A DNA stretch of 64,000 bases, taken from an uncultured Archangium sp. GTDB lineage: Bacteria > Myxococcota > Myxococcia > Myxococcales > Myxococcaceae. Both the position numbers and the translations under genes were made by a program. The notes below the pieces were generated by a model that saw only the letters and a list, made by a program, of their open reading frames with translations, searched no databases and was not told the origin of the DNA. Below are positions 1-64,000 of the stretch, piece after piece. Each line of letters starts with the position of its first letter. Positions within the stretch are counted from its first letter, which is position 1. The stretch is taken from assembly GCA_903905455.1 (NCBI GenBank), contig CAIVGN010000189.1:62001-126000 (forward strand). Reading direction: 5' to 3'.

Positions 1-8
1 GGCGGCGA

Positions 9-1112
9 TCACGCCGCGGCCTGCGCGAAGGTCTCGTAGAGCGTCACGCCCTCGGGAGACTTCGGCTTGCCCTCTTCCCGGGCCAGGGCGCGATCCAGCG
101 AGAGCAGCGCGACCTCCTGCTGGGCGTCGGTGGGCGGCTGGGTGGTGATCTTCTGCAGCCAGATGCCGGGCTTCGTGAGCGCCTTGATGAACGCGGGGCA
201 CGAGTCCTTCGCGGACCAGCGCTGCAGCTCGTAGGCGATGCCCGCGATGGGGAACGCCATGGGGATCTTGATGAAGATCATCAGCACCTGGTTCACGAAG
301 TCGTTGGGGTGCAGCCGGGGCACGAAGGGCAACACCGCCACGTGCATCAGCACCGCCACGCCCACCACGATGAACAGGAAGCTCGTGCCGCAGCGCGGGT
401 GCCGCGTGGTGAAGGGCCGCGCCTCGGCCACGGTCAGCGGCTTGAAGGCCTCGTAGGTCCAAATCGCCTTGTGTTCGGCCCCGTGGTACCGAAACAGCGT
501 CGCCGCGTCGTCGGTCTTCGAGAGCACCCAGACGTAGCCCACGAGGATGCCGATGCGGAACACCCCGTCCACGAGGTGAAACGAGAAGCTCGTGGTGTCG
601 AAGGACGGGCCGACGGCCTTGCCCACCAGCCAGGTCAGCGCGTGCGGCAGGCCGATGAAGAACAGCACCATCATCAAGGTGGCGAAGCCCAGCATCAGGT
701 CGGCCCCGGTGGAGCTCTCCTTCTTCGGAGCCGGGGTGCCACCACCGGCCGAGGGTTCGCCGTCGGCCGCCAGGACGATGCTCGAGAACAGGAACGCGAG
801 CAGCGCCGAGGTGCTGACGCTCTTCTTTCCGCCCCCCTCTTCCGGCGGGAGCCCGTGCTCGCTCGAGAACTTGAGCGCGGAGAAGCCGTTGTGCAGCGAC
901 TCGGCCAGCACCAGCGCGCCGCGGAAGACAGGCCAGCGCATGAACTTGAGCCCGGGCAACAGCTGGCCCCACGCCTGCTCACGAATGGCCACGCCGCCCA
1001 CGTGCCGGCGCACCGCGACCACGAACGACTTGGGGCTGCGCATCATCACGCCTTCGACGACGGCCTGCCCACCGATGTACGGCTGCCGGGGACCCGCTTC
1101 CTGGTTGCTCAC
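9..1112 (-). CDS. DUF1385 family membrane protein (YqhQ-like)
   Basis: Complete 367-residue protein. Near the N-terminus it carries the family signature GGQAVVEGVMMRSP (residues 14-27), and later the conserved HGAEHKAIWTYE stretch. About four hydrophobic segments follow the first quarter, so it is an inner-membrane protein. DUF1385 proteins are widespread and poorly understood; the conserved His/Glu residues have led to guesses of metal binding, but no reaction is established. In many genomes this gene lies between rpmE and prfA, and here rpmE is directly upstream on the same strand. The intrinsic terminator between the two means at least part of its transcription is separate or read-through. 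The family call is firm; the function is unknown. Confidence 0.9.
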   Translation of the reverse strand: MSNQEAGPRQPYIGGQAVVEGVMMRSPKSFVVAVRRHVGGVAIREQAWGQLLPGLKFMRWPVFRGALVLAESLHNGFSALKFSSEHGLPPEEGGGKKSVSTSALLAFLFSSIVLAADGEPSAGGGTPAPKKESSTGADLMLGFATLMMVLFFIGLPHALTWLVGKAVGPSFDTTSFSFHLVDGVFRIGILVGYVWVLSKTDDAATLFRYHGAEHKAIWTYEAFKPLTVAEARPFTTRHPRCGTSFLFIVVGVAVLMHVAVLPFVPRLHPNDFVNQVLMIFIKIPMAFPIAGIAYELQRWSAKDSCPAFIKALTKPGIWLQKITTQPPTDAQQEVALLSLDRALAREEGKPKSPEGVTLYETFAQAAA

Positions 1113-1157
1113 CGCGGGGCAGATAGCCGCTTGGGCTCGCCTGCGCCACCGGGCATG

Positions 1158-1192
1158 AAAAAACCGGCGGACCCTCGGGGAGGATCCACCGG
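1158..1192 (-). terminator. Intrinsic terminator downstream of rpmE
   Basis: On the minus strand an 11-bp stem (ccggtggatcc pairing with gggtccgccgg, two G-T wobbles) with a 7-base loop is followed by six T residues. It lies 27 bases past the rpmE stop codon and before the DUF1385 gene. The plus-strand side also ends in a T-run (1196-1200), so it could work in both directions. Confidence 0.85.
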
Positions 1193-1219
1193 CTCTTTTT
1201 GAAGCACGTCGGTGGTTGC

Positions 1220-1441
1220 TTAGACCTTGCCGACCGCGCCCTTCTTGGTGTCGTACTTCTTCTTGAAGCGATCGATGCGGCCCTGCGTGTCCATCAGCTT
1301 GTACTTGCCGGTGAAGAACGGGTGGCAGTTCGAGCAGACTTCGACGGAGAACGAACCGCGCGTGGAGCGGGTCTCGATCATGTTGCCGCAGGCACAGGTG
1401 ATGCGCGCGGGGGGATAGACGGGGTGCATATCGAGCTTCAT
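1220..1441 (-). CDS. rpmE: 50S ribosomal protein L31
   Basis: Ribosomal protein L31 of the large subunit. The start is set at the ATG giving MKLDMHPVY, the usual L31 N-terminus; an upstream in-frame start would add ten unrelated residues. The protein is 73 residues, a normal length. Cysteines in TCACGN and CSNCH form the zinc-binding set, making this the zinc-containing (C+) type rather than the zinc-independent paralogue. It is followed by a strong intrinsic terminator and then by the DUF1385 gene, a common arrangement. Confidence 0.95.
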
Positions 1442-1534
1442 GTGTGGACGACCTTTCGAGCCGCCTTGCATCGGGTCAATCCCGGTGGACCGGCGGGGCG
1501 CGTCTCTTAACCACGGCTCCCCCGCCCTCGCAAC

Positions 1535-3073
1535 CTACCTCTCTGACAGGGCAGCCAGCCGGTATTGGGCCGCCTGGGCGATGGCCTCGTTGCTCCGCGG
1601 CAGGTCCGGGAAGTGGCCGATCAGCTCGTGCCGGGGCTGCTTCCGCTGGCTGATGGCGTTCCGGTACGAGCGCAGCGCCCCGTCGGGGTCCTGGCGGCGC
1701 TCCTGCACCTGCCCGAGGAGGTAGTGACCGACGGCCAGGGTGGGCTCGAGGAACAACGCCCGGGTCAGCTCGAGCTTCGCCTCGTCGAGCTGCCCGACCT
1801 GCATCGCCGCCAGGGCCGTGTAGAGCCGGGCCTCGACACACAGCGGCTCGCGCGAGAGGGCCACCTGGTACGCGTCGCGGGCCTCGTCGAGGTTGCCCAT
1901 CAGCGCGTAGACGTTGCCTAAGGTCAGCCGCGCCGCGAGATCTTCGGGCTCGTCGTCGGCCAGCCGGCGCACGGTGCGCAGCGCCTTGGGGAAGTCGCCC
2001 CGCTCGATGGCCTCGACCACCTCCGCGAGGCGCTCCACCGGGGTGCGCGTGGGCGGGCTCCGGGGCGGCGCCGAGGGGGCCGGCGCAGGCAGGGGCCGCG
2101 GCTTCTCGGCCTCGCGGCGCCGCAGGTTTCGCAGCGCCGTCTCGACGTCCGTGGGCGAGCGCAGCGGGGGCACCGGGGCCGGAGGCGCCGAGGGCCTCGC
2201 GATGGTCGTCACCGGCGCCGGCTCGCGACGCAGGCTGGAGACCGGCCGCTGGTAGGCGAAGGTGCCGCCCACCTCCACCATCTCGAAGCGGGTGCTGATC
2301 TTGAAGAGGCTCTCGGAGTAGCCGAGGAACATCCACCCGCCGGGCCGCAGCGACTCGTAGAAGCGCTCCATCACCCCCACGATGGTCGGCTGGTCGAAGT
2401 AGATGATCACGTTGCGGCAGAAGATGACGTCGAGCGACCGCGCCTCGACCTGGGGCCAGCCCGGCGCCGCGAGGTTGTGCCCCTCGAAGCGGATGAGGCT
2501 GCGCACCGCGGGCACCAGCTGGTAGCCGCCGTCGACGGACGAGAAGAACCGCTGGATGCGCTCCTCGCTGACCCCCACCAGCCGCCGCGCCGGGAAGAAG
2601 GCGCGCGCCGCCGACTCGGTGGCCGCGGGGTTGAGGTCGGTGGCCCAGATGTCCACCGTCTCCGGGGTGCCGCCCTTCTCGAGCGCCACCATCGACAGCG
2701 AGTAGGGCTCTTCACCCGTGGCGCAGCCCGCCGACCACAGCTTGACCCGCCGCAGGTCCTGGCGGCCGCGCTCGAGCACCGCGGGCAACACGTTGCGCTC
2801 GAAGGCGAGGAACTGGCGGCTGTCGCGGAAGAACTCCGTCTTGCCGACCGTCACCAGGGGAATGAGCGAGCGCAGCTCCTGCTCGCCGGCCCGCTGCTTG
2901 AGCCGCCCCACGTACTCGGCGGCGTCGGCGATGCCCAGGGCCGGCATGCGGGCCTGCAGGGCCAGGCGCAGCCCGTAGTACCCGTCGGGGGTGATCTTCA
3001 GGCCCGCGCGCTCCAGCAGCAGCGCCGCGAGCTGCTCCAGGGAGCCCCGCTCGATGGTCAACACGTCGCTCAC
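1535..3073 (-). CDS. frzF: CheR-type methyltransferase with TPR tail (FrzF-like)
   Basis: Predicted SAM-dependent methyltransferase that methylates glutamates of the receptor FrzCD. The start is a GTG giving VSDVLTIERG, overlapping the cheB-type stop codon by 4 bp (GTGA). CheR landmarks are in order: VTVGKTEFFRD at about 74-84, the SAM-binding WSAGCATGEEPYSL at about 113-126, and CRNVIIYFD at about 219-227. After residue 280 comes a Pro/Arg-rich linker and then TPR-like repeats from about 350 to the end (512 aa in total). M. xanthus FrzF is also a CheR-TPR protein in which the TPR part controls methylation. It is the last gene of a six-gene operon in frz order. Confidence 0.9.
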   Translation of the reverse strand: MSDVLTIERGSLEQLAALLLERAGLKITPDGYYGLRLALQARMPALGIADAAEYVGRLKQRAGEQELRSLIPLVTVGKTEFFRDSRQFLAFERNVLPAVLERGRQDLRRVKLWSAGCATGEEPYSLSMVALEKGGTPETVDIWATDLNPAATESAARAFFPARRLVGVSEERIQRFFSSVDGGYQLVPAVRSLIRFEGHNLAAPGWPQVEARSLDVIFCRNVIIYFDQPTIVGVMERFYESLRPGGWMFLGYSESLFKISTRFEMVEVGGTFAYQRPVSSLRREPAPVTTIARPSAPPAPVPPLRSPTDVETALRNLRRREAEKPRPLPAPAPSAPPRSPPTRTPVERLAEVVEAIERGDFPKALRTVRRLADDEPEDLAARLTLGNVYALMGNLDEARDAYQVALSREPLCVEARLYTALAAMQVGQLDEAKLELTRALFLEPTLAVGHYLLGQVQERRQDPDGALRSYRNAISQRKQPRHELIGHFPDLPRSNEAIAQAAQYRLAALSER

Positions 3074-4062
3074 GAGACCCACCTCACGAGCTGTGCGCCC
3101 ACGTCGTCGAGCGGCAACACCAGCTCCGCCGCCCCCAGCGCGACGGCGGCGCCGGGCATGCCGAACACCACGCTGGTGGCCTCGTCCTGGGCGATGGTGT
3201 GGCCCCCCGCGGCGCGGATCTCCTGCAGCCCCTTCGCGCCGTCGCGGCCCATTCCGGTGAGTACGACCCCGATGGCCCGCGAGGAGAAACTCTGTGCGAC
3301 GCTCTGCAACAACAGGTCGCAGGACGGCTTGAAGCCGCCCACCTGGGGCCCATCGTCGAGCCGCAGCACCCCGCTGGGCTGCACCAGCAGGTGCACGTGG
3401 GAGGGGGCCAGGAACACCTCCGACTTCACCAGCCGCTGCCCGTCCCGCGCCTCGTGCACCTGGTGGCCGGTCTCGGCCGACAGCCAATGCGCCAGCTCGT
3501 CCGAGAAGCCCGGGGTGATGTGCTGGCAGAGCACCACCGGCGCGGGGAAGTTGCGCGGCAGGTCGGCGAGCACTTCGGCCAGCGCCTTCGGGCCCCCCAG
3601 CGACGCGGCGATGGCCACCACGAAGTAGTCCGGGCGCACCGCCGGGAAGCCCGCCGAGGTGCGCCGCTTGCGACCCCGCGGGTGCTGCACCACCTGCACC
3701 GACGAGAGCAACACCAGCTGCTTGCGCAGGAAGACCGGGTCGACGCGGTCGGGCAGCGGCATGACCTCCAGCGCCCCGGCGTCGAGCAACGAGAACGCCG
3801 CCTGCCGCGCCCCGGGCGACTCCACGATGAGCACGATGGGCCGCGGGAGATCGGCCATCACCCGCTCCACCAGCTTGAGCACCTCGGCCGAGGCCCCCAC
3901 CACCTCGACCACCAGCAGCCCCGGGTCGAACTTGCGCACCGCCTCGAGGGCCAGCCCGGGGGCCACCGGGCTACACACCAGGCTCAGCTCCTTTTCGAAG
4001 ACCCCCTCGAGCCGCGAGGCGGCATGACCGCTCGAGTCGACGAGGAGGACGGAGCAGGTCAC
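3070..4062 (-). CDS. frzG: CheB-type methylesterase (FrzG-like) with degenerate receiver
   Basis: Predicted receptor methylesterase, 330 residues. The C-terminal domain keeps the catalytic triad: Ser154 (AASLGGP), His181 (QHITPGF) and Asp274 (GMGRDGAKG). The N-terminal 120 residues have the length of a receiver domain but lack its chemistry. The acid pair reads DS instead of DD (residues 9-10), the phospho-acceptor position in DPGLLVVEVVG is Glu53 instead of Asp, and the conserved Lys-Pro is missing. It is therefore unlikely to be switched by phosphorylation in the CheB manner. It overlaps frzE by 4 bp upstream and frzF by 4 bp downstream. The esterase call is firm; the lack of phospho-control is inferred from the residues. 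Confidence 0.9.
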   Translation of the reverse strand: MTCSVLLVDSSGHAASRLEGVFEKELSLVCSPVAPGLALEAVRKFDPGLLVVEVVGASAEVLKLVERVMADLPRPIVLIVESPGARQAAFSLLDAGALEVMPLPDRVDPVFLRKQLVLLSSVQVVQHPRGRKRRTSAGFPAVRPDYFVVAIAASLGGPKALAEVLADLPRNFPAPVVLCQHITPGFSDELAHWLSAETGHQVHEARDGQRLVKSEVFLAPSHVHLLVQPSGVLRLDDGPQVGGFKPSCDLLLQSVAQSFSSRAIGVVLTGMGRDGAKGLQEIRAAGGHTIAQDEATSVVFGMPGAAVALGAAELVLPLDDVGAQLVRWVS

Positions 4063-6323
4063 GTCAGCCGATCGATGGTGAGCGCCAGGCTCTCCACCCC
4101 GAGCTCGCCCTTGATGAGGTACGCGTCAGCCCCCGCGTCGAGGCCGCGCCGCTTGTCTTCGGGCGAGGCGAGCGACGAGAGGATGACCACGGGGATCTTC
4201 GAGAGCTCCACCGACTGCTTGATGCGGCGGGTGAGGCTGAAGCCGTCGAGCCGCGGCATCTGCACGTCGGTGAGGATCAGGTCGTACTGCGTCGCCTGGA
4301 TCCGGCTCCACCCGTCTTCGCCGTCCTGCGCTTCTTCGACGGTGTGCCCCAGGGCCCGCACCAGCGCGCTCTCCGTGGCCCGGGCGATGGGCGAGTCGTC
4401 CACCAGCAACACCTTGAGGCGCTTGGTCTGCGCGCCCTCGGTGACCGGCCGGGCCAGCTTGCGCACCTCGGTCATGATGTCGGGCACGTGCAGCAGCACC
4501 GCGATGCGGCCGTCTTCCAGCGCCGCCGAGCCCGAGACGAAGGGCGCGCCCTTCATGAAGTCGCCGCCCACGGGCTTGACCGCCACCTCGCGCTCGTCGA
4601 CGAAGCCGTCGACCACCAGGGCCGCTCGATCTTCGCCGTGACGCACCACCACGCAGGGCGGGCGCTCGAAGCGGGGGCCGCCGTTGAGGCCCAGCAGCGG
4701 GCCCAGGGCCACCATGGTCACCGGGCGGTTGCGGTGCATCACCGCCAGCGAGCCCATGATCTCCAGCCGGTCTTCGGGGCGGAACCGGGCCACGGCCTCC
4801 ACGTCGGCGGCGGGCATCCCGTAGACGTCGTCGCCCATGCGAATGAGCAGCACCCGCATCAGGGCCAACGACTGCGGCAGGCGCAGCGAGACGGTGGTGC
4901 TGCGGCCGATGCGGCTGGTCACGGCCACCGAGCCACCCAGGCCTTCGACCTTTCTCTTCACCACGTCCATGCCCACGCCGCGGCCGGACGTCTCGCTGAC
5001 CTCTTCGCGCGTCGAGAAGCCCGCGCGGAAGATGAGCTCCATGGCCTCGCGCTCGGACAGCGCCGCGGCCTGGGCCTCGGTCAACAGGCGCTTGTGCACC
5101 GCCGCCGCGCGGAGCCGATCCGGGTCGATGCCGCGGCCGTCGTCTTCGACCTCCACGTGCAGCATGTCGCCGTCGACGCGGGCGCGCAGCAGCACCCGCC
5201 CCGTCTCGGGCTTGCCCAGCGTGCTGCGGGTATCGGGTCCCTCGATGCCGTGATCGATGGCGTTGCGCAGCAGGTGCACCAGCGCGTCGCGCAGGTCGGC
5301 CACCAGGCTGCGGTCGACGCCGGCGTTGGTGTTCTCGACCACCATCTCGATGTGCTTGTTCTGCGCGTGCGCCAGCTCGCGGGCCGCCCGGGGGAAGGCC
5401 TCGAAGACCGACGCCAGCGGCACCAGCCGGGCCTCGGCGACGTGATCGGCCAACTGCGTGAGGTTGCCGTGCAGGGTGTTCGAGCCGTCGGCGTGGGTGC
5501 GCACGAAGCGGAAGGCGTCGTCTCGCAGCAGGTGCAGGTCGCTCTCGAGCCGGGCCACCTGCTCGCGGGCCTTCGGGTCGACGACCTCGTGCTCGGAGAG
5601 CTTGAGGAGGTTGTCCCCGAGCCGAGAGAAGCGCGCGAAGAGGCCCTGGATGTCGTCCGTGCGCAGCCCGGCGCGGGCGCTCTCGACGAGGAGATCACCG
5701 GCGAGCAGGCCCAGCGCGTCGAGGATCTCCACGTTGACGCGAATGCTGCGATCGGTGCGCTCTTCGGCGCGGGCCGGCACGCCCGCGGGCGCGGGGGCGC
5801 TGGGCCGGGGCACGGGCGAAGGCGCGCTTTCGGGCGGCGGGGCCAGCTCGGGTTTCGGCGCGGGCACCGGCGCGGAGGCCGCGGGCGCCTTGAGCCGGGG
5901 CGACGCGGTGCGGCTGGGCGGCTTGAGGGGGGGAATCGGGGCGCCCGCCATGGCGGCGAGCTTGCCGGCCATCTCGTTCGACGCGTCGGAGCCCTCCTTC
6001 GCCGCCTCGAGATCGTCGAGCAGATCGGAGATGGCGTCGCAGGCGTGGAGCAGGAGATCGGTGGCCGCGCGGACGTCGACCTTCTTGTCGCGCTCGGCCT
6101 TGAGCAGGTCTTCGCAGCAGTGCGCGAGCTGGCCGATGGCGGCCAGGCCGAGCATGCGCGCCTCCCCCTTCATGGTGTGCAGCTCGCGCGCGACGGCTTC
6201 TGCCGCGCGCTCCGACTCGGGCTTCTCGAGATCGAGGATCCCGAGCTGGATCGCCTGGAGCCGGTCCTGCGTCACTTCCACGAACTTCGTGAGCAGTGAC
6301 TTCTTGAGGGCCTCGGTATCCAC
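4059..6323 (-). CDS. frzE: Hybrid CheA histidine kinase with fused receiver (FrzE-like)
   Basis: Central kinase of the chemosensory cluster, 754 residues. Domains in order: HPt (1-125) with phospho-acceptor His49 in RELHTMKGEARMLGL; a Pro/Ala-rich linker (128-190) where CheA would have its P2 domain; dimerisation helices (196-290); an ATPase domain with N-box LLRNAIDHGIE (351-361) and G1 DDGRGID (394-400) and a later GRGVGMDVVK; a CheW-like domain (about 485-620); and a C-terminal receiver (636-754) with VDDS, Asp686 in LTDVQMP and a Lys in YLIKG. The CheA-receiver fusion without P2 matches FrzE of M. xanthus, whose phosphorylated histidine is also reported as His49 as I recall it. It overlaps frzG by 4 bp. 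Confidence 0.93.
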   Translation of the reverse strand: MDTEALKKSLLTKFVEVTQDRLQAIQLGILDLEKPESERAAEAVARELHTMKGEARMLGLAAIGQLAHCCEDLLKAERDKKVDVRAATDLLLHACDAISDLLDDLEAAKEGSDASNEMAGKLAAMAGAPIPPLKPPSRTASPRLKAPAASAPVPAPKPELAPPPESAPSPVPRPSAPAPAGVPARAEERTDRSIRVNVEILDALGLLAGDLLVESARAGLRTDDIQGLFARFSRLGDNLLKLSEHEVVDPKAREQVARLESDLHLLRDDAFRFVRTHADGSNTLHGNLTQLADHVAEARLVPLASVFEAFPRAARELAHAQNKHIEMVVENTNAGVDRSLVADLRDALVHLLRNAIDHGIEGPDTRSTLGKPETGRVLLRARVDGDMLHVEVEDDGRGIDPDRLRAAAVHKRLLTEAQAAALSEREAMELIFRAGFSTREEVSETSGRGVGMDVVKRKVEGLGGSVAVTSRIGRSTTVSLRLPQSLALMRVLLIRMGDDVYGMPAADVEAVARFRPEDRLEIMGSLAVMHRNRPVTMVALGPLLGLNGGPRFERPPCVVVRHGEDRAALVVDGFVDEREVAVKPVGGDFMKGAPFVSGSAALEDGRIAVLLHVPDIMTEVRKLARPVTEGAQTKRLKVLLVDDSPIARATESALVRALGHTVEEAQDGEDGWSRIQATQYDLILTDVQMPRLDGFSLTRRIKQSVELSKIPVVILSSLASPEDKRRGLDAGADAYLIKGELGVESLALTIDRLT

Positions 6324-6330
6324 CTTGGGG

Positions 6331-7563
6331 TCAGTCCGCCTTGAAGCGCTTGATGAGGTCCGACAGGCGGCTGGCGAGCTGCGTGAGCTCGGCGGCGGCC
6401 GACGTGGCCTGCTTGCTGGCCTGCGTGGTCTGGCGCGTCACGTCTTCGATCTCCGCCATGGAGGCCACGACCTGCTCGGTGGCCGTGCGCTGCTGCTGGG
6501 TGGCGAGGTTGATCACCCGGGCGGCGTCGCTGGTCTCCTGCACGCCGGCGAGAATGCCCTCGACGGCGCTGGCGGCCACGGAGCCCAGCCGCTCGCCGGT
6601 CTCGGTCGCGGTGCGCGAGGCGTCGGCAGCCGAGGCGGCGGCCGCGGTGGCCTCGCGGATCTCGGTGATCAGGTTCTTGATCTCCTTGGTCGAGTCGAGC
6701 ACGTTCTCCGCGAGGCGCCGCATCTCGGCGGCGACGATCGAGAAGCCCTTGCCGGCCTCCCCGGCCCGCGAACCCTCGAGGGCGGCGTTGAGCGCGAGCA
6801 GGTCGGACCGGTCGGCGATCTCGTCGATCACCTCGACCACCGTGCCGATGCGCTCCACGCGGCGCAGGAGCTTGGTGATCGACTCGGACACCGCGATGCC
6901 GTCGGCGCGGATCTGCTGCATGGCCTCGATGAACTCGCCGATGGCCCCGCGACCCGAGCGCGCCGAGTTGAGCGTCTCTTCCGCCACGCGCGCCACGGCG
7001 CCCGCGTTCTCGGCGATCTGCGCCGAGGCGTGCTTCAGCTCTTCCATCGTGGCGGTCGTCTCGTGGATCGCCGCGGCCTGCTCGGTGGACGACGACTCGT
7101 GCTGGGTGGAGGCAGCCAGCACCTCGTTGGCCGACGACGACAGCCGCAGGGCCGCCTCGTTGATCTCGCGCACGAAGGTGCGCAGCGTCTCGATCACCTT
7201 CGAGAAGCCGTCGAGCAGCGGGTCGACCACCGGGTCATCGATGGGGGTCCACTGGAAGGTGGTGAGATCGCCGTGGGTCACCAGGGCCGAGAGCGCGCTC
7301 TGCGCCGACTCGAGGAGGTGGCGCATCTCGTCGCCCCGCGCCACGCCGAGCTTGGTCTCGGTACCGAAGCGCACCAGCAGCTCGTTGATCAGCGAGGCCA
7401 GCTCCTTCTGATCGCCCACCAGGCCCGCGGGCTCGATGCGCACGTCGTAGGAGCCCTGGGCTGCCGCCTTGAGCGTGGTCAGGAACGGGGTGAGCCCGGC
7501 GCCGCTCGCCGCGGCAGGGGTCGACTTCTTCTTCTTGGGGGGCTCGGTGGGGTCGGTGGCCAT
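6331..7563 (-). CDS. frzCD: Cytoplasmic chemoreceptor (FrzCD-like)
   Basis: Methyl-accepting receptor of 410 residues without any membrane segment or periplasmic domain, as in FrzCD. The signalling hairpin tip is EIADRSDLLALNAALEG near residues 248-264, followed by AGEAGKGFSIVAAEMRRLAE. This Frz-type variant (RSDLL, ALEG) differs from the usual QTNLLALNAAIEAARAGE. Long Ala/Glu/Thr-rich helices on both sides carry candidate methylation Glu/Gln pairs. The N-terminus has a basic PPKKKK tract (8-13) in an Ala/Pro/Ser-rich tail. In M. xanthus the basic FrzCD tail is reported to bind DNA and seat the cluster on the nucleoid, so the same is possible here. It lies 7 bp upstream of frzE. Confidence 0.93.
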   Translation of the reverse strand: MATDPTEPPKKKKSTPAAASGAGLTPFLTTLKAAAQGSYDVRIEPAGLVGDQKELASLINELLVRFGTETKLGVARGDEMRHLLESAQSALSALVTHGDLTTFQWTPIDDPVVDPLLDGFSKVIETLRTFVREINEAALRLSSSANEVLAASTQHESSSTEQAAAIHETTATMEELKHASAQIAENAGAVARVAEETLNSARSGRGAIGEFIEAMQQIRADGIAVSESITKLLRRVERIGTVVEVIDEIADRSDLLALNAALEGSRAGEAGKGFSIVAAEMRRLAENVLDSTKEIKNLITEIREATAAAASAADASRTATETGERLGSVAASAVEGILAGVQETSDAARVINLATQQQRTATEQVVASMAEIEDVTRQTTQASKQATSAAAELTQLASRLSDLIKRFKAD

Positions 7564-7574
7564 GAGGGGTTCCT

Positions 7575-7928
7575 TCAGGGGGTCGCAGGGACCATGGAGA
7601 GGAGATCGACGAGGAGGATGGTGGCGTCGCCGTCGAGCCAGGCGCCGATGGAGAACGGCGCGGCGTGGACCGCCGGGGGCATGCGGCGCAACGACGTGAC
7701 GGGGACCCGGGACACGCCAAAGACCTTGTCCACGGACAGGCGGCGCTCGAGGCCGCGGCCCGGGGAGAAGACCAGGGCCCGCGAGCCCACGTGGGGCGCG
7801 CCCAGCGGGTGCCCGACGCTCTCGGTGGGTTCGGCGATGTCGATGCGGCTGACCTGGCCCAGGTCGGCGGCGAAGCGGGCGCCGGCGATCTCGAAGACCA
7901 CGAGATCGATCTCCTCCGGGGCGATCAC
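7575..7928 (-). CDS. frzB: Short CheW-like coupling protein (FrzB-like)
   Basis: 117-residue CheW-domain protein, shorter than a normal CheW (about 150-170 aa). The start VVFEIAGARFAADLGQVSRID and the ending ATILLVDLLSMVP match the first and last CheW strands, while the middle is reduced. Size and position (second gene, between the full CheW and the receptor) match FrzB of M. xanthus, an atypical accessory CheW. It overlaps frzA by 4 bp and ends 11 bp before frzCD. The orthology rests on synteny plus domain type; the sequence itself is divergent. Confidence 0.8.
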   Translation of the reverse strand: MIAPEEIDLVVFEIAGARFAADLGQVSRIDIAEPTESVGHPLGAPHVGSRALVFSPGRGLERRLSVDKVFGVSRVPVTSLRRMPPAVHAAPFSIGAWLDGDATILLVDLLSMVPATP

Positions 7929-8437
7929 CTTGCCACCGACTTCTGCCGGGCCGACGCCACGACCCTCGGCAGGTGCAGGAGGTTCAACGTGCCCAGCTCG
8001 CGCGACTGCACGATGCCGTCGAGGAACTCCTGCGTGCTGGCCGCGCCCGAGGGGGCGGGCATCTTGTCGGCGACGAAGATGCGCCGCAGGCCAATCACCT
8101 GGTCCGCGAGGAAGCCGACCACGTGCCCGTTGCAGTCGCTGACGAAGAACCGGCTGCGCGAGGTGGGCTTCGATTCGCCCTGCCCCAGGAACCGCAGCAG
8201 GTCGATGAGCGGCATCACCTCGCCGCGGTGGCCCACCACGCCCAGGAGAAACGACGGCGATCGCGGCAGCGGCGTCAGCGGCCCCATGCGGGTCACCTCG
8301 CGCACGTGCTCCGAGCGAACGCCCAGCGTCAGCTCGCCAGAACGAAAGATGAAGAACTCCTCATCGGGGCGCGCCACGCTCGCCGAAGCGCGATCGGGAG
8401 CGACAGCCAGGACTCGTTGGAGGAGCGAAGGTTCCAC
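7925..8437 (-). CDS. frzA: CheW coupling protein (FrzA-like)
   Basis: 170-residue CheW adaptor expected to link the receptor FrzCD to the kinase FrzE. It begins with GTG. CheW features are the strand FFIFRSGELTLGVRSEHVREV, the turn FLLGVVGHRGEVMPLIDL and the later GFLADQVIGLRRI. It is the first gene of the minus-strand operon, with a 65-bp gap to the divergent frzZ. This layout, full CheW first and dual receiver divergent, is the frz layout. Confidence 0.88.
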   Translation of the reverse strand: MEPSLLQRVLAVAPDRASASVARPDEEFFIFRSGELTLGVRSEHVREVTRMGPLTPLPRSPSFLLGVVGHRGEVMPLIDLLRFLGQGESKPTSRSRFFVSDCNGHVVGFLADQVIGLRRIFVADKMPAPSGAASTQEFLDGIVQSRELGTLNLLHLPRVVASARQKSVAR

Positions 8438-8502
8438 GGGGGGCCCACAGCGTAGCGAAATGTGCTCGCAGACCGATCAAGAAACTCTGCTACAAGCGCC
8501 GC
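8438..8502. promoter_or_regulatory. Divergent promoter region between frzA and frzZ
   Basis: The 65 bases between the divergent starts must hold both promoters unless these lie inside the genes. On the plus strand, tgctacaag at 8488-8496 resembles an extended -10 element. Its transcript would start close to the frzZ ATG at 8503, and no Shine-Dalgarno sequence is visible before that ATG, so frzZ may be leaderless. No convincing -35/-10 pair stands out for frzA. The location is inferred from gene layout. Confidence 0.4.
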
Positions 8503-9246
8503 ATGGCCGCGCGAGTGCTCGTCATCGACGACAGCCCCATGATGGTGCAGTTGATCACCGAGGCGCTCACCGGGGTGGGCCTCATCGCGGACGCAGCCTC
8601 GGATCTCGCCGCCCTCGACCAGCGCCTGGCCGCCAATACCTACGATCTCGTGCTCGTCGACGTGAACATGCCCGAGATGTACGGGGACGACGTGGTCGAG
8701 TTCCTCAAGGTGGGCCGCAAGCTCACCGCGAAGCTCTTCCTCTACTCCGACATCTCCGAGACCGAGCTGGCCGCCAAGGCGAAGGCCGTGGGCGCCGACG
8801 GGTACATCACCAAGGCCGCGGGCCTCGAGCTGGCCGTGGAGACCATCCGCTCGGCCCTCTCGGCCAACACCCCGGCCGGCGTGCGCAAGCGCCGCGTGCT
8901 GGTGGTCGACGACAGCGAGGCCACCACCCGCCTGCTCGAGGTCGAGCTCGCCGGCCAGGGCCACGAAGTGATGACCGCGAACTCGGCCGACGCGGCGACG
9001 AAGATCATCCTCAAGAAGAAGACGCGCCCCGATCTCGTGCTCCTCGACGTGCACATGCCCGGCGTCAACGGCGAAGACTTCTGCCGGTTCATCAAGGGCA
9101 ACTCGTTGTTCGCCGGCATCCAGGTCGTCCTCTGTTCTGCCGAGCAGGAACCCGAACTGCAGCGCATCACCCAGGCCGCCGGCGCCGATGGCTACGTCCG
9201 CAAGGACTCGCTCATCGCCAAAGAGATCCTCGATCTCCTGACCTGA
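8503..9246 (+). CDS. frzZ: Tandem two-receiver response regulator (FrzZ-like)
   Basis: 247 residues made only of two CheY-like receiver domains and a short linker (about 120-130). Both sites look intact: domain 1 has Asp9-Asp10, Asp53 in LVDVNMPEM, Ser82 and Lys104 in GYITKAA; domain 2 has Asp136-Asp137, Asp182 in LLDVHMPG, a Ser in VVLCSAE and a Lys in GYVRKDS. There is no output domain, so it should act by protein contact after phosphorylation by FrzE. M. xanthus FrzZ is also a double receiver encoded divergently from frzA. In this window it is the only stand-alone receiver-type regulator, which makes it a candidate ligand of the flagellar switch. Confidence 0.92.
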   Translation: MAARVLVIDDSPMMVQLITEALTGVGLIADAASDLAALDQRLAANTYDLVLVDVNMPEMYGDDVVEFLKVGRKLTAKLFLYSDISETELAAKAKAVGADGYITKAAGLELAVETIRSALSANTPAGVRKRRVLVVDDSEATTRLLEVELAGQGHEVMTANSADAATKIILKKKTRPDLVLLDVHMPGVNGEDFCRFIKGNSLFAGIQVVLCSAEQEPELQRITQAAGADGYVRKDSLIAKEILDLLT

Positions 9247-9270
9247 AGACCGCGCCTCCGTGGTCCAGCG

Positions 9271-9283
9271 TCCGAAGTTCGGA
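9271..9283. other. 13-bp perfect palindrome, possible operator
   Basis: tccgaa-g-ttcgga is a perfect inverted repeat 25 bases after the frzZ stop codon. It lies in the 192-base gap before the next gene, which otherwise shows nothing clear. It lacks a T-run, so it is not an intrinsic terminator. It may be a binding site or chance. Confidence 0.25.
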
Positions 9284-9438
9284 CAAATCCCGTAACCAGT
9301 TCGATTCACTCAACTTCCCGCCGGAAGTGGAGCAGGCGCGCGCAACCGGTCAACGAACGCTACGTGCAACCCATTGATCCGTCGATGGTTGTGGCACCCA
9401 TGAGGTTGGCCCGGGTCTTGGAATGAGGTCCGCCGCGC

Positions 9439-9873
9439 ATGACCTCGCTTCGCCTCGCCCCTCGACTCGCCGCGCCCCTCCCCGGGCGTCCCGCCGCGCG
9501 GCCGGGCTCCACGGCGGTGGTGAAGAAGACGGTCGATGGCTTCGAGCGCAAGTCGGTGACCGCGACCGTGCTCCAGCGCGGTTCGACGGGCGCCGCGGTG
9601 ACCGCGCTCCAGCAGAAGCTGGTCGCCGGGCGCTTCATGACGGTGGACGATGTCCGCTCGGGCCCCGGCGTGTACGGCCCGCGCACCGAGGCGGCGATCA
9701 AGCGGCTCCAGTCGCACGTGGGCCTGCCGGTGACCGGCCTCGCCGGGCCCAGCACCCTGGCCGCGCTGTCCCACGGCGCCCGGTTCCAGCCTGCGCCCCA
9801 GCCTGTCTTCGCCAGGCTCTCAGAGACTTTTACCGACGAGGTCACGCAGCCCATGGGGCAGCGGCACCTCTGA
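9439..9873 (+). CDS. Small protein with peptidoglycan-binding (PG_binding_1) domain
   Basis: 144 residues. Residues about 45-110 match a PG_binding_1 domain: LQRGSTGAAVTALQQKLVAG, then GVYGPRTEAAIKRLQ and GLPVTGLAGPSTLAAL. No enzyme domain is attached, and the Arg/Pro-rich first 30 residues are not a convincing signal peptide, so how it would reach the wall is unclear. It is transcribed alone and is followed by a strong terminator. The domain call is good; the role is unknown. Confidence 0.75.
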   Translation: MTSLRLAPRLAAPLPGRPAARPGSTAVVKKTVDGFERKSVTATVLQRGSTGAAVTALQQKLVAGRFMTVDDVRSGPGVYGPRTEAAIKRLQSHVGLPVTGLAGPSTLAALSHGARFQPAPQPVFARLSETFTDEVTQPMGQRHL

Positions 9874-9913
9874 GGACGACAGTTACGACGAAGTCGGCAT
9901 TGGGCTGACTTCG

Positions 9914-9960
9914 AACGGGTCCGTGGCTTTCCCCCTTTGGCCACGGGCCCGTTTTCTTTT
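9914..9960 (+). terminator. Strong intrinsic terminator
   Basis: A 14-bp stem (aacgggtccgtggc at 9914-9927 with gccacgggcccgtt at 9940-9953, one wobble pair) is followed by ttttctttt. It sits 40 bases after the stop of the peptidoglycan-binding-domain gene and closes that transcription unit. Confidence 0.88.
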
Positions 9961-10025
9961 CTTTCTGCGCCTCGTGGCGCGCTGCCTGACGGAACGGCGG
10001 CACCTGCGGCAACGTCAGAGCGCGC

Positions 10026-10889
10026 ATGTGGCTCACCCTGCTCATCCTCGCGGCGAAGCCCACGCTCCAGCTCCAGGCGGCGGTGGGTGACGGCAAGCCC
10101 TCGGCGGCGTGGGTCTACGAGAAGCAGGGCGCCAGGGTGACCTTGAAGGCCCAGCTCCGGGGCGCCGAGGCCGCGGAGGTGCGGTGGTTCAAGCTCGAGC
10201 CCACGGTCGGCGCCCTGGACAACACCACGCCCTCGTTTCACTTCGAGCCGGTGACCTACGCCCAGACCGAGCTGCCCGCCTGCGCCGGAAAGCTCGAGTG
10301 CCCCGCCGACGTCACGCCGACCTGGCTGCCGGCGGTCGAGGCGCTCCCCGGGCTGGGCACCATGGCCTTCCGGGTCGAGGTGAAGACCACCGGTGGCGCG
10401 ACGCTCTCGACCCCGGGCCAGGAGAGCACGAAGTACGGGGGGCTCACGCGGGACGTGCTGCACGTGACCCTGCGCCGCGACGATTCGCTCATCGGCTACG
10501 CCACGGAGCTGCTCAACACGCCGTACATCTTCGGCAGCGCGGGGCCTGACGGCCGAAACCAGAGCGACCTGCTCATCGGCTCGGACTGCGCGGACCTGGT
10601 GATCTACGCCCGGCGACGCAGCGGCAAGAAGGGCACCTACACGTCCTCCTACGACATCGATCGCCAGGCGCCGCTGCTCCCGGCGGGGAAGGCGCCGCGC
10701 GCGGGCGACCTGGTGCACTTTCCGGGGTCGCGGCACGTGGCCATCCTCTTCGAAGATCGCGAGCCGGTCGGCGTGGTCGACGAGAACGATCTCATCCTCC
10801 ACACCTGCTGGGCGCCGCCGACGGTGCAGCGCCTGGGCGACACGGGCTGCGTCAGCCGCCCCTACCGGGTGCTGCGCTTCCCCGACTGA
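10026..10889 (+). CDS. NlpC/P60-like cysteine peptidase-fold protein
   Basis: 287 residues with a short hydrophobic N-terminus (MWLTLLILAA) that may export it. The C-terminal part shows NlpC/P60 landmarks: YATELLNTPYIFG before the catalytic-type Cys188 in IGSDCADLVIYA, and His237 in GDLVHFPGSRHVAILF. The usual DCSG around the cysteine is DCAD here. The N-terminal half (about 20-145) looks like a beta-rich domain and carries a Cys pair (PACAGKLECP). Such proteins usually cut peptide cross-links in the cell wall. It is convergent with the histidine kinase gene. Confidence 0.7.
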   Translation: MWLTLLILAAKPTLQLQAAVGDGKPSAAWVYEKQGARVTLKAQLRGAEAAEVRWFKLEPTVGALDNTTPSFHFEPVTYAQTELPACAGKLECPADVTPTWLPAVEALPGLGTMAFRVEVKTTGGATLSTPGQESTKYGGLTRDVLHVTLRRDDSLIGYATELLNTPYIFGSAGPDGRNQSDLLIGSDCADLVIYARRRSGKKGTYTSSYDIDRQAPLLPAGKAPRAGDLVHFPGSRHVAILFEDREPVGVVDENDLILHTCWAPPTVQRLGDTGCVSRPYRVLRFPD

Positions 10890-10898
10890 CGAGGCCGG

Positions 10899-12449
<1,551 letters not shown>

Positions 12450-12657
12450 CTCTGACGCTCTTTGCAAACCCCCCGCCTACAGGGGTCTGGGTGAGATGGG
12501 TCAACCCCCTGATCGCTGAGTCGAGCTGCACCCTCACGCGAAGTACTTGATCTTCATCATCCCCAGCGCCTGGCGCGATTTGCAGGGTGACGGCACACCC
12601 TCGGTCACTGGTCTGGCGCGTCAGCCGAATGACTTGGAATCGTTGGTTTTTTGACGG

Positions 12658-12673
12658 TGGCAAGCGGGTTGCT
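12658..12673 (+). promoter_or_regulatory. Sigma-54 (RpoN) promoter of the flagellar regulatory operon
   Basis: TGGCAAG-CGGG-TTGCT fits the -24/-12 consensus TGGCACG-N4-TTGCW at all but one base, with GG at 12659-12660 and GC at 12671-12672 correctly spaced by ten bases. Transcription would begin near 12684, about 48 bases before the ATG at 12732. An A/T-rich stretch (ggttttttgac) lies just upstream. The promoter also argues against an upstream TTG start at 12651. Confidence 0.8.
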
Positions 12674-12731
12674 CAGGCCCCTGACGACGATCTGGACCCA
12701 CATGCAGTGGGCCCACGGCGAGGGGCACCCG

Positions 12732-13928
<1,197 letters not shown>

Positions 13929-13940
13929 GGAGACCCCACC

Positions 13941-15272
13941 GTGCTGACCGCCCTCGCCACCATGCTGCTCGCAGTCGCGCCCCCGACCGGCTTTTCCCAG
14001 TCGGTGGAGCGAATCGCGGTGCGCCGCACCTCGGGCCCCGTCTCTGTCGAGGCGGACCCGATGACGGCGCGCGTGGTGCTGCACGGGCTGGCCCTCACCG
14101 AGAAGCCGCCGCGGCTGTGCCCGGTCGTCACCCGGAAGGAAGGCGTCATCACCCTGACCTGCAACACCCGGCGGCTGTGGGCCGGCCTGCAGAGTGACCC
14201 CCGCGGCACCTACGTGGACGTGCGCCAGCTGACCGCCGTGAGCTGGCTCGATGACGCCTCGCGCGTGCCGATGCGCGCCTGGTCGCTGCGCTCCGTCTTG
14301 ATCCCCGACGTGTGCCCCGGCACCACGGCGGCCGCCCGCGGCGAGTGCGCGTTGGGCAAGGGCGACCTCGGGCGAGCCCGCGAGGCCTGGGACATGGCCC
14401 TCACCGGCCCCGACCTGGGCCTGGCGCACCTGCGCCTGGGCGACCTCGCGCTGGTCGACGGCGACGTCGAGCTCGCGCTCAAGCACTACTCGAAGGTGAC
14501 CTCGGTCGGCCCCGTCGGCCGCATGGCGCAGGCCCGGGCCTGCGAGCTCTCGTCGAGCTGCCTCAACCCAGTCGAGTCGGAGCGGGTGGCGAACTCCGAG
14601 GGCCTGGCCCTCGAGCTGGCCCGGGAGCTCACGCTGTACACCCTGCGCCGAGAGATGGCCGTGGGCCACGACCAGGCGGCCATGACGCTGCTGCTCTCGA
14701 AGCTCGAGACCGACCTGTCCTTTTGCCAGGGCGCCGTCGGCTTCTGCCAGAAGCTCATCGAGGGGGGGCTGGCCTCGACTGACGTCGAGGCGCGCCTCAC
14801 CGCCCTCTCGGCGTTCCTCACCGACAAGGTGCGCAAGGGCCCCTACGAGCTGGCCCTCAACGAGGCCGCGGCCGCCACCGCGCAGGAGATCGGCGCCCCG
14901 GGCTTCGCGGCCGCCATTCTCGCGGGCAACACGCCGAACGTGGCCCACGCGCACCTCGCCGACCACCTCCTGGAGGTCGTGCGCCTCTACCTCGCCGCCC
15001 GCGACCCGATCCGCGCGGCGGTGGTCCTCGAGTACGCCGAGGGCAAGCTCGGCGCCGCCAGCCGCAGCGGGGGCTGGGTCGCGGTGCGCCGCCAGCTCAA
15101 CCGCCGCGGCGTCGTCGCCGCCGCGCCCGCCGCACCCATCGTCGACGAGGTCGCGATGGAGCAGCTCAGCACCCAGGTCTCGCTCAGCACCGAGCTCGCA
15201 CGCGCCGCCGCGACTCACAGCCGCGCTGCCCAGAATGTCCCGTCGTCGGCCCCAGTGGAGATTGCCCCATGA
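13941..15272 (+). CDS. Exported TPR-like protein with paired cysteines, flagellar-operon hypothetical
   Basis: 443 residues, GTG start behind a gaggag ribosome-binding site. The N-terminus MLTALATMLLAVAPPTGF looks like a signal peptide. The middle has helical TPR-like repeats (RGECALGKGDLGRAREAWDM, then AHLRLGDLALVDGDVELALKHY). Cysteines come in pairs spaced about 8-11 residues or less (CPVV..LTC, DVC..GEC, ACELSSSC, FCQGAVGFC), which fits disulfides in the periplasm. It lies between two sigma-54-activator genes, 12 bp after the first and overlapping the second by 4 bp, so it belongs to the flagellar unit. I do not recognise it; an envelope role in flagellar assembly is inferred from position only. 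Confidence 0.75.
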   Translation: MLTALATMLLAVAPPTGFSQSVERIAVRRTSGPVSVEADPMTARVVLHGLALTEKPPRLCPVVTRKEGVITLTCNTRRLWAGLQSDPRGTYVDVRQLTAVSWLDDASRVPMRAWSLRSVLIPDVCPGTTAAARGECALGKGDLGRAREAWDMALTGPDLGLAHLRLGDLALVDGDVELALKHYSKVTSVGPVGRMAQARACELSSSCLNPVESERVANSEGLALELARELTLYTLRREMAVGHDQAAMTLLLSKLETDLSFCQGAVGFCQKLIEGGLASTDVEARLTALSAFLTDKVRKGPYELALNEAAAATAQEIGAPGFAAAILAGNTPNVAHAHLADHLLEVVRLYLAARDPIRAAVVLEYAEGKLGAASRSGGWVAVRRQLNRRGVVAAAPAAPIVDEVAMEQLSTQVSLSTELARAAATHSRAAQNVPSSAPVEIAP

Positions 15273-16147
15273 AAGATGAACTGATCGGCTTCAGCCCCGC
15301 GATGCGTCACGCCATCGGTGCGGCAGTCGACGTTGCGTCGGCCCCGACCACGGTGCTGCTCACGGGGGAGACGGGCAGCGGCAAGGAAGTGCTCGCCCGG
15401 TTCATTCACCAGATGTCGGCGCGGGCCTCGCTGCCGGTCAGCGTGCTCAGCGGCACCTCGCTCGACCTGGAGCAGGTCGAGACGGCGCTCAAGCACGGCG
15501 GCACGGTGGTGCTCGACGAGATCGCGGCCATCCCCATGGACACCCAGGGGCGGCTGCTCACCATGCTCGAGGGCGCGCACGCCTCGCGGGTCATCGCCAC
15601 CTCGCACCGCGACCTGCGCGAACTCGTCGAGCGCGGGCAACTCCGCTCCGACCTGTACTACCGCCTCGACGTGTACCCCATCGTGCTCCCGCCCCTGCGC
15701 GAGCGGCGCGAAGACATCGGCGCCCTGGCCGACGTGCTCCTCGCGCGCATCGCCACCAGCCTCGGGCGCGCGCCGGTCAAGCTGACGGGCGAGGCCATGG
15801 GGCTGCTCGAGTCGCAGCGCTGGCCCGGCAACGTGCGCGAGCTGGCCAACGTGCTCGAGCGCGCGTCCATTCGCGCGCGCGGCCCGATCATCGAGGCGAC
15901 GGATCTGGGCCTGGTCACCCGGCCCACGGACACCTCGTCGTTCCCGGCCTACCTGCCGCTCGACCTCGTGCAGCTCGAGCGCATCGCCATCGCCGAGGCC
16001 CTGCGCCGCACCAACGGCAACCGCACGCACGCCGCGCGGCTCCTCAACATCGGCCTGCGCACGCTCCGCCAGAAGCTCAACGCTCCATCGATTTCCTCCC
16101 AGGACGCCGTAGCCCCTCTCGAGGCGATGTCGGCGGTCGCTCCGTGA
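15269..16147 (+). CDS. Sigma-54-activator-like AAA+ regulator lacking GAFTGA
   Basis: 292 residues: an AAA+ domain from residue 1 and a C-terminal Fis-type helix-turn-helix (NGNRTHAARLLNIGLRTLRQKL region), with no sensory domain. Walker A GETGSGKE (33-40) and Walker B VVLDEI (80-85) are intact, as are DLYYRLDVYPIVLPPLRER and WPGNVRELANVLERA. Between Walker A and B, however, about 21 residues are missing compared with the first activator. This removes the ESELFGH...GAFTGA segment that contacts sigma-54. It probably cannot open sigma-54 promoters and may bind ATP and DNA as a modulator or repressor. It overlaps both the upstream gene and flgB by 4 bp, so its synthesis is coupled to flagellar proteins. 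Confidence 0.85.
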   Translation: MKDELIGFSPAMRHAIGAAVDVASAPTTVLLTGETGSGKEVLARFIHQMSARASLPVSVLSGTSLDLEQVETALKHGGTVVLDEIAAIPMDTQGRLLTMLEGAHASRVIATSHRDLRELVERGQLRSDLYYRLDVYPIVLPPLRERREDIGALADVLLARIATSLGRAPVKLTGEAMGLLESQRWPGNVRELANVLERASIRARGPIIEATDLGLVTRPTDTSSFPAYLPLDLVQLERIAIAEALRRTNGNRTHAARLLNIGLRTLRQKLNAPSISSQDAVAPLEAMSAVAP

Positions 16148-16575
16148 AGCTCTTCGACACGACCTTCACGAAGCTTCAGTCGGCGCTCGACGTTCGGCTC
16201 GAGCGGCAGAACGTCCTCAACGGCAACATCGCCAACCTCGACACCCCCGGGTACTCGCCCCGGGAGCTCGACTTCAGCAAGGCCCTGGCGGCGGCCGAGG
16301 CCTCGACCCCTTCGACCGGTACCCCGACGCCCGCGTCGGCCCCCGCGCAGGAAGGGCACATCGCGCTGGGCAGCCCCGGCCCCCAGGGCGGCGACGCGTC
16401 GGCCTTCGTGCACGTGGCCACCGACTTGAAGGGCGGCCTCGACGGCAACGGCGTCGACCTCGACAAGACGATGGTCGAGCTGGCGCGCAACTCGCTGCTC
16501 TACGGCGCCGCGGCCAAGGCCGTGAGCAAGAAGCTCGCAATCCTCCGCTACGTAGCCACCGACGGCATCGGTTGA
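16144..16575 (+). CDS. flgB: Flagellar proximal rod protein FlgB
   Basis: 143 residues, GTG start overlapping the previous stop. FlgB forms the rod segment next to the MS ring. The N-terminus has the typical rod motif RQNVLNGNIANLDTPGY, and the C-terminal helix ending VSKKLAILRYV also fits. The middle is Pro/Thr/Ala-rich. It starts the flgB-flgC-fliE block and is exported by the flagellar type III apparatus, hence no signal peptide. Confidence 0.92.
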   Translation: MKLFDTTFTKLQSALDVRLERQNVLNGNIANLDTPGYSPRELDFSKALAAAEASTPSTGTPTPASAPAQEGHIALGSPGPQGGDASAFVHVATDLKGGLDGNGVDLDKTMVELARNSLLYGAAAKAVSKKLAILRYVATDGIG

Positions 16576-16593
16576 TGAACCAAGGAGACGCGC

Positions 16594-17037
16594 ATGTCTG
16601 ACTTTCTCTCGGCACTTCGCATCAGCGGCTCGGGCCTCTCCGCGCAGCGCACGCGCGTCAACGTCGCCGCCAGCAACCTGGCCAACGCCGAGTCCACGCG
16701 CGGGCCCGACGGCCAGCCCTACCACCGGCGCGACCCGGTGCTCTCGGCGGTGGGCTTCGAGGCGGAGCTCAACGGCGCGTCGGCCCAGCCCGGTGACCCC
16801 AGCTCGCCGCAGGGCGTGGAGGTCACCCAGGTGGTCGAAGACCAGACCCCCGGCAAGAAGGTGTACCTCCCGGGGCACCCCGACGCCGACACCGACGGCT
16901 TCGTCACCTTCCCCAACGTCAACCCGCTGCACGAGACGGTGAACTTGCTGACGGCCTCGCGTGGCTACGAGGCGAACGCGGCGGCCGTCGAGACGCTCAA
17001 GAGCATGGCGCAGCGCGCGCTGGACATCGTGAGGTAA
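16594..17037 (+). CDS. flgC: Flagellar proximal rod protein FlgC
   Basis: 147 residues, preceded by a strong aaggaga ribosome-binding site. The FlgC start is clear: ALRISGSGLSAQRTRVNVAA, then NLANAEST. The C-terminus NLLTASRGYEANAAAVETLK is the conserved rod/hook D0 helix. It forms part of the rod distal to FlgB and is exported through the flagellar apparatus. Only 3 bases separate it from fliE. Confidence 0.95.
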   Translation: MSDFLSALRISGSGLSAQRTRVNVAASNLANAESTRGPDGQPYHRRDPVLSAVGFEAELNGASAQPGDPSSPQGVEVTQVVEDQTPGKKVYLPGHPDADTDGFVTFPNVNPLHETVNLLTASRGYEANAAAVETLKSMAQRALDIVR

Positions 17038-17040
17038 CCC

Positions 17041-17334
17041 ATGAAGCCGCTCAGCCTGAACACCATCGAGAACCCCGGCAGCAGCATCGGCGGCGTCGAT
17101 CGCCCCCAGAAGGCCGCGGACGGCTTCGGCGAGACGCTCAAGGCGGCCATCGAGAAGGTCGACGCCATGCAGGGCGAGGCCGACGCGCAGGCGCAGAAGC
17201 TGGGCAACGGCGAGGGCAACCTCCACGAGACCATGCTGGCCCTCGAGAAGGCCGACGTGGCGATGAAGGTGGCCATGAAGGTCCGCAACAAGTTCCTCGA
17301 TGCGTACAACGAAGTGATGCGGATGCCGGTGTAA
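17041..17334 (+). CDS. fliE: Flagellar hook-basal body protein FliE
   Basis: 97 residues, the usual FliE size. FliE joins the MS ring to the rod. The C-terminal half is characteristic: NLHETMLALEKADVAMKVAM followed by VRNKFLDAYNEVMRMPV. It sits between flgC and fliF, its standard place, with 3-base gaps on both sides. Confidence 0.95.
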   Translation: MKPLSLNTIENPGSSIGGVDRPQKAADGFGETLKAAIEKVDAMQGEADAQAQKLGNGEGNLHETMLALEKADVAMKVAMKVRNKFLDAYNEVMRMPV

Positions 17335-17337
17335 GCC

Positions 17338-18918
17338 ATGGAGACGCTCCTCAAGCAGCTTCGGGAATTGCCCGCGCGACTCCAGGCGATGCCGGCGGGC
17401 CTGCGCTACGCGCTGCTCGGCGGCCTGGTGCTGGCGGTGGCGGTGGCCGTCGGCGTCGCCGGCGTCACGCGCGGCGGCGAATACCAGTACGCCTTCACCA
17501 ACCTCACCCAGGAAGACTCGACCGAGGCGACCGGCATCCTCAAGAACGCCGGCGTGCCCTTCCGCGTGGAGGCCAACGGCACGGCCCTCTCGGTGCCCGC
17601 CGACAAGGTCTACGACTCGCGCATCTTGCTGGCGACCGCCGGCCTGCCGCGCGGCGCGGGCGTGGGCTTCGAACTCTTCGACCGCGGCGATCTCGGGGTC
17701 AGCGAATTCACCCAGCGCGTCAACCTGCGCCGGGCCATCGAGGGTGAGCTGGCGCGTACCATCGGGAACTTCGCGGGCGTGCGCAGCGCCCGGGTCACCA
17801 TGTCGCTGGGCGAACGCGGCCTGTACCGCGACGAAGACAAGAAGGCCTCGGCGTCGGTGGTGGTGGTGCTGCAACCCGGCCGCACGCTGGCCGAGCGCGA
17901 GCTGGCCGGCATCCGCCACCTCGTCTCGTCGTCGACGCCCGGGCTCCCGGCCGACTCGGTGACCGTGCTCGACGGGCGCGGCGCGGTGCTCTCGGCCGAC
18001 TCGGCCTGGGACTCCCCCGAGGCCTCGTACCAGCGCAAGCTGGAGCGGGAATTCGAGCAGCGCATCGTCACCCTCCTCGAGCCGGTGGTGGGCGCCGGCG
18101 CGGTGATCGCCAAGGTGACGGCCACCGTGGACAACTCGCAGGTCAACCAGAACAGCGAGGTCTTCGACCCCGACCAGGTGGCGCTGCGCAGCGAGCGCAC
18201 CACCTCGGGCAACTCGTCGAACCAGACCTCGACCACCCAGGGCGTCGCCGGGGCCCAGGCCAACATCCCGCTCGCGCCGCAGCAGCCGCAGCAGGGGCCC
18301 ACGCAGCAGGGCAGCTCGCAGAACTCCGATCTCACCAAGAACTACGAGATCACCAAGACCACCACCCAGACCGTCGCCCGGTTGCCGAGGCTCAACAAGA
18401 TCTCGGTGGCGGTGATCGTCGACGGCGTCGACGGCAAGCCCCGCGAGGCGGCCGACATGACGCAGCTCGGCGAGCTGGCGCGCAAGGCCGTCGGCTTCGA
18501 CGAAGCGCGCGGAGACCAGATCGAGGTCAGCAGCCGGGCCTTCGGGCGCAGCACCGACCCGGTCGACGTGCCCGTCGTCGCCACCACGCCCATCTGGGTC
18601 TACGTCGCGGCCGGGGTCGGCCTGCTGGTGGTGCTCGCCGCGGCCTTCGCCTTCACCCGGCGCGGCGGCAGGAACGTGCCCCAGGAGCTCGTGCTGCAGC
18701 CCGGCTCGACGGTGGCGGCCCTCGAGGCGAAACAGAACGCCATCGACGGCGTGGCCACCCTCGAGAAGAAGGACGAGCCGCCGGCGCTCATCGACCCGTT
18801 GATGGATCTCAAGGAGCGGGCCCGCAGCATGGTCCGCGAGGACCCGGACCGCGCGGTGATGCTGGTGCGCGCCTGGCTGAGCGCGGACCTCGAAAAGGGA
18901 GTCGAACACCATGGCTGA
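17338..18918 (+). CDS. fliF: Flagellar MS-ring protein FliF
   Basis: 526 residues building the MS ring in the inner membrane. The first membrane segment is near 24-46 (YALLGGLVLAVAVAVGVAGV) and the second near 420-440 (WVYVAAGVGLLVVLAAAFAF). Between them lie the ring-building domains with YAFTNLTQED, KVYDSRILLATAGLP and ARVTMSLGERGLYRDED, then a Gln/Ser/Asn-rich loop. The C-terminal cytoplasmic tail MVREDPDRAVMLVRAWL is the FliG-binding region. The 3' end overlaps fliG by 8 bp. Confidence 0.96.
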   Translation: METLLKQLRELPARLQAMPAGLRYALLGGLVLAVAVAVGVAGVTRGGEYQYAFTNLTQEDSTEATGILKNAGVPFRVEANGTALSVPADKVYDSRILLATAGLPRGAGVGFELFDRGDLGVSEFTQRVNLRRAIEGELARTIGNFAGVRSARVTMSLGERGLYRDEDKKASASVVVVLQPGRTLAERELAGIRHLVSSSTPGLPADSVTVLDGRGAVLSADSAWDSPEASYQRKLEREFEQRIVTLLEPVVGAGAVIAKVTATVDNSQVNQNSEVFDPDQVALRSERTTSGNSSNQTSTTQGVAGAQANIPLAPQQPQQGPTQQGSSQNSDLTKNYEITKTTTQTVARLPRLNKISVAVIVDGVDGKPREAADMTQLGELARKAVGFDEARGDQIEVSSRAFGRSTDPVDVPVVATTPIWVYVAAGVGLLVVLAAAFAFTRRGGRNVPQELVLQPGSTVAALEAKQNAIDGVATLEKKDEPPALIDPLMDLKERARSMVREDPDRAVMLVRAWLSADLEKGVEHHG

Positions 18919-19951
18919 TGCCGCGAAGGTCGAAGAGCCGCTCCCGTGGATCGACAAGGCGGGCAACGGAGCCAAGCGCGTCGCCGCGCTGCTGCTGGGG
19001 CTGGGGCCGGAGGTCGCGGCCAACGTCTTTCGCCAGATGTCGGAGCTCGAGGTGCGGCAGATCGCCCTGGGGGCCCGCGAGCTCAAGCGCATGGGGCCCT
19101 CGGCCATCTCCGAGTCGCTCAACACCTTCATCGGCTCGATGCAGGAGGCCGGGGTCGACGTGCTGGGCGGCGACGCCATGTTCCGCAAGATGGCCGGCGA
19201 GCTGATGGCCCCCGAGGCCGTCAAGCGCACCTTCGACGCCACCCCGCCCTCGCACCAGCCGGAAGAGCTGCTGGGCATCGTGGCTACCGCCGACGCCGAG
19301 TCGCTGGCGATGATCCTCAACCGTGAGCAGCCGCAGACCATCGCCCTGGTGCTCAGCTCGCTGACCGCCGAGCGCGCCGCCCTGGTGATGGACCGGTTGC
19401 CCCTGGCCATGCGCCCGCAGATCGTTCGCCGCATGGCCGTGGTCGAGGCCGTAGCACCCGAGGTGCTCCGCGAGGTGCGCCTGGCCCTGACCGGCGAGCT
19501 GCAGTCCCTGGTGTCCGAGGGCATGCGCAAGGTCGACGGTCGCGTGGCGGCCCTCGAGATTCTCCGCCGCAGCCCGGCCGCGCAGCAGACCGAGATCCTC
19601 GCGGCCATCGAACGCGACGAACCGAACCTCGCCAACGACCTGCGCAGCAAGCTCTTCACCTTCGAAGACCTGACGCGCCTGTCCGACCGCGACCTGCAGA
19701 GCCTGATGAAGGACCTCGACATGAAGCAGGTCACCGTCGCCCTCAAGGGTGGCTCTCCGGAGGTGAAGGAGAAGTTCCTCAAGAACATGTCGTCGCGCGC
19801 AGCCGAGCTGCTCGAGGACGATCTCTCGGCGATGGGCCCGGTGAAACTCTCGGACGTCGAGGCTGCCCAGGCGGAGATCGCCAAGGTCGCCATCGAGGCC
19901 GCCGAGAAGGGCCGCATCACCATCGTTCGCCCGACCGACAAGATGCTCTGA
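18911..19951 (+). CDS. fliG: Flagellar motor switch protein FliG
   Basis: 346 residues, the normal length. FliG links FliF to FliM and carries the torque-generating C-terminus. The N-terminal part has KRVAALLLGLGPEVAANVF; the C-terminal part has KLFTFEDLTRLSDRDLQSLM and VKEKFLKNMSSRAAELLEDD with the charged residues that meet the stator. The FliM-binding motif, usually EHPQ, reads EQPQ here (NREQPQTIALVL). It overlaps fliF by 8 bp and is 3 bases from fliH. Confidence 0.95.
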   Translation: MADAAKVEEPLPWIDKAGNGAKRVAALLLGLGPEVAANVFRQMSELEVRQIALGARELKRMGPSAISESLNTFIGSMQEAGVDVLGGDAMFRKMAGELMAPEAVKRTFDATPPSHQPEELLGIVATADAESLAMILNREQPQTIALVLSSLTAERAALVMDRLPLAMRPQIVRRMAVVEAVAPEVLREVRLALTGELQSLVSEGMRKVDGRVAALEILRRSPAAQQTEILAAIERDEPNLANDLRSKLFTFEDLTRLSDRDLQSLMKDLDMKQVTVALKGGSPEVKEKFLKNMSSRAAELLEDDLSAMGPVKLSDVEAAQAEIAKVAIEAAEKGRITIVRPTDKML

Positions 19952-19954
19952 CCC

Positions 19955-20644
19955 ATGAAGCGACCTTCGTTCATGGACGGTGCGGTGGCGGTGAAGGTCG
20001 AGGCGCTGAAGATCGCGTCCGTCGACCCGATGCACATTCGCCAGGTCAGCTGGGCGGTGGGCCCCAAAGAACCGGCGATGGTCGAGGCCGTGGCCCCGCG
20101 CCTGGTCGCGGTCGCGATGGCGCCCCCGGAGCGCGAGCTGCCGGCGCCCGTGCCCACGGCCCCGGGAGGCGCGGTGTTCGAGCCGCTGGTTTCGGCGCCC
20201 CACCCCGAGCCGCTGCCCCGGCCCGGAGAGCGGGAGACGAAGAGCGAGCACCTGAAGCTCGCCCTGGAGACCCTCAAGGCCCAGGGTGAGAGGCTGGCCG
20301 AGCAGGCCCGCAGCGACGCGCTGGAGCTGGGCATCCTCATCGCCCGGCGCATCCTCGAGAAGGAGATCACCGCCAACCTCGACGGCATCTTCAGCCTGCT
20401 CAAGTCGGCCATCCGCCGCGCGGGCGAAGATCACATCACCCGGGTGCGGGTGAACCCCGACGATCTCGAGCGGCTGCAGGGGGCCGCGAGCTCCGATTTC
20501 TCGATGGGCAAGATCGAGCTCGAGGGCGACCCCTCGCTCGGCCGCGGCGACGTGATGGTCGACACCGAGCAACACACCATCGACGGCCGCCTCTCGACGC
20601 GCTTCGAAGAACTGGTGCGCCAGCTCGACGGGAACGGGCCGTGA
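19955..20644 (+). CDS. fliH: Flagellar assembly protein FliH
   Basis: 229 residues between fliG and fliI, the standard FliH place. FliH regulates the export ATPase FliI and docks it to the base. The N-terminal half is variable and Pro-rich. The C-terminal half has the FliH/YscL-type region LGILIARRILEKEITANL and VRVNPDDLERLQG, then GDVMVDTEQHTIDGRLSTRF. It overlaps fliI by 4 bp. Confidence 0.88.
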   Translation: MKRPSFMDGAVAVKVEALKIASVDPMHIRQVSWAVGPKEPAMVEAVAPRLVAVAMAPPERELPAPVPTAPGGAVFEPLVSAPHPEPLPRPGERETKSEHLKLALETLKAQGERLAEQARSDALELGILIARRILEKEITANLDGIFSLLKSAIRRAGEDHITRVRVNPDDLERLQGAASSDFSMGKIELEGDPSLGRGDVMVDTEQHTIDGRLSTRFEELVRQLDGNGP

Positions 20645-21993
20645 GTGGGCTCGACTTCGAGCGGCTCAAGAAGTCGCTCGAGCGGGCCGAGCCGGTGCTG
20701 GTGCAGGGCCGCATCGTGCGCGCGTCGGGCCTGGTGCTCGAGGCCGCGCTGCCCCGCGTGGCCCTGGGCACGTCGTGCGAGATCCGCGATGACGAGGGAC
20801 ACACCGTGCTCGCGGAGGTGGTGGGCTTCAACGGGCCCACGGCGCTGCTGGTGCCCTTCGGCTCGATGGACGGCATCCGCGAGGGCTCGGTGGTCATTCC
20901 CCGGGCCGCCGCCGGCGAGCTCTCGGTGGGCGACGCGCTGCTGGGCCGGGTGGTCGACGCGCGCATGAACCCGCTCGACGGGGGCCCCGCGATGGTGCTG
21001 CCCGACCGCGCCAAGCTGGCCGCCGCGCCGCCTCCGGCGATGTCGCGCCGCCGCATCGACAAGCCCATGGCCCTGGGGGTCAAGGCCCTCGACTCGTGCC
21101 TCACCCTCGGGGAAGGCCAGCGCGTGGGCGTGATGGCCGGCCCCGGCGTCGGCAAGTCGGTGCTCCTGGGCATGATCGCCCGCCACGCGAAGGCGGAGGT
21201 GATCGTCGTCGGCCTCATCGGCGAGCGCGGCCGCGAAGTGCGCGAGTTCGTCGAGCGCGACCTGGGCAGCGGCCTCAAGCGCGCCGTGGTGGTGGTCGCC
21301 ACCGCCGACGAACCGCCGCTGGTGCGCGTGCGCGCCGGCATGGCCGCCACCGCCGTGGCCGAGCACTTCCGCGCCAAGGGCAAGAAGGTGCTGCTGCTCG
21401 TGGACTCGCTCTCGCGCATCGCCATGGCGCAGCGCGAGATCGGCCTGGCCGCCGGCGAGCCGCCCACCTCCAAGGGCTACCCCCCGTCGGTCTTCGCGGC
21501 CCTGCCCCGGCTGGTCGAGCGCGCGGGCAACGACGCGGGCCAGGGGAGCATCACCGCGCTCTACACCGTGCTCGCCGAGGGCGACGATCTCACCGACCCG
21601 GTCACCGACAACGCCCGGGCGGCCCTCGACGGCCACTTCGTGCTCTCGCGGCGCATGGCCGACGCCGGTCATTTTCCTGCCGTCGATGTTCTGGCGTCGG
21701 TCAGCCGGTGCATGTCGGACGTCACGACCGTGACGCACCGCGAGCTCGCGGCCCTCGTGCGCGACGTGCTGTCCGCGTACCGGGAAGCGGCCGATCTCAT
21801 TGAGGTTGGGGCCTACCAGGGGGGCACCAACCCGCGCGTCGACCGCGCTCTCCAGGTCATCGGCACGCTCAATGCTTTCCTGAAGCAGACACCAGCCGAG
21901 CACTTCACGCTCGAACAGACGCTGGCCCAGTTGAAGACGGCGCTGACGGCGCCGCCACCTCCGGCCGTACGACGGGAGCAGAACCGTGGTTGA
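20641..21993 (+). CDS. fliI: Flagellum-specific ATPase FliI
   Basis: 450 residues, GTG start overlapping fliH. F1-beta-like ATPase that helps unload substrates at the export gate. Walker A is AGPGVGKSVLLG, preceded by GEGQRVGVM; GLIGERGREVREFVE and the Walker B region KVLLLVDSLSRIAMAQREIG follow, then AAGEPPTSKGYPPSVFAALP, which is typical of flagellar and type III ATPases. It ends 8 bp inside the next gene. Confidence 0.96.
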   Translation: MSGLDFERLKKSLERAEPVLVQGRIVRASGLVLEAALPRVALGTSCEIRDDEGHTVLAEVVGFNGPTALLVPFGSMDGIREGSVVIPRAAAGELSVGDALLGRVVDARMNPLDGGPAMVLPDRAKLAAAPPPAMSRRRIDKPMALGVKALDSCLTLGEGQRVGVMAGPGVGKSVLLGMIARHAKAEVIVVGLIGERGREVREFVERDLGSGLKRAVVVVATADEPPLVRVRAGMAATAVAEHFRAKGKKVLLLVDSLSRIAMAQREIGLAAGEPPTSKGYPPSVFAALPRLVERAGNDAGQGSITALYTVLAEGDDLTDPVTDNARAALDGHFVLSRRMADAGHFPAVDVLASVSRCMSDVTTVTHRELAALVRDVLSAYREAADLIEVGAYQGGTNPRVDRALQVIGTLNAFLKQTPAEHFTLEQTLAQLKTALTAPPPPAVRREQNRG

Positions 21994-22681
21994 GATCCTC
22001 TTCGCCCTCGCGCTCGCCAGCACGCCGCCGACGCTGCCCCACGATCCCGTGGTGGCCGCGCCGGTCGCGCCCGCGACCCCCGTCGTGGCCGAGGTGCACA
22101 AGGACGAGCCGAAGAAAGAGGAGCCGAAGAAGGAAGAGGCGAAGACCGAGGAGCCCGAGAAGGCCGACGCGACCATCCCTCCTCCGCTCACGCGCAAGGC
22201 CCTGTGCGGCGAGGTGACCCGCACCGCGAAGGAGCTCGCCGCGGCCCGCAAGCGCCTCGACGACGATCGCAAGGCCCTCGACGGCGAGCGGGTGAGCCTC
22301 GAGAAGCTCAAGGCCGACATCACCCAGGCCCGCGCCGGGCTGCGCGCCGAGACCGAGCGCCTCGAGACGATGCTCGCCAAGCGCGGCGACGCCGCCAACC
22401 AGGCCGAGGCCCCCAAGGCGACGCCCCGGCCCCCCGCGCCCACCCCGCGCCCCCAGGAACTCGACGGGCTGGCCAAGACCATGAAGTCCATGAAGCCCGA
22501 GGCCGCCGCGGCGCTCATTCAGCGCACCGAGCCTTCGCTGGCCGCCGCGCTGCTCAAGCGCATGAAGCCGGCCGACGCGGGCGCGGTGATGGACCGCCTC
22601 AAGCCCGACCTCGCGGCAGACCTGATGACGCTCATGTCGACCCTGCCTTCCTCGACCAGCAAGCCCGGAGCCCGCCTGTGA
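21986..22681 (+). CDS. MotE-like flagellar protein (MgtE-N-type C-terminus)
   Basis: 231 residues, GTG start inside the end of fliI. The N-terminus is hydrophobic (MVEILFALALASTPP), then comes a Lys/Glu/Pro-rich stretch (40-62), a coiled coil (about 75-135), a Pro-rich linker, and a C-terminal region made of MgtE-N-like turns (KPEAAAALIQRTEPSLAAAL, MKPADAGAVMDRLKPDLAAD). This is the layout of MotE-type proteins found in flagellar operons and reported as stator chaperones. The position right after fliI is normally occupied by fliJ, which is absent here. The coiled coil might in principle cover that role, but this is speculation. Confidence 0.75.
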   Translation: MVEILFALALASTPPTLPHDPVVAAPVAPATPVVAEVHKDEPKKEEPKKEEAKTEEPEKADATIPPPLTRKALCGEVTRTAKELAAARKRLDDDRKALDGERVSLEKLKADITQARAGLRAETERLETMLAKRGDAANQAEAPKATPRPPAPTPRPQELDGLAKTMKSMKPEAAAALIQRTEPSLAAALLKRMKPADAGAVMDRLKPDLAADLMTLMSTLPSSTSKPGARL

Positions 22682-23571
22682 AGATGAACGTGCTGCTGTT
22701 GATGGGTGGGGGAAAGGCCGAACTCGCGAAGAAGGCGAAGGTCGCCCCTGGCTTCGAGACGGCGCTCAAGGCGCGCGTCGAGCCCACGAAAGAGTCCGCC
22801 AAGGAGCAGGGCAAGGAGCGCCCCGCGAAGGATGAGAAGAAGGCGCGCCTCACCAGTTCGTCGGAGGAGGCCCTGCTCGTGTCCCGCGCGCTGGTGAACC
22901 ACGCGCGCCCTGCCCCGCTCGTCGGCACGAAGCCGCAGGAACAGAAGGTCGAACACGCGAAGATCGGCGCCGACCAGCTCGCCACGCGGGTCAAGGGCCA
23001 GGCCGAGCACGCCCGCGTCACCCCGCCCGCCGAAGCGAAGAAGGCCGCGCGCGTCAGCGACGCCGAGCCCGAGCTCAAGGAACACGCCAGGGGCGAAGAG
23101 CCGCTGCTCCAGACGGGCACCACCCAGGCCGCCGCGCCCGCCGCCGAGCCCTTCCACATCGAGGCCCCGCAGGCCCTCAAGGACGCCGCGCCCTTGGCCC
23201 AGGTCGCGCCGATGATGCTCGACGACGCGTCGGTGCGCGCGGTGCTGATGCCGAACATCGCCCGGGTGAGCATGAACACCGGGGAAGCCGGCGAGCTCAA
23301 GCTGCAGCTCAAGGTGCACGACGGCATCACCGACGTGCGCGCCACCGGCCCCGCGGCCCAGCTCTTCGAGTCACGCCAGGGTGAGCTGCGGGTGGCGCTC
23401 GCCCGCGAAGGCCTCGCCCTGGGCCACTTCGATCTCACCCAGTCCGACTCGCAGCAGCGCCACGCCGAGCGCCCCGACTTCGACCCCGCCGCGCCCACCG
23501 CGCGCAGGGCCACCAGCAGTTCCACCGCAGACACCGCGACCGAAGACGGCCGCGTTCACGTGAAGGTCTAG
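22678..23571 (+). CDS. fliK: Flagellar hook-length control protein FliK
   Basis: About 297 residues; GTG at 22678 overlapping the previous stop, or ATG two codons later. The first 200 residues are low-complexity, rich in Lys, Glu and Ala, as expected of the flexible ruler part. The C-terminal Flg_hook domain is visible: VSMNTGEAGELKLQLKVHDG, then FESRQGELRVALAREGLALG. FliK is exported during hook growth and switches export specificity through FlhB. Placement before flgD and flgE supports the call. Confidence 0.85.
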   Translation: MKMNVLLLMGGGKAELAKKAKVAPGFETALKARVEPTKESAKEQGKERPAKDEKKARLTSSSEEALLVSRALVNHARPAPLVGTKPQEQKVEHAKIGADQLATRVKGQAEHARVTPPAEAKKAARVSDAEPELKEHARGEEPLLQTGTTQAAAPAAEPFHIEAPQALKDAAPLAQVAPMMLDDASVRAVLMPNIARVSMNTGEAGELKLQLKVHDGITDVRATGPAAQLFESRQGELRVALAREGLALGHFDLTQSDSQQRHAERPDFDPAAPTARRATSSSTADTATEDGRVHVKV

Positions 23572-23576
23572 ACGCC

Positions 23577-24305
23577 ATGGCGACCACCATCGACTCCCTG
23601 GGCAGCACCGGCATGCCGACCCTCACCACTGCGTCCACCGGCAGCCGCACGCTGGGCAAGAACGAGTTCCTCAAGTTGCTGACCACGCAGCTCGCCAACC
23701 AGGATCCCCTCTCGCCAACCGACAACCAGGCCTTCATCGCGCAGCTCGCCCAGTTCGCGAGCGTCGAGCAGGCCGAGGCCGCCAACAGCCGCCTCGACTC
23801 GCTGATCGTCGCCCAGGCCGCGAACAACCAGACCGCCGTGGCCAACCTCGTGGGCAAGGACATCGTCTACAAGACCGACCACGTCACGCTGGGCGCCTCG
23901 GGCGACGCCACCATCTCCGGGCAGCTGGCCAACGACGCGGCCATCGCCAACGCGATCATCACCGACGAGAACGGCAAGAAGATCGCCACCGTCACCCTGC
24001 ACGACGTCAAGGCGGGCACCATCAACTTCCCGTGGAACGGCAAGGACGACGCCGGCAACCCGGTGGCGGCCGGCGACTACAAGGTGCGGCTCACCGCGGC
24101 CGACGGCAAGGAACAGAACGTGACCATCGACCTGCGCGGCCGCGCCCGGGCCACCGGGGTCACCTTCCAGAGCGGCATCCCCGAGCTGATGCTCAACGGG
24201 CAGCGCGTGAAGCTCTCCGACGTCATCGAGATCGCCGAGGGCGCCAGCAGCACCGCGTCGGCCACCGATCTCACCTCTCTCCTCACCGCGTTGTCCCGGA
24301 GCTGA
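23577..24305 (+). CDS. flgD: Flagellar hook cap / assembly scaffold FlgD
   Basis: 242 residues. The FlgD signature is present at the N-terminus: NEFLKLLTTQLANQDPLSP followed by FIAQLAQFASVEQ. A beta-rich domain with WNGKDDAGNPVAAGDYKVRL (FlgD Ig-like fold) follows. FlgD caps the growing hook and allows FlgE to polymerise. It lies 5 bases after fliK and 3 bases before flgE. Confidence 0.95.
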   Translation: MATTIDSLGSTGMPTLTTASTGSRTLGKNEFLKLLTTQLANQDPLSPTDNQAFIAQLAQFASVEQAEAANSRLDSLIVAQAANNQTAVANLVGKDIVYKTDHVTLGASGDATISGQLANDAAIANAIITDENGKKIATVTLHDVKAGTINFPWNGKDDAGNPVAAGDYKVRLTAADGKEQNVTIDLRGRARATGVTFQSGIPELMLNGQRVKLSDVIEIAEGASSTASATDLTSLLTALSRS

Positions 24306-24308
24306 CCC

Positions 24309-25595
24309 ATGAGCCTTCTGACCGCCCTCACCACTGGCACCGCCGGCCTCCAGGCCAACAGCACCGAACTCGACGTGGTCGGTGACAACATCGCCAACGC
24401 CAACACCATCGGCTTCAAGTCGGGCCGGGCCGCCTTCCAGGACCAGCTGATGCAACAGCTCATCGGCATCAGCGGCGGTGGCCAGGTCGGCCTCGGCGCG
24501 CGGCTCCAGGCCATTCAGCGCATCATCACCCAGGGCGCGTTGACCACCACCGGGCTGGCCACCGACCTCGCGCTCGATGGCCCCGGGTACTTCGTGCTCA
24601 AGGGAGACCACAGCGGCATCTCGGGCCAGTTCTACACGCGCGCCGGCCAGTTCACCGTGGACAAGGACGGCTTCCTCACCAACCTCGAGGGGCTGCGCGT
24701 GCAGGGCTACCCCAACGCCAGCACCGGCCAGCCCGTCGGTGGCCTGGGCGATCTCCAGGTGGGTTCGGCGACCGCCGCGGCGTTGCCCACCCAGAACGTC
24801 ACCCTGCGCGCGAACTTGAACTCCGACGCGCCGGTGCAGGTCTTCGACCCGCTCAACCCCGCCACCAGCTCCGACTTCTCGTCGACCACCACCATCTACG
24901 ACTCGCTGGGCAAGCAGCACACCGTGGACGTGTACTGGAACAAGACGGCGAGCGGCTCGTGGGAGTTCCACGCCATGACCGACGGCGGGGGGCTCAACGG
25001 CGGCACCGCGGGCGTGGCCACGGAGATCGCCACCGGCACGGTCGACTTCGACACCAACGGCAAGCTGGTGCAGGTCAGCCAGAGTTCGAACTTCGACCCG
25101 CTGGGGGCCACCGCGCCGCAGGCCATCACCTTCAACCTGGGCGACCCCACCAGCACCGGCGGCACGGGACTCGCGGGCATCACCCAGTTCGCGGCGAAGA
25201 GCGCGACGACCTTCACCGGCCAGGACGGCGCCCCCTTCGGCGCGCTGACCAACGTGCAGATCAACAACCGCGGCGAGGTGATGGGGGCCTTCACCAACGG
25301 CACCACGCGGGTGCTGGGCCAGGTCGCGGTGGCGGACTTCCAGGCGGCCGACCGGCTGCAGCGCAGCGGCGGCAACATGCTCACCGAGACCCTCGAGTCG
25401 GGCCAGGCCACCATCGGGGCCCCGGCCGAGGGCGGGCGCGCGTCGATCGTCGCCGGCGCGCTCGAACAATCGAACGTCGATCTCGCGGGGGAGTTCGTGC
25501 GCATGATCGCCGCCCAGCGCGGGTTCCAGGCCAACTCCAAGACCATCACCACGGCCGACCAACTGTTGCAGGAACTCATGCAGATCAAGCGGTGA
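24309..25595 (+). CDS. flgE: Flagellar hook protein FlgE
   Basis: 428 residues. The conserved N-terminus (TGTAGLQANSTELDVVGDNI, then ANANTIGFKSGRAAFQD) and C-terminus (EFVRMIAAQRGFQANSKTIT, TADQLLQELMQIKR) are the D0/D1 helices that pack in the hook core. The middle has hook domains with LDGPGYFVLK and TTTIYDSLGKQHTVDVYW. It is the last gene of the first flagellar block and is followed by a strong hairpin. Confidence 0.95.
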   Translation: MSLLTALTTGTAGLQANSTELDVVGDNIANANTIGFKSGRAAFQDQLMQQLIGISGGGQVGLGARLQAIQRIITQGALTTTGLATDLALDGPGYFVLKGDHSGISGQFYTRAGQFTVDKDGFLTNLEGLRVQGYPNASTGQPVGGLGDLQVGSATAAALPTQNVTLRANLNSDAPVQVFDPLNPATSSDFSSTTTIYDSLGKQHTVDVYWNKTASGSWEFHAMTDGGGLNGGTAGVATEIATGTVDFDTNGKLVQVSQSSNFDPLGATAPQAITFNLGDPTSTGGTGLAGITQFAAKSATTFTGQDGAPFGALTNVQINNRGEVMGAFTNGTTRVLGQVAVADFQAADRLQRSGGNMLTETLESGQATIGAPAEGGRASIVAGALEQSNVDLAGEFVRMIAAQRGFQANSKTITTADQLLQELMQIKR

Positions 25596-25623
25596 TCCGG
25601 CGCCCCTGACGCTATGAATTCCA

Positions 25624-25662
25624 ACGTGCCCGGCGCGCAGCCTTCCTGCTCGCCGGGCACGT
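25624..25662 (+). terminator. Hairpin after flgE, terminator-like without a clear T-run
   Basis: A perfect 12-bp stem (acgtgcccggcg at 25624-25635 with cgccgggcacgt at 25651-25662) has a 15-base loop and lies 28 bases past the flgE stop. The following bases cgtcgttctcg hold too few T residues for an ordinary intrinsic terminator. It may slow or end transcription between the hook block and the motor block, or protect the 3' end of the flgE mRNA. Confidence 0.5.
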
Positions 25663-25756
25663 CGTCGTTCTCGCCGGTGAGGCTCCGACGTCACGTCCAT
25701 GACGCGCCTCAAGTGCGACGCGCCCTGTGTCGAAGAGGTCCCCGAAGGGTGCTCCC

Positions 25757-25957
25757 ATGATTCTCCTCACGCGGCTCGATGGTCAGACGATCGCTGTCAA
25801 TGAAGGCTTGATCGTCTTCGCCGAGTCGACACCCGACACGGTGATCACCATGTCTTCGGGCCAGCGGATGATCGTGCGGGAGCCCGTCAAGGAGCTCATC
25901 GAGCGCATCGCCAGCTTCCAGCGCTCCATCTTCGCCGGGGTCGACCACCATGGATAA
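25757..25957 (+). CDS. flbD: FlbD/SwrD family small flagellar protein
   Basis: 66 residues from the ATG giving MILLTRLDGQTIAVNEGLIV; an in-frame start ten codons upstream gives a non-family extension. The family pattern is MIxLTRLxGxxxxxNxxLI, then ESTPDTVITMSSGQRMIVRE. SwrD/FlbD-type proteins are found beside motA in many flagellar operons, and in Bacillus SwrD raises motor power. This gene is not the Caulobacter response regulator of the same name. It overlaps motA by 8 bp. Confidence 0.9.
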   Translation: MILLTRLDGQTIAVNEGLIVFAESTPDTVITMSSGQRMIVREPVKELIERIASFQRSIFAGVDHHG

Positions 25958-26735
25958 GACGACGATTCCAGGTATCGCGTTGTCGATCGGCATGATCCTG
26001 CTGGGACAGAAGCTCGAAGGCGGCCACGCCGGCTCGCTGCTCCAGCTCACGGCCTTCATGATCGTCGTCGGCGGCACCATCGGCGCGGTGCTCGTCTCGT
26101 ACCCGCTTTCGGAGATCATCACCGGGGTCAAGGACTTCAAGGTCGCGCTCCAGGAGAAGCCCAACGACGTGGTGGCCCTGATGGCCCAGCTGGTGGACCT
26201 GGCGACGGTGGCCCGCCGCGACGGCGTGCTCGCCCTCGAGAGCAAGCTGACCGAGATCAAGGACCCCTTCCTGAAGCGCTCGCTGGGCTTCCTGGTGGAC
26301 GGCGTCGAGGCCAGCGTGGCGCGAAACACGCTGGAGACGGAGATCGAGGTCGAGGCCGAAGAGGGCAACGTCAGCGCGAAGATCTGGGGCGACTTCGGCG
26401 CGCTGTGCCCCACCGTCGGCGTGCTCGGCGCCGTGCTCGGCCTGATTCACGTGATGGAGAACCTCGACAACCCCTCGGCCCTCGGCCCGGGCATCGCCGT
26501 GGCCTTCGTGGCCACGGTCTACGGCGTCGGCGTGGCGAACCTCATCGCCCTGCCGGTGGCCAACAAGATCAAGCGCAAGGTCCACCTCCAGAAAGAGAGG
26601 AAGATCCTCATCGCCGAGGGCGTGCTCTCCATCCAGGAAGGGCTCAACCCGCGCATCCTCGAAGAGAAGCTCAAGAGCTTCGCCGGCGCCCACGGCAAGC
26701 ACGCCAAGAGCACCACCGGCGGAGACAAGCACTGA
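25950..26735 (+). CDS. motA: Flagellar stator protein MotA
   Basis: 261 residues with four membrane segments: two near the N-terminus (IPGIALSIGMILLG, LTAFMIVVGGTIGAVLVSYP) and two near residues 150-205 (FGALCPTVGVLGAVLGLIHV, IAVAFVATVYGVGVANLIAL). The large cytoplasmic loop lies between them. The proline in PTVGVLGAVLGL is the conserved one that couples proton flow to torque. Translation overlaps flbD. motB is not next on the strand; an antisense gene intervenes. Confidence 0.95.
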   Translation: MDKTTIPGIALSIGMILLGQKLEGGHAGSLLQLTAFMIVVGGTIGAVLVSYPLSEIITGVKDFKVALQEKPNDVVALMAQLVDLATVARRDGVLALESKLTEIKDPFLKRSLGFLVDGVEASVARNTLETEIEVEAEEGNVSAKIWGDFGALCPTVGVLGAVLGLIHVMENLDNPSALGPGIAVAFVATVYGVGVANLIALPVANKIKRKVHLQKERKILIAEGVLSIQEGLNPRILEEKLKSFAGAHGKHAKSTTGGDKH

Positions 26736-26747
26736 AGGAGGGCCCGC

Positions 26748-27227
26748 TCAGTGCGCCGAGAAGAACGCCGTCAGGGCGAAGCGCTCCGCGTGGGCCTCGA
26801 GCACCTCGTGCTCCACCAACTCCGAGCGGAACACCACCAGCCGGTCCATCACCGGGTCGACCAGCACCGGCGGATCGACGCACAGCCGCAGCTGCCCGCC
26901 GTCGGCCAGCGCCCAGGCCTCGTTCAGGTAGACGATGGCCGTCACCCGCCGGTTCTCCTGGCCGGGGAAGGCGTCGAGGTGGCGCACGTACTTCGCGCCA
27001 GGCCGGTAGCGCGAGAGCATCAGGTCGAAGCGCCGCAGGCCCAGCCACGCCGCCTCGTTGATCGCCCCCATCAGCGCCGTGAAGTGCTCCACCGCCCCGG
27101 CCAACGGGCCCTGGGCCTCTTCAGGCGTCAGCCAGGCGATCTCGTCGCTGCGGATGGTGTCGTCCAGGGTGTGCTCTCGCCGTACCCCGGCGCGCACCAG
27201 CGCCTGCGTGGGCCCCTGCGCGCGCAC
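26748..27227 (-). CDS. 2-oxoglutarate/Fe(II) dioxygenase (prolyl-4-hydroxylase-like)
   Basis: 159 residues from the GTG at 27227. The dioxygenase core is clear: YRPGAKYVRHLDAF with the HxD iron ligands, RRVTAIVYLNEAW, DGGQLRL, the distal His in ELVEHEVLEAH, and an Arg after it for 2-oxoglutarate. The frame stays open upstream of the GTG and encodes family-like residues (LTREVALLGETGYFLRDGFLG) back to about 27308, but no ATG, GTG or TTG is in frame there. Either translation starts at an unusual codon such as CTG, or the annotated start gives a shortened N-terminus. It lies antisense between motA and motB. The substrate is unknown. Confidence 0.75.
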   Translation of the reverse strand: MRAQGPTQALVRAGVRREHTLDDTIRSDEIAWLTPEEAQGPLAGAVEHFTALMGAINEAAWLGLRRFDLMLSRYRPGAKYVRHLDAFPGQENRRVTAIVYLNEAWALADGGQLRLCVDPPVLVDPVMDRLVVFRSELVEHEVLEAHAERFALTAFFSAH

Positions 27228-27340
27228 CGCGCGGCCCAGCTCGAGCCCCAGGAAGCCGTCTCGCAGGAAGTAGCCAGTCTCCCCGAGGAGGGCGACTTCA
27301 CGCGTCAGTAGTTCGTGTCGAAGCAGCAGGTGGGAGCCCC

Positions 27341-28120
27341 ATGGCCAAGAAGCACAAACATGAAGAGCACGAAAACCATGAACGGTGGGTGATCTCCTAC
27401 GCCGACCTCATGACGCTGCTCTTTGCGCTCTTCGTGGTCATGTACGCCTCGAGCCGCGTGGACACCCAAAAGCTCGCCCAGACCAGCGAGTCGATGAAGT
27501 GGGCCTTGCACATGAAGGGCGAGGGCGGCGTCACCAAGCTGACCGTCTTCCGTGGGACCCCCAGCGAGGGTGGCTGTGTCACCAACCTCGGCACCCAACC
27601 GGTGACCAGTTCCCAGCAGCGAAAGCTGGTCGAAGACTCGCGCCGACGTCTCGAGCGGGCCCTCCGGCCCTTCCTGATGCGCCAGGACAAGAACCCCACG
27701 GTCTCGGTGGAGATCGAGAACGGCAAGCTGCGCCTCCGCCTCTCGGCCCACCGCTTCTTCGACCCTGCGTCCGCGTCGCTCCGTCCCGAAGCCCTCGCCG
27801 TGCTCGACGCCATCGCCTCCGAGCTCACCCCGGGGGAGCAGCTCATTCGTGTCGAGGGCCACACCGACGACGAGGCCATCACCTCGCAGCGGTTCCGGAC
27901 CAACTGGGATCTCTCGGCCGCCCGCGCCTCGACTGTGGTGTCCTACCTGGAGCAGGCCCACGGCATCAAACCCGAGCGCCTCATCGTGGCCGGGCTGGGG
28001 TCGAGCCACCCATTGGTGTCAAACGACACCCCGGATAACCGGGAACTGAACCGCAGGATCGAGATTGTCCTGGAGGTTCCTCCGCAGGATCCGCGCAGTT
28101 ACCTGACGCCACCTCCCTGA
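27341..28120 (+). CDS. motB: Flagellar stator protein MotB
   Basis: 259 residues. A basic His/Lys-rich N-terminus is followed by one membrane segment WVISYADLMTLLFALFVVMY containing Asp22, the proton-carrying residue. The periplasmic part ends with an OmpA-like peptidoglycan-binding domain: IRVEGHTDDEAI, NWDLSAARASTVVSYL and NRRIEIVLEV. It anchors the MotA/B stator to the cell wall. It is separated from motA by a 600-base stretch occupied on the other strand. Confidence 0.94.
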   Translation: MAKKHKHEEHENHERWVISYADLMTLLFALFVVMYASSRVDTQKLAQTSESMKWALHMKGEGGVTKLTVFRGTPSEGGCVTNLGTQPVTSSQQRKLVEDSRRRLERALRPFLMRQDKNPTVSVEIENGKLRLRLSAHRFFDPASASLRPEALAVLDAIASELTPGEQLIRVEGHTDDEAITSQRFRTNWDLSAARASTVVSYLEQAHGIKPERLIVAGLGSSHPLVSNDTPDNRELNRRIEIVLEVPPQDPRSYLTPPP

Positions 28121-28128
28121 CGCGTCAC

Positions 28129-28144
28129 GGGCACATGCGTTGCT
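28129..28144 (+). promoter_or_regulatory. Possible sigma-54 promoter before fliL
   Basis: GGGCACA-TGCG-TTGCT matches the -24/-12 consensus TGGCACG-N4-TTGCW except at the first base and at the seventh base, with the GG (28130-28131) and GC (28142-28143) correctly spaced. Transcription would start near 28155, only about 5 bases before the fliL ATG, so the message would be nearly leaderless. That oddity lowers confidence. Confidence 0.45.
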
Positions 28145-28159
28145 CAGTGGGTCGTCATC

Positions 28160-28804
28160 ATGAGCGACCCAAAGAAAGACGCTCCGGCTGCCACGCCGCC
28201 GCCGCCCCCCAAGAACAGCAAGCTGATGCCCGTCCTGGTGGGGGTCAACAGCCTCCTCCTGGTGGGCGTATTGGGCTTCATGGGCTACTCCATGATGCAC
28301 AAGCCGGCCGTGGCTGCGCCCGAGGGTGAAGACGCCGCGGCCGAAGAGGCGAAGGCCGAAGGCGAAAAGGCCGAGCCCAAGAAGCCCGAAAAGAAGGCCG
28401 AGGGCGAGAAGAAGGCCGAGAAGCACGGCGAAGGAAAGAATGAGGGTGAGGGCGAGAAGAAGGAAGGCGAAGGCAAGTCCAGCGAGCCCATGGCCGGCGG
28501 TCCCGGGCCGATGGTGCGCCTGGCCGACTTCGTCATCCACCTCCGCAACCCCGAGCTCGATCGCTACGCGCGCATGTCCTTCGACGTCGAGGTGATCGCC
28601 GACAGCGACAAGGAACGGCTCAACGCCAACATCCCTCGCGTGCGCGATGCCTTCATCAGCTACCTCTCGGATCGCACGCTCGAAGAGCTGCGCGGCAGCG
28701 AGGGCCTGGGTCGCACCAAGGACGCCCTCCAGCAGCGGCTGCGCGAGCTGGTCCCCGAGGCCCGCATCCGCGCCCTCTACATCTCCGACTTCGTCGTTCA
28801 GTAA
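28160..28804 (+). CDS. fliL: Flagellar basal-body-associated protein FliL
   Basis: 214 residues. One membrane segment near 22-42 (LMPVLVGVNSLLLVGVLGFM) is followed by a long Glu/Lys/Ala-rich stretch (about 50-112), then the FliL domain with VRLADFVIHLRNPELDRYAR, MSFDVEVI and RIRALYISDFVVQ. FliL surrounds the stator and supports it under load. The charged spacer is longer than in enterobacterial FliL. It heads the fliL-flhB block, and a possible sigma-54 site lies just upstream. Confidence 0.93.
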   Translation: MSDPKKDAPAATPPPPPKNSKLMPVLVGVNSLLLVGVLGFMGYSMMHKPAVAAPEGEDAAAEEAKAEGEKAEPKKPEKKAEGEKKAEKHGEGKNEGEGEKKEGEGKSSEPMAGGPGPMVRLADFVIHLRNPELDRYARMSFDVEVIADSDKERLNANIPRVRDAFISYLSDRTLEELRGSEGLGRTKDALQQRLRELVPEARIRALYISDFVVQ

Positions 28805-28828
28805 CGCCGGACGCAAGGGGCTTCCCAC

Positions 28829-29860
28829 ATGGCTGGCGTGTTGCTGAACCCAGACGAGATCAATGCGCTGATGTCGGCCATCCAGGATGGCCGCGTCACG
28901 CCGGAGCCCCCCAAGGGCCGCGGCACCGCGATCGCCTACGATCTCACCAGCCAGGACCGCGTCATTCGCGGCCAGATGCCGACGCTCGACGCGATCAACG
29001 AGCAGATCGCCTCGGCCTTCGCCATGGGCATGGCGGGCCGCACCCGGCTCTCCATTCGCGTCGCCTGCGGGCCCGCCTCGCTGCTCAAGTTCGGCGACTT
29101 CAACTCGCTGCTCTCGCCGCCGACGACGGTGTGCGTGATGTCGCTGGGGAACGCCGGCAGCCAGGCGCTGCTGGTGCTCGAGCCCGGCCTCGCCGACGCG
29201 ATGATCGCCGCCGCCCTGGGCGACAAGCGCGGCCGCGACGAGAACGCCGCCCCGGCCGAGGCGCGCCGCGAATTGACCAACGTCGAGCGCAAGGTGCTCA
29301 CCCGGCTGCTGACCGTCTTCACCGACGCCATGCAGGCCGCCTGGGCCCCGGTGCTGGCCTTCAGGCCCGAGATCAACCGCTTCGAGTCAGACCCCCGTCT
29401 GGCGGCCATCGCCCCGGTCAACGAGGCCGCGGTGCTCTGCAGCTACGAGATCGACGGCGCGCTCAAGGGGCTGATGCAGCTGGCCATGCCCTACACCGCC
29501 ATCGAGCCGGCGAAGAAGGCGCTCATGTCGCCGCCGCAGATGCACCACACCGCCGACTCGCGCTTCGCCCACCGGCTCGAAGAGGAGATCAACCAGGTCG
29601 AGGTCGAGCTGCGCGCGGTGCTCGGCAAGACCAAGGTCTCGCTGCGCAAGCTGCTCGATCTCGAGCCCGGCGACGTGCTGACCCTGGGCACCAGCGAGGG
29701 CGTCTCGCTGCCCGTCTTCGTCGAAGGCCGCGCCAAGTTCACCGGCCAGCCCAAGGTGGTGGGCGGCTCCCTGAGCCTCCAGATCGATCGCGGGCCCTGC
29801 GAAGAGATCCGCCGGCCCTTCGAGCAGGAATCCGAAGAAAAGAAACCGCAGGCTGCCTGA
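28829..29860 (+). CDS. fliM: Flagellar motor switch protein FliM
   Basis: 343 residues, normal length. The N-terminus VLLNPDEINALMSAIQDG corresponds to the LSQxEIDALL motif that binds phospho-CheY. The middle domain has FAMGMAGRTRLSIRV and LNxxxxQALLVLEPGLADAM-type features, and the C-terminal SpoA domain has TKVSLRKLLDLEPGDVLTLG. It forms the C-ring with FliG and FliN and receives the signal for change of rotation. In this window FrzZ or the FrzE receiver is the likely source of that signal. Confidence 0.94.
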   Translation: MAGVLLNPDEINALMSAIQDGRVTPEPPKGRGTAIAYDLTSQDRVIRGQMPTLDAINEQIASAFAMGMAGRTRLSIRVACGPASLLKFGDFNSLLSPPTTVCVMSLGNAGSQALLVLEPGLADAMIAAALGDKRGRDENAAPAEARRELTNVERKVLTRLLTVFTDAMQAAWAPVLAFRPEINRFESDPRLAAIAPVNEAAVLCSYEIDGALKGLMQLAMPYTAIEPAKKALMSPPQMHHTADSRFAHRLEEEINQVEVELRAVLGKTKVSLRKLLDLEPGDVLTLGTSEGVSLPVFVEGRAKFTGQPKVVGGSLSLQIDRGPCEEIRRPFEQESEEKKPQAA

Positions 29861-29869
29861 GAGGTCGTC

Positions 29870-30172
29870 ATGAGTGTCGAAGCCGCTGAACCCGCTGCCC
29901 CTGAAGTCTCGACCCGCCGGCTCGACCTGCTGCTCGACGTGCCACTCGACGTCACGGTGGAACTCGGCCGTTCGCGGATGACCATCCAGGACCTGCTGGG
30001 CCTGACGCCGGGCTCGGTGATCGAGCTCGACAAGATCGCCGGCGAGCCGCTGGACATCGTGGTCAACGACCGCCTGATCGCCCGCGGCGAGGCGGTGGTG
30101 ATCAACGACAAGTTCGGCATCCGCATCACCGACATCATCTCCAAGGCCGAGCGCATCGCTCGGCTGCGCTGA
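29870..30172 (+). CDS. fliN: Flagellar motor switch protein FliN
   Basis: 100 residues, a single SpoA domain: LLLDVPLDVTVELGRSRMTI, then LLGLTPGSVIELDKIAGEPL and VVINDKFGIRITDI, the classic FliN pattern. There is no CheC-like extension, so it is FliN rather than FliY. It completes the C-ring and helps dock FliH at the export gate. It lies 9 bases after fliM. Confidence 0.96.
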   Translation: MSVEAAEPAAPEVSTRRLDLLLDVPLDVTVELGRSRMTIQDLLGLTPGSVIELDKIAGEPLDIVVNDRLIARGEAVVINDKFGIRITDIISKAERIARLR

Positions 30173-30184
30173 AGGGGCCTGGCC

Positions 30185-30766
30185 ATGCTCGCGCTCACGC
30201 TGACTGCCTTGCTGCTGACGGCCATGCCGGTGACCGCGGAGGGCTCCGCGCCTGTTGTGCCGCCTGCCCCTCCGTCGGCCGCCGACTCCGTCATCGCCGC
30301 CGCCTTCGGGAAAGATCTCGTCACGAAGCCCGCGGAACTGAAGGCGGAATCGTCCCTTGGCCTCCAGAACCTGGTCGCCCCCACCCTGGGCATCGCGGGC
30401 CTCGCGGCGCTGGCCTTCACCCTCAAGCGGCGCAAGCAGCTGAGCGGCACCGCGATCACCATCATCGAGGCGGCCTCGCTGGGTGAGAAGCGCTCGCTGG
30501 TGATCGCCGACGTGATGGGGGAGCGCCTGGTGCTCGGGGTCAGCGAAGCGGGGGTGACGGTGCTGATGAACAAGCCCGCCCCGGAGCGCGAGCCGGCGCC
30601 CTACGTGCTACCCGCCCCGGCCCCGTCGGCGCGCCCCATGGGCTTCCTCGCCCGCCTGCGCGGCCGATCCCCGGCGCCGGCCTTCGACGCCACGCTGCAG
30701 GAGTCGATCGAAGACCAGGAACTGCGCGCCAAGCTGGCCGCCGGCCTGCGGAGCGTCGTTCCGTGA
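30185..30766 (+). CDS. fliO: Flagellar biosynthetic protein FliO
   Basis: 193 residues. It has a signal-like N-terminus (MLALTLTALLLTAMPVTAEG), a membrane segment near 60-80 (LVAPTLGIAGLAALAFTLKR), and the FliO-type strand LSGTAITIIEAASLGEKRSL followed by VIADVMGERLVLGVSEAGV. FliO helps the FliP ring assemble. It sits between fliN and fliP and overlaps fliP by 4 bp, the standard place. Confidence 0.88.
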   Translation: MLALTLTALLLTAMPVTAEGSAPVVPPAPPSAADSVIAAAFGKDLVTKPAELKAESSLGLQNLVAPTLGIAGLAALAFTLKRRKQLSGTAITIIEAASLGEKRSLVIADVMGERLVLGVSEAGVTVLMNKPAPEREPAPYVLPAPAPSARPMGFLARLRGRSPAPAFDATLQESIEDQELRAKLAAGLRSVVP

Positions 30767-31443
30767 TCCCCCTGGTGCTCGCGGCCTCAGAAGCCCCCAT
30801 GCAGATCTCCGTCGGCGGTGGTTCGTCGGCGGTGAAGCTCTTCCTGCTGATGACGGCGCTGTCCTTCGCCGCCGGGGCGCTGATCTCGATCACCAGCTTC
30901 ACCCGCATCATCATCGTGATGTCGTTTCTCCGGCAGGCCCTGGGCACGCCGTCGCTGCCTCCCAACCAGGTGGTGGTGGCTCTCTCGCTGGCGCTGACCG
31001 CCTTCGTGATGGCGCCCACCTTCCAGAAGGTGAACACCAGCGCGCTCTCGCCCTACCTCGACGACCAGATCTCCGGACAGGAGGCCTTCGATCGCGGCTC
31101 GGCGCCGGTGCTCCAGTTCCTCCTGCGGCAGACCCGGCCTGACGACCTGCGCCTGTTCTACGAGCTGTCGGGCAGCGAGCGACCCACCCGCGCCGAAGAC
31201 GTGCCGCTGCACATCGCGGTGCCGGCCTTCATGGTCTCGGAGCTGACCACCGCGTTCCGCATGGGCCTGTTCCTCTTCATCCCCCTCCTGCTGATCGACC
31301 TCCTGGTCAGCGCGGTGCTGATGGCCCTGGGCATGATGATGGTGCCCCCGACGCTGGTGTCGCTGCCGCTCAAGGTGGGGATCTTCCTGTTGGCAGACGG
31401 CTGGCACCTGCTGGTGCAGTCGCTGGTTCGGAGCTTCGGATGA
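30763..31443 (+). CDS. fliP: Flagellar export gate protein FliP
   Basis: 226 residues, GTG start. FliP forms the core of the export gate in the inner membrane. The conserved stretch ISITSFTRIIIVMSFLRQAL, the DRGSAPVLQFLLRQTRPDDL region, VPAFMVSELTTAFRMGLFLF and LGMMMVPPTLVSLPLK are all typical. It overlaps fliO and fliQ by 4 bp each. Confidence 0.96.
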   Translation: MIPLVLAASEAPMQISVGGGSSAVKLFLLMTALSFAAGALISITSFTRIIIVMSFLRQALGTPSLPPNQVVVALSLALTAFVMAPTFQKVNTSALSPYLDDQISGQEAFDRGSAPVLQFLLRQTRPDDLRLFYELSGSERPTRAEDVPLHIAVPAFMVSELTTAFRMGLFLFIPLLLIDLLVSAVLMALGMMMVPPTLVSLPLKVGIFLLADGWHLLVQSLVRSFG

Positions 31444-31700
31444 ACGGCGCAGAGGTCGGCCAGCTGTTTCGGGAAGGCATGATGATGCTCGCCGTCGTCG
31501 GGGGCCCCTTGATGGGCGGCCTGCTGATCGTCGGCATGGTCATCGGCGTGCTGCAGTCGGCGACGCAGATCCAGGAGCCCTCGGTGGGCGCGGTGCCGCG
31601 CATCGCCACGGTGGTGCTGCTGGCGACCTTCCTGGGCCCGTGGATGGTGGAGCGCCTCGCGAAGTTCCTGCAGATGTCGATGGAACGAATGGCTCACTGA
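31440..31700 (+). CDS. fliQ: Flagellar export gate protein FliQ
   Basis: 86 residues with two membrane segments, normal for FliQ. Conserved features are VVGGPLMGGLLIVGMVIGVL followed by QSATQIQEPSVGAVPRIATV. It forms the outer layer of the FliP-FliQ-FliR gate. It overlaps fliP by 4 bp. Confidence 0.95.
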   Translation: MNGAEVGQLFREGMMMLAVVGGPLMGGLLIVGMVIGVLQSATQIQEPSVGAVPRIATVVLLATFLGPWMVERLAKFLQMSMERMAH

Positions 31701-31708
31701 AGGCCGCC

Positions 31709-32452
31709 ATGGTGCCCCTGCCCCTGATCCTCGGGTTCTTCCTCGTGCTGACCCGCATCGCGGGGCTGATCGGCACGGCCCCGGTGCTCAGCTCACGCTC
31801 GGTCCCCATGCGCGTCAAGACGGCGCTGGCCTTCGCGGTGTCGCTGCTCGCCTTCTCGGCCTCGGGGCTGCCGCAGATCGCGGTGCCCGAGAACTTCGGG
31901 GGGCTCATCGGCCTGGTCTTGTCCGAGGCGGTGGTCGGCGCGGCCGCGGGGCTCTCGTCGCGGTTGGTGCTCGACGCGGCGCAGTTCGGGGGCCAGAGCG
32001 CCGGCGCGGCCATGGGCATCGGCTTCGGGCAGACCATCAACCCCAACTCCGGCGCCGACTCGTCGACCATCGGCGACATCTACGGGGCCCTGGCCCTCGC
32101 GGTGGCCCTGGGCCTGGGCATCCACACCGAGGCCCTCGCGTGGATCGTCCGCAGCCTCAAGGAGGTCCCCCCCGGCGGCACCGTGGACGTGATGACGCTG
32201 TCGTCGGCGATGATCCGCCAGGTGATCTTCGCGGTGACGCTCGCCATCCGCATTGCCTACCCGCTCTTCGCCGCCTCGCTCTTCGGCTACGCGCTGCTCG
32301 GCCTGCTGGGCAAGGCGTCACCCCAGCTCTCGTTGTCCAACCTCGGCTTCGGCGTCTCGATTCTCTGTGGCGGCGGCGCGCTCTACCTGGTGGCTCCCGA
32401 AGGCGCGCGCATCTGCGCCCAGGCGGCGCTGGTCGTCTTTTCCCGGAGCTGA
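31709..32452 (+). CDS. fliR: Flagellar export gate protein FliR
   Basis: 247 residues from the ATG at 31709, which has a gaagg stretch upstream and lies after the fliQ stop; the frame is open further upstream inside fliQ. About six membrane segments. FliR features are LVLTRIAGLIGTAPVLSSRS, VLSEAVVGAAAGLSSRLVLD and the region QFGGQSAGAAMGIGFGQTIN. It completes the export gate and is followed directly by flhB. Confidence 0.95.
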   Translation: MVPLPLILGFFLVLTRIAGLIGTAPVLSSRSVPMRVKTALAFAVSLLAFSASGLPQIAVPENFGGLIGLVLSEAVVGAAAGLSSRLVLDAAQFGGQSAGAAMGIGFGQTINPNSGADSSTIGDIYGALALAVALGLGIHTEALAWIVRSLKEVPPGGTVDVMTLSSAMIRQVIFAVTLAIRIAYPLFAASLFGYALLGLLGKASPQLSLSNLGFGVSILCGGGALYLVAPEGARICAQAALVVFSRS

Positions 32453-32455
32453 CCC

Positions 32456-33523
32456 GTGTCCGAAGATTCGGATAACGACGAACAACGCACGGAAGACCCG
32501 AGTGATCGGCGGCTGCAGGCCGCCTTCGACGAGGGAGACATCGCGCTGTCGCACGAGCTGGTCACCACCGGTGCCTTCGTGCTCGGCGTGGTGACGCTCT
32601 TCGTCTCCGCGACCATGTTCCAGGCACGGCTGACCCGGCTGGTGGCCGAGACCACTACCCTGGTGGCCACCGCGCCCTTCGGCTCGTTGCCCGCGATGCT
32701 GCTGCCCATCGCCCTGCCGGTGGCCACGGTGCTCATCGCCATGGCCGTGGGCGCCATCGTGCTCACCTTCGTGCAGACGCGCGCCAACCTCTGGGAAGAC
32801 CGCGTCATCCCCGACCTGACGCGGGTGTTCTCGCTCAACCGGCTGACCCACATCGCCTCGAAGGACTTCGCCGTCGACCTGGGCATGGGCCTGCTCAAGG
32901 TGGTGGCCGTGGGCTGGGCCAGCTGGGGCGTGCTCAAGGTCGAGCTGCTCACGGTGCACAAGCTGGCCCTCGCGGCCCCCGGCGACGCGATAAACGGGCT
33001 CTTCTCGTCGGTGTGGAAGATCGGCTACCGCGCCATCGGCCTGCTCGCGCTCTTCGCCGTGGCCAACCTCGCCCTGACCCGGTGGCGCTACACCAAGAAG
33101 CACCGCATGACGAAGGACGAGGTCAAGCGGGAGATGCGCGAGGACGAAGGCGACCCGATGATGCGCGGGGCCCGCAAGCGCAAGCACCGCGAGATGGTCA
33201 AGCGCAACGCGGTGGCCGAGACCCGCCAGGCCGACGTGCTGGTGGTCAACCCCACGCACATCGCCATCGCCATCCGCTACCGCAAGGACGAGAGCGGCGC
33301 GCCCCGGGTGCTGGCCAAGGGCAAGGGCGTGCTCGCCGAGGCCATGCGTGACGCGGCCCGCAGCAACGGCGTGCCCATCGTCCAGGACATCCCCCTGGCC
33401 CGGCTGCTGTTCAAGAAGGTGAAGGTCGGCGGCGCGGTGCCGGCCGACACCTACAAGGCCGTCGCCGCGATCCTCGCCTTCGTCTACCGGCTCACCGGCA
33501 AGGCACAGGCGATGAACCAGTGA
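32456..33523 (+). CDS. flhB: Flagellar export switch protein FlhB
   Basis: 355 residues, GTG start 3 bases after fliR. The N-terminal EQRTEDPSDRRLQAAFDEGD is typical. Four membrane segments follow, then the cytoplasmic domain with the self-cleavage site N265-P266-T267-H268 in VVNPTHIAIAIRY. FlhB cuts itself at this site and, with FliK, switches export from hook to filament proteins. It is the last gene of the flagellar region; flhA, which often follows, is not here. Confidence 0.96.
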   Translation: MSEDSDNDEQRTEDPSDRRLQAAFDEGDIALSHELVTTGAFVLGVVTLFVSATMFQARLTRLVAETTTLVATAPFGSLPAMLLPIALPVATVLIAMAVGAIVLTFVQTRANLWEDRVIPDLTRVFSLNRLTHIASKDFAVDLGMGLLKVVAVGWASWGVLKVELLTVHKLALAAPGDAINGLFSSVWKIGYRAIGLLALFAVANLALTRWRYTKKHRMTKDEVKREMREDEGDPMMRGARKRKHREMVKRNAVAETRQADVLVVNPTHIAIAIRYRKDESGAPRVLAKGKGVLAEAMRDAARSNGVPIVQDIPLARLLFKKVKVGGAVPADTYKAVAAILAFVYRLTGKAQAMNQ

Positions 33524-33535
33524 CGACCCGACGGC

Positions 33536-34219
33536 CTACTTCACCAACGTCAGCGTGTGGCCGTCTTCACCCAGCTCGGCGGCGCCGGTGATCGTCACCG
33601 GCTGGTAGCCCGGGGCGGTGATCACCACCGGGTCGCCGGCGAAGGGCTGCCGCTGCGTGAAGAACACGTTGGCCAGGGTGTTGGTGCGCAGCTGGGCGAC
33701 GATCTCCTCGCCCTGCCTGAAGGTGACCGTCACGTCCTGGAGGTAGTTGCCCTCGCCGTCGAGCACCTTGAGCCAGAAGCCTTCGGCCGGCTCCAGCTCG
33801 AGCTCCAGCACGCGGTCCTTCGCGCTGGTGGCGTTGGCCAGCGACGAAGGGTCGAAGCCGTCGGCCACGGCGGTGAGCCGGGCCCGCTCGACGGGGGCGA
33901 TGAGCTTGAGCTGGCCCCGGGGGCTGGTGAGCCCCTTGAAGAGCACCTCCGACGGGCACTCGGTGCCCACCGGGCACGACATGGGCTCGCGCGTCACCGT
34001 CACCGCGAGGCAGGTCACCGGGCCGCCGGTGCGCGCGTCGAGCAACACCACGTCGCCGGGTGCGTCGGGGCCGCACGCGCGACCCGCGACCTTCACTGCG
34101 TCTTCCTTCGCCTTGTCTTCGTCGAGGCGCGCGTCGCCGCCACCCACCGAATCACGGGTGGTGACGCAAGCGGACAGCACGCACCACGCGACGAGCCAGC
34201 CCCTCACCGGCGTCGTCAC
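33536..34219 (-). CDS. Lipoprotein with carboxypeptidase-regulatory-like fold
   Basis: 227 residues. The N-terminus WLVAWCVLSACVTT holds a lipobox (LSAC), so it is likely a lipid-anchored envelope protein. The rest is beta-rich with KVLDGEGNYLQDVTVTFRQG and DPVVITAPGYQPVTITG, typical of carboxypeptidase-regulatory-like domains. It is 3 bases after the Fe-S carrier gene and convergent with flhB. No function is recognisable. Confidence 0.65.
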   Translation of the reverse strand: MTTPVRGWLVAWCVLSACVTTRDSVGGGDARLDEDKAKEDAVKVAGRACGPDAPGDVVLLDARTGGPVTCLAVTVTREPMSCPVGTECPSEVLFKGLTSPRGQLKLIAPVERARLTAVADGFDPSSLANATSAKDRVLELELEPAEGFWLKVLDGEGNYLQDVTVTFRQGEEIVAQLRTNTLANVFFTQRQPFAGDPVVITAPGYQPVTITGAAELGEDGHTLTLVK

Positions 34220-34222
34220 AGG

Positions 34223-34612
34223 TCAGGCCGAGAACGACGAGCCACACCCGCACGACGACTTCGCGTTGGGGTTCTCGAACTTGAACCCGGCGCTGGTATC
34301 GGTCTTCACGTAGTCGACCAGCGTGCCCTTGAGGTACTGGGTCGAGAGGAGATCGGTGCAGAGCTTCACGCCGTCCTGCTCCCAGATGAGGTCGCCGGCC
34401 TTGGTGTCCTTCACCAGGTTCAGGTCGTAGCCCAGGCCGCTGCAGCCCGCGGGCACCACGCGCACGGTCAGGTAGTGGTCCTGGAGCTTCTGCTGCTCGA
34501 TGACTTCCTTGATCTGCAGCACCGCGGCGGGCGAGAGCACCATCGCCGGCGTCTCGGTGGAGGGGGAGCTGGACACGGGGGTGGGCTGAACGGCGGCGGC
34601 AGGGGTTTCCAT
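34223..34612 (-). CDS. A-type iron-sulfur cluster carrier (ErpA/IscA family)
   Basis: 129 residues. The HesB/IscA-type core VVPAGCSGLGYDL supplies the first cysteine and the C-terminal SSCGCGSSF the other two, the ligands used to hold an Fe-S cluster for delivery to target proteins. A non-conserved Pro/Ser/Thr-rich extension of about 25 residues precedes the domain. It lies between the Ser/Thr kinase and lipoprotein genes, with a 42-base gap to the kinase. Which member (ErpA, IscA or SufA) cannot be decided from this alone. Confidence 0.88.
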   Translation of the reverse strand: METPAAAVQPTPVSSSPSTETPAMVLSPAAVLQIKEVIEQQKLQDHYLTVRVVPAGCSGLGYDLNLVKDTKAGDLIWEQDGVKLCTDLLSTQYLKGTLVDYVKTDTSAGFKFENPNAKSSCGCGSSFSA

Positions 34613-34654
34613 GGCTTCTCCATATAACGACCGGCCCGGACGAGGCCAGCCGGG

Positions 34655-36745
34655 CTACTTCTTGATGAGCGACCCCGACACGTCGACGGGCCACTCGATG
34701 TTCTTCGCGCCTTCGCTGAACGCCACCTCGAAGTCGACGGCGTCCTTGAGCTGCTCGGAGCGGATCTGCAGCTGGTGCTTGCCGGGGAACAGCGCGAGGT
34801 TCACCCCCACCTGCCCCAGCTTGAAGTTGCCCCGCCACACCTCGGCGTTGCGCAGCGGGGGGGCGGTCTTGATCTTCACCGCGCTCTCCTTGAACGTCCG
34901 CTGGATCATCTGCAGGGCGTTGGGCTCCCCGTAGGGCAGCACCTCTTCCTGGAAGATGCCGCGGTCCTCGTTGACCATGCGCACGGTGTCGCCCACGAAA
35001 GCGCCCGACTGCTCGTCGATGGGGGTGCGGCCCATGTCGAGCGGCTGGCGGTGCTTCGCGGTCGGTGAGGGGATGATGGTGACCATCGTCGGCGGGTTCG
35101 AGTGCACCGAGAGCCGCACCGGCACCCCGTTCTCCGCGATGCCGCCGCCCTTGAAGACGCTGAAGAGCTGCTCCTTGAAGACGAAGACCAGGATCAGCGA
35201 GGCGACCAGGGCCAGCACCGAGACCAGGGCCTTGAGCCGCGACTGCTGCCGGGCCTTGAGGCCCTTCACGTCGACGATGGCCGAGAGGCCGTCGTTGGAG
35301 TTGGGTCGCTGCTGCGCCATGGACGCCCGCGACTTGCTGCGGGGCGGGGCCTCGGGCATCGCGGCCGAGCTGCTGGTGCGGCGCTTGATCTGGCCGGTGG
35401 CGCGGCGCGGGGGGCCTTCGTCTTCGGTGGGGACCACCGCGCGATTGGCGGCCGTCGCGGGCCTGCGCTTGGGCCTGGGAGCCTCTTCCGGCTCCTCTTC
35501 GTCGGGGGCCATGCGCGTCGCTTCGGGGCGCGAGGCCCGCGGCGGGGCGTCACCCCGCTTGGCGTTCGAGTAGCGCCGGCTGGGGACCACCGTGCCCGCA
35601 GGAAGATCGTAGGAGCCGCGAGGGCCCGTGCCCGGATCGTCTTCATCGGGCGGCGGGCCGTCGTCCTCCTCGAGCGTCATGTTGGGCGACGCTCGCACCT
35701 GGGCCGGCTGCGCGGGCGGCGGAGGCATGGTCACCGACTGCGGCGCGCTCGAATACGAGGGGGCCACCGGGTTGCTGGTGCTCGACTCGGTCGAGGGGTT
35801 GGGCGTGCCGAGGCGGGCCTCCTCGTTGAGGCGGTCGGCGAACAGCGCGGCCATGAGGTCGGAGACCTCGGCGCTGGTGGCCAGCTCCTTCGAGGTGAGC
35901 AGGAACTGCTCGAGGGCCCGCTGCATCTCCCGGGCGTCGGCGTAGCGATCGTCGGGCGCCTTGGCCAGCGCGCGCATCACGATGTCGTCGAGCTCGTGGG
36001 GCACCTCGGCCACGGCCGACGGCGGGTCGATCTTGCACTCCAGGGCGGCCTGCAGCGTGGCCAGCTCGCTGTCGCGCTTGAGGGGGCGCACGCCGGTGAC
36101 CAGCTCGTAGAGCACCAGGCCCAGGGCGAAGAGATCGCTGCGCGCGTCGAGCGGCTTTCCCGCGGCCTGCTCGGGGGCCATGTACGCGAACTTGCCCTTG
36201 ATGGCGCCCGACTTGGTGTTCGAGACCTGGTCGCTGGCCTTGGCGATGCCGAAGTCGACCACCTTCACCGCGCCGTCGAAGCTGACGAGGATGTTCTGGG
36301 GCGAGATGTCGCGGTGGACCACCCGCAGGGGCTGGCCGCGCTCGTCGAGGCGGGTGTGCGCGTAGTGCAGGCCCTGGCAACAGTCCGCCATCATGCGCAG
36401 CGAGATGTGCCGGGCGATCCACTGGCCGGTGCTCCAGGCCCTGCGCATCACCCGGCCGAGGTCCTCGCCGTGGATGAACTCCATGGCGATGAAGTACTGC
36501 CCGCCAGTCTCACCCAGGTCGTAGATCTGCGCGATGTTCGGATGGTTGAAGCGCGAGGCGATCTTCGCCTCGTTGAGGAACATCTGGACGAACTCGGGGT
36601 CCTCCGCGAGGTGCGGCAGGATGCGCTTGACCACCACGTGCCGGTTGAAGCCCTCGATGCCGGTCTGCTTGGCCAGCCACACCTCGGCCATCCCGCCGGT
36701 CGCGAGTTTCTTGACCAACTGGTAGTTGCCAAAAGCCTGAGTCAT
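34655..36745 (-). CDS. Transmembrane Ser/Thr protein kinase with PEGA-like tail
   Basis: About 696 residues from the ATG giving MTQAFGNYQLVKKLATGG; an upstream in-frame ATG would add 17 residues and run almost into the divergent gene. The kinase domain (about 7-280) has the glycine loop, Lys40 (HVVVKRIL), HRDISPQN with catalytic Asp146, DFG at about 164 and APEQ. A long Pro/Ser/Arg-rich linker (about 320-510) follows, then one membrane segment (ALVSVLALVASLILVFVF). The outside part has PEGA-like features (VRLSVHSNPPTMVTIIPS). Such kinases are abundant in myxobacteria. The target is unknown. Confidence 0.9.
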   Translation of the reverse strand: MTQAFGNYQLVKKLATGGMAEVWLAKQTGIEGFNRHVVVKRILPHLAEDPEFVQMFLNEAKIASRFNHPNIAQIYDLGETGGQYFIAMEFIHGEDLGRVMRRAWSTGQWIARHISLRMMADCCQGLHYAHTRLDERGQPLRVVHRDISPQNILVSFDGAVKVVDFGIAKASDQVSNTKSGAIKGKFAYMAPEQAAGKPLDARSDLFALGLVLYELVTGVRPLKRDSELATLQAALECKIDPPSAVAEVPHELDDIVMRALAKAPDDRYADAREMQRALEQFLLTSKELATSAEVSDLMAALFADRLNEEARLGTPNPSTESSTSNPVAPSYSSAPQSVTMPPPPAQPAQVRASPNMTLEEDDGPPPDEDDPGTGPRGSYDLPAGTVVPSRRYSNAKRGDAPPRASRPEATRMAPDEEEPEEAPRPKRRPATAANRAVVPTEDEGPPRRATGQIKRRTSSSAAMPEAPPRSKSRASMAQQRPNSNDGLSAIVDVKGLKARQQSRLKALVSVLALVASLILVFVFKEQLFSVFKGGGIAENGVPVRLSVHSNPPTMVTIIPSPTAKHRQPLDMGRTPIDEQSGAFVGDTVRMVNEDRGIFQEEVLPYGEPNALQMIQRTFKESAVKIKTAPPLRNAEVWRGNFKLGQVGVNLALFPGKHQLQIRSEQLKDAVDFEVAFSEGAKNIEWPVDVSGSLIKK

Positions 36746-36797
36746 GGATGTACCGAACGGCGGCGCGGCATCGTAAGAAAGCCTTTCCGAATCCACA

Positions 36798-37334
36798 ATG
36801 TTCCTGAGCGCTTACCTCGCCATCCTGTGCAGTCAGTTCCCCGTCGACGTTCGGGCGGGGGAGAACAAGCTCACGCAGCTCGAGCTCCACGAGAGCCCCG
36901 CCGGATCGACCTTCGAGTGGACCGACGCCGACGACTCGCTGCGCGGGGGCCTCACCGCCCGGCCCTTTCGCGTGGAGAAAAGCCTCACCATTTCTGCGGC
37001 CTTGGAGCCGTTGACGGGCGCCGACTTCGAGGGCCCGCTGACCTTTTCGTTCCGCCCGCTGGACGCCATGGGCTCGGCCCAGACCCAGACCGTGACCCGC
37101 ACGCCGGGCGGAAAGACGTGGGTGGCCACCTTCACGCCCGCCGAGGCGGTGGACCATCGCTTCGAGATCAGCTGGCGTACGACCCACCACAAGGTGGTGC
37201 GCGGCGTGGTGTCGGTTGGTGAACGCGGCTTGCCTGCGTGGCTCAACTGGGTCATCGGGGGTGGGCTGGTGGCGGTCGCGGTCGCGATCGGCCTCTGGAT
37301 TCTGTTTGCCCGCAGCAAGGAGTCGCCGTCTTGA
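36798..37334 (+). CDS. Membrane-anchored exported protein of unknown function
   Basis: 178 residues with a short hydrophobic N-terminus (MFLSAYLAILCSQF), a beta-rich middle (FTPAEAVDHRFEISWRTTHH) and a C-terminal membrane segment WVIGGGLVAVAVAIGLWILF followed by positive charges. This suggests a periplasmic domain held by the C-terminal anchor. It is divergent from the Ser/Thr kinase (52 bases apart) and overlaps rsmB by 4 bp. I do not recognise the family. Confidence 0.7.
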   Translation: MFLSAYLAILCSQFPVDVRAGENKLTQLELHESPAGSTFEWTDADDSLRGGLTARPFRVEKSLTISAALEPLTGADFEGPLTFSFRPLDAMGSAQTQTVTRTPGGKTWVATFTPAEAVDHRFEISWRTTHHKVVRGVVSVGERGLPAWLNWVIGGGLVAVAVAIGLWILFARSKESPS

Positions 37335-38668
37335 GCACGCTGAAAGAACGTCCGTTGCGCGAAGACCTCGTCACCCAGGCGTGCCTCGAGGCCTATGGCT
37401 CGGTTCGCCATGACAGCCGCCTGGCCGACCGGGCCCTCGACTACACGCTGCGCCAGAAGAAGCTGCTGTACTCGCAGGAGCGCCGCGCCATCGCCGAGCG
37501 GGTCTACTCGCTGCTGCGCAAGCAGCGCCTCGTGGACTACCTCGCGGAGATGAAGGTCAAGGGCTTCGCGGCCCTCGTCTCCACCCGCAAGGACATGTAC
37601 CGCTTCGCCATCTCCCGCGTGCTCGACGGCGACGGCGTGTCCGACGTGCTCCAGGGCCTCTCCATGCCCGGCACCGAGGCCGCCTGGCTGCGCACCGTGG
37701 TGCAGGCCAAGAGCAAGCTGCTGGAGAAGCCCGAGGTCGAGCGCTTCGCCATCGAAGCGTCGATCCCCGACTTCCTGGCGGTCAAGCTGCTGGCCGAGAT
37801 GGGTGAAGAGGCCCACGCGGTCGGCGAGGCGATGAACCGCCGCGGCCCGCTCACCGCCCGCGTCAACCCGCTCAAGGGCACCCGCGAGCAGGTGATGCAG
37901 CTGCTCCAGGCCGAAGACGTCAAGGTCACCCCCACCCCGCTCTCGCCCTTCGGCCTGTTCCTCGAGACGCGCACCAACGTGTACGCGCTCAAGACGTTCA
38001 AGGACGGCTACTTCGAGGTGCAGGACGAAGGCAGCCAGCTGCTGGGCATGCTGGTCGACGCCCCGCCCCGCAAGGTGATCGACGCCTGCGCCGGCGCTGG
38101 CGGCAAGACGCTGCAGCTGGCGGCGCAGATGAAGAACCGCGGCGAGATCTACGCCCTCGACGTGGACGCCCGCCGCCTCGAGGAGCTCAAGCAGCGCGCC
38201 CGCCGCGCCGGCGTGCACAACGTCCGCATTCAGCCCATCGCCCCCGGCGCCGAGGCCGACGCCGAGCTCGAGAAGCTCTACGGCCAGGCCGAGCGCGTGC
38301 TGGTCGACGCGCCCTGCAGCGGCACCGGCACCTACCGCCGCAAGCCCGACGCCCGCTACCGCATCACCGAGGCGCTGCTCGCCGAACACGTCGAGAAGCA
38401 GAAGACCCTCATCAACCGCTTCTCGAAGCTGGTGAAGCCGGGCGGCCGGTTGATCTACGGCACCTGCAGCCTGCTGCGCGAAGAGAACGAGGGCGTGATC
38501 GACGCCTTCCTCGCCGCCAACCCGGAGTTCTCCGTCACCCCCGCGACGCCCTGGCTGGGCGAGGCGCTGGCCACGCAGACCACCCGCGGCGGCATGCTCC
38601 GGCTCTACCCGCACCGCCACAACACCGACGGCTTCTTCGGCGCGGTGCTGGTGCGCAAAGGAAAGTGA
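37331..38668 (+). CDS. rsmB: 16S rRNA m5C methyltransferase (RsmB family)
   Basis: 445 residues from a TTG at 37331 that follows an aaggag ribosome-binding site and overlaps the previous stop (TTGA). The N-terminal domain is NusB-like; the C-terminal domain is a SAM-dependent methyltransferase with DACAGAGGKTLQLAAQM, the catalytic-site motifs DAPCSGTGTYRR and YGTCSLLREEN (both cysteines present), and HRHNTDGFF at the end. It methylates a cytosine, C967 in E. coli numbering, of 16S rRNA. Assignment to RsmB within the RsmB/NSUN family is likely but not certain. Confidence 0.88.
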   Translation: MSTLKERPLREDLVTQACLEAYGSVRHDSRLADRALDYTLRQKKLLYSQERRAIAERVYSLLRKQRLVDYLAEMKVKGFAALVSTRKDMYRFAISRVLDGDGVSDVLQGLSMPGTEAAWLRTVVQAKSKLLEKPEVERFAIEASIPDFLAVKLLAEMGEEAHAVGEAMNRRGPLTARVNPLKGTREQVMQLLQAEDVKVTPTPLSPFGLFLETRTNVYALKTFKDGYFEVQDEGSQLLGMLVDAPPRKVIDACAGAGGKTLQLAAQMKNRGEIYALDVDARRLEELKQRARRAGVHNVRIQPIAPGAEADAELEKLYGQAERVLVDAPCSGTGTYRRKPDARYRITEALLAEHVEKQKTLINRFSKLVKPGGRLIYGTCSLLREENEGVIDAFLAANPEFSVTPATPWLGEALATQTTRGGMLRLYPHRHNTDGFFGAVLVRKGK

Positions 38669-39360
38669 GCGACGCGCTCCAGGTCGCCACGCCGGAGCGC
38701 GTGGCCGTCGAGCTCCCCATCGCCGGTCTCGGTTCGCGGGCGATGGCGTACCTGGTGGATCTCGCGCTGCTGGGCGCGGTGGGCCTGGTGGCGTACTTCG
38801 TCGTCACCTTCTTCGTGCCCGACCCGGTCAACGCGGCCCTCGAGCTGAGCGCCTTCGTGCGCATCGCTGCCGCCGCGGCCCTCTTCTTCGCCCTGTGGGT
38901 CTACTGGACGCTGCTCGAGGTGGCCTGGCAGGGCCAGACGCCGGGCAAGCGGCTGGTGCGCATTCGCGTGGTGAAGCTCGACGGCTCGCCGGTGACGGTG
39001 CTCTCGAGCGCGGTGCGGAACCTGCTGCGCATCGTGGACTTCATGCCCGTCTGCTACCCCGTGGGCATCATCACCATGCTCGTCGATCGCAAGCACCGCC
39101 GCCTGGGCGATCTCCTCGGAGGCACGGTGCTGGTGCGCGACGAGCAGGTCGACCTCGCCCGCTACGACCAGGTCACCACCTCCACTGTGGCCGTCGACGA
39201 CCTGGCCCTGGCGATGAACTACCTCTCCCGCTTCGACGACTTCGAGCCGGCCGCGCAGCTGCGCGTGGGGCAGAAGCTCGCCGCGCGGCTGGGGCTGCCC
39301 GGGACGGACGACGCGAAGGCCTTGCGAGACGCGATCCGCGCCAAGCTGGAGACGCGCTGA
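38665..39360 (+). CDS. RDD family membrane protein
   Basis: 231 residues, GTG start overlapping rsmB by 4 bp. The RDD pattern is visible: LGSRAMAYLVDLALLGAVGL, then a second segment ending WVYWTLLEVAWQGQTPGKRL, then VRNLLRIVDFMP and DRKHRRLGDLLGGTVLV. Two to three membrane segments and a soluble C-terminal tail of about 70 residues. RDD proteins often sit with a SpoIIM-type gene, as here. The role is unclear; transport functions have been proposed for some members. Confidence 0.88.
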   Translation: MSDALQVATPERVAVELPIAGLGSRAMAYLVDLALLGAVGLVAYFVVTFFVPDPVNAALELSAFVRIAAAAALFFALWVYWTLLEVAWQGQTPGKRLVRIRVVKLDGSPVTVLSSAVRNLLRIVDFMPVCYPVGIITMLVDRKHRRLGDLLGGTVLVRDEQVDLARYDQVTTSTVAVDDLALAMNYLSRFDDFEPAAQLRVGQKLAARLGLPGTDDAKALRDAIRAKLETR

Positions 39361-39361
39361 G

Positions 39362-40303
39362 ATGGCCGAGCCGCTGCCCGCGTTCGTCGCGCGCCGGCGC
39401 CCCGAGTGGACGCAGCTCGAGGCGATGCTGGCGCGGCAGAAGTCGAAGTCGCTCTCGCTGCCCGAGCTGACGAAGCTCGACGCGCTGTACCGAGGCGCGT
39501 CGGCCGATCTCGCCGTCGCCCAGGCGGCCTACGCGGGCACCGACGTGCAGCGCTTCCTGAACCAGCTGTGCGCCACGGCCTACGCGACGATCTACAAGCC
39601 GCGCGGCGCGCCGATGGAGTCGCTGCGCACCTTCTACCTGCAGACCTTCCCCCGGCTGGTGCGCGAGGTGCTGGGGCCCATTCGGCTCTCGGCGGCGATC
39701 TTAGGCTTCGGCGCGCTGCTGGGCGCGATGACCGTCTGGCTCCACCCCGACGGCGCGCGCTTCCTGGTGGGCCCCGACCTGCGCAGCTTCATCGACCGCG
39801 GCGAGCTGTGGACCGACTCGGCCCTCAACGGGCGAACGCCCAGCGGCATGGCCACGGAGATCTTCCTCAACAACCTCAAGGTGATGATCAGCGCCTTCGC
39901 CCTCGGGGTGACCGCGGGCCTGGGCACGGCCCTCGTCATCCTCGGCAACGGGCTGTTCCTCGGGGCGGTGCTCGGCACCTGCGTGCAAGGTGGCGTGGGG
40001 CCGAACATCTTCAGCTTCATCGCCGCGCACGGGCCCATCGAGCTGTCGTTGATCTGCATCGCCGGCGGCGCGGGCCTGCACCTGGGGCGGGCGTTGATCG
40101 AGCCGGGCGAACACTCGCGGGCGGTGGCCCTGCGGGGAAACGCCCAGGTCAGCGTGCAGCTGCTGCTCGGCGCGGCGCCCTTCATGGTGGCCATCGGGGT
40201 GGTCGAGGGCTTCGTCAGCCCGGGCCCCTACTTCCCCTGGCCGCTCAAGCTGGCCGTGGGCCTGCTCTCAGGCTTTGGCTTCTGGCGCTGGCTGCTCAAG
40301 TGA
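39362..40303 (+). CDS. SpoIIM-family (DUF95) membrane protein
   Basis: 313 residues. An N-terminal helical part with LYRGASADLAVAQAAYAGTD is followed by several membrane segments including TEIFLNNLKVMISAFALGVT and the conserved FIAAHGPIELSLICIAGGAG. This is the stage II sporulation protein M fold, widespread also in non-sporulating bacteria next to RDD and MoxR-type genes. Its 3' end overlaps the convergent peroxiredoxin gene by 36 bp. Confidence 0.88.
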   Translation: MAEPLPAFVARRRPEWTQLEAMLARQKSKSLSLPELTKLDALYRGASADLAVAQAAYAGTDVQRFLNQLCATAYATIYKPRGAPMESLRTFYLQTFPRLVREVLGPIRLSAAILGFGALLGAMTVWLHPDGARFLVGPDLRSFIDRGELWTDSALNGRTPSGMATEIFLNNLKVMISAFALGVTAGLGTALVILGNGLFLGAVLGTCVQGGVGPNIFSFIAAHGPIELSLICIAGGAGLHLGRALIEPGEHSRAVALRGNAQVSVQLLLGAAPFMVAIGVVEGFVSPGPYFPWPLKLAVGLLSGFGFWRWLLK

Positions 40304-40735
40304 CTTCACCACCGCGAGCGCCTCTTCGACGTGCTTGTTGACGCGGATCTGCGAGTCGAACTTGTGGCGGATGGCGCCCTGGCGGTCGATGACGAAGGTC
40401 ACCCGGCCGGCAATGAGCCCGAAGGTCTTCTTCACCCCGAAGGCCTTCGCCGCGGCGCCGCCCGGGTCGCTGAGCAGGGTGAAGGGCAGCCGGTTCTTCT
40501 GCTTGAACGCCTCGTGCGAGGAGCCGTCGTCGGCCGAGACGCCGATGACCTCCGCGCCCGCGGCCTTGAAGTCTTCGTACGAGTCGCGGAAGGAGCACGC
40601 CTCGGCGGTGCAGCCCGCGGTGTCGTCCTTCGGGTAGAAATAGAGGACGATCGTCTTGTTCCCGACGAGGTCCTTCATCGAGACCGCGCTGCCGTCTGCG
40701 CGGGTGAAGTTCGCCGGGGGGGCCTGCTCGCTCAT
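40268..40735 (-). CDS. bcp: Peroxiredoxin of the BCP/PrxQ type
   Basis: 155 residues from the ATG giving MSEQAPPANFTRADG. Thiol peroxidase that reduces peroxides. The peroxidatic site YFYPKDDTAGCTAEACSFRD shows the active cysteine and a second one five residues later, the BCP arrangement. DGSSHEAFKQKNRLPFTLLS and VTFVIDRQGAIRHKF are also typical. It overlaps the end of the SpoIIM-family gene on the other strand by 36 bases. Confidence 0.93.
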   Translation of the reverse strand: MSEQAPPANFTRADGSAVSMKDLVGNKTIVLYFYPKDDTAGCTAEACSFRDSYEDFKAAGAEVIGVSADDGSSHEAFKQKNRLPFTLLSDPGGAAAKAFGVKKTFGLIAGRVTFVIDRQGAIRHKFDSQIRVNKHVEEALAVVKSLEQPAPEAKA

Positions 40736-40793
40736 GGGGCCCGAGTTAATGGGCTCACCCACGGGCCGCAACCCGCACTCCAGCCGGGAGACC

Positions 40794-41279
40794 TCAGCTG
40801 CCGGTGGGCAGCGCCGTCACGCGGGCCGTCACCCGGCGCTGCTCGCGGTGCGAGAGCACGCGCTCGTAGGCCGCGTTGATGCGGCGCATCTGGTCTGCCG
40901 CGCCACCGTGATCGGGGTGGTGGTGACGCGCCAGCGCCAGGTACCGCTCGCGCAGGCCGACCTCGGAGATCTCCGGGACCACGCCGAGCACCTGGTAGGG
41001 ATCGTCGACCGACAACGACTGCAGCCAGGCCGCGAGGCGCTCCTTGACCGGGCCCATGGACGCGCGGGGCGCGACGGGCACGGGCTTTCGGGTGCGCATC
41101 TTGGTGTCGGCGCGCAGCACCTCGCTGTACATGCTGGTCGTCCAGCGCGAGCACGAGGGGCAGTGGAAGTACCGCACCTGCTTGCTGCTCCCCACGTGGC
41201 TCGTCATGCGAACCCCACAATGCGTGCACTCGACGTCGACGTTCTCGAGGGTGGAACACGCGGTGGCGACGTGGGGCAT
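40794..41279 (-). CDS. J-domain protein with zinc-ribbon N-terminus
   Basis: 161 residues. The N-terminal part has two Cys pairs (VECTHCGV and FHCPSCSRW), a probable zinc ribbon. The C-terminal half is a J domain: DPYQVLGVVPEISEVGLRER, then the HPD tripeptide in LALARHHHPDHGG and MRRINAAYERVL. It would recruit and stimulate a DnaK-type chaperone on an unknown client. It is transcribed divergently from the HEAT-like gene, with 100 bases between. Confidence 0.83.
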   Translation of the reverse strand: MPHVATACSTLENVDVECTHCGVRMTSHVGSSKQVRYFHCPSCSRWTTSMYSEVLRADTKMRTRKPVPVAPRASMGPVKERLAAWLQSLSVDDPYQVLGVVPEISEVGLRERYLALARHHHPDHGGAADQMRRINAAYERVLSHREQRRVTARVTALPTGS

Positions 41280-41379
41280 GTCGAAGTGTCCTCAGGTGGG
41301 TGTGCTACAGCCTTGTGACGCGTTGTACGTCCGTGGTGGATCGACGCAAAAAATTGGCCACTTTTCCCCGTGGGGCATC

Positions 41380-42006
41380 ATGGACGGCATGGGTCGGATC
41401 CTCTTTGCAGCGCTCCTCTGCGTGTCGGTGATCGCGTTCGCCGCCCCGCCGCGGCGTGGCCCCCCGGCCATCGGGAGCTCGAAAGAAGAAGAGCCCTGCC
41501 CCTCGAGCCCCGGCACCGCGGGCCCCGACCTGGCGCTGCTGCGCGGGGTGAGCTGGGCCTTCGAGCCCACCCCGCCCGAGATCCGCACCCAGGCGATCGA
41601 AGACCTGGGGTTCCTCGGTGACGCCCGCGCGCTCAACCCGCTGGCGGCCCTCACCCTGGACCCCAACGCGGCCATCGCCCGCGCCGCGGTGCGCGCCGTG
41701 GCCACCATCCGGCACCCGCGGGCCGAAGAGATCCTCGCCAACCTCGTGCGCCACCCGTCGGCGCCGCTGCCCACCAAGCAGTACGCGCTCTCGCTGATCC
41801 CTTTTCAGAACACCGCCACCGCGCTGCGCTTCGTGCACGCCACGGCCCGGCTGCCCAACGGCCCCTTCGAGCTGCTCAACCAGGCCCGCGAGATGACCGC
41901 GTACATTCCCTCACCGTCGGCCGACCAGGCGCTCCCGCCCCTGCCGCAGGTCTCGCCCCCCAGGGGCGCGCTGGTCCCCACGACGTTCCCCGGAGAAGAG
42001 AAGTGA
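41380..42006 (+). CDS. Exported HEAT-repeat-like protein
   Basis: 208 residues from the ATG giving MDGMGRILFAALL; the second ATG three codons later is equally possible. The start looks like a signal peptide (ILFAALLCVSVIAFAAPP). HEAT-like helices follow: EIRTQAIEDLGFLGDARALN, then IARAAVRAVATIRHPRAEEI and ALSLIPFQNTATALRFVH. The C-terminus is Pro-rich. It overlaps proC by 4 bp. The family is not more precisely recognisable. Confidence 0.7.
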   Translation: MDGMGRILFAALLCVSVIAFAAPPRRGPPAIGSSKEEEPCPSSPGTAGPDLALLRGVSWAFEPTPPEIRTQAIEDLGFLGDARALNPLAALTLDPNAAIARAAVRAVATIRHPRAEEILANLVRHPSAPLPTKQYALSLIPFQNTATALRFVHATARLPNGPFELLNQAREMTAYIPSPSADQALPPLPQVSPPRGALVPTTFPGEEK

Positions 42007-42836
42007 TCGACCGCCGCATCACGTTCCTGGGCGCTGGCAACATGGCCAACGCCATCATCCGCGGGCTGCTGCGCGCGGGCCTGCCGACCGACAAGGTCAC
42101 CGCCACCGTCCGCCGCGAAGAGAAGAAGAAGGAGCTCGAGACCACGCACGGCATCGCCGTGGGCTTCGACAACCTCGCCGCCGCGAAGGCCGCGGACGTC
42201 ATCGTGCTCTCGGTCAAGCCCCAGGCGCTCGACAAGCTGCTCAAGGAGATCGCGCCGGCGATCGATCGCAGCAAGCTCATCGTGTCCGTCGCCGCCGGCG
42301 TGCCCATCGCGGCCATCGAGCGCCGCCTCGGCTCGGGCGCGCGCATCGTGCGCACCATGCCCAACACCCCCTGCCTCGTGGGGCTCGGGGCCACCGCGCT
42401 CTCGGCCGGCGAGCACGCGACGCCCGAAGACCTGAGCCTCGCCACCGCGATGTTCGACTCGGTGGGCCTGACCACCGTGGTCGACGAGTACCAGCTCGAC
42501 GCGGTCACCGGGCTGTCGGGTAGCGGGCCGGCGTACATCTTCCTCATCATCGAGGCGCTCTCCGACGCGGGGGTGAAGGTGGGCCTCTCGCGGCACCAGT
42601 CGCTCAAGCTCGCGGCCCAGACGGTGCTCGGCAGCGCCAAGATGCTCCAGGAGACCAGCCAGCACCCCGGCCAGCTCAAGGACCAGGTCACCATCCCGGG
42701 AGGCACCGCCATCGCGGGGCTCCACACGCTGGAGGCCGGCGGCCTGCGCACCACCCTGATCGACGCCGTCGAGGCCGCGACCAACCGCGCGCGCGAGCTC
42801 GGCGAAGCCTTCCTCGAGAAAACCGAAAAACCGTGA
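42003..42836 (+). CDS. proC: Pyrroline-5-carboxylate reductase
   Basis: 277 residues, GTG start. It catalyses the last step of proline synthesis, the NAD(P)H-dependent reduction of pyrroline-5-carboxylate. The Rossmann motif RITFLGAGNMANAIIRGLL opens the protein. VLSVKPQALDKLL, RTMPNTPCLVGLGATAL and the C-terminal signature DQVTIPGGTAIAGLHTLE with LSGSGPAYIFLIIEAL confirm the family. It is followed 16 bases later by a DivIVA-domain gene. Confidence 0.96.
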   Translation: MIDRRITFLGAGNMANAIIRGLLRAGLPTDKVTATVRREEKKKELETTHGIAVGFDNLAAAKAADVIVLSVKPQALDKLLKEIAPAIDRSKLIVSVAAGVPIAAIERRLGSGARIVRTMPNTPCLVGLGATALSAGEHATPEDLSLATAMFDSVGLTTVVDEYQLDAVTGLSGSGPAYIFLIIEALSDAGVKVGLSRHQSLKLAAQTVLGSAKMLQETSQHPGQLKDQVTIPGGTAIAGLHTLEAGGLRTTLIDAVEAATNRARELGEAFLEKTEKP

Positions 42837-42852
42837 ACCAAGGACACCGCCC

Positions 42853-43338
42853 ATGAAGATGACCCCGCTCGACATTCGGCAGAAGCGCTTCGAGGTGAAC
42901 CTTCGCGGGTACTCGAAGAAGGAGGTCGAGGCCTTCCTCGAGCTCACCGCCGGCGAGTTCGAAGAGGTGGTGCGCGAGAACATCTCCCTCAAGGAAGAGC
43001 TCAAGCGCACCCAGGCCCGCCTCGAGCAGCACCTCGAGCGCGAGAAGGCGCTGCAGGAGACGATGGTCACCGCCCAGCGCATCTCCGAGGACGTGAAGGC
43101 GCAGGCCAAGAAGGAAGCCGAGGTGGTGATCGCCGAGGCCGAGCTCCAGGCCGACAAGATCGTCGCCGGCGCGAACAACCGCCTGGTCGAGGTGATCAAG
43201 GAGCTCAACGAGCTCAAGCGCCAGAAGGTGCAGTTCGAGTCGCACCTCGAGGCGCTCGTCGATTCGCACAAGAAGCTGCTCGACAGCTGGAAGACGCAGC
43301 CCGGCGCCGACATCGCCTACCTGGTCAACAAGAAGTGA
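42853..43338 (+). CDS. DivIVA-domain coiled-coil protein
   Basis: 161 residues. The DivIVA N-terminal motif [20 protein letters not shown] followed by [16 protein letters not shown] is clear, and the rest is a long coiled coil (about 30-145). The family marks negatively curved membrane and scaffolds polar or division proteins in Gram-positives; in Myxococcota its job is less known. The setting proC-divIVA-DUF167 recalls the yggS/yggT neighbourhoods where divIVA genes commonly sit. It overlaps the next gene by 4 bp. Confidence 0.88.
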
Positions 43339-43619
43339 GCTGGTGGAAGGACGTGCCGGGCGCCGTGGAGCTCTCGGTGCTCGTGCAGCCTCGCGCCTCG
43401 CGGACCAAGGTGGTCGGCGAGCACGACGGGCGCATCAAGATCGCGCTGGCGGCCCCCCCGGTGGACGGAGAGGCGAACGCGGCGCTGATCGAGTTCCTCG
43501 CGGACCTCTTCGACGTGCGCAAGGCCGACGTGACCCTGCTCGACGGCGACACCTCGCGGCGCAAGCGGCTCTCGGTGCGCGGCGCGACCGGGGCCGACGC
43601 GGTCGCGAAGCTCCGGTAG
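43335..43619 (+). CDS. DUF167 (YggU family) protein
   Basis: 94 residues, GTG start overlapping the DivIVA-domain gene. The family motifs are [40 protein letters not shown] and [18 protein letters not shown]. YggU-type proteins are small, cytoplasmic and of unknown function. Length and domain coverage are normal. Confidence 0.9.
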
Positions 43620-43684
43620 CCACGCCCCTCCGTAAAGGCAGGCCCCTGTAGCGCGCGCCAAACTCATGGTCACATTGCGCGCCG

Positions 43685-44797
43685 ATGACGTTCCTCGGCC
43701 CGCTGCTCGCGCTCAGCCTGATGGTGGCCCCGCCCCCGGCACTCGACGCCGAGGCCCCGCACATCCCCTCCGCCGGGCTGCTCACCGCGGGCGCGCTGCA
43801 GACCACCGAGCTCACCACCCCGCGCTTCCGCATCGTGCACACTTCCCGCGCGAAGGGCGCGGCCGAGGTGCTCGCCCGGGACATCGAGGCCATGCGCGAC
43901 GACATCGCCGGGCTCCTGGGCCGCGACTGGCCGGGGGTGACGGAGATCCGCCTGGGCTACGGGCGTGAAGAGTACGAAGCGCTCGCGCTGCCCGGCGGTC
44001 ACCCGCCGAGCTGGGCCGTCGCCCTCGCCTACCCGGGCAAGAACATCGTGCTGGTCGAGGCACACTCCCTGGTGAACGGCGAAGGCCCGCTGACCCTGCG
44101 GCACGAGCTGGTGCACGTCGCGCTGGGGCAGTTCGGGAGCGTCTGGCCGCACTGGTTCCAGGAAGGCCTCGCGCAGGAGCTGACCGGCGAGCGCAAGTGG
44201 CGCATGGAGCACGTGGCCACCCTGACCCGCGCTGTCACGCAAGATCGGGTGTTCGACTTCGACGATCTCGCCGAGCACTTCCCGGCGTACCCGGACGACG
44301 TGGAGATCGCCTACGCGCAGAGCGTGGCCTTCGTGGAGTTCTTGAGGGATCGCAACGGGTCGATGGCCTTCCAGCGGTTGATCGATCGCGTGGCGGGCGG
44401 CGACGGCTTCGAAAAGGCCTTCGGCGTGGCGTTCTACGTGCCGCTCTCGATGGAACAGGACGCGTTCAAGAGGGACCTCCCGCGCCGCTACCCGTGGTGG
44501 CCCCTGCTGCTCTCGGGAGGCACGCTGGTGTGGGGCGGGACGTCGGCGTTGGTGGTGCTGGCGTACTTCCGAAGGCGCCGCGCGGTGAAGGATCTCCGGG
44601 CCGAGCAGCTGCGGGTGGAGACGCTGCACGAGGCCGCGAAGTCGCTCCTGGGCTTGCCGGCGGCGAACGAGGACGTGGTGCTCGAGGACGACCCCTTCGA
44701 GGGCACGCCCATGCCGTGGGTGGTGAACATCGTGCGCTTCCACGACGCCCCGACGCTTCCCTCGCCCGCCCAGGGAGCGAAGAAGACCTCGGCCTGA
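43685..44797 (+). CDS. Membrane-anchored gluzincin-type peptidase (peptidase MA-like)
   Basis: 370 residues. It has an N-terminal signal-like stretch (MTFLGPLLALSLMVAPPPA), an extracytoplasmic domain with the zinc motif HELVH in LRHELVHVALGQFG, and WFQEGLAQELTG downstream, where the Glu is a likely third ligand as in peptidase MA-like proteins. A membrane segment near 275-297 (WPLLLSGGTLVWGGTSALVV) precedes a basic cytoplasmic tail. The motif set suggests an active metallopeptidase facing the periplasm, substrate unknown. Its stop codon directly abuts that of the convergent methyltransferase gene (tgatca). Confidence 0.8.
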   Translation: MTFLGPLLALSLMVAPPPALDAEAPHIPSAGLLTAGALQTTELTTPRFRIVHTSRAKGAAEVLARDIEAMRDDIAGLLGRDWPGVTEIRLGYGREEYEALALPGGHPPSWAVALAYPGKNIVLVEAHSLVNGEGPLTLRHELVHVALGQFGSVWPHWFQEGLAQELTGERKWRMEHVATLTRAVTQDRVFDFDDLAEHFPAYPDDVEIAYAQSVAFVEFLRDRNGSMAFQRLIDRVAGGDGFEKAFGVAFYVPLSMEQDAFKRDLPRRYPWWPLLLSGGTLVWGGTSALVVLAYFRRRRAVKDLRAEQLRVETLHEAAKSLLGLPAANEDVVLEDDPFEGTPMPWVVNIVRFHDAPTLPSPAQGAKKTSA

Positions 44798-45721
44798 TCA
44801 CCCCAGCTCGAGGGCCACGCACTTCAGCCCCGAGGGCTGCCGGAAATCGACGTCACTGGCCCCGAACCGCGCCACGAGCTTCGCCGCCCGGCCCACCAGC
44901 CCGCGCGCCCACTGCTCGTCAAAAGCGCGGTCGCTCTGCTCGACGTTGCACATCGCCAGCAGCAACCCGCCGGGCGCCACGGTCTTCGAGGCCTCGCTCA
45001 CCAGCCTGAAGTAGTCGCGCTGTGCGGTGAACCGGCTGGTCCTGGTGGTCGCGAACCCGGGGGGATCGAGGATCACCAGGTCGAACGCCTCGCCCTTCTT
45101 CGCGAACCGCGCCAGCCAGTCGAAGGTGTCTCCGGAGATGAAGTCGTAGCGCTCGGGCGGAAAGCCGTTGAGCGCGAGGTTGGCCTCGCCCCAATCGAGC
45201 ACCTTCCGGGACGCGTCGAGGTTCACGGCGCGGGCCGCCCCACCCAGCTGCGCCACCACCCCGAACCCGCAGGTATACGAGAAGGTATTGAGCACCCGCC
45301 GGCCACGCGCTTCCCGCCGAACCCACGCGCGGGCATCGCGGGCGTCGAGGTAGAGCCCCACCGACAGCCCGTTGCCGGGGCGAATCTCGAAGCGCGCGCC
45401 GAGCTCGAGCACCTCGAGGGACTCCACCTGTGTCCCCGCGATGGGCATCGGAGGGGCGAGCAACTCAGGGGCCTCGTTGGCCAGCTTCCTCGCCTCCCGG
45501 GGGCGGCGCTTCACGTACACCGCCGAGACACCTTCGCTCGCGAGCAGCGCGTCGGCGATGGCCTGCTCGTCGGGCGCGTCCCGATACAGGCTGAGCACGG
45601 CCACCGCGCCGAAGCGGTCGACGGTGACGCCGGGCAGGTCCTCGTCGCTCCAGCGGAAGCAGGTCGTCTCCGGGGGCAGCCGGTCCCGACGCCGCGCGAG
45701 GGCTTCGGCGAACACCTTCAC
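44798..45721 (-). CDS. Class I rRNA methyltransferase, RlmI/RlmK-like
   Basis: 307 residues, GTG start overlapping the upstream amidohydrolase stop by 4 bp. Features of the RlmI group are FRWSDEDLPGVTVDRFGAVA, the SAM-binding RRVLNTFSYTCGFGV, and the motif DLVILDPPGFATTR followed by GGLLLAMCNVEQS. It probably makes a 5-methylcytosine in 23S rRNA, but the exact base cannot be read from sequence. The usual N-terminal PUA domain is short or missing, as the protein begins close to the EEHB-like part. Confidence 0.83.
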   Translation of the reverse strand: MKVFAEALARRRDRLPPETTCFRWSDEDLPGVTVDRFGAVAVLSLYRDAPDEQAIADALLASEGVSAVYVKRRPREARKLANEAPELLAPPMPIAGTQVESLEVLELGARFEIRPGNGLSVGLYLDARDARAWVRREARGRRVLNTFSYTCGFGVVAQLGGAARAVNLDASRKVLDWGEANLALNGFPPERYDFISGDTFDWLARFAKKGEAFDLVILDPPGFATTRTSRFTAQRDYFRLVSEASKTVAPGGLLLAMCNVEQSDRAFDEQWARGLVGRAAKLVARFGASDVDFRQPSGLKCVALELG

Positions 45722-47064
45722 GACGGCGCAGCGCCTCCGCCGGTGACGCCGGCGCGCTTCCAGATGCTCTCGAGGGCGGCGGCCGATTCACGGGCGAGTT
45801 CGAGGAAATCGGCGCCCAGCAACTGGCCTTCGCGCACGGCCACGCGGCCGTTCACGATCGTCCACCCGACCTGCATCTGGCTCAGCTGCATCAACAGGTG
45901 CGGCGTGAAGTTGCCGGTCTCGCGGGCGGGCACGAAGTCGTAGACCACGAGATCGGCCAGCGACCCGGGCTCGACGGCGCCGCTGGGAGCCCCGTAGACC
46001 ATGGTGCACAGCTCCGCCGGCCCGCCGACGAGGAAGGACGACATGAGGTTGTCGGGGTCGAGCATGCGCCCGGCGCGGGCCATGGCCATCACCCCGGTGT
46101 AGCTCGCGGCGAGTTCTTCCCACAGCGAGCCCGTGCCACCCGAGCCCAGGCCCACGAGGTTCTGGTTGACCAGCACCGCCTCCATGCCGAGCGCGGAGCC
46201 ACCTTCGACGGTCTGCGCCGCACGCGGCGTGAAGGCTACCAGGGTACGGCTCTTCGCCAGGCGCGCGGCCTCGGTGCGATCGATGGCGCGGGCATGGGCG
46301 CCGACCGACGCGCCCCCCAGCAAGCCGAAGCGCTCGAACCGGGTCACGATGCGCGAGTTCGTCTTCGACCAGGTGATGGCCAGGTCGTCGTCGTTCTCCG
46401 CGAGCGCGAAGTGGGCGCCGATCGAGAGCTCTTCCTTCAAGTGCCCCGCGAGGCGCAGCAGGTCGTCATCGGCGCAGAACGACGCGCGCACGCCGATGGA
46501 CGAGCGCACCAGCGAGTCGTTCTTCCGCCCCGCGGCGTAGCGGGCGTTGGCCTCGACCTGCGCCGGGCCGGGGCTCTCGCTGATCATGCTGGTGGACGAG
46601 TGCGAGTTCACGAGCCGGATGCCCAGCCGCTCGGCCATGCGCGCTTGCACCGAGAGCGCCTCTTCCACGCAGTTCGGGGCGTGGAGGTGCTCGACGACCA
46701 TCGAGACGCCGCGCCGCAGGCTGCAGGCCATGGAGAACGCGGTCAGCGCCTCGACCTCGCCCACGCTCAGCGTGCGCTCGAGCCGGATCTCCTGCTCGAA
46801 GCGCTGGGAGAACGGGCGCAGCAACAGGTCGCCTGCCCACGGCGTCAGCGCGCCGCCCACGAGCCGGGTGTGACAATCGACGAGCCCCGTGGTGACGAGG
46901 CGGCCCTGGCACTTCACCTCCCAGTCACCGGGGAGCACGGGCGTCGACTCGTCGGGCCCGACCGAGGTGATGAGGCGCCCCTCGATGAGCACGGACATGC
47001 CGGAGCGGACGCGGCCATCCGCGCGAAACAGGCTGCAGTTCTTGAGGAGGAGTCGGCCTTCCAA
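45718..47064 (-). CDS. SsnA-like amidohydrolase with altered metal site
   Basis: About 448 residues from a TTG giving LEGRLLLKNCSLFRADGRV; this start fits the family but has no good ribosome-binding site. The amidohydrolase fold is recognisable along its length and is closest to SsnA-type proteins. Key positions differ: the HxH metal motif reads DCHTRLVGG (His to Arg), the region usually NxxSN reads TPRAAQ, and the metal-binding aspartate in the usual LGTDG reads LGSGG. Other positions, such as GAHFALAEN and VGAHARA, keep a His. It may be a non-catalytic or changed-function member. It overlaps the methyltransferase gene by 4 bp. Confidence 0.72.
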   Translation of the reverse strand: MEGRLLLKNCSLFRADGRVRSGMSVLIEGRLITSVGPDESTPVLPGDWEVKCQGRLVTTGLVDCHTRLVGGALTPWAGDLLLRPFSQRFEQEIRLERTLSVGEVEALTAFSMACSLRRGVSMVVEHLHAPNCVEEALSVQARMAERLGIRLVNSHSSTSMISESPGPAQVEANARYAAGRKNDSLVRSSIGVRASFCADDDLLRLAGHLKEELSIGAHFALAENDDDLAITWSKTNSRIVTRFERFGLLGGASVGAHARAIDRTEAARLAKSRTLVAFTPRAAQTVEGGSALGMEAVLVNQNLVGLGSGGTGSLWEELAASYTGVMAMARAGRMLDPDNLMSSFLVGGPAELCTMVYGAPSGAVEPGSLADLVVYDFVPARETGNFTPHLLMQLSQMQVGWTIVNGRVAVREGQLLGADFLELARESAAALESIWKRAGVTGGGAAPS

Positions 47065-47136
47065 AGCGCCGCCAGCGTAGCAGCCACCCCGAGGTGGTCT
47101 ACTTTGGCCGCGCAGCAGGGTAGCCTTCGGGCCCCG

Positions 47137-48312
47137 ATGGCGGCCGTCACCCGAATGCTGAGGCCGCTCGAGTGGGCGCTGGTGGCCTTCCTGGTCTTCG
47201 TGCTGCTGCGCGCGGGGCCGCAGGTCTTCATGGTCTGGAGCGAGCTGCTCGGCGGGCGCGCCACGACGGTGCTCTTCTCGCTCGGCCTGGTCGCGGCGAT
47301 CCAGCTCTTCTGGCGTTTCCTCGGGATCGCCTGGCGTGACCCGGCGCTGGGCCCGCGGCGGGCCATCTGGTTCGCCCTGCCCCTCTCCCTGCTGCCGTGG
47401 CTCTTCAGCCTGAGCATCGTGCTGCGCAGCCCCCTGGTGCAGGAGGAGCTCCCCAAGGCCGACGCCCCCACCGCGGTCACCGCCGCGGCCTCGATGTTCA
47501 TGCTCACGGTGGGCTTCGGGCTGCCGACGTTCCTCGCCTGGCTGATGGTGGCGATCATCATTCGCCAGAACGGGCAGCTGCGCTGGCCGCAGGTACGCGC
47601 CGCGATGCTCAGCAGCACGTCCATCTTCCGCGACTGGGCCCCGGTGCTGATCATCCTCTCCGGCTACGAGTGGATGCGCGGGGTCGTCGACGCGGGCTTC
47701 ACCGGGGAACGCGACTGGGTGATGCAGGGCATCGATCGCTGGCTGTTCTTCGGCCACGACCCGCTGGGGCTGCTCGAGGCCTGCATCTGGAAGCCGCTGA
47801 CCGAGCTGCTCGCCTTCGCGTACTCCTTCTACGCGGTGCTCTTCCCCCTGGTGCTGGGCACGGTGATGGTGACGGGGGGGCGCCGGGCGCTGCGGATCTC
47901 CGCGTTCCGCGTGGGGGTGGCGCTGCTGATCGCCTACGTCGGGTACTGCCTGGTGCCGGTCAAGGGCCCGCTCTTCACCCGCGAGTTCACCGTGCCGCTC
48001 GACATGTACATGGTCGGCCCCATCAAGGAGGCCATGATGGACGCCACGCGCATCTCGTACGACTGCTTCCCGAGCATGCACACCTGCTGCACCATCCTCC
48101 TCGGCATCAGCGCGTGGACCTGGGCGCGGAGGTTGTTCTGGCTCATCTCGCCCATCGTGGTGCTCATGCCCCTGGCGTGCGTGTACCTGCGCTACCACTA
48201 CGTGATCGACGTGCTGGTCGGCGCGGCCCTGGCCCCGGTGCTGGTGTGGGTCTCGGCCAGGCTCGAGGCGGCGATCACCGTGGGCCTGCCCCCCGAGGGT
48301 GACGCGCGGTGA
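47137..48312 (+). CDS. PAP2-superfamily membrane enzyme, Aur1-like
   Basis: 391 residues with about eight to ten membrane segments. Near the C-terminus it has PAP2-type motifs DCFPSMHTCCTILLGI and YLRYHYVIDVLVGAALAP, the His and Asp needed for phospho-group transfer. The spacing resembles inositol-phosphoceramide synthase (Aur1) and related lipid-phosphate enzymes. It is the first gene of a coupled set with an acyltransferase and a membrane protein, so lipid head-group transfer is a plausible role. The gap to the divergent amidohydrolase is 72 bases. Confidence 0.78.
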   Translation: MAAVTRMLRPLEWALVAFLVFVLLRAGPQVFMVWSELLGGRATTVLFSLGLVAAIQLFWRFLGIAWRDPALGPRRAIWFALPLSLLPWLFSLSIVLRSPLVQEELPKADAPTAVTAAASMFMLTVGFGLPTFLAWLMVAIIIRQNGQLRWPQVRAAMLSSTSIFRDWAPVLIILSGYEWMRGVVDAGFTGERDWVMQGIDRWLFFGHDPLGLLEACIWKPLTELLAFAYSFYAVLFPLVLGTVMVTGGRRALRISAFRVGVALLIAYVGYCLVPVKGPLFTREFTVPLDMYMVGPIKEAMMDATRISYDCFPSMHTCCTILLGISAWTWARRLFWLISPIVVLMPLACVYLRYHYVIDVLVGAALAPVLVWVSARLEAAITVGLPPEGDAR

Positions 48313-49400
48313 CGGGCAAGCCCCTCGACGTCACGCAGACCACGCTGCTCAAGGGCGTCGGCATTCTCGCGATCGTCGCCCACAACTTTCAGTACCTCGT
48401 CAGCGACCTCCCCGGCGTGAACGAGTTCGTGTTCGAGAAGGAGAACTTCGACCGGTTCCTCTCGGGCCTCACGCTGCTCTCGTTCCCGCGGCTGTTCCTC
48501 GCGTTCTTCGGGCACTACGGCGTGCAGTTGTTCATCTTCTTGAGCGCCTACGGCTTGACGCTCAGCTTCCAGAAGCGCGTGCCATCCTACGGCCCCTTCG
48601 TCCTCGCGAGGCTCCAGCGGCTCTACCCGGCCTTCGTGCTCGCCATCGTCGCGTGGGCCCTGTGGAAGGGCGTGCCGCGGGGACCGATGGGCCCCGTGGA
48701 CCAGGTGATCGAGCACGGCCCGTCGGTGCTGCTCAAGCTGACGCTCTTCTCGAACCTCGTGCGCGGGGAGCAGCTCTCGCTCGTCGGGCCCTGGTGGTTC
48801 CTGCCCTTCATCTTCCAGTTCTACCTGCTGTTCCCCCTGCTCTTCCGGTTGCCGACACGGGGGCTGGCCGTGGTGGGCACGCTGGGCCTGGCACTGACCT
48901 TCGCCCTCAACGAGACGGTCCTCCCCGGGGGCTTCGTGCTCGCCACGCCGCTGGGGCACCTCCCCGAGTTCTGCGTGGGCATCTGGTGGGCGAAGCACCC
49001 GGGCGCGCGCGTGCCGGGGGCGCTGACGGTGGTGGCGCTGCTCACCTTCGTGGCGGGGAACCTCGAGGCGCACGCGTGGTACCTGTCGCACCTGTGCGTG
49101 CTGACGCTCGGGCTGGCGAGCTGGCCCTTCGTCTCGCGCGTGCTCGTGCCGGTCCAGAAGCCCCTGCTGGTGATCGGCGGCCTGTCGATGCAGCTGTTCC
49201 TGGTCAACGGGTTCATGCGCTCGCCGCTCTTCGAGTGGGCGAGGGTCGACGGTACCGAGCTCGCCGCAGGGGCATGGGGGCTGACGTCGTTCGCGCTGTG
49301 TTTCTACGCCGCGATGCTGCTGCGGTGGCTCGAAGGGAAGCTCCCGCTGCACGCCGCCACGAAAGACGAGTCGACGCAGACTGGAGTTCCTCCCCCGTGA
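48309..49400 (+). CDS. Acyltransferase-3 family membrane protein
   Basis: 363 residues, GTG start overlapping the PAP2-like gene. About ten membrane segments. Family features are LLKGVGILAIVAHNFQYL with the conserved His, FFGHYGVQLFIFLSAYGLTL and the FVLARLQRLYPAFVL stretch with Arg residues. Such proteins transfer acyl groups to sugars or lipids at the membrane. Coupling with the PAP2-like gene suggests action on the same lipid or glycan. The substrate is unknown. Confidence 0.83.
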   Translation: MTGKPLDVTQTTLLKGVGILAIVAHNFQYLVSDLPGVNEFVFEKENFDRFLSGLTLLSFPRLFLAFFGHYGVQLFIFLSAYGLTLSFQKRVPSYGPFVLARLQRLYPAFVLAIVAWALWKGVPRGPMGPVDQVIEHGPSVLLKLTLFSNLVRGEQLSLVGPWWFLPFIFQFYLLFPLLFRLPTRGLAVVGTLGLALTFALNETVLPGGFVLATPLGHLPEFCVGIWWAKHPGARVPGALTVVALLTFVAGNLEAHAWYLSHLCVLTLGLASWPFVSRVLVPVQKPLLVIGGLSMQLFLVNGFMRSPLFEWARVDGTELAAGAWGLTSFALCFYAAMLLRWLEGKLPLHAATKDESTQTGVPPP

Positions 49401-50074
49401 CGCCTTCGCCCCTCCTCAGCCTCGGTCTCGGACTCGCGGGGGCGCTGGTCGGCCTCTTCATCGGCTTCGCGCCTTCCCCGGAGGCGGCCTCGTTCAGGCG
49501 GGCGCGGCGCGCCAACTCGGGCGACCTGCACGAGGGTGACTTCGTGCTGCTCCAGGGGGTGCTCACGGCCCAGGATCCGTTGCTCGGCGCGATCAGCCAG
49601 GACACCGTCGGCGTGCAGCGCCTGATGCACCACCAGCACGGCGAGACCGCCATGCCGCAGGACCACGATCGGCGTGACGTCTCCGCCCAGGAACTCCAGG
49701 TCGCCCTCGGCCTCGCGGTGCGCGACGATCTCGGGACCGTCCTCATCCAACCCGAGGAAGGCATGCTGTACACCCGGCACGGCACGAGCGGCACCGCGCA
49801 GAGCGTGGGCACCCGCTGGAACTCCATCGCGCCCTCCGAGACGCTGCGACTGTTCGAGCGGAGCATTCCCCTCGGCGCGCCGGTGGTGGTGATCGGCGAG
49901 GCCACCTGGAACGGCACGACGTGGGCCGTGCGAGGCCGCGACCTGCTCCTGTCCGACTTCTCGCGCGAGGCCCTCGAGTCGCGTTTCGCCAGCGGTCGCG
50001 TGCTCGGCCTCGCGGTGATCACGCTCTCGATCGTCGGTGGGGTCGGCGCGGCGCTCGCGCAACTCTGGCCCTGA
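49397..50074 (+). CDS. Two-helix membrane protein with MUL1/GIDE-like middle domain
   Basis: 225 residues, GTG start overlapping the previous gene. It has one membrane segment at each end (LLSLGLGLAGALVGLFIGFA and VLGLAVITLSIVGGVGAALA). The middle has a strand pattern with FVLLQGVLTAQDPLLGA, GTVLIQPEEGMLYT, RLFERSIPLGAPVVVIGEAT and VRGRDLLLSDFSREAL. The two-helix layout with this domain resembles bacterial relatives of the mitochondrial ligase MUL1 (GIDE family), without a RING domain. The family call is moderate. It is the third gene of the coupled set. Confidence 0.6.
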   Translation: MTPSPLLSLGLGLAGALVGLFIGFAPSPEAASFRRARRANSGDLHEGDFVLLQGVLTAQDPLLGAISQDTVGVQRLMHHQHGETAMPQDHDRRDVSAQELQVALGLAVRDDLGTVLIQPEEGMLYTRHGTSGTAQSVGTRWNSIAPSETLRLFERSIPLGAPVVVIGEATWNGTTWAVRGRDLLLSDFSREALESRFASGRVLGLAVITLSIVGGVGAALAQLWP

Positions 50075-50107
50075 GCCGCGCGCCCCCCACGGAGGCCCCG
50101 CTCGCGT

Positions 50108-53100
50108 ATGGTCCGCCGCGAATTGGCCGGGACTCTGCGCAGATGGCTGGGGCTTCAGGAGGGAGAAGGCCCCCGCACGTCTCGCCTGTTCTCCTTCATC
50201 TTCTTGCTGACGGCCGCGGCGGTGCTCGCCAAGTCGGCACAGCGCGAGATCTTCCTCGCGGCCTACCCGCGCAGCGCCATCCCCGACGCGTTCCTGATCT
50301 CCGCCGGCGTGCTGGCCGCCGCCTCGCTGGGCATCACCGCGATGACCGAGCGCATGAGCCTGGTGCGCCTGATGCGCTGGCTCCTCGCGGCGGGCGCGGG
50401 GCTGCTGGCGCTCACCTTCGTCACCGTGCGCGCGTGGCCGGCCGGCGGGCCCATGACGGCCTACGTCACGGTGGAGGTGCTGATGTCGCTGCTCCTGGGC
50501 CAGGCCTGGGCGGTGGCGGCGGAAGCGGTCGACGTGCGCAGCGCCAAGCGCTTGCTGCCGGTCATCGGCCTGGGCGCCGGCCTCTCGTGGACCGTGGGTG
50601 GCTTCGCGGTCAGCGGCCTGGCCCGGCTGCTGGGGCCCGCGAGCCTGCTGCTGCTCGGTGCGGGGGCGCTGATCGGCGCGCTGGGCGTGCTGCAGCTCGT
50701 CGCGAAGCGGGACATCGCCGTCGAGCCGCGCAAGGCGCCGGTGGTGGGCTTCTTCACAGGCCTGGCCGCGGGCCTGCGCTCCATCTTCACCGAGCCGCTC
50801 ACGCGCGTGCTCGCGGCGATCATCACCATCGAGCTGGTGGTGGAGAAGATCACCGACTTCCAGCTCTTCGCCCTCGCGCAGCAGCGCTTCGCGGGCCAGC
50901 CCGGCGGCGTGGCCGCGTTCATGGGCCTCTTCTTCGGCGTCACCGGGGCCATCACCCTGCTCGCACCGCTGGTCTCCGGTCGCCTGCTGCAGGCCTTCGG
51001 CAGCACGCGCGCCCTCGTCGCCGGCCAGCTATGGCTGCTGCTGGGCGCGGTGGCCTTCGTCGCCTTCCCCGGGTTCGCGGTGGTGGTGATGCTGACCGGC
51101 GGAGACCGGGTCATCAAGCAGGCGCTCACCGCACCGGCCCGCTCGCAGATCTTCGGCGCCATGCCCGCCAAGCGTCGCGCCCAGGCCGGCGCCCTGCTGC
51201 GCGGCGTGCTCGCCGCCTTCTTCGGCGCCATCGCGGCCCTCGTGCTCAAGGCCCTGCCCTCCTCGCTGCCGGTGCAGTACCTGTCCGTCGGCGCCGCGGT
51301 GTTGTTGGTGGGCCTCGTGGTGCTCACCGCGCGCACGCTGCGCAAGGCCTACCTCTCGGCCCTGCAGAGCTCCGTCGACACCAGCCGGCTCGATCTCGAC
51401 GGCCCCGACTCCAAGCGCCCGCTCTACCGCGAGCAGCTCTCCATGCTCGAGGACGAGCTGGCCAGCGGCGACGAAGGGCGCGCCCTGCTCGCCGTCTCGG
51501 TGCTGGGCACGGCGGACCCCTCCACGACGCGGCCCCTGCTCCACCGGGCGCTGAAGCACGACTCGGCCGAGGTGCGCGCGCTCGCGGCCGTCACCCTGGG
51601 CAAGGCCGGCCACCCGCAAGACGTCGCCCCGCTGATCGCCACCCTGACTGCCGCCACCGGGGACGACGAGCGGGCCGCGTGCCTCGAGGCCCTCGCCGAG
51701 CTCCAGGCCGTGGCCGCGCTCCCGGCCGTCACCGCGCTGTGCGACGCCAGCGCCGCCGAGGTCCGCGCCCTGGCCCGCGTCTGCCGCGCGAGCCTGCTCG
51801 AGGTGGCAGGCACGCCGGGCGCCGACGCCGAGCTGGCGACCATCGAGGCGATGCTCGTCTCCGGCAACGACGACGAGCGCGAGGCGGCGGCCTGGGCCAT
51901 CGGCCGCATCCCCCTGCGCACCGAGGAACTCCAGGCCCGCTTCGCCCCGCTGCTGGGGGACGGCTCGATCGAGGTGCGCCGCGCGGCCATCGGCGCCTCG
52001 GCCCAGTTCGCCGACGAGGACATCCTCAAGCAGCTCGTCTCCGCCCTCGAGGAGCCGGCCATCTCCGCCGCCGCCTTCGACGCCTTCACCCGCCTCAAGG
52101 ACGAGGGCGTCAGCAGCGTGGAGAAGGTGCTCACCGGCGCCTCCCCCGACCTCGTCTCGCGAGCCGCGGCGGCGCTGGCCCAGGGCAGCGGCGGGCGCGC
52201 CACCGACGTGCTGCAGCGCTGGCTCGATCACGAGGCGCCCCAGGTGCGCTACCGGGCCACGCGCGCGCTGGTGCAGCGGCGCCGGACTTCGACATGGCGG
52301 CCACCGGGCGAGGCGGTGCTGCTGCGCTTCATCGAGGCCGAGCTCGCCGTCGGCTACCGCTACCACGCGGCCCTCGCCGGCCTCGCGTCCCAGCTCGAGG
52401 CGGGCGACGCCGAGATGCGCTTCGTCGCCGGTGAGCTCCAATCCCGCGCCCAGGAGACCGAGCGCCGGCTGCTCGCGCTGGTGGGCGTGGTGGCCGACCC
52501 GCGCATCGCCCGGCTCTCGCACCACCTGCGCGACGCGAGCCCCCAGGTCGCCGCCCGCGTGCTCGAGCTGGTGGAGCAGTCGCTGGACCAGCGGCTCTCG
52601 GCCCTGGTCATGCCCTTCCTCGAGCGGCAGAGCGCCGAGAAGAAGGCGAAGATCGGCGTCGAGCAGTTCCACGTGCCCAGCACCTTCGCGGCCGACCCGC
52701 TCGCGGCGCTGCTCTCGCTCAACGACGAGCACCTGAAGCTGGTGGCGTACATGGCCTTCAAGGGCCGCCTCGGCGACCTGCCGTCGCTGACGAATGAGGA
52801 GGACGCCTTGTTGCGATTGGTCGAGCGAGTCAGGTTCTTGCGCAGCGTGCCCGTCTTCAAGGAGCTCAGCCCCGAAGACCTGATGAAGCTGGCGGAGATC
52901 GCCACCTCGTCGCACCACCCCGGCGGCACCGTCATCTTCCGCGAGGGCGACCCCGGCGACGTGCTGTGCATGGTGGTCAGCGGCCTGGTCGCCATCCGCG
53001 ACGGACAGACGGTGATCGCCACCCAGAAGCCCCACGACTTCTTCGGCGAGCTGGCGCTCTTCGATCAGGAGCCGCGCTCGGCAGACGCCGTGGCCATCGA

Positions 53101-53284
53101 AGACACGGTGCTGCTGGAAATCGGCGGCGCCGATCTCGACGCGGTGATGGAACGCCGCCCGGAGATCGCTCGCGAGATCATCCGCGTGCTCGCGCGGCGC
53201 CTGCGAAACACCACCAAGACCATGGTCGGGCGCATGGTCACGGCGGCTGCCCTCCCTGAGTCAAAAAAGGGAGAAAACCGATGA
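50108..53284 (+). CDS. Nucleotide-transporter-like (NTT/MFS) - HEAT - cyclic-nucleotide-binding fusion
   Basis: 1058 residues in three parts. Residues about 20-420 are a 10-12-helix transporter resembling ATP/ADP translocases or MFS carriers (FIFLLTAAAVLAKSAQREIF). Residues about 440-880 are HEAT repeats (EVRALAAVTLGKAGHPQDVA, EVRRAAIGASAQFADEDILK). Residues about 905-1035 form a cyclic-nucleotide-binding domain: VFKELSPEDLMKLAEIA, IFREGDPGDVLCMVVSG, FFGELALFDQEPRSADAVA and LARRLRNTT. The FGELALFDQEPRSA core is the phosphate-binding cassette. The protein looks like a transporter or membrane sensor gated by a nucleotide. The transport substrate is unknown. Confidence 0.83.
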   Translation: MVRRELAGTLRRWLGLQEGEGPRTSRLFSFIFLLTAAAVLAKSAQREIFLAAYPRSAIPDAFLISAGVLAAASLGITAMTERMSLVRLMRWLLAAGAGLLALTFVTVRAWPAGGPMTAYVTVEVLMSLLLGQAWAVAAEAVDVRSAKRLLPVIGLGAGLSWTVGGFAVSGLARLLGPASLLLLGAGALIGALGVLQLVAKRDIAVEPRKAPVVGFFTGLAAGLRSIFTEPLTRVLAAIITIELVVEKITDFQLFALAQQRFAGQPGGVAAFMGLFFGVTGAITLLAPLVSGRLLQAFGSTRALVAGQLWLLLGAVAFVAFPGFAVVVMLTGGDRVIKQALTAPARSQIFGAMPAKRRAQAGALLRGVLAAFFGAIAALVLKALPSSLPVQYLSVGAAVLLVGLVVLTARTLRKAYLSALQSSVDTSRLDLDGPDSKRPLYREQLSMLEDELASGDEGRALLAVSVLGTADPSTTRPLLHRALKHDSAEVRALAAVTLGKAGHPQDVAPLIATLTAATGDDERAACLEALAELQAVAALPAVTALCDASAAEVRALARVCRASLLEVAGTPGADAELATIEAMLVSGNDDEREAAAWAIGRIPLRTEELQARFAPLLGDGSIEVRRAAIGASAQFADEDILKQLVSALEEPAISAAAFDAFTRLKDEGVSSVEKVLTGASPDLVSRAAAALAQGSGGRATDVLQRWLDHEAPQVRYRATRALVQRRRTSTWRPPGEAVLLRFIEAELAVGYRYHAALAGLASQLEAGDAEMRFVAGELQSRAQETERRLLALVGVVADPRIARLSHHLRDASPQVAARVLELVEQSLDQRLSALVMPFLERQSAEKKAKIGVEQFHVPSTFAADPLAALLSLNDEHLKLVAYMAFKGRLGDLPSLTNEEDALLRLVERVRFLRSVPVFKELSPEDLMKLAEIATSSHHPGGTVIFREGDPGDVLCMVVSGLVAIRDGQTVIATQKPHDFFGELALFDQEPRSADAVAIEDTVLLEIGGADLDAVMERRPEIAREIIRVLARRLRNTTKTMVGRMVTAAALPESKKGENR

Positions 53285-53410
53285 AGGCCATCGTGCGCGA
53301 AGGTACGCGGACGTGGCCTAACATCTGAAAGTGCCCTGAGATCACCACCTTGCGGACGGGTGCGAGTCGACACATCCTTGAGTCCTCACCAACCCAAGGA
53401 GCCCACACTG

Positions 53411-54091
53411 ATGCGAATTCAGATGTCGACGTTGGCCTTCGTCATTGCCGGTTCAGTCGCGCTGGCTGCTGCCCCCTCGAACGCGCAGACGCAGGCCGAA
53501 GTACAGCTTTGGGACTCCACCTGGGCCGCCTACCAGGCGAACCAGGCGATCCCGCTGGCAGACCGCGGCGTACTCACCGCCTCGCAGGACCTCAGCATCG
53601 TCATCAACGCGCCGATCAAGGACGTCTTCGACATCTACTCGAACGTCTACAACGCGCAGGGCCTGCACCCGTTCCTGATCGGGGTCACGCCCATCCGCCA
53701 CACGAACAACCGCCTCGACTTCATCGCCATGGAAGACATCCCCCTGGGTGACGGCACGATCTTCCACGCGATCACGGTCGCGCAGCAGCGCTTCAACCGG
53801 GCGCAGCGCTACTACGACGCCGACACCTACGACTTCCCCGGCATCATCACGCACCAGCACATCACCTTCACGAAGATCGGGAAGCACCAGACGCAGGTCA
53901 CCGAGCACCTCTCGTTCGAGGCGCCTCCGATCTACATCGGCACCGCGATCCAGGGCGGCGTGTACGCGCACTACCTCGTGCAGCTCGGCCTCAAGGCGAA
54001 GATCGAAGCCGGCCTGCTCACGCCCGTGAAGTTCCCGAAGTGGCTGCCCGGTGCGGCCGCCGACGACTGCGACGACGACAACGACGACTGA
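53411..54091 (+). CDS. Secreted SRPBCC/START-like protein with acidic tail
   Basis: 226 residues from the ATG giving MRIQMSTLAFVIAGSVALAA, a good signal peptide ending near SNAQ. The mature part resembles an SRPBCC lipid-binding or cyclase-like fold: SIVINAPIKDVFDIYSNVYN, IFHAITVAQQRFNRAQRYYD and THQHITFTKIGKHQTQVTEH. It ends with a very acidic tail, ADDCDDDNDD. It is transcribed alone with a terminator downstream. Ligand and role are unknown; the fold call is moderate. Confidence 0.65.
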   Translation: MRIQMSTLAFVIAGSVALAAAPSNAQTQAEVQLWDSTWAAYQANQAIPLADRGVLTASQDLSIVINAPIKDVFDIYSNVYNAQGLHPFLIGVTPIRHTNNRLDFIAMEDIPLGDGTIFHAITVAQQRFNRAQRYYDADTYDFPGIITHQHITFTKIGKHQTQVTEHLSFEAPPIYIGTAIQGGVYAHYLVQLGLKAKIEAGLLTPVKFPKWLPGAAADDCDDDNDD

Positions 54092-54117
54092 AGTGACGAG
54101 GCTCGATGCCTGACCCC

Positions 54118-54157
54118 GGTGGGCGGCGGCGATCAACGCTGCCGCCCATCGTGTTTT
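54118..54157 (+). terminator. Intrinsic terminator after the SRPBCC-like gene
   Basis: A 13-bp stem (ggtgggcggcggc at 54118-54130 with gctgccgcccatc at 54138-54150, two wobble pairs) with a 7-base loop is followed by gtgtttt. It lies 26 bases past the stop codon. Confidence 0.8.
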
Positions 54158-54206
54158 CCCAAGAAGAGCAGTCCGCACCACCGCTACCGAGATCCCCCCG
54201 AACCAC

Positions 54207-54752
54207 ATGAGTGAGAGCTGGGTTGTTTTCAAACACTGCGCCGAGGCCCTGCTTCGGAGCATCGACACGCGCATGACCCCCACCCTGAAGGCCAAGCTGC
54301 AGGCCTCGGGCATCAGCACCGAAGCGACGCTGCTGCCGGCGTATGAGTACGAGAAGTGGAAGGAGATCCTCGCGCTGTCCGCGCAGGAGCTGATGCCGGG
54401 CGTCGACCCCCAGACGGCCCACCACACGCTCGGCGAGTGGCTCACCGACGCCTACTTCGAGAACTTCATCGGCCGCGCGCTCAAGCCCATCGTGAAGTTG
54501 ATCGGCATTCGCCGCGCGCTGGGCCGCATGCGGCAGAACTTCCGCGTGGCCAACAACTACGCCGAGGCCGAGGCCACCGACGTGGGGCCAGGGCACGTGC
54601 ACCTCCGCATGAACGACCGCGGCCTGATGGCCTACTTCAACCGCGGCATCCTCGACCGCGGCCTGCGCATCACCGACCCGAAGAACCTGCGGGTCGAGAT
54701 CGCCAGCGAAGACGCCACCGGCGTCGTGTATTCCATCCGCTGGGACGTGTAG
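54207..54752 (+). CDS. DUF2378 (TIGR02265) myxobacterial protein
   Basis: 181 residues. DUF2378 is a family found almost only in Myxococcales, often in many copies per genome and of unknown function. The features are LLRSIDTRMTPTLKAKLQAS, a turn TLLPAYEYEKWKEILALSAQ, the block LGEWLTDAYFENFIGRALKP and a C-terminal beta strand VVYSIRWDV. It is soluble with no signal peptide. It converges on a second member of the same family 13 bases away. Confidence 0.85.
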   Translation: MSESWVVFKHCAEALLRSIDTRMTPTLKAKLQASGISTEATLLPAYEYEKWKEILALSAQELMPGVDPQTAHHTLGEWLTDAYFENFIGRALKPIVKLIGIRRALGRMRQNFRVANNYAEAEATDVGPGHVHLRMNDRGLMAYFNRGILDRGLRITDPKNLRVEIASEDATGVVYSIRWDV

Positions 54753-54765
54753 CGCTCGGGCTGTC

Positions 54766-55299
54766 TTAGACGGCCCAGGTGATGTCGATGGTGAAGTGTT
54801 CTGCCTTCACCTCCGCCACCTGGACCGTCGGCTTCACCTTCACCTGTCGCAGCACCGCGTCGACCGCGCCGGCCGTGAACCAGGGCACGCCCTGATCGCC
54901 GAAGAGCGTCACCGCGTAGTGCCGATCACCGAGCTTCTTCACTTCCGGCGGCTTGAGCGCGCCCACGATGCCGCTGCTGAAGAACCGCGGCAGTCGCATG
55001 CACAGCGTGTCCGCCGAGAGGAAGGGCATCGCCGCGTGGATCACCTTGCCCACCAGCGTGCCGAAGTAGCCCTCGACCATGCGCACCCCGAGCTGGAACT
55101 CGGCCGCCGACGGCGACAGCTTGGGGTGGAACTCGAGGCTCGCCAGCTGCAACGTCTTGCGCCAGACCTCGACCGAGTACACCGTCTCCATGCGCAACGG
55201 GTCGAAGCCGACCGCACGCAGCTTGTCGACGAAGGGCCCCTCCACCTTCAACGCCTGAATGAACAACCCCTCGAAAGTACTCGCTGCAATCTGAACCAT
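54766..55299 (-). CDS. DUF2378 (TIGR02265) myxobacterial protein, second copy
   Basis: 177 residues, same family and plan as its convergent neighbour: FEGLFIQALKVEGPFVDKLR, TVYSVEVWRKTLQLASLEFH, LGVRMVEGYFGTLVGKVIHA and a C-terminal strand ending HFTIDITWAV. The two proteins share the fold pattern but are quite different in sequence, so they are not a recent duplication. The function is unknown. It may be transcribed with the upstream YfhO-like gene 86 bases away. Confidence 0.87.
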   Translation of the reverse strand: MVQIAASTFEGLFIQALKVEGPFVDKLRAVGFDPLRMETVYSVEVWRKTLQLASLEFHPKLSPSAAEFQLGVRMVEGYFGTLVGKVIHAAMPFLSADTLCMRLPRFFSSGIVGALKPPEVKKLGDRHYAVTLFGDQGVPWFTAGAVDAVLRQVKVKPTVQVAEVKAEHFTIDITWAV

Positions 55300-55385
55300 T
55301 CGTGAGGTGTCTTAGCACCCACCCAATCCATGGGAGGTCAGTTTTCAGGCCGTTGCAGGGTTGTTTCAGGGCCCACGGGGCCGAA

Positions 55386-57509
55386 TCAACGCCGGCGCCG
55401 CACGAGCGGAAAGAGGAAGCCCAGCAGCCCGAGCCCCGTGAGCGCGGCGCCGAGAAGGAACGACCTCGGCTCGTAGCGCCAGTCAATGGTGTGCGGGCCC
55501 GCCGTGACGGCGACCGCGCGGACGAAGCCCCACGCGCGCAAGGGCTCGGCACGCGCGCCATCGACCTCGACGACCCAACCCGGGTACCAGGCGTCGGCGA
55601 GGATCACCGCGCCGGCTGCGCAGGCGGTGACGCGCTGCTCGATCGACTCGGGCGTCAGCTCGCGCGTGCTCACCTCGGAGTCACAGCGCGCGGCCTCGAC
55701 GGGCGCCCCGTGATCGACCACCACCACGTGAGAGTCGAGCGCATCGAGCGCGTTGAACGCCGCCTCGTCGTCACCCACGCGGACGGAAGACGCGAAGAAG
55801 CCGCGAGGCAACGCGCCTTGGCTCCGCCAGATCCACAAGTCGTCGATGGGGGAGCGCTGCACCGTCTGGGCGCCGGCCGGCGCAGGGGCCCAGGTCTCGC
55901 GCAGGAACGTCCGCACCCCGGCCACCGCAAAGGCGCCCTGCCCGTGCGCGAAGGCCCGCTTCAAGCGCCACGGCTCCCGAAACCCGTAGCCGCCGACCGC
56001 GCGCAGGTCTTCCTCCACGAAGCGCAGCGCCGCCAGCCGGTCTCGCCCCTCGAGCAGCGGGTCGCCCTCGCCGTCCCACGGGCCACACGCTTCGTGCTCC
56101 ACGTCATCGAGATCGACCCGCAACGACAGCCGCCCCTGGTCGCGCAGCAACGGCGCCACCTTCGAGGCCCGCGTCAGCTCGCGCGCGGGGAGCCGGTCCC
56201 ACTTCTCGACCGGCGCCCGCATCAACTCCAGCGCCACGAGCACCGCGAGGAGCACCGGGCGCCGCCGCAGCAGCACCAGCCCGACCGCGGCCAGCAGCAC
56301 CCACCACGCACCGTCGTGAAACCCCTCACGCGCCCAGCTGAGCCGGGATGCTGCGAACACGCCGAGGGCGAACCCGAGCAACGCCACCGGCGCCTCGAGC
56401 CGCGCGCGACGGCTCACCGCCACCAGCCGCCGCGCCCCGAAGCCCGCGAGCATCGAGAGCCCGAACAGCGCCCCCACCACGTACTTCGCCGGGTAGCGGA
56501 AGAGCTTGAACGGGGGAAGGGAGAGCACCCACTCCGAGACGGGAGCGTGCTTTCCCAGCGAGAGCACCAACGCGACGAGCGCGAGCACCAGCACCGGCCG
56601 CGCGCGCTTCACCCGGACCCCGAGCATCGCCAGCATCGTGCCCAGCGCGCCCGTGAAGAGGGTGAACACGAAGCGCTGATCGTCGCCGCCCCAGTACGGT
56701 CCCGCGCGCGGCAGGTCGGCGCCGGGCACGAAGATCGAGAGGACTTGCGCCGCGGACACCGACCACTCGACCGCGCCGCTCGCGGTCTCACCGGGCTGCG
56801 TCCACTCGCGGGACAACTCGAAGGTCGGCAAGGCGACGATCGCGCTCAGCAGCCCCGCCCAGGCGATCGCCAACGCGCCCCACCCCAGGGCCCGCGGACG
56901 CTGGATCAGCACGAAGGCCGCGAGCATCGCCTGCCACAGCCACATCTCCGGCGAGCCCGCGTGGAACGCCGCGCCCAGGCACGCCGCGAGCCACGCGGTG
57001 CGACGCAGCGACGGCCCGCGACGCAGCCCCTCGGCCGCCCACAGCACCCACCCGGCCCACGACGCCGTCGAGGCGAACGAGAGGTTCTGCGCGAACTCGG
57101 TGAAAAACGGAGACAGGGCGAAGGGCGCCGCGCCGATGAACGCGAAGGCCCGCTGCAGCCCCAGCCTGCGCCCCGCGAGGTAGAGCCCGGCGAACGCCCA
57201 GCCCGCGTGAAAGAGGTGCATCACGTTGGGGCCCAGCACGTGGCCGAAGAGCAACCCCGTCACCACCCGCGGGGCGTAGAAGGACTGGGTGTACAGCAGC
57301 GCCAGGAACGGCTGCCCCATGCGCGCGTTCGGGAGCCACAGCGGTACGCGCCCCGCGCTCCACCTGCTGATGAGGAAGAAGGTCTCGGGGAAGACGTGCG
57401 CCGAGAGATCGCGCGCCGCCTGCACCTCACCGTGAAACAGCGCCGCGAACCCCGCCACCAGCGAGACCCCGGCGAGCACCCATGGCCAAGAGGTCTTCAC
57501 GCGCGCCAA
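55386..57509 (-). CDS. YfhO-like polytopic membrane protein
   Basis: 707 residues with about twelve membrane segments. The start MARVKTSWPWVLAGVSLVAG is followed by the periplasmic loop PLWLPNARMGQPFLALLYTQ, as in YfhO and related glycosyltransferase-like membrane proteins. A large periplasmic domain lies near residues 430-660, and the ending AVTAGPHTIDWRYEPRSFLL before the last segment is typical of the family. Some YfhO proteins act in lipoteichoic-acid glycosylation; here the substrate is unknown. Confidence 0.83.
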   Translation of the reverse strand: MARVKTSWPWVLAGVSLVAGFAALFHGEVQAARDLSAHVFPETFFLISRWSAGRVPLWLPNARMGQPFLALLYTQSFYAPRVVTGLLFGHVLGPNVMHLFHAGWAFAGLYLAGRRLGLQRAFAFIGAAPFALSPFFTEFAQNLSFASTASWAGWVLWAAEGLRRGPSLRRTAWLAACLGAAFHAGSPEMWLWQAMLAAFVLIQRPRALGWGALAIAWAGLLSAIVALPTFELSREWTQPGETASGAVEWSVSAAQVLSIFVPGADLPRAGPYWGGDDQRFVFTLFTGALGTMLAMLGVRVKRARPVLVLALVALVLSLGKHAPVSEWVLSLPPFKLFRYPAKYVVGALFGLSMLAGFGARRLVAVSRRARLEAPVALLGFALGVFAASRLSWAREGFHDGAWWVLLAAVGLVLLRRRPVLLAVLVALELMRAPVEKWDRLPARELTRASKVAPLLRDQGRLSLRVDLDDVEHEACGPWDGEGDPLLEGRDRLAALRFVEEDLRAVGGYGFREPWRLKRAFAHGQGAFAVAGVRTFLRETWAPAPAGAQTVQRSPIDDLWIWRSQGALPRGFFASSVRVGDDEAAFNALDALDSHVVVVDHGAPVEAARCDSEVSTRELTPESIEQRVTACAAGAVILADAWYPGWVVEVDGARAEPLRAWGFVRAVAVTAGPHTIDWRYEPRSFLLGAALTGLGLLGFLFPLVRRRR

Positions 57510-57529
57510 TTAGACCAGCCCAAAACACA

Positions 57530-57563
57530 ACCGCCACTCCTCGCGTTGGCGAAGAGCGGCGGT
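57530..57563 (-). terminator. Intrinsic terminator after the Flp pilin gene
   Basis: On the minus strand a 15-bp stem (57563-57549 with 57544-57530, wobble pairs included) closes on a 4-base loop and is followed by tgtgtttt. It lies 26 bases past the pilin stop and before the YfhO-like gene, ending the pilin transcript. Confidence 0.85.
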
Positions 57564-57588
57564 GGGTGAAGCAACGACCGGTGAAAGC

Positions 57589-57849
57589 TCAGTAACCGGT
57601 GTTGTTCTTGGCGAAGTCGGTGAGCTTCTTCTTCTCGAGCTTGCCCTGCGACTTGCTGGTGCGCTTCTCGACCGTGGTGTCGCCAGCCAGCGCGTCGGCC
57701 GACATGCCGAAGAGGGCCTTGATGTTGTCGCCGAAGAGCGTGATCACGCCGATGGCCGCGATCGCGATGAGGGCCACGATGATGATGTATTCCGTCATGC
57801 CCTGACCGCGAGCCTTCTTCAGCGACATCTGCTTCTGCATCTTGGCCAT
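57589..57849 (-). CDS. Flp/TadA-type IVb pilin, orphan
   Basis: 86 residues from the ATG giving MAKMQKQMSLKKARGQGMTE, behind a ggag ribosome-binding site. The prepilin signal KKARG is followed by QGMTEYIIIVALIAIAAIGV. Cleavage after the Gly would put Glu at position +5, as in Flp pilins. The hydrophobic helix and a Lys/Thr-rich tail of about 45 residues complete it. No tad secretion genes or prepilin peptidase are nearby, so assembly would need genes elsewhere. It has its own terminator. Confidence 0.87.
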   Translation of the reverse strand: MAKMQKQMSLKKARGQGMTEYIIIVALIAIAAIGVITLFGDNIKALFGMSADALAGDTTVEKRTSKSQGKLEKKKLTDFAKNNTGY

Positions 57850-57975
57850 GGTGTGCTCCGTGCGTTTGAAGTGCCCCGTGATGGGGCCGGGTTGATGTGA
57901 GAAGTATCGTTCGAGCCCATCAGCCTCTCCATACGTCAACGGGAGGATGGGGACGCAATCAACGATTTCAGCGAC

Positions 57976-60759
57976 TTACGGAGTTTTGACCTCGAGCAGC
58001 GTGCGCAACCGCGCGTGCTCGGGGTGGGCCGTGAGGGAATTCCGGGCCCGATTTTCCGCGTCGGCGACGTCGACCCCGGCACTGTGCCACGGAGCCCCTT
58101 CGCGCAGCGAGACCCTCCGCGTCGCCTCGAGCCAGGTGGCCCAGAAATCCGGAGAATCGGGCGACCGCGCGACGAAAGGCGTGAGCACGTCACGGGCCCG
58201 CAGCATGTCCCCTTCGCGCACCGAGGCCTCGGCGTAGGCCTGCGCGGCCTCCACGGAATCACCGGCCGCGTCCATCCACGCCGCGGCCGCCGCGCGCACC
58301 AACGGATCGTCGGGCGGGTGCACCCACGCGAGGCTGGCGTAGAGATCCTTCGCCTCTTCGACCGTCAGCGCGCGGCCTGAGAGGAACTTCGAGAGCTCGA
58401 GGCCACCCCGCTCTTCCGGCAAGCGCCGCGAGTCCGGCACGCGCACGTCGGCGGCCACGAAGTAGGCGATGGGCGAGCCGTACTCGAGGGCGTTGTGATC
58501 GTCGGTGTTCACCGGGCCCTCGCCCCCGAAGCGCTTCTGGGCCTCGTCGGGGTGCACCTGCCGCCCCAGCAACGTGGTCGGCAGCTGGAGGTGGATGCGC
58601 GACAGGTCGTCCCGCACCTTCGGCTGCGCCATGCGCGCGGCGAGCGTCGCGAAGTCGAGCACCTGCGGCTCGCGGCTGGCCACCAGCACCAGGTCATCGG
58701 GGCCGACCCACGTGGTGCCGTGCTCGAAGGACCCGCGCAGCGTGCGCACGACCAACTTCACCAGCGACACCGAGGACTCGTAGGTGTGAATCCACTGCAC
58801 CAGCCGGCCACCGGGTGCGAGCTTGCCCTTCGCCATCTCGAAGAAGTCCCGCGAGAAGAGCCCGGACACGCCCGAGACCCAGGGGTTGCTGGGCACGCTG
58901 ACGATCAGGTCGTACGGCTCCTGAGAGAGCGCGAGGAAGGTGCGCGCGTCTTCGATGTGCACGTGGCAGCGCGGGTCCTTGAAGGCGTCGTGGTGATCGG
59001 GCGCGAAGATCTCTGCGGCCTCGACCACCGCCGGGCTGATCTCCACCACGTCGAGCCGCTCGATGGGATGCGCCAGCAGCGAGCCCGCGGTGATGCCCGC
59101 GCCCACGCCCACCAGCAGCACCCGCTTGACCTCCTTCGGGTGCATCAGCACGCCCAGGTGCGCCGCGAGGATCTGGGTGTCGATGTCCGTGCCGTTCGAG
59201 CCGTCGACCTTGCCGTTGATGCGCAGGTACCGGCGGTCATCGTCTTGCGAACCCACCAGCACCGAGGCGAAGACGTCGTCGCGGTAGAAGCGCACCGTGC
59301 TGCGCGAATGCACCTCGTCGAGGAACTGGGAGTAGCCGTCGAAGCTCCGGTTCCACTCGCGGTAGCGACCCGAAGCCGCGAGCGTCGAGGCCCACCCCGA
59401 GGTCGCCCCCACGGCCACCACCAGGGCGATCGCCGAAGGCACCAGCCACCGCAGCGCCAGCGAACGCGGCACGCCCGAACCGTCGGCGAGCATCGCCCAG
59501 GCCGCGGCGATCAGGTTCGCGATCAACGCCAGGGCCAGGGTGCCCTCGAGGCCGATCAGCGGCAGCAGGAAGAGTCCCCCGAGCAAGGCCCCGCTCACCG
59601 TGCCGATGGTGTTCCACAGGTAGGTCGTGCCCAGGCGCGCGCCGACGTCGCTCATCGCGCGCAGGGCCACGCGGGCCGCCGCCGGGAAGCTCGCCCCCAG
59701 CAGGAAGGTCGGAGGCAACAGCAGCGCCCCGCACACCAGGAAGCTCAGCACCTGGTACGTGCCCCACGTCTGCGGTCCGTGATCGAGCCGCGCGTGCACC
59801 TGCATGAACGCATACGGCAGCCGCGCGTAGGCCGTCATCGACAGCAGCACCGCGAACATCAACGCCAACTGCAGCCGCCCGAACGTCCGCAGCGCGTTCT
59901 CGTCGGGCCGCGTCGAGAGCCAGAAGCTCCCCAGCGAGATGCCCAGGATGAAGGCGGTGAGGATCAGCGTGAACGCGTAGCTCGTGCCCCCGAGCACGAT
60001 GGACAACACGCGGATCCACACCGTCTCGTAGGTCATCGAGGTGAAGCCCGCGAGCGCCGTGCCCACCAGCGCCGCGCGCACCGCGCTCGCCCCGAAGTGC
60101 TGCCCGTCAGCCTCCGACTCGGCGCCCGCAGGCTCCGATGCGAAGGCCCGCCACCCGGCGACCACCGCGGCCGCGCCCAGCAGCAGGTTCACCATCGCGG
60201 CCAGGCGCTCCGAGACCTCGAGGCCCACGCCCGGCACCAGGACCATGCCCGCGAACAGGCAGCCCACCGACGCCCCCAGCGAGTTCACCGCGTAGAGAAT
60301 CGACAGCTGGCGCCGCGCCGAGCCCAGGCGCTCCGTCAGGTGCCGCATCAACACCGGCAGCGTGCCGCCCATGAGCAACGTGGGGACCAGCAGGGCCGAC
60401 GCCGCCAGCCCCAGGCGAGCCGACAACCGCGGCACCCCTTCGAGCCCCGGCGCGATGCGCAGGTACAGCTCGCCGGCCACCGCGAGCACCTTCGGGAACA
60501 CCAGCGCGTAGAGGCCAATGCCCAGCTCCAGCGCCCCGTAGAGCGACAGCGGCCGCTTCGCGCGATCGGCCCGTCGCCCGAAGAGGTACGCCCCGAGCGC
60601 CAACCCACCCATGAACGTCGAGAGCACGATGGCGTGCGCCTGCCCGGTGTTGCCCAGGAGGTTCGCCAGCCGCTTCGACCACGTCAGCTCGTAGACCAGC
60701 CCGGTCGCGCCGGAGAGCAACAACAGGGTGATGACCAGCGGCTGGGCTCGGGACTTCAC
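57976..60759 (-). CDS. Fused MFS-like transporter and spermidine-synthase-like methyltransferase-fold protein
   Basis: About 927 residues from the GTG giving VKSRAQPLVITLLLLSGATG, overlapping the upstream stop by 4 bp (GTGA). The N-terminal half (about 1-480) has about twelve membrane segments. The second half contains a spermidine-synthase-like Rossmann domain: YLRINGKVDGSNGTDIDTQI, VLLVGVGAGITAGSLLAHP, VVEISPAVVEAAEIF and YDLIVSVPSNPWVSGVSGL. A TPR-like tail follows. Such fusions are common in several phyla, and no substrate has been firmly shown. Polyamine synthesis should not be assumed. Confidence 0.85.
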   Translation of the reverse strand: MKSRAQPLVITLLLLSGATGLVYELTWSKRLANLLGNTGQAHAIVLSTFMGGLALGAYLFGRRADRAKRPLSLYGALELGIGLYALVFPKVLAVAGELYLRIAPGLEGVPRLSARLGLAASALLVPTLLMGGTLPVLMRHLTERLGSARRQLSILYAVNSLGASVGCLFAGMVLVPGVGLEVSERLAAMVNLLLGAAAVVAGWRAFASEPAGAESEADGQHFGASAVRAALVGTALAGFTSMTYETVWIRVLSIVLGGTSYAFTLILTAFILGISLGSFWLSTRPDENALRTFGRLQLALMFAVLLSMTAYARLPYAFMQVHARLDHGPQTWGTYQVLSFLVCGALLLPPTFLLGASFPAAARVALRAMSDVGARLGTTYLWNTIGTVSGALLGGLFLLPLIGLEGTLALALIANLIAAAWAMLADGSGVPRSLALRWLVPSAIALVVAVGATSGWASTLAASGRYREWNRSFDGYSQFLDEVHSRSTVRFYRDDVFASVLVGSQDDDRRYLRINGKVDGSNGTDIDTQILAAHLGVLMHPKEVKRVLLVGVGAGITAGSLLAHPIERLDVVEISPAVVEAAEIFAPDHHDAFKDPRCHVHIEDARTFLALSQEPYDLIVSVPSNPWVSGVSGLFSRDFFEMAKGKLAPGGRLVQWIHTYESSVSLVKLVVRTLRGSFEHGTTWVGPDDLVLVASREPQVLDFATLAARMAQPKVRDDLSRIHLQLPTTLLGRQVHPDEAQKRFGGEGPVNTDDHNALEYGSPIAYFVAADVRVPDSRRLPEERGGLELSKFLSGRALTVEEAKDLYASLAWVHPPDDPLVRAAAAAWMDAAGDSVEAAQAYAEASVREGDMLRARDVLTPFVARSPDSPDFWATWLEATRRVSLREGAPWHSAGVDVADAENRARNSLTAHPEHARLRTLLEVKTP

Positions 60760-63700
60760 TGCGTGCGCGCTCCCTGGCGGCGGCGCAGCCACACCAGCGC
60801 GCCGAGCCACAACAACGAGCCCCCGGTCGCCGTGCAGCCGGTCTTCGTCACGCGCTCCGTCGCGACTTCGATGGACCAGCTCTCCATCGAGAGCAGCTCA
60901 TGCCCCCCGAGCCCGACCCCGGCGGAGAAGGTGTACACGCCCAGCGGCGCGTCGACAGCGACCGTGCCGGTGACCGTGCCGTCGTCGGCGAAGACGAGCC
61001 CCGGAGGCAGTTGCCCCTCGCGCCAGAACCACCGCGTGCCCTCGGGCAGCGGCGTGGCGTGGAAGGCCAGCGTCACCACGTCACCCGGCAGCACCAGGGA
61101 CGGCCCGGTGACGGTGCTGGTCACGGTGCCCGGCGCGACGAACACGAAGTAGGTCACCGCGTCGGTACGCCCCTGCCCGTCGACCGCTTCGAGCGTGAAG
61201 TGAAACCGGCCCGGCCGCGTGGGCGTGCCCGAGACGATCAAGGTGTCACCCTGCGAGGGCTCGAGCGCCAGGCCCGTCGGCAGCTCGCCGGCGATGACGC
61301 TCCACTTCACCGGCACCGAGACCGGCGCCCCGCCCGGGTTCACCACCACCACCGACTCGAGGTACTCGCTGCCCAGCAGCGCGTCGGCGAGGTCGCGGGT
61401 GCGGATGGTGAACGGCGAGGCGTCGACGATGGTCACCGTGAACGCGCGCTCGTCGACGTTGCCGATGAGATCGGTCACCCGCACCACGAAGGTGCGGCTC
61501 GTACCCAGGGCGTCCGTCGGCGTTCCGGTGATCACCCCCAGCGACGTGAGCGAGAGCCCCACCGGCAAGATGCCGCTGACGATCTGGAAGCGGTAGTCGC
61601 CCGCGCCACCGGCAGCGCCCAGCGTCGCGTTGTAGGGCACCGAGCGCGTCGGCGCGGGCAACGCATTGGCGTTGATCGCCAGCGAACCCGTCACCGGGGA
61701 GACCCGCAGCGAGCGCGCCACCACCACCGCGCGACCGTTGGCCTGCACCCCGAACAAGACGGTGAAGGCCCCCTTCTGCGTCGGCGTGCCGCTCAGGATG
61801 CCCGCCATCGACAGGCTCAGCCCCGCGGCCAACGACGCCGGGTCCGCGAGCGTGAAGGTGTAGGGCCCGATGCCCCCCTGTCCCTGCAGTTGCACGAAGT
61901 ACGGCAAGCCGAGGTTCGCGTCGGGCAACGCCGGCGTGGCGATGGTCAACGACTGCGCGACGATGTCGGTGCGCGTCCCGGCGAGCCCGTTGTCGCTCTC
62001 GTCACCCTCTTCGAGCACGTTGTCGGGATCGAGCAGCACGCCCACGTAGTACTGCGCACCCGCGAGCGTCGGCGGCAGCCGCAGCACCTCGATCGCCGAA
62101 TCACGCTGGCCCACCGTCAACGACACCGTGCCCTCGCTGACCTCCGCGCCCGACAAGGGGTGGATGCTCAACGGCAGGTCGTCGGTGGTGATGATGGTGT
62201 TGGCCGACAGGTAGTAGCGGTACTTCGCCCCCACGGCGTTGCGGTTGCCGAGGTTGGTCAGCGTGCGCGAGATGACGATCAGCTCGCCAGCCCCGGCGCG
62301 CGCCGGCGTCTGCAGCTCGGCCGCGAGCAGGTTGGGCGACGGGTTGCGCAGCACCACGGGGCTCGACTTCTCGAAGTTGTTCGAGGGGTTGGTCTCGGTG
62401 GTCCCCACGGCCGTCGCCGCGCCGAAGAAGAAGTACGGCTGCACCGGCAACGGCTGACCCTGCACCGTGGTCGTCGGCACCGGCGCGCTCAACAACGGGA
62501 TCCAGCGGCCCTCGCCCGGCGCCAGCGTCTGGCCCGTCACCGTGCCCACCAGCTTGTCCGTCACCGCGTTGAGTGACTCGTTGTCCGACAGGAAGAACGA
62601 GACGACGACGTTGCCGGCCGTCGCGCCACCGATGTTGGCCACGAAGGCCTCGAAGCGCGCGCTCTCGCCGAAGTACGCCGTGGTGAGCTGATCGAACGGA
62701 GCCTGGGCGCGCATCACCCGCACTGCCGTGACCGTGAGATCGGCCTGGCGCACCTGCATCTGCGTGGCCGAGGCCACCACGTTGTTGAGCTCGCTGCGCT
62801 CGGGGATCGAGCCCGCCGCGGGCCCGTCATCCAACTGCATCAGCACGTAGTAGTCGTCGGCCGGGGTGGTGCCGGGCACGGTGAAGGTCAGCGACTGCTG
62901 CACCTGCTGGCCCCCGAGGATGGACAGGGTCTGTGTCGTGAGAAGCCGGTCGTCGACCGAGAGCGTGGTGTCGACCGACGCGTAGAGCTTCACCGAGACG
63001 CTGCCCGCCGGCTCGAAGCCCTGGTTGCTGAACTGCACCGGCACGTGCACCGGGTCGCCCGGGCCCGCCACCGGGGGCGGTCGCACCGACTCGGCGATCA
63101 GATCGGCCCCGCCTGCGTAGGGCACGCTGGAGGCAACCACGTTGTTGAACGGGTTGGCTTCGCCCCCATCGGGCAGCGGGGCGATCGCCGCCAGCACGTA
63201 CCAGGAGCCGCCGTCGGGCCGGGGCACGGTGCCCGTCGACGCCGTGGAGATCCCCCCCAGCGCCGGCAACGACGCCAGGGCCAGAGGAGAAGGCGTGAGC
63301 TGCAGGTCCGCCGCGTCGACCAGCGTGTCCTCGGAGAGGAACAGGTCGTAGGTGAAGGACCCGCTGGGCAACGTGCCGAAGTTCCGCAGCGCGAGCGTGG
63401 TGGCGATCGACAGGTTCGCCCCGGCCTGGGTGATGCCGTCGATGCGCAGGTTCAGCGCCTGGAGATCGACGCCCGGCGGAGGCCCGAAGCGGATGTACGA
63501 GATCGGCGTGCCCGTGCCCCCGGGATCGAAGCTGGTGATCGCACAGTCGTTGGTGCAGGTGCTCAGCCCGCGTGTCGCCGCCGTGCCGCTGGGGCTCTCG
63601 ATGCCGATGGTCGCGGTGATCACCGTCGCGCCCGAGCCCGTCATCGTGCCGTAGTAGAACTCGACGATCCCGTTGGCCCACAGGCGCACCTGGAAGTTCA

Positions 63701-64000
63701 AGGTGAAGGCGCCGAACGCGCGGTTCCAGTCCTTGAACTCGATGGCCAGCCCCTGCCCGTTGGGCCCACTGACCGCCTGGCTCTGCACCGCGCTGGTGGG
63801 GTTGCTGCCGACGAGGTCGTCCCAGAGCGGCGCCAACACCCCGTTGGGCTCCGAGCCGTTGGGCAGCGCCACGTTGCCGGGGAAGTCGGAGGCCGTGTTC
63901 GCCCCGGTCGAGGGCTCGAGGAACAGCACCCCGTTCGCGGTGATCGTCACCTGCGAATAGACCCGGTTGTAGAACGGGAAGTCGAAGCCCAGCAGCACCG
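60756..64000 (-). CDS. Large surface protein with CARDB and Ig-like repeats, MYXO-CTERM-like end (5' end outside window)
   Basis: At least 1080 residues; the frame continues past the right edge, so the N-terminus is missing. The first 160 visible residues form a beta-rich domain with ITANGVLFLEPSTG and IEFKDWNRAFGAFTLNFQVR. Several CARDB-like repeats follow (LRNFGTLPSGSFTYDLFLSE, FSNQGFEPAGSVSVKLYAS), then putative-Ig repeats of the He_PIG type (GIGPYTFTLADPASLAAGLS, GILPVGLSLTSLGVITGTP). The end TGCTATGGSLLWLGALVWLR plus RRQGARTQ has a Cys, a short membrane helix and an Arg cluster, like MYXO-CTERM sorting signals. It is probably displayed on the cell surface. Confidence 0.85.
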   Translation of the reverse strand, partial: VLLGFDFPFYNRVYSQVTITANGVLFLEPSTGANTASDFPGNVALPNGSEPNGVLAPLWDDLVGSNPTSAVQSQAVSGPNGQGLAIEFKDWNRAFGAFTLNFQVRLWANGIVEFYYGTMTGSGATVITATIGIESPSGTAATRGLSTCTNDCAITSFDPGGTGTPISYIRFGPPPGVDLQALNLRIDGITQAGANLSIATTLALRNFGTLPSGSFTYDLFLSEDTLVDAADLQLTPSPLALASLPALGGISTASTGTVPRPDGGSWYVLAAIAPLPDGGEANPFNNVVASSVPYAGGADLIAESVRPPPVAGPGDPVHVPVQFSNQGFEPAGSVSVKLYASVDTTLSVDDRLLTTQTLSILGGQQVQQSLTFTVPGTTPADDYYVLMQLDDGPAAGSIPERSELNNVVASATQMQVRQADLTVTAVRVMRAQAPFDQLTTAYFGESARFEAFVANIGGATAGNVVVSFFLSDNESLNAVTDKLVGTVTGQTLAPGEGRWIPLLSAPVPTTTVQGQPLPVQPYFFFGAATAVGTTETNPSNNFEKSSPVVLRNPSPNLLAAELQTPARAGAGELIVISRTLTNLGNRNAVGAKYRYYLSANTIITTDDLPLSIHPLSGAEVSEGTVSLTVGQRDSAIEVLRLPPTLAGAQYYVGVLLDPDNVLEEGDESDNGLAGTRTDIVAQSLTIATPALPDANLGLPYFVQLQGQGGIGPYTFTLADPASLAAGLSLSMAGILSGTPTQKGAFTVLFGVQANGRAVVVARSLRVSPVTGSLAINANALPAPTRSVPYNATLGAAGGAGDYRFQIVSGILPVGLSLTSLGVITGTPTDALGTSRTFVVRVTDLIGNVDERAFTVTIVDASPFTIRTRDLADALLGSEYLESVVVVNPGGAPVSVPVKWSVIAGELPTGLALEPSQGDTLIVSGTPTRPGRFHFTLEAVDGQGRTDAVTYFVFVAPGTVTSTVTGPSLVLPGDVVTLAFHATPLPEGTRWFWREGQLPPGLVFADDGTVTGTVAVDAPLGVYTFSAGVGLGGHELLSMESWSIEVATERVTKTGCTATGGSLLWLGALVWLRRRQGARTQ

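Follow-up and report, generated by a model that had tools for sequence, protein, structure and literature searches.

A gene in the window, by which we mean the whole 64,000-nucleotide stretch of DNA that was analyzed, encodes a single myxobacterial protein that joins an NTT-type membrane domain, a HEAT-repeat region, and a cyclic-nucleotide-binding domain (cNBD). This layout has been known since 2017, and the variant described here is new in combining an intact sensor site with altered carrier charges. The product is most likely a membrane protein under cAMP/cGMP control, and we tentatively propose that its re-wired NTT-type domain still carries some anionic solute, though not ATP/ADP by the known route. 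The features discussed below are as follows.

49421..50074 (+): upstream neighbor with a weak, sub-threshold GIDE (PF12483) match; 33 bases lie between its stop and the ATG of the fusion gene, and co-transcription is possible
50108..53284 (+): complete gene of an NTT-HEAT-cNBD triple fusion, window-type (A) subfamily; ATG start, one ORF, 1058 amino acids; supported by Pfam matches and by copies from four further genomes
50108..51418 (+): NTT-type membrane domain, residues 1-437; hhalign match to an NTT-HEAT profile (99.95%), a weak TLC match, and a low-confidence model whose top two PDB matches are AtNTT1
50867..50869 (+): F254 (L in one of five window-type genes); K in 4/4 canonical NTTs and 32/34 NTT-HEAT proteins
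51188..51202 (+): G361...R365; K...D in canonical NTTs, K (34/34) ... D (32/34) in NTT-HEAT proteins
51419..52777 (+): HEAT-repeat region, residues about 438-890; Pfam HEAT_2, HEAT, and HEAT_EZ, paired helices in the model, and a shuffle score against the paralogue C67
52805..53236 (+): cNBD with C-helix, residues about 900-1043; PF00027 at 2e-21, Clr (7PZA) at 6e-23
53045..53080 (+): phosphate-binding cassette, residues 980-991 (GELALFDQEPRS), with G980, E981, R990, and S991; alignment with Clr
53210..53215 (+): T1035-T1036, aligned to Clr T140-T141 (nucleobase contacts from both dimer subunits); alignment with Clr

Three domains in one reading frame

The fusion is neither a chance arrangement nor an assembly join. 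The latter follows from the copy in genome G005, which spans the whole fusion in one frame, and from the copies in G004 and G014, which stay in one frame from residues 22 and 116, respectively, where their contigs start. The source assembly (G000) comprises 8.6 Mb in 251 contigs and is 97.84% complete. All three domains of the window gene, as identified with Pfam and hhalign, lie in a single reading frame that is open from end to end. An earlier sequence-only reading had claimed that a carrier-like membrane part, a HEAT array, and a cNBD are united in one protein, and this claim is borne out.

In the C-terminal part, cNMP_binding (PF00027) is matched at residues 938-1016 (2e-21; 76.2 bits against a Pfam cut-off of 27.5). 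HEAT_2 matches four stretches of the protein (6e-18), and the AlphaFold2 model of the HEAT region consists of paired helices, with a mean pLDDT of 71-87 for residues about 441-600 only and lower values for the rest. In a comparison with C67, an NTT-HEAT paralogue encoded in the same genome, z-scores from 30 shuffles are 22 for the NTT part and 20 for the HEAT part. The Pfam TLC profile (PF03219) gives a partial, weak match at residues 124-173 (18.2 bits, below the 21-bit cut-off), and the protein misses the NCBIfam TIGR00769 cut-off (15.5 versus 387.2 bits).

By profile comparison, homology of the membrane domain to NTTs holds indirectly, via the NTT-HEAT family. The window-type domain matches a profile of 15 NTT-HEAT proteins over 450 columns at the probability listed above, and that profile in turn matches canonical NTTs at 99.2%, whereas the window type and canonical NTTs compared directly reach only 3.3-3.8%. 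AlphaFold2 models built from three alignment rows each (full protein, pLDDT 44; membrane domain alone, pLDDT 46 and pTM 0.44) are too weak for site mapping, including the placing of the changed residues discussed below relative to a cavity. A Foldseek search with the membrane-domain model ranks AtNTT1 in its ADP/Pi- and ATP-bound forms first and second at TM-scores of 0.34-0.38, with many MFS-type carriers close behind. The low-confidence model helices and the hydropathy peaks are compatible with 11-12 membrane helices, although the hydropathy threshold is also passed in the soluble part.

Relation to known systems

Three arrangements were reported by Major et al. in 2017 (PMC5381601), namely NTT fused to HEAT, such a fusion gene with a separate cNBD gene behind it, and the full NTT-HEAT-cNBD fusion. 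In that report, Major, Embley and Williams raised the idea that cAMP might adjust ATP uptake and called the functions of the fusions unknown (PMC5381601), and a 2019 review restates the proposal for NTT-HEAT-cNBD fusions (PMC6995639). No functional study of such a fusion was found among the literature matches listed, a search for which most subscription papers were outside the scope.

In uniting these three domains in this order, the window protein resembles the fusions of Major et al., which likewise occur in free-living bacteria and for which cAMP control was considered. Unlike those fusions, its subfamily forms a separate long-stem clade, carries a full cyclic-nucleotide site, and has given up charges that the others keep. 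The NTT and HEAT parts are also homologous to those of NTT-HEAT proteins encoded next to a separate cNBD gene (C67 and the 19 separate cNBD genes considered below), but these proteins are unfused and keep the NTT-HEAT charges, and their cNBDs have no TT pair on the C-helix. Canonical NTT translocators (AtNTT1, 9J3J-9J3M; ADP,ATP carrier, 9J3N/9J3O) share with the window protein a membrane-domain kinship via NTT-HEAT proteins, a glutamate at E245, and an acidic residue at E385. They differ in having neither HEAT repeats nor a cNBD, and in possessing K155, K527, and further charges that are absent from the window protein. Finally, S. meliloti Clr (7PZA/7PZB) has in common with the window cNBD the cyclic-nucleotide site and its six contact residues. 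However, Clr acts as a transcription factor and carries a DNA-binding domain, whereas none was found in the window protein, which has a membrane domain instead.

A complete cyclic-nucleotide site

Clr is the closest PDB relative of the window cNBD (E 6e-23). It binds both cAMP and cGMP, using G85, E86, R95, and S96 as phosphate and sugar contacts and T140 and T141, from both subunits of the dimer, as contacts to the base (PMC10127613). These six residues align with G980, E981, R990, S991, T1035, and T1036 of the window protein and are kept in all five window-type genes. The phosphate cassette, described as intact in the sequence-only reading, is indeed complete in its four key residues, and the suggestion of cyclic-nucleotide sensing gains strength for cAMP and cGMP from the presence of all six Clr contacts. 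Nothing in the analysis pointed to a c-di-nucleotide ligand, also entertained in that reading, and it was set aside because all six site contacts match those of a cAMP/cGMP receptor. The same genome yields 20 matches to class III cyclases, and the ligand can therefore probably be made there.

The complete site distinguishes the window type from its relatives. Among the other Myxococcota triple fusions examined, neither the G/E/R/S set (0/24) nor the TT pair (0/24) is present, and the separate cNBD genes located near NTT-HEAT genes have G/E/R/S in 17 of 19 cases but never TT on the C-helix (0/19). These residue counts were made after removal of eight loci that repeat genes under other ids, and the loci behind the family counts are the best matches plus some hand-picked ones. 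Altered cassettes in the 24 other triple fusions (L066-L072, L010, L013, L016, L055, and others) read, for example, GGHA, GDRP, or GSRP. Because the G/E/R/S cassette is altered in 24 of 24, the comparison suggests that many fused cNBDs in Myxococcota may have given up cyclic-nucleotide binding.

A membrane domain with altered charges

Four AtNTT1 residues that are important for transport, K155, E245, E385, and K527, show strong conservation across bacteria (PMC4256464). ADP binding is gone in the K155E and K155R mutants, ATP binding is gone in K527E, and K527R binds ATP only above 1 mM (PMC3306366). We placed these four positions on the solved AtNTT1 chain (K, E, E, K) with a single hand-derived offset of 84. 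The window protein has F62 at K155, E123 at E245 (kept), D250 at E385 (a conservative change), and no lysine at K527. The K155 column holds Y in 33 of 34 NTT-HEAT and 24 of 24 other fused rows, and K occurs at K527 in no fusion row of the alignment. Since these lysines are missing from the other fusion types as well, their losses appear to be older and not particular to the window subfamily.

Other changes are confined to the window type. They are K254 to F (L once), K361 to G, and D365 to R. The equivalents of all three are kept in 4/4 canonical NTTs, and NTT-HEAT proteins keep them in 32/34, 34/34, and 32/34 cases, respectively. The corresponding residues in the remaining 24 triple fusions are R (24), R (23; R/Q overall), and D/E (24). 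A P307-to-Q change is likewise particular to the window type, with P found in 4/4 canonical, 34/34 NTT-HEAT, and 24/24 other fused proteins. At R45, D46, Y338, and D342, the window type departs from both canonical NTTs and NTT-HEAT proteins. These positions are, however, mostly altered in the other triple fusions as well, to different residues. In these membrane-domain counts, identical rows were counted once, and the G018 gene consists of two fragments, such that window-type positions are readable in four or five of the five genes. Judged by NTT substrate residues, the carrier-like character of the membrane part is thus upheld only in part. E245 is retained and E385 is acidic still, whereas both lysines and the K254, K361, and D365 equivalents are gone.

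Charges have also been gained. R46, E47, D60, E242, E246, K247, and R365 are invariant in all four or five readable window-type rows, and canonical rows are uncharged or oppositely charged there. Furthermore, R334, K337, and R345 of the window type occupy positions with K in 4/4 canonical NTTs, and no basic residue stands at the R334 and R345 positions in any of the 34 NTT-HEAT or 24 other fused proteins. The invariant new charges, together with these three basic residues, suggest that the membrane part has been re-wired rather than merely decayed. An anionic substrate, even a nucleotide bound in another way, is possible for such a domain. The same evidence bears on the earlier suggestion that transport has been lost, which is possible given that several NTT-family charges are gone, but which sits less easily with the new invariant charges and the basic residues at three canonical positions.

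Distribution and selection

Copies of the window gene in four other genomes are 85%, 86%, 62%, and 78-84% identical to it. Window-type genes (62-86% identity) are rare, being present in 5 of the 96 family genomes, which fall in 3 of 26 genera, and in 3 of 6 genomes of the same genus; among the three same-genus genomes without one, two are just 79-80% complete. Across 195 genomes of the phylum, the next-best match scores 236 bits, whereas every window-type gene reaches at least 919 bits with its main piece. A tblastn search of 72,556 plasmid records matched 13, none of which reaches 80% query coverage, and thus no plasmid-borne copy was found in that set; the 12 matches listed involve the cNBD only.

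Estimates made with our own Nei-Gojobori script, with the G018 copy left out, give a dN/dS below 1 in every domain against the three copies compared, at 0.05-0.23 for L003 and L002 and 0.24-0.53 for L008. Against L003 and L002, the cNBD is the most constrained domain (0.05), followed by the HEAT region (0.12-0.21) and the NTT part (0.21-0.23). Against the more distant L008, the values are 0.44 for the NTT part and 0.24 for the cNBD. The G018 copy (L009 and L062, G018:C533) shifts frame near residue 850, between the HEAT region and the cNBD, which might be an error in the metagenome-assembled genome or a true split of the fusion.

Paralogues and origin of the fusion

The genome that carries the window gene holds at least three NTT-HEAT members. 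Besides the window gene, these are the C67 NTT-HEAT gene, which has a cNBD gene of its own lying downstream, and another complete triple fusion, C46, which is 26% identical to the window gene and has an altered sensor site. All 20 of the NTT-HEAT ORFs that were followed to a stop codon, on 17 stretches, lack a fused cNBD.

In trees of the NTT domain, the window type is a clade of its own (100/100) whose long stem measures 3.5 and 3.0 changes per column and joins the rest at no well-resolved point. The second of these trees was built from 12 of 34 NTT-HEAT rows, 12 of 24 fused rows, and 4 of 6 window-type rows, leaving canonical rows aside. The cNBD tree unites the other fused domains with the separate NTT-linked domains, and it puts the window type with stand-alone CAP-type domains (96/89), a hand-picked and uneven sample of 14; one duplicate G018 cNBD was removed. 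Constraining the window cNBD to group with the other fused domains gives a worse fit that is not rejected (p-AU 0.065), and neither is a grouping with fused plus separate cNBDs (p-AU 0.21), in tests run without three very long fused rows (L074, L075, and L076). A single origin shared with the fusions of Major et al. is therefore not rejected, and a second, independent origin of the window-type fusion is offered as a lead only.

Among the matches listed, canonical NTTs that match over most of the PF03219 profile were seen only in family f22 (L035-L039; G172, G173, G176, G178, and G179). This family belongs to the same phylum and has small genomes (0.5-1.8 Mb), a pattern that suggests dependence on a host; the G176 match is in two pieces.

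Gene neighborhood

Between positions 44,001 and 58,000 of the window and the loci of four relatives, matches lie solely within the fusion gene, and thus no shared flanking DNA was detected. This comparison is thin, since it covers both flanks for L003 (about 6.0 and 4.4 kb), the downstream flank for L002, and less than 1 kb each for L008 and L009. A protein-level comparison that included a positive control likewise showed no conserved neighbor within these flanks; the upstream GIDE-like gene is covered by the DNA comparison alone, which detected no trace of it next to the L003 copy. Scanning for consensus promoters turned up no promoter-like site. Downstream, positions 53360-54091 (+) encode a 243-amino-acid protein with a sub-threshold polyketide-cyclase/lipid-transport match (17.7 bits against a cut-off of 27.4). 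It is followed by a facing pair of DUF2378 genes at 54207-54752 (+) and 54766-55299 (-), with 13 bases between them. Farther along, a 944-amino-acid ORF at 57976-60810 (-) has a spermidine-synthase domain at residues 550-672 behind a long N-terminal part.

Possible functions of the window protein

According to the mechanism that we tentatively favor, class III cyclases would make cAMP (or cGMP), which would bind the C-terminal CAP-type domain. This domain may pair with a second copy as in Clr, as suggested by the two threonines on the C-helix. The HEAT arm would relay the resulting change to the NTT-type membrane domain and control it, and the membrane domain would still move an anionic solute, though not ATP/ADP by the known route. 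Transport of another anionic solute is proposed because several NTT-family charges are gone, new invariant charges have appeared, and some canonical basic positions are occupied. Several points caution against this proposal. The purifying selection and the new charges could equally reflect a receptor, and R334, K337, and R345 would also fit a remaining nucleotide site. In addition, the losses at D46, Y338, D342, and R45 are not particular to the window subfamily, and dN/dS is higher against L008.

A receptor is the closest rival, and we consider it somewhat less likely than the re-wired carrier. The protein would be a membrane-anchored cAMP/cGMP receptor without transport, whose NTT fold serves as anchor and signal transmitter and whose HEAT arm brings in a partner once the cNBD has taken up its ligand. 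Loss of the conserved NTT and NTT-HEAT charges beside an intact and highly constrained cNBD is consistent with such a role, as is the known action of HEAT repeats in protein-protein interaction (PMC5381601). However, the membrane domain is under purifying selection in the near pairs and has gained invariant charges, which would be needless for a mere anchor, and no conserved partner gene lies beside it within the reach of the relatives' flanks. More improbable, in our estimation, is a cAMP-gated carrier of nucleotides (ATP/ADP, NAD, or other), which is one proposal of Major et al. for the fusions generally and in which the energy state, read as cAMP, would adjust exchange. The NTT kinship, the acidic residues at E245 and E385, the basic residues at three canonical positions, and the ranking of nucleotide-bound AtNTT1 as the top two PDB matches of the weak model all fit this idea. 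Ordinary ATP/ADP exchange nevertheless looks less likely, given that AtNTT1 mutants at K155 and K527 lose or nearly lose binding (PMC3306366) and the window protein has F and no counterpart there (as is also true of other fusion types), and given that F, G, and R replace K254, K361, and D365 despite their retention in 4/4 canonical and 32-34/34 NTT-HEAT proteins. It is also conceivable, but quite improbable, that the fusion is a relic whose cNBD merely dimerizes or folds with no ligand, as appears to be the case for other Myxococcota triple fusions. The absence of the G/E/R/S set from all 24 of those makes non-binding fused cNBDs seem common in the phylum, but G, E, R, S, T, and T are all retained in 5/5 window-type genes, and dN/dS of the window type is lowest in the cNBD.

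Returning to the re-wired carrier, we see a broader version of it as possible but doubtful, namely that the window type arose separately as a triple fusion and that its complete Clr-like sensor gates an NTT-fold carrier (or transceptor) re-charged for a different solute, whereas in the phylum's other triple fusions the charges stayed more carrier-like and the sensor site was lost. One genome offers a set of proteins for testing such ideas, comprising the window gene with its complete sensor, the C46 fusion with its altered sensor, and the C67 NTT-HEAT protein with its separate cNBD. The split among them predicts that the window type would bind cAMP or cGMP without exchanging ATP and ADP, and that the C67 NTT-HEAT protein would be the better candidate for a nucleotide carrier. 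If cAMP or cGMP does gate the window protein, it would be a secondary carrier under cyclic-nucleotide control.
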